Positions 1 to 17,436 of a stretch of 17,436 nucleotides of DNA are shown piece by piece. The position numbers were made by a program, and so were the translations under genes. This stretch comes from Planctomycetota bacterium. Its GTDB lineage: Bacteria; Planctomycetota; Planctomycetia; Pirellulales; Pirellulaceae. Each line of letters begins with the position of its first letter. The first letter of the stretch is position 1. The notes under the pieces are model-generated. The model worked only from the letters and a program-made list of their open reading frames with translations, was not told the DNA's origin and did no database searches. The stretch is from the NCBI GenBank assembly GCA_026692885.1, contig JAPLNJ010000364.1:1-17436 (forward strand), written 5' to 3'.

Positions 1-38
1 GTGGAATTGCGTTTCGTACACTACGTCGGCAGGCGCCA

Positions 39-111
39 GCCGTATTGTCTTCCGCCGCATCCCGCCCGCCGCAGGAGGCAGCGGGCGGGATGCGGCGGAA
101 GACAGTACGGC
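39..111. repeat. Large hairpin repeat (about 31-bp arms)
   Basis: Positions 39-69 are the reverse complement of 81-111 apart from one G-T wobble, with an 11-nt centre at 70-80. The arms contain CTTCCGCCGCATCCCGCCCG and its complement. The reading frames across it are artefacts of the palindrome: arginine- and proline-rich, with no recognisable family. It looks like a dispersed palindromic intergenic repeat (REP or MITE-like). The structure is seen directly; the assignment to a dispersed repeat family is inference. Confidence 0.8.
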
Positions 112-208
112 GGTTGCGGACCCGTGGTGTGGTCCAGAAACCTCGCTCCACCGGGGCAAGCCCGGATGGGGGCGGAACGGCCTTGATCGGAATGTTGCGC
201 AAAACGCT

Positions 209-313
209 AGCAGCAGAAGCTCAAGGGTGGCTGGGGCAGAGTGCAGCGATGCCCCAGAAACCGGGTACTGGGGCTTCGCTTAGGCTCAGCCGCCAGCCAC
301 CCGGGCTGCTGCT
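209..313. repeat. Imperfect composite hairpin repeat
   Basis: Nested inverted repeats: AGCAGCAG at 209-216 pairs with CTGCTGCT at 306-313, and GGGTGGCTGG at 225-234 pairs with CCAGCCACCC at 293-302. Inside, CTGGGGC (231-237), GCCCCAG (251-257) and CTGGGGC (268-274) alternate in orientation. Together with the hairpin at 39-111 this fills most of the non-coding stretch 1-437. I see no credible gene there. Probably another intergenic palindromic repeat family; no function is visible. Confidence 0.6.
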
Positions 314-361
314 GGCACGGACGGCTGTGCGCAACCTAACGATCAAGGCCAACAGAGGCTG

Positions 362-389
362 TTGACAGGCGTCCCATCTTCGCTACAGT
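362..389 (+). promoter_or_regulatory. Sigma70-type promoter for the alcohol dehydrogenase
   Basis: TTGACA at 362-367 and TACAGT at 384-389 are separated by 16 nt. This is a perfect -35 box and a -10 box with two mismatches to consensus. A start near 396 would give a leader of about 40 nt before the ATG at 438. No operator was recognised. Confidence 0.65.
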
Positions 390-437
390 CTTGCCACCGC
401 AGGCCACGTTAAGTCATAGGTTCCAGGAGAATCCCGC

Positions 438-1580
438 ATGCTCAACTTCATGTTCAAGAATCCCACGGAGATTTTGTTCGGCCGAGGGATGATCGCTGAG
501 ATTGCCCCCCGCGTGCCGATGGACAGACCGGTGTTATTCGTCTACGGCGGTGGTTCGATCAAACGTAACGGGGTGTACGACCAGGTGCGCGCGGCGCTCG
601 CGAAGCACCGCTTGGTGGAATTCCCTGGCATCGAGGCGAATCCGCTCTACGAGACCTGCCTGCAGGCTGTCGAGGTTGTGAAGCGGGAGCAGATCGGGTT
701 CCTGCTGGCCGTCGGAGGCGGGTCGGTCCTGGACGCGGCCAAGTTCATTGCGGCGGCGGCCGTGTTCGAGGGGCCGGAACCTTGGGACATCCTGCGTACC
801 GTCGGGCGCAATGTGAACAGTGCCTTGCCGCTGGGCACGGTGCTGACCCTGCCCGCCACCGGTTCCGAGTGCAATGGCGGCTCGGTGATTTCCCGCCAGG
901 CGACCAAGGAGAAGCTCTTCTTCCTTTCGCCTCACACGTTCCCCGTGTTCTCGGTCTTGGACCCGGAGACGACCTACACCTTGCCGCCCCAACAGGTCCG
1001 CAATGGCATTGTCGACGCCTTGGCCCATGTCTGCGAGCAGTACTTAACCTATCCGGCCGCCGCGCCGCTGCAGGACCGGTTGGCCGAGTCGCTGCTGCAG
1101 ACGCTGATCGAAGTCGGACCGGTGACGTTGGCCGAGCCGCGGAACTACGACGCCCGAGCCGCGTTCATGTGGAGCGCCACCTTGACGCTGAACAACCTGA
1201 TCGGCAGCGGCGTGCCCCAGGACTGGGCGACGCACATGATCGGGCACGAGCTGACCGCTTTCTACGGCCTGGACCATGCCGAGACGCTGGCCATCGTGAT
1301 GTTGGGCGTGTGGCGGCACCGGCTGGGGCAGAAGCGCGCGAAGTTGGAGCAGTATGGCCGCCGCGTGTGGAACGTGTCCACCGCCGAAGAGGCCCTCGCC
1401 AAGACCGAGGAGTTCTTCCACTCCCTTGGTATGCCCACCCGGTTGAGCGATTATCAGATCGTCGCTGAGGACGCGGCGGAGAGAGTCCGCCTCCGCTTCA
1501 CTGAGCGGCAAGTGGCCTACGGCGAACGCGGCGATTTCGGCGCTGCCGACGCCGCGGCTGTGCTGCAGTTGCGGGCGTGA
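438..1580 (+). CDS. yqhD: NADPH-dependent iron-containing alcohol/aldehyde dehydrogenase, YqhD type
   Basis: A 380-residue cytosolic group III metal-dependent alcohol dehydrogenase, close in length and sequence to E. coli YqhD (387 residues), which reduces a broad range of short aldehydes with NADPH. The nucleotide-binding motif GGGS lies at 37-40 and a second GGGSVLD at 93-99. The PATGSE segment is at 139-144. The predicted metal ligands are D193, H197, H266 and H280, within NGIVDALAH and THMIGHEL...GLDHAETL, and all four are present. GVPQDWATHM at 258-267 is also typical of YqhD. The ATG at 438 follows AGGAGA at 425-430 with a 7-nt spacer, and the promoter at 362-389 lies just upstream. It appears monocistronic, since a large palindrome starts 3 nt after the stop. 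Family knowledge suggests detoxification of reactive aldehydes; the in vivo substrate is not visible from sequence. Confidence 0.93.
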   Translation: MLNFMFKNPTEILFGRGMIAEIAPRVPMDRPVLFVYGGGSIKRNGVYDQVRAALAKHRLVEFPGIEANPLYETCLQAVEVVKREQIGFLLAVGGGSVLDAAKFIAAAAVFEGPEPWDILRTVGRNVNSALPLGTVLTLPATGSECNGGSVISRQATKEKLFFLSPHTFPVFSVLDPETTYTLPPQQVRNGIVDALAHVCEQYLTYPAAAPLQDRLAESLLQTLIEVGPVTLAEPRNYDARAAFMWSATLTLNNLIGSGVPQDWATHMIGHELTAFYGLDHAETLAIVMLGVWRHRLGQKRAKLEQYGRRVWNVSTAEEALAKTEEFFHSLGMPTRLSDYQIVAEDAAERVRLRFTERQVAYGERGDFGAADAAAVLQLRA

Positions 1581-1583
1581 GTT

Positions 1584-1706
1584 AGGACCGGCGCATCAAT
1601 AAGTGTCGGGTTTTCAAAGTAGTCATCACGCTCCGCGTGATGACATGTCGTCACGGCGGAGCGTGACGACTACTATACTTGCGACAGTTATTGATGCGCC
1701 GGTCCT
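1584..1706. repeat. Double-nested palindromic repeat element
   Basis: The outer arms are 1584-1608 and 1682-1706, 25 nt each with one mismatch, beginning AGGACCGGCGCATCAATAA. The inner arms are 1618-1644 and 1647-1674, which form a near-continuous palindrome around AGTAGTCATCACGCTCCGC with a few substitutions. The element starts 3 nt after the dehydrogenase stop and fills most of the gap to the next gene. Its transcript could fold from either strand and might act as a transcription barrier, but it has no downstream T-run. I associate the inner motif with dispersed repeats in planctomycete genomes (recollection, not verified). A MITE-like element is the simplest reading. Confidence 0.75.
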
Positions 1707-1775
1707 TAGTCGTGGCTCACGGCGAACCGCTCATCGGGTTAGGCGACCTGTCCCTCATCTGGGAGATCAACCACG

Positions 1776-4700
1776 ATGTCCACCGTATCACGAGTCGTGT
1801 TCCCGATCCACGTCTGCCTTGGCATCTCGATGTCTTGGTGCCTTGGTGTCTGCCTCTTCGCCGGCCGCGGCGACGCGGCCACCGAAGCTGTCGCAACCTT
1901 CCAAGATAGACTGGCCAAGAACGTGCCACCGGGCACGACCGTGACCGTCGACGGCAAGGCCGGCCCACTGGTCGGCAATGTGGCGGTGACCAACCTTCGC
2001 GGGGAGCCCGGCAAGCCGATTGTCATTCGCAGCGTGGGCGAGGAGCGGGCCGTGATCCGCGGCAAGTTCCAGCTGACCGGCGCGGCGTACGTCGTGTTGG
2101 AGCGCCTGGCTTTCGAGCCGAATGTGGCGGATGAGACCGACGGGCCGTGGGTCAGTCTGGAAGGCGATCACATCGAGTTCCGCGACTGTGCGATTCGCGG
2201 CGCGCCGGGCGACGGGTTGCGCATGCGCGGCGCGGGCACTGTGGTCGAGGGCGGCGAGGTATCCGCGTGCGAGGGGCACGGCCTCGTGCTCGACGGCTCG
2301 GCGCGAGTCAACGGGGTGCGCGTCGCGGCGTGCCGTCAGGGCGGCCTGCGCGTGGGTGGCGAGACCACCGTCAGCAACTGCCTGCTGCTGCACAATCGCG
2401 GCCCGGCGGTGGAGGCAGAGAATGGCGCCGCGCTGCGGTTCTATCACAACTTGGTCTACGACAACGGTGGCGGACTACTACTCGACGCCTGCCGCAGCAC
2501 ACGCCTGCTCAATAACCTGTTCCTCAATAATTACGCCACACCGTTGCTCACGGACCGTGACGTGGAGCTCAGCGTACGGGACAACGCCGAGATCGACCAC
2601 AACATCTATTTCCGCCATCCCGGCAAAGACAAGCTGCTGCGCGGGCTGCCTTACGCCCAGGGCGTCGATCTCAGCCCGCTGGCGTCCGACAATCCGCTGG
2701 GGCTGCGATTGCGGGTAGTTCGGGAGGGCGAGGCTCCCGCCGAGCTGCGTGGAAACGCTTCACGCGACATCACGGCTCGGCAGGAGCCTCGCCCTCCCAG
2801 CCCCGCAACGGCGCCGGTTCTGTCCGTCGGCCGCGACTTGGCAATGGATCGCCGGTGGACGGAGAAGTTCGACCAGCATTCACAGTGTCTGGACATCCTG
2901 CAGCGGCTGACGGGCGAGAATTCCTACACACGTTGCTACGAGGATCTGTTCGCCGATTTCCAACAGGAGGATTTCCGACCCCGATACACCAGCCCGGCGG
3001 TCGGCTGCGGCGCGGATTTGACGGCCGAGGTTCCCGCCGATGTGGCGGGGCAGCCGCGTTCCGCTAAGCATCCGGACATCGGACCGTACGCCGCGCCGGC
3101 GAAGTGGTGGGAGGATCTCGACTCCGGTCGCGCCACGATCGTCGACGGCAACCTGGGGCTGGATGCGCAAGGCCGCGACTGCGGACTGGGCATCCCGGAC
3201 AAGCCGTTTGCCACGTTGGCCAAAGCGCTGGCCTTGGCCCGCTGGGGTAGCCGGATCTACATCCGGGATGCCATCTACCGCCACACGGCCATGCAGACCA
3301 CGTTCTCGTTGGGTCCGGATGCGGTGGTCAGCGGTTTCCCCGGTCATCGCCCGGCCTTCAGCCCGTCGGAATTCATCGCGCCATCCCGCTGGGAAAAAGT
3401 CTGCGGCGGCTCCGAACCGGGGAGTGGCGACGCCCGGGACGATCAGCGTCTGTCCCAGGTTCCGGGGCAACCAGGTCTGTATCGCCTCCGCGACTGGCAT
3501 ACGTTTCTGGGCTACAACTGCCGCACGAACGCATGGGCGCTGGACTACTACGGCAACGCTCGTGTCGGCGGAGCGGGCGAGAACACGACCAGCCTGAGTC
3601 GCAATCTGGCCCAGGTGGGGAAACCCTTCCGCCCGATTCGCTACCTGACGCTCGACCGAGACACGCCCCAGGTGTTGGTCGATGGCGTGGCGCTGCAACA
3701 GGCGGGCGGCGTACTGGGACTGGAGGAGTTCAGCATTGGGACGATGAGTGCCTGGGGACGGGACGTGGCCCACCTGCGACCGGGTTCGTTCATCGTCGGC
3801 CGCCGCGATTTTCTCGTCAGCCGCGCGGTCGGCCAAGGCAGCTTGCAGGACGGCCAGTCGTTCCTGGAAGGCCTGAACCGCGATCCGGAAATGAACCACC
3901 GGATCGACGGTCGCTCGACGGGCTACGTCTCTGCGTTTGTGGCTCGCCCCGCGGTCCTGTGGCAGGTTCGGCAGACGTATCCCGGCGGTGATCGCCTGTG
4001 GCAACTCGATCCGACTGTGACCGGGAAGTTCGGGCAGACCACGCGTCGCCTGCTTCAGGATGGCTGGCGGCAAGTAGCCACGAACCAGGACTCGGCCTGC
4101 TGGGTGCGGCAGTTTGCCTTGCCGGCCTGCGGATTGAAACAGGCCGACGGCGCGGTGCTGCGGCGGGCTGAGGGCCGGTTGAACCGTGACCAGTTGCCGC
4201 TGCACGGCTGGCTGCAGCGCCAGTTCCAGACGGGCGACGCGGCACTCGCGGCTGTGTTGGACAATCCGTATCAGGATTACCTGGAAGTCCGCCTGCCGAC
4301 AGGCGTCGATCCGAACCAGAGTGGTCTGACCGTCAGCTGCTTCACCGGCCGCGTGGAAGCCGTGTGGCGCAAGAGCGCTCCCGGCGAATACAATCCGGGC
4401 GTCAATCAGCCGGGCTTGGCCATGCTGAGCCACTTCCGCACGATGGAAGTCGGCGTGACCGCCGAAGCGACGGCCGCCACGGCCACGCAGCCCTGGCAGT
4501 TCGGCTGCCTCGTGCCGCTGGGCGAGTCCGCGCCGACGCTGCTGATGCGCATGCCGGCCGACGTGGATCCTAATGCCGAGGATCCGTGGAAGTTCACGGT
4601 CGTCGACGACTGCCTGTACGTGCAGCTGCCTCAAGGCGAATCACCGACCAACCACGCCGTGGAAGTCGCCTGCCACAGTGGCAGCTCGGTGCCGTCGCCC

Positions 4701-7700
4701 GTCGGCAGTAATCCGTCCTTTTTCGACTGGCAGGACGCGGGACCGCTGCGGCCGGACTGGCCGGCAGTCCGCGTCTACCGCACGGAACTCGATTTCGGCA
4801 GCAATACGTTGGAACCGTTGTGGTCCACCGGCGGCCCGGTTGTGGGTAGCCAAGGCTTCCAACTCGATGCAGCCGATCCGACGGGCCGAACGCTGTGCCT
4901 GCTGCAGGAAGTGCGATTGGACGCCGGTGACCCGCCGGGTGGAGCCGCCGAGAAGATCCTGATCATCCGCTACTCCGAGGGCGACCCAGCCTCACCGACC
5001 AAACGCGAACATCGCGTCAGTTCCCAGGCGATTGGTCCCGATCGTCGGATCGTCTTGCCCAGCCAGCCGATCGCTTTCGACTCGCGTCACGTCTTCTGCA
5101 TCGCTCCTGCGACTGAGCCGGGCAGAATGGCCGAGCAGCTTGTGTCGACCTCGCTGCGGCCCGTGTCCGCCAAGCCGGCCTTGGCGCAGGGGACTTACTA
5201 CTACGACGCCACCGGCCATACGCTCTACCTGTGCCCGTTTCCGGGCAGCGAGCCGGCCGCCTCCCGCTGGGTCGGCGGGCGCAGCGATCCGGTGCACTTG
5301 GTGCGGGGTCTGTACACGTTGGGCGGCAACGCGTACGGCCATCAGAAGCAGTACTGCTGGGGCTGTGGGCTGGGGCTGCCAGCGGACGTCTACGAGGACG
5401 TCACCGCCGGCTTCAGCCCGGGGCACACGCTCAGCACCGTGCCCGGCACGGTGGTGCGAAATTGCACCTTTCGCTGGTGCGGGGCCGATGTCGGCCGCGG
5501 CGGCGAAGTGTCGGGCGACGAGCGGCACACGGCCGACCGGATCAAACGGCCGGAACTACACGTCGACCACTGCGTCTTTGACGTGGGCAACGCGTTCCTG
5601 TTCGATGGCAACGACAGCCCGACCAAGAACATCCCGTTCGGTAATCATCACCTCTGGGAAAACAGTTACTTCCTGCCGGCCATGGGCGGCCTGATGGGCC
5701 CGTGGTGGGATCAGTATTGTTTCAACAACGTGGTCCAGAACTGCCTGTTTGCCGGACGCGGCGGAGTAGACGTCGAGGTCTCCGAAAACCTGATCGTCCG
5801 TAACAATCTGTTCACGACCGACAAGGGTAACCTGGTCACGTTTCGCGGCTCGGATCGCGGGTATGTGCTGAACAACACCACGTTTCGCGGCGGAGGGATT
5901 TGGTATCACAGCGAACCCGAACGGGCCAACAGCACCGAGCAGGGGCAGCCCACGTACGGCCCGAACTTCCCCATCGTCCAGCGCGGCCCGGTCCCCTGGT
6001 TGACGATCGACCAGATCGGCCACGAAAAGTCGATCCGCCTGGACGTGCGGTGGCTGCCGCTGGCCGATCACGCGGAGGTCTGCTACTGCGAAAACTGGGA
6101 TTTTCCCTCGCCGCTGTTGATCGATGCCCAGGGCTTCGCGGCGTATCGCGCGGTGAGCAGTCTGGCCGAGTTGCAGCGGGGCTGCTACTTCCACGATCCG
6201 TCGGCGCGCCGGCTGTACCTGCGTCAGACCGACGGCAGCCCGCCGCGTTCGGCCGCCGTTCCAGCGCCGCACATTCCACAAACGGAACAGGTCCGACGCG
6301 ATCTGGTTTACACCCTGACCGTCGTGCGCCCCGGGCGGCTGTCGATCCCCTATCAGGCGATATCCAAGACCGAGTTGGAGTTATTGGAACCGCCTCAGCC
6401 GGGCGAGACAATCGAGGTCTGGTACTGCGAGACGCCCCAGCGCGGCCGGGAGGGCGAGGCTCCCTCGGGGCAGCTTCCCGTGCGGCGTGTGGAGCGGTTC
6501 CCGATCTTCGCCGAAATGCTGAAGCTGGGTCGGCCGCGGCTGCGGTTGAGCGGCCGGCCGGCCGACGATCGGCTGTTCGTCGGCCGGGCCGGCGAGCAAC
6601 CTCCGCTGGTGCGCGTGACCGGATCGTGGAAAGATGTGCGGCCGTTCGAGGCGGAGTTGATCCCCGGCGGCTCGGTCGTCGCGTCCGCGGTGATGGGCTT
6701 GCAGTTCAATATCCTGCGCGGGTATTTCCCGCAGCTGCAGCCGGGCGAACAGTTCGAATCCGTACTGCACTCGCGTTCCGTCTATCACCTGTCGAGTCTG
6801 AACAATGTCTTTCTCGACGTCCGCTCGACGGTGGCCAGCGACGCGATGGACAACATGCACCACGGCGCTAACTACATGCTGTACACCGAACAGACCGACC
6901 CGTCCCATTCGCAGATCGACTACAACTGCTACTGGAAGGATCTGCGCGCCGTGCCAGGGCCGCTCTCGGCGCATGTCCAATGGGGCCAGCTGCGGGTCTG
7001 GAACTCAACCTCCCACAAAGCGGGCATTACGATTCCGGAATTCCACGAGCAGACGGGCTACGAACAGCATGGGCTGAGCCCCGCGTCGTACTTCACCCTC
7101 GTGGCCAATCCGCTGCGGTACGACTTCCGCCCGCTGCCGGATTCGCCCTTACTCGGCACGGGCGTCGTGACCAAACAGCAGGTGGGGTCGTTTCTGTTCG
7201 ATCCCGACATGGAGAATGGGCAGCAACGATTCACTTACCCTGGGAACGAACGGGACGCCTTCGGCCGGCCGCGCGGCGACCGACCGAGCATCGGCGCAGT
7301 CCAGCACCCCTGCCCCGGTGCCCAAGCCTACTACCTGGCTCCCGACGGCGCGGACGCTCCAGACCGCGGGACGCGTCAGGCCCCCTGGGCCACGGCGACC
7401 TACGCCCTGGCTCGGCTGCGGCCGGGAGATTTGCTGGTACTGCGGCCCGGTACGTATCGTCAGCCGATCGTCGTGCGGCGTTCGGGCACCCCGCGCGACT
7501 TCCTGCACATCGTGGCCGAAAACCCGCCGTACGAGACACCGGCAAAATTCCCCACCGGGGGTTCCACCGTCCTGGACGCCGCCAGCCTAGGCAGCCGTCC
7601 GATGGTGCTCTTGGACGGCTGCGCCCATGTTCGCGTGGCCGGTCTCCGGGTGGTCCACTCGGCAGCCCCGGCGGCCGTCGAGTTGCGCGAGACACGCGAC

Positions 7701-9143
7701 TGTGTGGTTGAGTACGTGTTTGTGGAGCAGCCTACCGGCGCCGGGATCCGGGCGACCGGCCGCGGCAACACGCTCTACGAATGCAGTGTGGCGGGCGGCA
7801 CGGTGGGCTACGAACTGGCCGGCTCGCTGACGGATGTCCGCTGGTGCGTGAGCCGCGACAACGCCACGGGCTTTCGCGCGATCGGCCCGCTGGCCGGGCT
7901 GCTGCTGTTGCAGAACCGACACCACGGCGGCGACCAACGCAGTCAGGCCGGTTTCGATTTCGCAATACCAACGTCCGACGTGGTCTTCGACGGAAATTGG
8001 GTCGATTCCGCCAACTGCGGCTATCAGCTCAGCGGCCGGCGAGTGCTGCTGGCCAACAACCTGGCCGATCAGACGGAGACAGGTATCCGCGTGACGGCCG
8101 GGACAGACGTGCGATTGTTCAACAACAGCGTGCTGCGCGCCGCCCACGACGCGCTGGTCCTCGGCCGGGGAGTCCGTTCCGCCCTGGTGCTGAACAATGT
8201 GTTGCAAGCCGAGCGGAACCACGTGGTGGTTAGCTCGAAGACGATCTGGGTCGACTACAACCTCTACGCCCGGGCGTCGCTGCCGTTCCAGCTGAACGCC
8301 AAGCTCGGCGATCAGTCTCTCAGCGACTTGGCTGCCTGGTCGGCCGCCACCGGTTGGGATCGCAACTCACGCGTGGCTCCGCTGGTGTACTTCAAGCAGC
8401 AAGACCGCAATGGCCGCTGGCGTGTGCGGGAGGCGTGCATCTCGGTCACCAATGTCACACCGGACTACAACGTCGGGGCGTTGGGCGCGAACGCTTACCC
8501 CTACGCTGGCGGTGGAACGTACATCCTGGACTTGCCGCAGAACTGGAAACCGCACGGCGACCCGGCCCGACGGGTGTACGTCTTCGATGTGGAGCCCTAC
8601 GAAGGTGCGATGGCCGCTCGCGCGTACTGGTATCTGGCCCGGGTCGATTATCGGCGGAGCGACGGTAGCCGCAGTACCACAGACCTGCCTCGCGTCTACG
8701 TCCCGCGCGAGCAGATGCCCGCGGGTTCGTTTCTTCAAGAGGGTGCGACGGGCCGCGTCTACGTGCGACTGCCGGCGGACGCGCAAGAGCCGTGTCCCAT
8801 CGGCAAGCATCTGAAGCTCAGCCCGTCGCAGGCCGTCGGGTACTACGTGGGCCGCGAAGTCACGGGCGCCGCCGAGAAGTATCGCGGCAAGTTGGTCGGC
8901 GAGAGTCTAGCCCAGGCGATGGGGCAGGATGGCATCCAGGAGTTGGACGTCGTCGCGAACCTATTGTCCTGCGTCTGCGGCTCACCGACCTTCGAGCGGG
9001 GTTGTCCGATCCAGGGCCTCTGCCGCGACGCCGATAGTTGTCCGCGTCCCTCGGTGCCGCTGGGCCTGTCCGCCTTCGGCGCCCACGGCGGTCCCGGCCG
9101 CTTCGATGTGGGGGCCGCCGAGCACGGCTACTACGTCCCGTAG
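1776..9143 (+). CDS. Giant exported protein with three right-handed beta-helix modules
   Basis: A 2455-residue protein. The ATG at 1776 follows GGGAG at 1761-1765. Residues 8-30 are hydrophobic and are followed by RGDA-ATEA, consistent with a signal peptide cleaved near residue 34. Module 1 (about 50-440) has short parallel beta-helix coils such as NCLLLHNRGP and LLNNLFLNN and closes with HPDIGPY. Module 2 (about 455-1845) opens with a D-G...KPFATLAKALALA segment and has long non-helix insertions. Its clear helix coils at about 1222-1380 include FNNVVQNCLF, IVRNNLF and VLNNTTF, and it closes with RPSIGAVQHP. Module 3 (1851-2455) opens YYLAPDGAD...APWATATYALARLRPGD, has coils up to about 2170, and closes with FDVGAAEHGYYVP. 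Repeated DxGAxE-like endings are typical of such modules. No C-terminal membrane anchor or sorting signal is seen. The fold is shared with pectate lyase-like polysaccharide-active enzymes, but I cannot identify catalytic residues or a substrate. Residues 316-341 are encoded by an inserted palindromic repeat. Confidence 0.85.
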   Translation: MSTVSRVVFPIHVCLGISMSWCLGVCLFAGRGDAATEAVATFQDRLAKNVPPGTTVTVDGKAGPLVGNVAVTNLRGEPGKPIVIRSVGEERAVIRGKFQLTGAAYVVLERLAFEPNVADETDGPWVSLEGDHIEFRDCAIRGAPGDGLRMRGAGTVVEGGEVSACEGHGLVLDGSARVNGVRVAACRQGGLRVGGETTVSNCLLLHNRGPAVEAENGAALRFYHNLVYDNGGGLLLDACRSTRLLNNLFLNNYATPLLTDRDVELSVRDNAEIDHNIYFRHPGKDKLLRGLPYAQGVDLSPLASDNPLGLRLRVVREGEAPAELRGNASRDITARQEPRPPSPATAPVLSVGRDLAMDRRWTEKFDQHSQCLDILQRLTGENSYTRCYEDLFADFQQEDFRPRYTSPAVGCGADLTAEVPADVAGQPRSAKHPDIGPYAAPAKWWEDLDSGRATIVDGNLGLDAQGRDCGLGIPDKPFATLAKALALARWGSRIYIRDAIYRHTAMQTTFSLGPDAVVSGFPGHRPAFSPSEFIAPSRWEKVCGGSEPGSGDARDDQRLSQVPGQPGLYRLRDWHTFLGYNCRTNAWALDYYGNARVGGAGENTTSLSRNLAQVGKPFRPIRYLTLDRDTPQVLVDGVALQQAGGVLGLEEFSIGTMSAWGRDVAHLRPGSFIVGRRDFLVSRAVGQGSLQDGQSFLEGLNRDPEMNHRIDGRSTGYVSAFVARPAVLWQVRQTYPGGDRLWQLDPTVTGKFGQTTRRLLQDGWRQVATNQDSACWVRQFALPACGLKQADGAVLRRAEGRLNRDQLPLHGWLQRQFQTGDAALAAVLDNPYQDYLEVRLPTGVDPNQSGLTVSCFTGRVEAVWRKSAPGEYNPGVNQPGLAMLSHFRTMEVGVTAEATAATATQPWQFGCLVPLGESAPTLLMRMPADVDPNAEDPWKFTVVDDCLYVQLPQGESPTNHAVEVACHSGSSVPSPVGSNPSFFDWQDAGPLRPDWPAVRVYRTELDFGSNTLEPLWSTGGPVVGSQGFQLDAADPTGRTLCLLQEVRLDAGDPPGGAAEKILIIRYSEGDPASPTKREHRVSSQAIGPDRRIVLPSQPIAFDSRHVFCIAPATEPGRMAEQLVSTSLRPVSAKPALAQGTYYYDATGHTLYLCPFPGSEPAASRWVGGRSDPVHLVRGLYTLGGNAYGHQKQYCWGCGLGLPADVYEDVTAGFSPGHTLSTVPGTVVRNCTFRWCGADVGRGGEVSGDERHTADRIKRPELHVDHCVFDVGNAFLFDGNDSPTKNIPFGNHHLWENSYFLPAMGGLMGPWWDQYCFNNVVQNCLFAGRGGVDVEVSENLIVRNNLFTTDKGNLVTFRGSDRGYVLNNTTFRGGGIWYHSEPERANSTEQGQPTYGPNFPIVQRGPVPWLTIDQIGHEKSIRLDVRWLPLADHAEVCYCENWDFPSPLLIDAQGFAAYRAVSSLAELQRGCYFHDPSARRLYLRQTDGSPPRSAAVPAPHIPQTEQVRRDLVYTLTVVRPGRLSIPYQAISKTELELLEPPQPGETIEVWYCETPQRGREGEAPSGQLPVRRVERFPIFAEMLKLGRPRLRLSGRPADDRLFVGRAGEQPPLVRVTGSWKDVRPFEAELIPGGSVVASAVMGLQFNILRGYFPQLQPGEQFESVLHSRSVYHLSSLNNVFLDVRSTVASDAMDNMHHGANYMLYTEQTDPSHSQIDYNCYWKDLRAVPGPLSAHVQWGQLRVWNSTSHKAGITIPEFHEQTGYEQHGLSPASYFTLVANPLRYDFRPLPDSPLLGTGVVTKQQVGSFLFDPDMENGQQRFTYPGNERDAFGRPRGDRPSIGAVQHPCPGAQAYYLAPDGADAPDRGTRQAPWATATYALARLRPGDLLVLRPGTYRQPIVVRRSGTPRDFLHIVAENPPYETPAKFPTGGSTVLDAASLGSRPMVLLDGCAHVRVAGLRVVHSAAPAAVELRETRDCVVEYVFVEQPTGAGIRATGRGNTLYECSVAGGTVGYELAGSLTDVRWCVSRDNATGFRAIGPLAGLLLLQNRHHGGDQRSQAGFDFAIPTSDVVFDGNWVDSANCGYQLSGRRVLLANNLADQTETGIRVTAGTDVRLFNNSVLRAAHDALVLGRGVRSALVLNNVLQAERNHVVVSSKTIWVDYNLYARASLPFQLNAKLGDQSLSDLAAWSAATGWDRNSRVAPLVYFKQQDRNGRWRVREACISVTNVTPDYNVGALGANAYPYAGGGTYILDLPQNWKPHGDPARRVYVFDVEPYEGAMAARAYWYLARVDYRRSDGSRSTTDLPRVYVPREQMPAGSFLQEGATGRVYVRLPADAQEPCPIGKHLKLSPSQAVGYYVGREVTGAAEKYRGKLVGESLAQAMGQDGIQELDVVANLLSCVCGSPTFERGCPIQGLCRDADSCPRPSVPLGLSAFGAHGGPGRFDVGAAEHGYYVP
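2722..2798. repeat. Palindromic repeat inserted in frame inside the giant ORF
   Basis: Arms 2722-2745 and 2775-2798 are 24 nt each and complementary except at one position. The left arm begins GGGAGGGCGAGGCTCCCGCC. The 29-nt centre contains a second small hairpin (GCGTGGAA / TTCACGC). It is translated as REGEAPAEL at the left arm and as TARQEPRPPS at the right arm, residues about 316-343. This peptide lies between beta-helix module 1 and the following segment and looks unlike its surroundings. It is a mobile palindromic repeat carried as coding sequence. Confidence 0.8.
6448..6464. repeat. Half copy of the in-frame palindromic repeat
   Basis: The 17 nt GGGAGGGCGAGGCTCCC are identical to the start of the left arm at 2722-2738 and sit in the same reading frame, again giving REGEAP (residues 1558-1563). 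No matching right arm follows. It is probably a decayed or partial insertion of the same repeat family. Confidence 0.6.
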
Positions 9144-9208
9144 ACGTCAGTTTGCATGGTTGTCATCCCTGTCGCTGAGAAACACCCTTCATCCTTACCA
9201 TCCCGATA

Positions 9209-9298
9209 GGAATGACCGGGCGGCGCGGCACCGTGACAGGGGCAACCATTCCGGAGACGCTCAAACCGCCGAACAACCGCCGCTCCGGTCCATCCGCT
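9209..9298 (-). other. attC-like hairpin 3' of hicA (element B)
   Basis: On the minus strand the left arm (9298 to 9278) reads GCGGAT-g-GACCGG-a-GCGGCG and the right arm (9225 to 9209) reads CGCCGC-CCGGTC-ATTCC. Twelve consecutive pairs form, with an unpaired a (9284) between the two 6-bp blocks and an unpaired g (9291) after them. The loop is 52 nt. The same two extrahelical bases, six nucleotides apart, occur in the hairpins at 10573-10646 and 12555-12624. It lies between the convergent ends of the giant ORF and hicA and would be the last site of the cassette cluster. An ordinary terminator would not need conserved bulges and has no T-run here. Confidence 0.5.
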
Positions 9299-9325
9299 TG
9301 TCCCACTCGTTTGCCCCAGTGACGA

Positions 9326-9511
9326 TCAGATTTCGGGGACGGACAGCCCCCGACAAATTTTCCTTGCCAGCTTGTTCGGAATCTCGACATGCCTGGGCAC
9401 CGCCTCCACTTCCCCTGTTTCCGGGTTCATCCAAAGCGAGTGCGACCGGCCTTCTCGCTTCAACACGCACCCGTGCCTGCGCAGATGCCTTAACAGAGCA
9501 GTCCGTTTCAT
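9326..9511 (-). CDS. hicA: HicA-family toxin (mRNA interferase)
   Basis: A 61-residue protein of the HicA/YcfA type with a double-stranded RNA-binding-like fold. HicA toxins are translation-independent mRNA interferases. Family features are the opening MKRTALLRHLRRHGCVLKREGRSHSLW, whose H24 in SHS is the expected catalytic histidine, and NPETGEVEAVPRHVEIPNKLARKI, the usual strand and C-terminal helix. The length is normal for the family and the gene looks intact. The ATG at 9511 overlaps the stop of the upstream antitoxin gene by four bases (ATGA, 9508-9511), which implies translational coupling. The antitoxin comes first, the reverse of the E. coli hicAB order but common elsewhere. Confidence 0.9.
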   Translation of the reverse strand: MKRTALLRHLRRHGCVLKREGRSHSLWMNPETGEVEAVPRHVEIPNKLARKICRGLSVPEI

Positions 9512-9723
9512 CCCAGCGACACCACTTCTTTGATAGCATCTTCCGGCACGCCACGGATGCCTTCTTCACGGCGATCTTCAAGAATCAATTCGATTGCTTC
9601 CGTCAAGCTCTGCTTGGCTTCCTCCTTCGTGCGTCCCTGCCCGTTGGCACCGGGGATCTCCGGGCAATAGGCAATCAGCCAGTCGCCGTCCTTCTCGATG
9701 ATCGCGGTAAACTCGTTACGCAA
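9508..9723 (-). CDS. hicB: HicB-family antitoxin, minimal form
   Basis: A 71-residue partner of HicA with the HicB partial RNase-H fold: FTAIIEKDGDWLIAYCPEIPGANGQGRTKEEAKQSLTEAIELILE. HicB proteins bind and neutralise HicA. I chose the TTG at 9723 because GGAGGG (9736-9731) sits 8 nt upstream. The longer in-frame TTG start at 9744 would add seven residues that overlap this Shine-Dalgarno. The protein ends soon after the HicB core, leaving no room for the C-terminal HTH or ribbon-helix-helix DNA-binding domain of longer HicBs. Autoregulation may therefore differ from E. coli. A promoter lies at 9775-9803. Confidence 0.88.
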   Translation of the reverse strand: MRNEFTAIIEKDGDWLIAYCPEIPGANGQGRTKEEAKQSLTEAIELILEDRREEGIRGVPEDAIKEVVSLG

Positions 9724-9730
9724 GATTCTT

Positions 9731-9736
9731 CCCTCC
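9731..9736 (-). promoter_or_regulatory. Shine-Dalgarno deciding the hicB start
   Basis: The minus strand reads GGAGGG from 9736 to 9731, 8 nt upstream of the TTG at 9723. It favours this start over the upstream TTG at 9744. Confidence 0.7.
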
Positions 9737-9774
9737 GTATTCAAGCGGCCCAGCCTTGATCACATACCGGCCAA

Positions 9775-9803
9775 ATTGTAGCCAGATCGTCGCGGCCGGA
9801 CAA
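9775..9803 (-). promoter_or_regulatory. Promoter for hicBA
   Basis: On the minus strand TTGTCC (9803-9798) and TACAAT (9780-9775) are separated by exactly 17 nt. A start near 9768 would give a leader of about 45 nt before hicB. The promoter lies in the 9724-9857 gap between hepT and hicB, so hicBA can be transcribed independently of mntA-hepT. Confidence 0.6.
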
Positions 9804-9857
9804 ACGTTCAAGAAGACCGACAGGCGTGGAATCGCGTTCCCTGATCGACCTCATGCT

Positions 9858-10226
9858 CTAGTTTGGTCGGTGGCCTTCCTTCGGCGTTTCCTCCAACACC
9901 CGCTGAACCAGCGGCAACAAGGGAGGGAGGTCCTCGGTGACCGTTTTCCAGACCACTTCCAAGTTCACGCTGACGTAGTCGTGCACCAACTTGTCGCGGA
10001 TCCCTGCCATCGAGCGCCAAGGGACCTCTGGGTGCCGGTCCCGAATCTCCGGCGGAATCCTCTTGGTGGCTTCGCCCAGGATCTCCAAAGCGCGGACTAC
10101 GGCATAGACCGTCTTGTCGTCGCCGAGGAAGTCCTCGTAGGCGATCCCCTCGACGAACTCCAGCGCCTTCTGGGCTGCCTGGGAGATATCCTCCAGGTGA
10201 TCCCGGTGATCGCGAGGTTGCTTCAT
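9858..10226 (-). CDS. hepT: HepT-like HEPN-domain toxin (DUF86 family)
   Basis: A 122-residue helical protein of the HEPN/DUF86 type. The RX4-6H ribonuclease motif is RDKLVH, with R77 and H82. It is followed at 84 by the tyrosine of the extended RX4HXY motif, which is AMPylated by MntA in the Shewanella HepT-MntA system. Other family features are DDKTVYAVVRALEILGEATKRIP at about 36-58 and PWRSMAGIRDKLVHDYVSV. The length is close to the family norm and nothing is missing. The ATG at 10226 overlaps the mntA stop by four bases (ATGA). The likely role is an RNA-targeting toxin held inactive by its neighbour; the RNA substrate is not visible from sequence. Confidence 0.9.
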   Translation of the reverse strand: MKQPRDHRDHLEDISQAAQKALEFVEGIAYEDFLGDDKTVYAVVRALEILGEATKRIPPEIRDRHPEVPWRSMAGIRDKLVHDYVSVNLEVVWKTVTEDLPPLLPLVQRVLEETPKEGHRPN

Positions 10227-10525
10227 ACCGCTTCAACCTCCGCGAGAACGTGTTGACCAATGGCTGGCTTGAGGGCTTCCGCCATAACCAAGTCCACGCG
10301 TACCCCCAGCAGGTCACTAAGGTAGTTCTCCAGTTCGACAAAGCGAATCAGGCCCGGGGTGTGGCGGAAACGTACCAGAACGTCGAGATCGCTTTCCGGG
10401 CCAGCCTCGCGGCGTACATAGGACCCGAACAGCCCCAGCGACTCGACTCCATAGCGTTCCCGCAGCAGCGGCAACTGCTGACGGAGAATGCCTCGCAACT
10501 CGGCGATGTCCCTTGGCTCAACCAT
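10223..10525 (-). CDS. mntA: MntA-type minimal nucleotidyltransferase antitoxin
   Basis: A 100-residue nucleotidyltransferase of the MNT family, the antitoxin of HepT. The motif GSYVRREAGPESDLD is a complete GSX10DXD (G34, S35, D46, D48), and the third carboxylate is D78 in VRVDLV, so the active site looks intact. Characterised MntA proteins inactivate HepT by adding AMP to its tyrosine (type VII toxin-antitoxin). I chose the ATG at 10525. An in-frame TTG at 10543 is possible but has no spacing to the nearby AAGG, and neither start has a strong Shine-Dalgarno. It is coupled to hepT by an ATGA overlap. The attC-like hairpin C lies about 50 nt upstream. Confidence 0.88.
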   Translation of the reverse strand: MVEPRDIAELRGILRQQLPLLRERYGVESLGLFGSYVRREAGPESDLDVLVRFRHTPGLIRFVELENYLSDLLGVRVDLVMAEALKPAIGQHVLAEVEAV

Positions 10526-10572
10526 CACTGTATTCTCAGACAACCTTCTGTCCGGCGATCTCGCACCGAACC

Positions 10573-10646
10573 GATAACCCGCCGATCACGCGGCGTGCAC
10601 CGAACCATCATCGCGAAACCCAACCGCGTGATCGGTCGGATTCATC
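10573..10646 (-). other. attC-like hairpin 3' of the TPR gene (element C)
   Basis: On the minus strand the left arm (10646 to 10624) is GAT-g-AATCCG-a-CCGATCACGCGG. The right arm (10593 to 10573) is CCGCGTGATCGG-CGGGTT-ATC. The inner 12 bp pair perfectly and the N6 block pairs with one wobble. The extrahelical a (10636) and g (10643) match elements A and B. The right end carries GTTATC, which resembles a GTT-initiated integron core box. The loop is 30 nt. The element fills the non-coding gap 10526-10747 between the TPR gene and mntA. Confidence 0.5.
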
Positions 10647-10747
10647 TGCTCGATCAGCCCGGTTTGGCCTCAATTCGACTTCCGCCTCCTCTTACCTTCG
10701 CGAAAAGGCGAGCTATCCTGACGGCGTGTGAAACCAGTGTCCTGCTT

Positions 10748-12004
10748 TCATGCCGCCATCGCAAACCGCCTCTCGGCCAGACCCGACGTGCGGATGGCGC
10801 TGGCGGAACGGGTCTCCCAGATCTTGGTGGTGATGGGCTTGTTCGCAGCCTCGAATGCGGCTAGGTTCCGCTTAGCTCGCTCGCTCGACGGATCGATTCG
10901 GATCGCGTTGTCGAAAGAAGCTCGCACCATCTCGGCGGGGAAGCCAAGCTCAGCCTGTGCCATAGCCATCCATTCGGAGACTTCACTCATGACGGCCGCA
11001 GAGCCGTTCATGGTGAGCGCTCGCTCGCAGAGCCTTCGGCACTCCTCAAAGCGTCCGTTCAGTAAGTTGTGATGGGCAAGAAAGACGTAGGGCCAAACAA
11101 GAGGGGAGCCCGTCCGGACCGCCAACTCGAGGTCTGTGATTCCACGGGGGCTCGTCCCATACAGCAGAATGCCTCTGGCAAGCAGAATCGCGTCGTTCTC
11201 TGGCTCGAGTTGCAGCCCTTGGGAATAGGATTCCAAGGCGGCTTGCGTCTTTCCGACGAACTCGTATCCGAAGCCAAGCAACGCGTGTATCGTCACGCAG
11301 GTTGAACGGTCGACTTCGCTCGGGTCTTTCTGCTGGACCCGAACGAGGGTTTCCTTCAAGATCGGCTCAAGACGGTCAAATACCTGGTTCGCTTCTGTCG
11401 CCGACGTAGTTCGCGCCGACAGCAAAACAATGTCAGCAGCACGCGCAATGGCGTGAGGTGAGAATCTCTCATATTCCTTCAGGTAGTCTCCTGCTAGGTT
11501 CTTGGCTGCTGCTGGGTTGGCAATATTCAAGGCGTACAAGAACATCGCCTGGTAGTTCTCGGTGTTAGGCTGGAGTCTCAACGCATGCTCGTAAAAAAGC
11601 GCAGCCGTCTCTGGATCTCCGGCTTCTAGCCAGATCGAGCCACGCAGGTAGCTGACCAACGCCGGGTCAATATGGGCTCGCCAACGCCGTAGGAGATCGA
11701 GAGCCCTATCCCACTCGCCCCGTTGTCTGGCCTCAAAGGCTTCATTCAGCTTGGCCTGTGCTTGGAAGTTCATCGGTTGTGCGGCAGGGGGCGGCTCGAC
11801 GAGGGAGTAGAGATCCTCCGAGAGGTTGCGGATACGGTTACGTTCGACTTCCGAGAGCGCTTTCCACGGGCCATCTGTTGCGTCACGAAGGGCGTCGGCT
11901 TCTGGCGAGTCATCTTTGCCAGCGGCGAGGAATTGGTGCAATTCGCGACTGCCACGCACCATCGCCACGTAGCTGGGGTTCATCGTCAAGGGTCTTGGCA
12001 TCAT
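10748..12004 (-). CDS. TPR-repeat protein of unknown function
   Basis: A 418-residue soluble protein, all-helical by eye, with no signal peptide. The N-terminal section has a segment at about 28-68 (GKDDSPEADALRDATDGPWK...SEVERNRIRNLSEDLYSL). I associate it with a group of planctomycete TPR proteins, but not confidently. TPR-like helix pairs are seen at about 80-110, 115-148, 236-285 (GYEFVGKTQAALESYSQGLQLEPEN) and 303-375 (NLLNGRFEECRRLCERAL; NAIRIDP). No catalytic domain is visible, so it is probably a scaffold or protein-binding partner. The ATG at 12004 is followed by a second ATG, and it starts 2 nt after the stop of the 135-residue gene upstream, so the two are almost certainly co-transcribed and functionally paired. 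Base composition looks less GC-rich than the flanking large genes. Confidence 0.8.
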   Translation of the reverse strand: MMPRPLTMNPSYVAMVRGSRELHQFLAAGKDDSPEADALRDATDGPWKALSEVERNRIRNLSEDLYSLVEPPPAAQPMNFQAQAKLNEAFEARQRGEWDRALDLLRRWRAHIDPALVSYLRGSIWLEAGDPETAALFYEHALRLQPNTENYQAMFLYALNIANPAAAKNLAGDYLKEYERFSPHAIARAADIVLLSARTTSATEANQVFDRLEPILKETLVRVQQKDPSEVDRSTCVTIHALLGFGYEFVGKTQAALESYSQGLQLEPENDAILLARGILLYGTSPRGITDLELAVRTGSPLVWPYVFLAHHNLLNGRFEECRRLCERALTMNGSAAVMSEVSEWMAMAQAELGFPAEMVRASFDNAIRIDPSSERAKRNLAAFEAANKPITTKIWETRSASAIRTSGLAERRFAMAA

Positions 12005-12006
12005 GA

Positions 12007-12414
12007 TTATGTCTCGTCTTCTTGCCAGTCCGGCCGAGTTGCCGCTAGGTCTGCTTCGTAGGTGGCGAGAGGGACGACCTGGGCAGGGGCCACGTTGCCA
12101 TGCGTCGCGGAGTCCGGCTCCAGGGTAAGACCGTTCGCGAAGGCCCCTTGCATAAAAGCACCGTTCCCCATGCGGAAGCAGAAACTGTTGTTACTACCAC
12201 CAGATCCTTGGACCATCGGCCGAAGTCGCTTCGGTATGCGATTGACGTTTATGTCTCGCCAGTTCGGCGCGACCGACATCCCCTTGCCATTTACCAGTAC
12301 GTTGTTTTGGGCATCGAGATCTACATCACCCCCTGGACGAACGCCTAGACTCGTTTGGCTGACCGTCGGCAAACCATCGGGGTCCTTTCTAATGACACGA
12401 AACACTCGGGGCAT
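12007..12414 (-). CDS. Conserved-looking small protein of unknown function
   Basis: A 135-residue protein that I do not assign to a named family. It opens MPRVFRVIRKDPDGLPTVSQ, then LGVRPGGDVDLDAQNNVLVNGKGMSVAPNWRDINVNRIPKRLRP, a glycine/asparagine segment GSGGSNNSFCFRMGNGAFMQG, and ends VAPAQVVPLATYEADLAATRPDWQEDET. The pattern looks like a compact folded domain with no signal peptide or membrane segment. A clear AGGAG (12425-12421) lies 6 nt before the ATG. It is the first gene of a two-gene unit with the TPR protein. Given its neighbours (toxin-antitoxin pairs and a restriction enzyme), a toxin or effector role is conceivable but is inference only. Confidence 0.75.
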   Translation of the reverse strand: MPRVFRVIRKDPDGLPTVSQTSLGVRPGGDVDLDAQNNVLVNGKGMSVAPNWRDINVNRIPKRLRPMVQGSGGSNNSFCFRMGNGAFMQGAFANGLTLEPDSATHGNVAPAQVVPLATYEADLAATRPDWQEDET

Positions 12415-12442
12415 ATTCGTCTCCTGGCGTGCGTGTTGTGTC

Positions 12443-12598
12443 CTAGTGGCATCTGGCCAACAGTAGCGTCGGCGCGTCCCAATCGCCGAAAATGGGCTCG
12501 GTGTTGAAGAGCTTAGGTTCCTCTTTCAGGCGATCAATTGATTGAACAACGACACGGATCAGATGGGCGGCCCGTCCGGCCCAGATCCAAATTTCCAA
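12443..12598 (-). CDS. Possible short ORF or gene remnant after the Mrr gene
   Basis: A 51-codon ORF from a TTG, containing LEIWIWAGRAAHLIRVVVQ and IDRLKEEPKLFNTEPIFGDW. It is in the same frame as the Mrr gene and is open right up to the Mrr stop at 12632. The residue composition looks like a real protein. The IFGDWDAPTLLLA segment vaguely recalls the N-terminal strand region of uracil-DNA glycosylase-like proteins, which would make it a truncated remnant. Against it, there is no strong Shine-Dalgarno, and its first third is the right arm of the hairpin at 12555-12624. The remainder of 12415-12631 holds only that hairpin and the leader of the next gene. Confidence 0.3.
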   Translation of the reverse strand: MEIWIWAGRAAHLIRVVVQSIDRLKEEPKLFNTEPIFGDWDAPTLLLARCH

Positions 12599-12624
12599 CC
12601 CAGTGGCCGCCTCATCTGCATCCG
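12555..12624 (-). other. attC-like hairpin 3' of the Mrr gene (element A)
   Basis: On the minus strand the left arm (12624 to 12605) is CGGAT-g-CAGATG-a-GGCGGCC. The right arm (12572 to 12555) is GGCCGCC-CATCTG-ATCCG. Eighteen pairs form without mismatch, leaving only g (12619) and a (12612) unpaired. The loop is 32 nt. The right end continues TGTCGTTGTTC (12554-12544), which contains a GTT core-like triplet. It lies 7 nt past the Mrr stop. It has the same bulge spacing as elements B and C with unrelated stem sequence, as expected for integron attC sites. Confidence 0.55.
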
Positions 12625-12631
12625 CTGGCGG

Positions 12632-13516
12632 CTAGGTGTCTTGTTCGAACTGGGCAAAAAAGCTGGGATCGACATCGTATGTGGTCCGAGGGATCAGCCC
12701 CAACTCCAATGACTCGAATAGTTCGATTAACTTTTCACCATCGACTAATTCAATTGGTGGAACACCATCCCGAACAGCTTCCTTCAGCGCGTCCGAGGAA
12801 AACGAGCCAGTAGTCAAAATAATCCCCTTGTCGGCGCGTCCCTGCATGGCGCCGCGGAAGTCTCTCACCACGGAGGAACCTACGACGCCCGCATATCGCT
12901 TGCACTGGAAACAAACTTTGAACGCGACGAACGCGTTGAGCTTTAGTACGCCGATGCCGTCGATTCCGCCATCGCGAGAACGACCTGTCACGACAACTTG
13001 CTCAAAATCGGATTCACGCAATAGTCGCTGGCATAGGCGCTCAAAGGCCCCAGGCGAAATACTCCGGATCAGCGCCAGTAACTGAGTCTCATACCCTGAT
13101 TCTTCGGGCGATTCTGCGTCAGCCTCTCCATCAGATTCTTCATCGTCCTCCGCGTCGGCATTTGGCTTACCGTCAACGCCGCTAACCTTCTTTCCTTGGC
13201 GCTGCACATCGAGAAGGAGTTGGTTAACCTCGTCGTCCGAGAGAATTGGTGCGTTTCTTCCTTTCTCCGTCAGCGTCCATACTCCGCGTCTTGATCGGTC
13301 AAGATAGCCGGTGAGAACGAGATATAACCGCACCCAGGCGATCTTGTTCTTAAATCTGGAGACTCCGGCGCTGATTGTCTCCTCAAGCTCTGGCGAGCCC
13401 TCCAGGCTGAGGTCCTTCGCGACGGCGCGACAAACCTCGCCAGGACGCGCAGAGCCCCCAAGCCGTTTGATGGCCTGCAAAACCGGGTTCACATACTGAC
13501 CGACCTGCTGCGCCAA
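12632..13516 (-). CDS. mrr: Mrr-type restriction endonuclease (type IV-like)
   Basis: A 294-residue protein. The N-terminal Mrr_N winged-helix (about 9-92) reads YVNPVLQAIKRLGGSARPGEV...NKIAWVRLYLVLTGYLDRSRRGVWTLTEKG. It is followed by a very acidic linker at about 121-140 and a C-terminal Mrr_cat nuclease domain (about 150-255). Catalytic PD-(D/E)XK residues are D186 in RDGGIDGIG and Q204-x-K206 in FQCKRY, and the upstream helix F-E (E159) is present. Mrr enzymes cut modified foreign DNA; the modification recognised here is unknown. I chose the TTG at 13516 because GGGAGG (13528-13523) lies 6 nt upstream and the Mrr_N domain begins right after. The longer TTG start at 13570 would add 18 residues without homology. 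It is driven by its own promoter at 13622-13650. Confidence 0.9.
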   Translation of the reverse strand: MAQQVGQYVNPVLQAIKRLGGSARPGEVCRAVAKDLSLEGSPELEETISAGVSRFKNKIAWVRLYLVLTGYLDRSRRGVWTLTEKGRNAPILSDDEVNQLLLDVQRQGKKVSGVDGKPNADAEDDEESDGEADAESPEESGYETQLLALIRSISPGAFERLCQRLLRESDFEQVVVTGRSRDGGIDGIGVLKLNAFVAFKVCFQCKRYAGVVGSSVVRDFRGAMQGRADKGIILTTGSFSSDALKEAVRDGVPPIELVDGEKLIELFESLELGLIPRTTYDVDPSFFAQFEQDT

Positions 13517-13522
13517 ACCAGA

Positions 13523-13528
13523 CCTCCC
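13523..13528 (-). promoter_or_regulatory. Shine-Dalgarno deciding the mrr start
   Basis: The minus strand reads GGGAGG from 13528 to 13523 with a 6-nt spacer to the TTG at 13516. It supports the short form of the protein over the start at 13570. Confidence 0.7.
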
Positions 13529-13621
13529 GTGCCGCCGAACGTCTAATTCGCCCGCCAGCTGCCCCGCCAATAACTTAGGGCGGCAATTCCGGCGGGATAA
13601 CGCACACCAAGAGCAACGGTG

Positions 13622-13650
13622 AACCTAGCAGCTAAGTCGTGGCAAGTCAA
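13622..13650 (-). promoter_or_regulatory. Strong promoter at the head of the minus-strand island
   Basis: TTGACT (13650-13645) and TAGGTT (13627-13622) on the minus strand are separated by 17 nt. A start near 13615 gives a leader of about 100 nt before mrr. In that leader GCGTTATCC (13603-13595) contains a GTTATC like that in hairpin C. If the island is an integron-type cluster, this would be where a recombination boundary next to a cassette promoter is expected. That last step is inference. Confidence 0.6.
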
Positions 13651-14120
13651 ACCTTTATTGCGATTCTTTACGTGCTGCGCCGCCGGTTTTGGCGGCAGGT
13701 ACATGCTCGAGCCTCCGCCTGTTGCTCGTGCGGTATCGATCAGCTCGCCAAGTCCCGGTCATGGATTCCGTCCCCTAGTTGTATTGCGGACCACCGCGGC
13801 GACAATAGGGGCGTTCTGGAGCAGGAAGCAGGCACGGCCAGAAGAGAACTGGGTTGACGCCGATTGGGCGGATGTGCGCTGGTGCGTATCCGCGGTGAGC
13901 GGCGCTATTCGTGAATCCGCGTTTTGTTGTTCTAGTGCTCCAACGTACTTCGTGTGGCGAGTTGAATCGTGCAACCGCGACCCGGCACGCGCTGCGGGTG
14001 GGGGGAGCGCGCTCGGAGACGCCGAGCCGCTCGGCGCGCTCCCCGTTGGGTTGCGGTTAAACGAACCAGTCAGGTTACATGGCCCGGAGTACTCGATACC
14101 TTGCATAGGAGAGCAGTTCG
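13651..14120. other. Gene-free stretch between the island and the PQQ protein gene
   Basis: The open frames on both strands lack recognisable protein character (low-complexity Arg/Ser/Pro/Cys). No integrase, tRNA or remnant was recognised. The stretch holds the inverted repeat at 13973-14058 and, near its end, the Shine-Dalgarno of the next gene. A promoter for that gene could not be assigned with confidence. Confidence 0.5.
13973..14058. repeat. Two-tier inverted repeat
   Basis: The outer arms AACCGCGACCC (13973-13983) and GGGTTGCGGTT (14048-14058) pair at 10 of 11 positions. The inner arms GGGGAGCGCGC (14002-14012) and GCGCGCTCCCC (14034-14044) pair perfectly over 11 bp. The centre is itself GC-rich and partly self-complementary. 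It lies about 60 nt upstream of the PQQ gene start. It could be a dispersed palindromic element or a transcription-blocking structure between the island and the gene. Confidence 0.65.
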
Positions 14121-17100
14121 ATGAAGACCACTTCTTCCCCGTGGCAATCTATCCTTCGGCCTGGGTTGCGTTTGGCTGCGCTCTGTGCGCTGGTTGGCTG
14201 GTGGCTCGCCTGCCCGGCTTTCGCCGCAGACGCTGGCGCCGAAAAAACGCTACTGCAGAAACTCGGCACGTCGCGCGGGCTGTGCGTGGTGCTCGGCGAT
14301 GCGAAGTGCGACTTGGCCCTCAAGCTCGCGCGGGAAACCCAGTTGCTGGTCTACGTGCAACTGCCGCGGGCCGAGGAGGTGGAGGCCGCCCGCCGGATCG
14401 TGGCCGACGCGGGGTTCTACGGGACGCGTGTCTACGTCGAGCAAGGTCCGCTGACGCACCTGGTTCTGGCGGATAATCTGGCCGACGCGCTGGTCGCGAT
14501 CGGTCCGATCGAGGGTCTGCCGGAGGCCGAGGTGCTGCGCGTGCTACATCCCCAAGGCAAAGCATTCCTGGACGGCAAGGAACTAGTCAAACCATCCCCC
14601 GCCGGGGAAGACGATTGGAGCCATCCGTATCACGGTCCGGACAACAATCCTCAGTCCAAAGACAAACTCGCGCGCGCGCCGTATCTGACCCAGTTTCTCG
14701 CCGATCCGCGTTACGCACCGCTGCCGCAGGTGGCTGTGGCTGCGGGCGGGCGAGTGTTCAAGGCGTTCGGGCACATCGCCTTCAAGGTCCGCGAAGAACC
14801 GTGGCTCGATACCCTGGCCGCTTTCAACGGCTACAACGGCACGCTGTTGTGGAAACGCGAGATCCCGCCCGCGCTGATGATCCACCGCAATACGCTGGTC
14901 GCCACGTCCACCACGGTGTACTTCGGGGACGATAAATCGTGCAAGGTGATCGACGCGATAACCGGCGAACTTCGCGAAGAGATCGCGCCGCCGGCGGACG
15001 TGGCGGGCGGCACCTTCTGGAAATGGATGGCCTTGGAGGACGGCGTGTTGTACGCGCTGATCGGCGAGCAGGAGCAGCGCGATCCCGTCGTGCGTCTGCG
15101 CTGGACGAATCACGGCTGGCCCTGGAACCCGCTGTCGCCGGGCTACAATCAGCCCGAACACACCTGGGGCTTCGGCCGGACGCTGCTGGCCATCGATCCG
15201 ACGACCAAACAAGTGCTGTGGCGGTATCAGGCGGCGGAGCCGATCGACAGCCGGGCGCTGTGTATGAGCCACGGACGAATCTATGCCTTCCGCTTCAATG
15301 CGTTCCTGACTTGCCTGGACGCTCGGAGCGGCAAACCCGTCTGGCGGAAGACTCCGGCCGACGATCCGGCGTTGTTCGAAACCGTGGGTCCTGCACTGAA
15401 TCGCCAGGATTGGCGGACGAACTGGCGCACCACGGCCTATCTGAAATGCAGCGACAAAGCTCTGTATTTCGCCGGGCCCCCGGTGGGCAAGCTGGTCGCC
15501 GTCTCGACCACCGATGGCCACGTGCTTTGGCAGCATCCGTACAGCAACTACCAACTGGTATTGCGGGACGACGGACTGTATGGATTGGCCGGCCAGATGG
15601 GGGCCGAGGTGGGAATGGTCGGTGCGTTCCGGCAGGACCTGGCTCGCATCCCGGAGCCGAGCCGCAAGTTCGAGCCGCTGACCGGCAAAGTTCTTGCCGA
15701 GATCAAGCTGGGCCGCCGTGCCTGCACGCGGCCGACGGGCGCCATTGATGCGATCTTCTGCCGAGCCGACGAAGGCTCCACGCGACTCGATGCGGTGACC
15801 AACCAGCCCGATTTGGTGTCACCGATGCGGGCTCAATGCCACGATGGCGTGACCATCGCGAACGGTCTCTTGTATTGGTGGCCGTCGACCTGCGACTGCA
15901 ACCTGACACTGTACGGCATCACTTGCCTCGGTCCCGCCGGTGACTTCGACTTCACACAGCCTGCCCAGGAAGAGGAGCGTCTCGTGCGTGGTGCGGGCTT
16001 CGGCCCTGCCGCAGTGGCCAGCCCGCCCGCATCGCCCGCCGATTGGCCCACCTTCCGGGCGAACAATGCCGGCACCGTCACGACCGAGGCTGCGGTGCCG
16101 ACCCAGTGCCAGCGGCTCTGGCAAAGCCGCTGGCCCCACGACGTCACGCCCACGGCACCGACCGCCAGCGGTGACCTCGTCTTCGCCGCCGGTTCGGACG
16201 GGGTCGTTCGCGCCCTGGACGCGGGCACGGGGCAGACCAAGTGGACAGCGTTCACCGGCGGAGCAATTCGTCTGCCGCCGACGGTCGCCCAAGGCCGGGC
16301 CTTGGTCGGATCGGGCGACGGCTGGGTCTACGCCCTGGAAGCCGCTACAGGCAAGTCGATCTGGCGCTTCCGCGTTGCGCCGGTCGAGCGACGGATCCCG
16401 ATTTACGGGCAACTGTTGTCGACCTGGCCGGCCGCCAGCGGTGTGCTGGTGCAGGACGGCGCGGCTTATGTGGCCGCCGGAATCGTCAACTACGATGGCA
16501 CGCACGTCTACGCCCTGGATGCGGCCACCGGCCGAATTAAGTGGCAGAATAACGAGACCGGCCACTTGGATCCTGTGGCCCGTACCGGAGTGAGCGCGCA
16601 AGGTCAGCTGTTGCTGAACGACGGCAAGTTATTCCTGGCTGGCGGCAACGTCGTCTCCCCGGCCCTGTTTGACGCGCAGAACGGCAAGTCCTTGAACGAC
16701 CCGGCGAATCATGTCCGCCGCTTGCACAACAACAATGTGCCGGGTTCTGAGAGCCCGCGCGGCTGGGAACTCTACCGGATCGGCAGCCAGGTATTTGTGA
16801 GCGGCAAGCCGTACTATTCGCACCCGCAGTATCCGGTCTACGACTGGTCGGTCATGCACAATCTGCTGCACACCTCCGTGGGCGATCGGGATGTGGCCCT
16901 GCTGAACAAAGCGAAGTTGTTGGGCTTCGCTCGCGGGGAAGCCAACCAGACCGAGCGTTTCGCGCGGAGTTGGGGCAAAGCCGAGATTGAGGGCCTGAAG
17001 CCGGTATGGGCCGTGGACTGCCCCAACACCCTGGCCCTGGCCGTCGGCCGCAACGCCGCAGTCATCGCCACGGCGAACGAACTGATCGCCGTGGACCTCC

Positions 17101-17228
17101 GCGACGGCAAGCGACTTTGGACTCAGCCGTTGCCCAGTTCACCCGTGCCCTGGGGCTTGGCCATCGATCGTAACGGACGCCTGATCGTGGCGCTGGAGAA
17201 CGGCGAGATGCTGTGTTTTGGCCAGTAG
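14121..17228 (+). CDS. Exported PQQ-type beta-propeller protein with a methyltransferase-like N-terminal domain
   Basis: A 1035-residue protein. The ATG at 14121 follows AGGAGAG (14107-14113). Residues 13-35 form a signal peptide with probable cleavage at AFA-AD (35/36). Residues about 52-150 resemble a degenerate class I methyltransferase fold (GLCVVLGDAKCDLALKLA; VYVEQGPLTHLVLADNLADALVAI; AEVLRVLHPQGKAFL), but the glycine-rich SAM loop is lost. DDWSHPYHGPDNNPQ (164-178) introduces the propeller. Propeller blades carry PQQ-like motifs: VIDAITGEL, AIDPTTKQVLW, CLDARSGKPVW, AVSTTDGHVLW, then, after a linker near 630-650, ALDAGTGQTKW, ALEAATGKSIW, ALDAATGRIKW and AVDLRDGKRLW. The similarity is to BamB-like repeats rather than to a proven quinoprotein, and no haem-binding CXXCH is present. 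It probably acts in the periplasm or paryphoplasm as a binding or assembly protein. An enzymatic role is unproven. Confidence 0.85.
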   Translation: MKTTSSPWQSILRPGLRLAALCALVGWWLACPAFAADAGAEKTLLQKLGTSRGLCVVLGDAKCDLALKLARETQLLVYVQLPRAEEVEAARRIVADAGFYGTRVYVEQGPLTHLVLADNLADALVAIGPIEGLPEAEVLRVLHPQGKAFLDGKELVKPSPAGEDDWSHPYHGPDNNPQSKDKLARAPYLTQFLADPRYAPLPQVAVAAGGRVFKAFGHIAFKVREEPWLDTLAAFNGYNGTLLWKREIPPALMIHRNTLVATSTTVYFGDDKSCKVIDAITGELREEIAPPADVAGGTFWKWMALEDGVLYALIGEQEQRDPVVRLRWTNHGWPWNPLSPGYNQPEHTWGFGRTLLAIDPTTKQVLWRYQAAEPIDSRALCMSHGRIYAFRFNAFLTCLDARSGKPVWRKTPADDPALFETVGPALNRQDWRTNWRTTAYLKCSDKALYFAGPPVGKLVAVSTTDGHVLWQHPYSNYQLVLRDDGLYGLAGQMGAEVGMVGAFRQDLARIPEPSRKFEPLTGKVLAEIKLGRRACTRPTGAIDAIFCRADEGSTRLDAVTNQPDLVSPMRAQCHDGVTIANGLLYWWPSTCDCNLTLYGITCLGPAGDFDFTQPAQEEERLVRGAGFGPAAVASPPASPADWPTFRANNAGTVTTEAAVPTQCQRLWQSRWPHDVTPTAPTASGDLVFAAGSDGVVRALDAGTGQTKWTAFTGGAIRLPPTVAQGRALVGSGDGWVYALEAATGKSIWRFRVAPVERRIPIYGQLLSTWPAASGVLVQDGAAYVAAGIVNYDGTHVYALDAATGRIKWQNNETGHLDPVARTGVSAQGQLLLNDGKLFLAGGNVVSPALFDAQNGKSLNDPANHVRRLHNNNVPGSESPRGWELYRIGSQVFVSGKPYYSHPQYPVYDWSVMHNLLHTSVGDRDVALLNKAKLLGFARGEANQTERFARSWGKAEIEGLKPVWAVDCPNTLALAVGRNAAVIATANELIAVDLRDGKRLWTQPLPSSPVPWGLAIDRNGRLIVALENGEMLCFGQ

Positions 17229-17279
17229 TGTGCCGCGGTGGCGTCACTGTCTGCTCTCGGGCATGGCCGAAAGATAACT

Positions 17280-17307
17280 CCCTCGCCCCGGTACTCCGGG
17301 GAGAGGG
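17280..17307 (+). terminator. Possible terminator hairpin / dispersed repeat
   Basis: CCCTCGCCCCGG (17280-17291) pairs with CCGGGGAGAGGG (17296-17307) at 11 of 12 positions around a TACT loop, about 50 nt after the PQQ gene stop. It is followed by TTGGGGTGAGGGG rather than a T-run, so it is not a textbook intrinsic terminator. The sequence resembles a repeat widespread in many bacterial genomes. Confidence 0.45.
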
Positions 17308-17383
17308 TTGGGGTGAGGGGCAACGCCGTTAAGGATTCTTTTTCGGTAAATTGGGCTTTTCAGGATAGCTGGAAAATGAAATA

Positions 17384-17431
17384 GGCCAGACTCCCCCATA
17401 CATCTGACACGCGTCAGAAAGGAGTCTGGCC
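17384..17431 (+). promoter_or_regulatory. Shine-Dalgarno-occluding nested hairpin
   Basis: GGCCAGACTCC (17384-17394) and GGAGTCTGGCC (17421-17431) are perfect 11-bp arms. Inside them TCTGAC (17403-17408) pairs with GTCAGA (17413-17418). The right outer arm contains the GGAG of the ribosome site (AGGAG, 17420-17424) and ends at the base before ATG (17432). Folding would hide the ribosome-binding site, which suggests translational control of the next gene. Confidence 0.6.
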
Positions 17432-17436
17432 ATGAG
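17432..17436 (+). CDS. Start of a downstream gene (first codon only)
   Basis: An ATG at 17432 lies 7 nt after AGGAG. Only five bases are inside the window, so the product cannot be read. If the insertion-sequence reading is right it would be a transposase. Confidence 0.4.

Follow-up and report, generated by a model that had tools for sequence, protein, structure and literature searches.

A covariance model for the attC recombination sites of Planctomycetes is already in print (PMC8352920), and the accessible text on attC structure places extrahelical bases on the R''-L'' arm, with a T 6 to 8 nt downstream (PMC2727003). The hairpins described here lie in a window of 17,436 nt, the whole stretch of DNA that was analysed. 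As far as the accessible description of the planctomycete chromosomal attC sites (PMC8352920) allows a comparison, they share with these the array habit, a folded stem with extrahelical bases and presumably the phylum, but differ from them in carrying the AAC triplet at none of three sites and the GTT triplet at one of three. From what is accessible on the Vibrio cholerae attC site (VCR; PMC2727003), the likeness lies in the R''-L'' arm, which carries extrahelical bases spaced 6-8 nt apart, whereas the first of these bases is mostly g on the gene strand in the family described here and the R boxes of the window are altered. The window also resembles a CALIN, an attC cluster that lacks an integrase, as described in the accessible parts of two papers (PMC8618304, PMC9024848), with three same-strand sites, no visible integrase within 17 kb, and toxin-antitoxin and restriction genes; however, a CALIN by definition has attC sites, and the three in the window are each altered at a crossover triplet. 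In the accessible portions of the open-licence literature on planctomycete integrons, attC structure, CALINs and altered R boxes, we recognised no cluster with all crossover triplets altered.

We consider it likely that the window holds an integrase-less cluster of attC-descended hairpins of the planctomycete chromosomal-integron kind, with intact cores and mutated crossover triplets, and that this cluster is probably immobile.

Three hairpins with a common core

The hairpins have the following positions, which cover the paired parts only.

9211..9294, minus strand: h1, attC-derived hairpin (L''-L' stem, bulges g and a, loop), hicA on its 5' side
10573..10646, minus strand: h2, attC-derived hairpin, TPR gene on its 5' side
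12557..12622, minus strand: h3, attC-derived hairpin, mrr on its 5' side

On the gene strand each reads N3 (GAT), an unpaired g, six paired bases, an unpaired a and at least six further pairs. The bulges are identical in all three and lie seven nt apart on the gene strand's 5' arm, an orientation that agrees with the description of attC (PMC2727003), and the 15 core pairs of each hairpin are intact (45/45, no mismatches), G-T pairs numbering one in h1, one in h2 and none in h3. The shared GAT-g-N6-a architecture that the earlier note had described on the minus strand is thereby confirmed. The strand folded for recombination is another matter: the note had taken it to be the minus strand, whereas the integron literature, in its accessible parts, has recombination proceed through the bottom strand, which corresponds to the plus strand of the window.

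With criteria chosen post hoc, the hairpins being already known, a scan for this layout with five inner pairs returned three places on the minus strand (h1-h3), none on the plus strand and none in 60 first-order Markov sequences. When the core triplet and bulge identity were left free, the minus strand again gave only h1-h3 and the plus strand one place, against a simulated mean of 0.88 per strand; a looser scan, with a longer loop and one mismatch tolerated, added three minus-strand places, GAT being present in none. The post hoc layout and the modest fold z-scores (minus strand, -0.17, -2.22 and -1.92 for h1, h2 and h3; fold energy alone is unremarkable) would suit a chance likeness of three GC-rich hairpins. 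That explanation is exceedingly improbable: a covariance model trained on h1 and h2 alone recovers h3 (with filters off, E 2.9e-6 and 28.5 bits in a search of 20.5 kb; under default filters h3 is not recovered), and derived models recover arrays in other genomes. A decayed fourth site was sought in 9100-14150, with no signal beyond chance. Away from the hairpins, Rfam gave eight matches in the window, all below gathering scores and mostly of microRNA type on long hairpins.

Genes and cassette units

The genes of the cluster are as follows.

9326..9511, minus strand: hicA toxin gene (Pfam PF07927)
9508..9744, minus strand: hicB-like antitoxin gene (no Pfam match; assigned from where it lies and from its similarity to the gene preceding hicA in L130 and L134)
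9858..10226, minus strand: hepT, HepT-like ribonuclease (NCBIfam, below its cut-off)
10223..10543, minus strand: mntA, nucleotidyltransferase antitoxin (NCBIfam, below its cut-off)
10748..12004, minus strand: TPR-repeat protein, partner of orf135
12007..12414, minus strand: orf135, conserved hypothetical protein (no Pfam domain)
12632..13570, minus strand: Mrr-type restriction endonuclease (Mrr_N and Mrr_cat)

They fall into the units mrr, orf135-TPR and mntA-hepT plus hicB-hicA, each ending in a hairpin in the same orientation, and GC content over the cluster drops to 0.55-0.61 from 0.64-0.68. HicA has homologues at 53% identity in L130, 56% in L134 and 47% in L148, with an attC at each; in L130 and L134 the gene stands directly before a canonical attC, and in L148 it overlaps the start of the site. 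The earlier note had placed a hairpin 3' of each cassette gene. This stands in so far as every unit ends in a hairpin and hicA is a cassette elsewhere, but not for single genes throughout, the mntA-hepT/hicB-hicA unit having four genes, two toxin-antitoxin pairs and one site. An attC between hepT and hicB was looked for and none was found, which counts against reading the window as an integrase-less attC cluster. So do the relatives' orf135-TPR pairs, which had a site within +/-1.5 kb in 0 of 20 loci (the TPR gene ends near the locus edge in several, where a site slightly farther out would escape the search), and a partial hicA match (L143:1-102) with no adjoining site. Among the loci compared, mrr had no relative and mntA-hepT had one only in L065; no orf135 was found in viral contigs. 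A promoter scan gave one promoter-like site before hicB, with 1.2 expected.

The same hairpins in related genomes

Tandem arrays of the same hairpin class occur in relatives, with 25 sites in 12.8 kb at one locus (L167) and 11 at another (L168), each on a single strand. Rather than being scattered singly, the sites lie on one strand in all 21 loci with at least two, although 28 of the 49 loci, which are short, carry one site only. In 10 of 20 intI loci, sites are no more than 1.5 kb away from the integrase gene, and in L166 a homologous hicBA cassette ending in the same hairpin adjoins a full-length, 347-aa IntI gene divergent from it.

In the order to which G001 belongs, 296 genomes were searched: the covariance model R3 matched in 79 (E<=0.01), and integron integrase was matched in 89 at E<=1e-40, 76 of them over the cut-off. 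Both were found in 47 genomes, R3 matches only in 32, intI only in 42 and neither in 175, so that intI occurs in 47/79 site-bearing genomes versus 42/217 others (Fisher 1.5e-10, treating the two 296-genome samples as one set). The 32 of 79 site-bearing genomes in which no integrase was matched weigh against the reading as an attC cluster without integrase. Nevertheless, because of the arrays, the intI enrichment and the hicBA cassette with the same hairpin beside IntI in relatives, the hairpins of the window are derived from attC sites, of a kind already published for Planctomycetes. The earlier proposal, a cassette cluster of integron origin with no visible integrase, is upheld by these data; its lineage-specific attC type is indeed lineage-specific but not new, a Planctomycetes model having been published, to judge from the accessible text (PMC8352920).

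Other searches varied in yield. R1 matched in 1 of 61 genomes; R2, with the best 10 candidates per genome scored, matched in at least 7 of 392 genomes of the phylum; and R3, with 150 candidates scored in five genomes, matched in G001, G003 and G005 and not in G002 or G010. One model search matched nine genomes, four by weak matches only (L088, L089, L090 and L091), which were set aside. A strict motif scan of 71 PQQ-protein loci (1.13 Mb) matched nothing, and an empty site sought in these 71 loci of PQQ-protein relatives was not found, as they have no synteny with the window. For the integrase, the IntI proteins of L107 and L108 match the window only at E>=1. In five genomes with sites, IntI was matched at E<=1e-30 in one, under the curated cut-off, and in none of the other four, a further point against the reading as an attC cluster. 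A first IntI family search matched 10/10 genomes at E<=0.001; these matches are probably mostly other tyrosine recombinases, since none was over the cut-off and 14/14 control genomes matched too.

An origin of the hairpins in some other kind of mobile element (REP/RAYT, IS200/IS605) or in a structured RNA family is very improbable. We counted in its favour the GATG foot of the window hairpins, which we take to resemble the foot of REP hairpins, and an ORF near the L083 site with what is presumably a transposase-like stretch. Against it, Rfam 15 (E up to 1) matched no family at h1-h3, and the relatives' sites have R boxes and are arrayed, some beside intI.

In an alignment of 23 sites, 20 of them from relatives, 98.8% of 345 cells are paired, double changes occur at 12 of 15 pairs, and 65 cells are doubly changed versus 14.9 in shuffles; the alignment was fitted to the structure. 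Two pairs are invariant across the 23 sites, T-A within GAT and A-T at position 2 of the block. Of the earlier statement that stems covary while bulges stay constant, the constancy holds within the window and the covariation extends to most pairs, but the stems are not wholly free. In a larger alignment, 76 of 97 rows have g as the first extrahelical base of the gene strand, which corresponds to C on the bottom strand.

Loss of the crossover triplets

The earlier note missed the R boxes just outside the hairpins, which carry the only conserved sequence of attC and are altered at all three sites.

9300..9306, minus strand: R'' of h1, GTGGGAC, without AAC
9198..9204, minus strand: R' of h1, GGGATGG, without GTT
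10652..10658, minus strand: R'' of h2, GCTGATC, without AAC
10560..10566, minus strand: R' of h2, GTGCGAG, without GTT
12628..12634, minus strand: R'' of h3, TAGCCGC, without AAC, overlapping the mrr stop codon
12544..12550, minus strand: R' of h3, GTTGTTC, with GTT

AAC is thus found at R'' in 0/3 and GTT at R' in 1/3 (h3 only), within 3-8 nt and 2-8 nt of the stem, respectively. Most audited sites of relatives have the AAC of R'', 5-nt and 6-nt spacers and the GTT of R': AAC is present in 120/125, GTT in 115/125, and both are missing in 0/125. These 125, a subset of all sites matched in relatives, comprise 86 (97 matches minus 8 antisense copies and 3 window sites), 29 further sites (38 matches minus 9 already counted or antisense) and 10 separate ones (AAC 10/10, GTT 8/10). 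Compared with the 86, which retain a weak, misaligned match (L102:1322) and one out of register (L100:8329), the window differs in AAC (0/3 versus 82/86, Fisher 3e-4) and in lacking both triplets (2/3 versus 0/86, Fisher 8e-4); 20 of the 86 were also in R3 training, and R3, which includes the last base of AAC, leans slightly to sites keeping this C and is blind to the other AAC bases and to GTT.

If the integron were active, IntI would act on a folded bottom strand, which is the plus strand of the window: it would recognise the extrahelical bases and cut within the GTT/AAC triplet of R'. As AAC is altered in 3/3 R'' and GTT in 2/3 R', the cluster is probably immobile. We infer past capture of the cassettes by IntI; they appear to have been stranded since. 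Against this account of the window as an attC cluster without integrase stands the very absence of most triplets, and plain decay explains perfect stems beside lost triplets poorly: the best joint probability under neutral decay was 7e-7 over all rates tried, a figure that ignores selection bias, perfect stems being why the hairpins were noticed.

It is unlikely that the hairpins are still functional attC sites whose integrase accepts a different or relaxed core, their stems still in use and only the lineage's triplet differing. The 45/45 intact stem pairs, the changes falling on the triplets, and the retention in 3/3 of the C preceding the left spacer and of the G following the right one would all agree with this. 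However, the sites have no alternative core in common (GTGGGAC/GGGATGG, GCTGATC/GTGCGAG, TAGCCGC/GTTGTTC), no integrase was found in the window, and no relative's site among the 125 lacks both triplets. That former attC hairpins have been retained in a different capacity, say to form RNA 3' ends or to stabilise the mRNA of cassette genes, is decidedly unlikely, even though the stems persist without the crossover triplet and each follows the last gene of its unit. A scan for intrinsic terminators (stem plus T run) gave a single site in the region, at none of the hairpins, and the 98.8% pairing in the 23 aligned sites means that a good stem needs no extra function.

It is conceivable, if doubtful, that repeated mutation of the crossover triplets alone has fixed the cassettes where they are, each site keeping both unpaired bases and its 15 core pairs while AAC, and in most cases GTT, was changed. 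Loss confined to the triplets might reflect selection fixing useful defence or addiction cassettes through disabled cutting, error-prone resolution of IntI crossovers striking exactly these bases, or hairpins in a new role. Should it recur in further clusters, it would point to a way in which mobile cassettes with toxin-antitoxin and restriction genes turn into fixed chromosomal genes. Integron-derived clusters in uncultured planctomycetes, including sites with altered R boxes, can be recognised by the hairpin core alone, and a search that relies on the R boxes may overlook such sites.

AAC also occurs 14, 15 and 20 nt before GAT at the window sites, the usual distance being 5, and may mark displaced R'' boxes. 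Spacer-like sequence is present in register at these sites (for example AAGCG/CCTATC), its ends being undefined without R boxes.

The hairpins and their setting

The three attC-like hairpins (h1, h2 and h3) share one layout on the gene strand: GAT, an unpaired g, six paired bases, an unpaired a, at least six further pairs, a loop and an exact right arm. Across them, 45 of 45 core pairs are formed, including two G-T pairs in total. A scan of the window's minus strand for this layout returned h1–h3 as sole matches, and its strict form gave none in simulated sequence. The genes and hairpins are:

12632-13570, minus strand, mrr
12557-12622, minus strand, h3 hairpin
12007-12414, minus strand, orf135
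10748-12004, minus strand, TPR gene
10573-10646, minus strand, h2 hairpin
10223-10543, minus strand, mntA
9858-10226, minus strand, hepT
9508-9744, minus strand, hicB-like gene
9326-9511, minus strand, hicA
9211-9294, minus strand, h1 hairpin

The plus-strand genes flanking the cluster encode an iron-type alcohol dehydrogenase, a 2455-aa beta-helix protein and a PQQ-repeat protein. GC content in 1-kb windows is 0.55-0.61 in the cluster versus 0.64-0.68 in the flanks.

A covariance model, which the earlier note had proposed as a check, recovered h3 when built from h1 and h2. When 23 sites were aligned, 98.8% of cells were paired and 12 of the 15 pairs showed double changes, which exceeds shuffles by far and every slid version too. 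The alignment had been fitted to the structure, so these covariation figures lean towards it. Both the common architecture with constant bulges and pairing right arms and the stem covariation claimed in the earlier note are upheld. At the first extrahelical base on the gene strand (column 10 of a 97-row site alignment that includes window and antisense rows), g is present in 76 rows, c in 12 and t in 3, with 6 gaps.

Arrays and integrases in related genomes

Over 61 genomes of one planctomycete family, that of G001, the h1 and h2 model found one site, in G005, a MAG named Pirellulales. The model R2, made of h1, h2, h3 and the G005 site, matched 9 of 119 genomes of this family at E≤0.1, four of them weakly; around the stronger matches lay arrays of six (L101), four (L100), three (L102) and two (L098) sites, each single-strand. 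R3, built from the 23 aligned sites, has matches in at least 79 of the 296 genomes from the order of G001, with no more than 15 candidates scored per genome. Two or more sites were found in 21 of the 49 audited-site loci, all on one strand in 21 of 21; L167 (1-12805) carries 25 sites in 12.8 kb, spaced 270-752 bases apart, and L168 (1-7725) carries 11 in 7.7 kb. Such multi-site, same-strand loci are cassette arrays.

At E≤1e-40 the integron integrase profile TIGR02249 had matches in 89 of the 296 genomes from this order, and 76 of these passed the curated cut-off. Hairpin sites and intI go together across genomes of the order, since 47 had both, 32 had sites without intI, 42 had intI without sites and 175 had neither; the odds ratio is 6.1 (Fisher, 1.5e-10) for this table, which treats the two draws of 296 genomes as one set. 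Many site-bearing genomes had no intI at E≤1e-40. At least one site was present in 10 of 20 intI loci (up to 1.5 kb examined on each side), and in all 10 (L107, L110, L111, L114, L116, L117, L118, L120, L123 and L124) the array is located on the intI strand, 3' of the gene. In L166, a 347-aa IntI is divergent from a hicB-hicA cassette that ends in the same hairpin class, and L101 has, past its array and on the opposite strand, an incomplete intI match that covers positions 1-180 and scores below the cut-off. Two layouts are seen with this hairpin class, intI followed by the array and divergent (L166, L101).

The arrays that the earlier note suggested seeking in related planctomycetes, and beside intI, were found, with up to 25 same-strand sites at one locus; those beside intI are at the 10 intI loci, and L166 has a cassette with the hairpin next to its IntI gene. 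Its cassette cluster without a visible integrase also stands: a search of the window found none, and the hairpin class occurs in relatives' arrays associated with intI.

Altered crossover triplets

The R'' and R' boxes, just outside the hairpins, had been overlooked in the first reading. According to PMC2727003, the AAC (R'') and GTT (R') triplets are the only conserved attC sequence, and it is the bottom strand that is cut, within R'. In relatives, R'' closes with AAC and is followed by a 5-nt spacer, the hairpin and then a 6-nt spacer, after which R' opens with GTT. Within 3-8 nt of the hairpin, AAC was present at 82 of 86, 10 of 10 and 28 of 29 sites in three separate sets; within 2-8 nt, GTT was present at 78 of 86, 8 of 10 and 29 of 29. 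None of the sites in the three sets lacked both triplets; among the 86, 79 had a left spacer of exactly 5 nt. The R''/R' positions of the window read:

h1, GTGGGAC/GGGATGG
h2, GCTGATC/GTGCGAG
h3, TAGCCGC/GTTGTTC

At the usual spacing, AAC is present at 0 of 3 window sites and GTT at 1 of 3 (Fisher against the 86 sites: AAC, 3e-4; GTT, 0.03; both absent, 8e-4). Over h1–h3, 7 of 18 triplet bases are changed while every core stem pair is kept; the chance of both occurring together is at best 7e-7 if neutral change is uniform, a figure that leaves out how the hairpins were noticed and one-step R-box changes. Indels or off-target cassette insertion could alter an R box in one step, and at h1, the last site, R' would carry the junction if the cluster had inserted off target. 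Displaced R'' boxes are also possible, because AAC occurs 14, 15 and 20 nt upstream of GAT at h1, h2 and h3, respectively.

Good support exists for h1–h3 having originated as planctomycete attC sites. No such support exists for counting them as intact attC, because a defining attC feature failed when checked. The locus is classed as an attC-derived cluster, probably immobile, that resembles CALINs in having no visible integrase. CALINs (PMC8618304, PMC9024848), planctomycete integrons (PMC2426708) and planctomycete attC sites (PMC8352920) are already in print; triplet-only loss at every site of one cluster may be a new pattern.

Cassette status of the genes

The best case for a cassette gene in the cluster is hicA. 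The hicA genes of L130 (53% identical) and L134 (56%) end 8 and 7 bases short of the attC footprint of the model, the distance in the window being 25; in L148 (47% identical) the open frame overlaps the site start, and a partial hicA match in L143 has no adjoining site. The mntA-hepT and hicBA pairs have one common site, no fourth site being detectable between them.

Relatives of the orf135 product (135 aa, no Pfam domain) number 289 at E≤0.001, and many of them are 80-93% identical. With the TPR gene, orf135 forms a conserved two-gene unit: in 18 of 20 loci a TPR match adjoins it. No attC-like site lies near this unit in any of the 20 loci, several of which end shortly after the TPR gene. These may be chromosomal genes taken up into the cluster, or genes whose surrounding sites were lost.

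Flanking genes and repeats in and near them

The nearest proteins to the window PQQ protein in the genome collection, 69-70% identical, belong to two MAGs, one of Thermoguttaceae and the other labelled Blastopirellula; the window therefore probably stems from their order, taken to be Pirellulales. Nested inverted repeats (13973-14058) lie directly upstream of the PQQ gene start (14121), with arms, by eye, at 13973-13983/14048-14058 (outer) and 14002-14012/14034-14044 (inner). Near-perfect inverted repeats flank the alcohol dehydrogenase gene on both sides, at 39-111 (34 bp, 5-base loop) and 1579-1711 (30-bp arms, 73 bases between). The beta-helix gene contains the palindrome GGGAGGGCGAGGCTCCC (2722-2798 and 6433-6474), with the in-frame translation REGEAP at two places; its core was found in only 1 of 165 loci searched.
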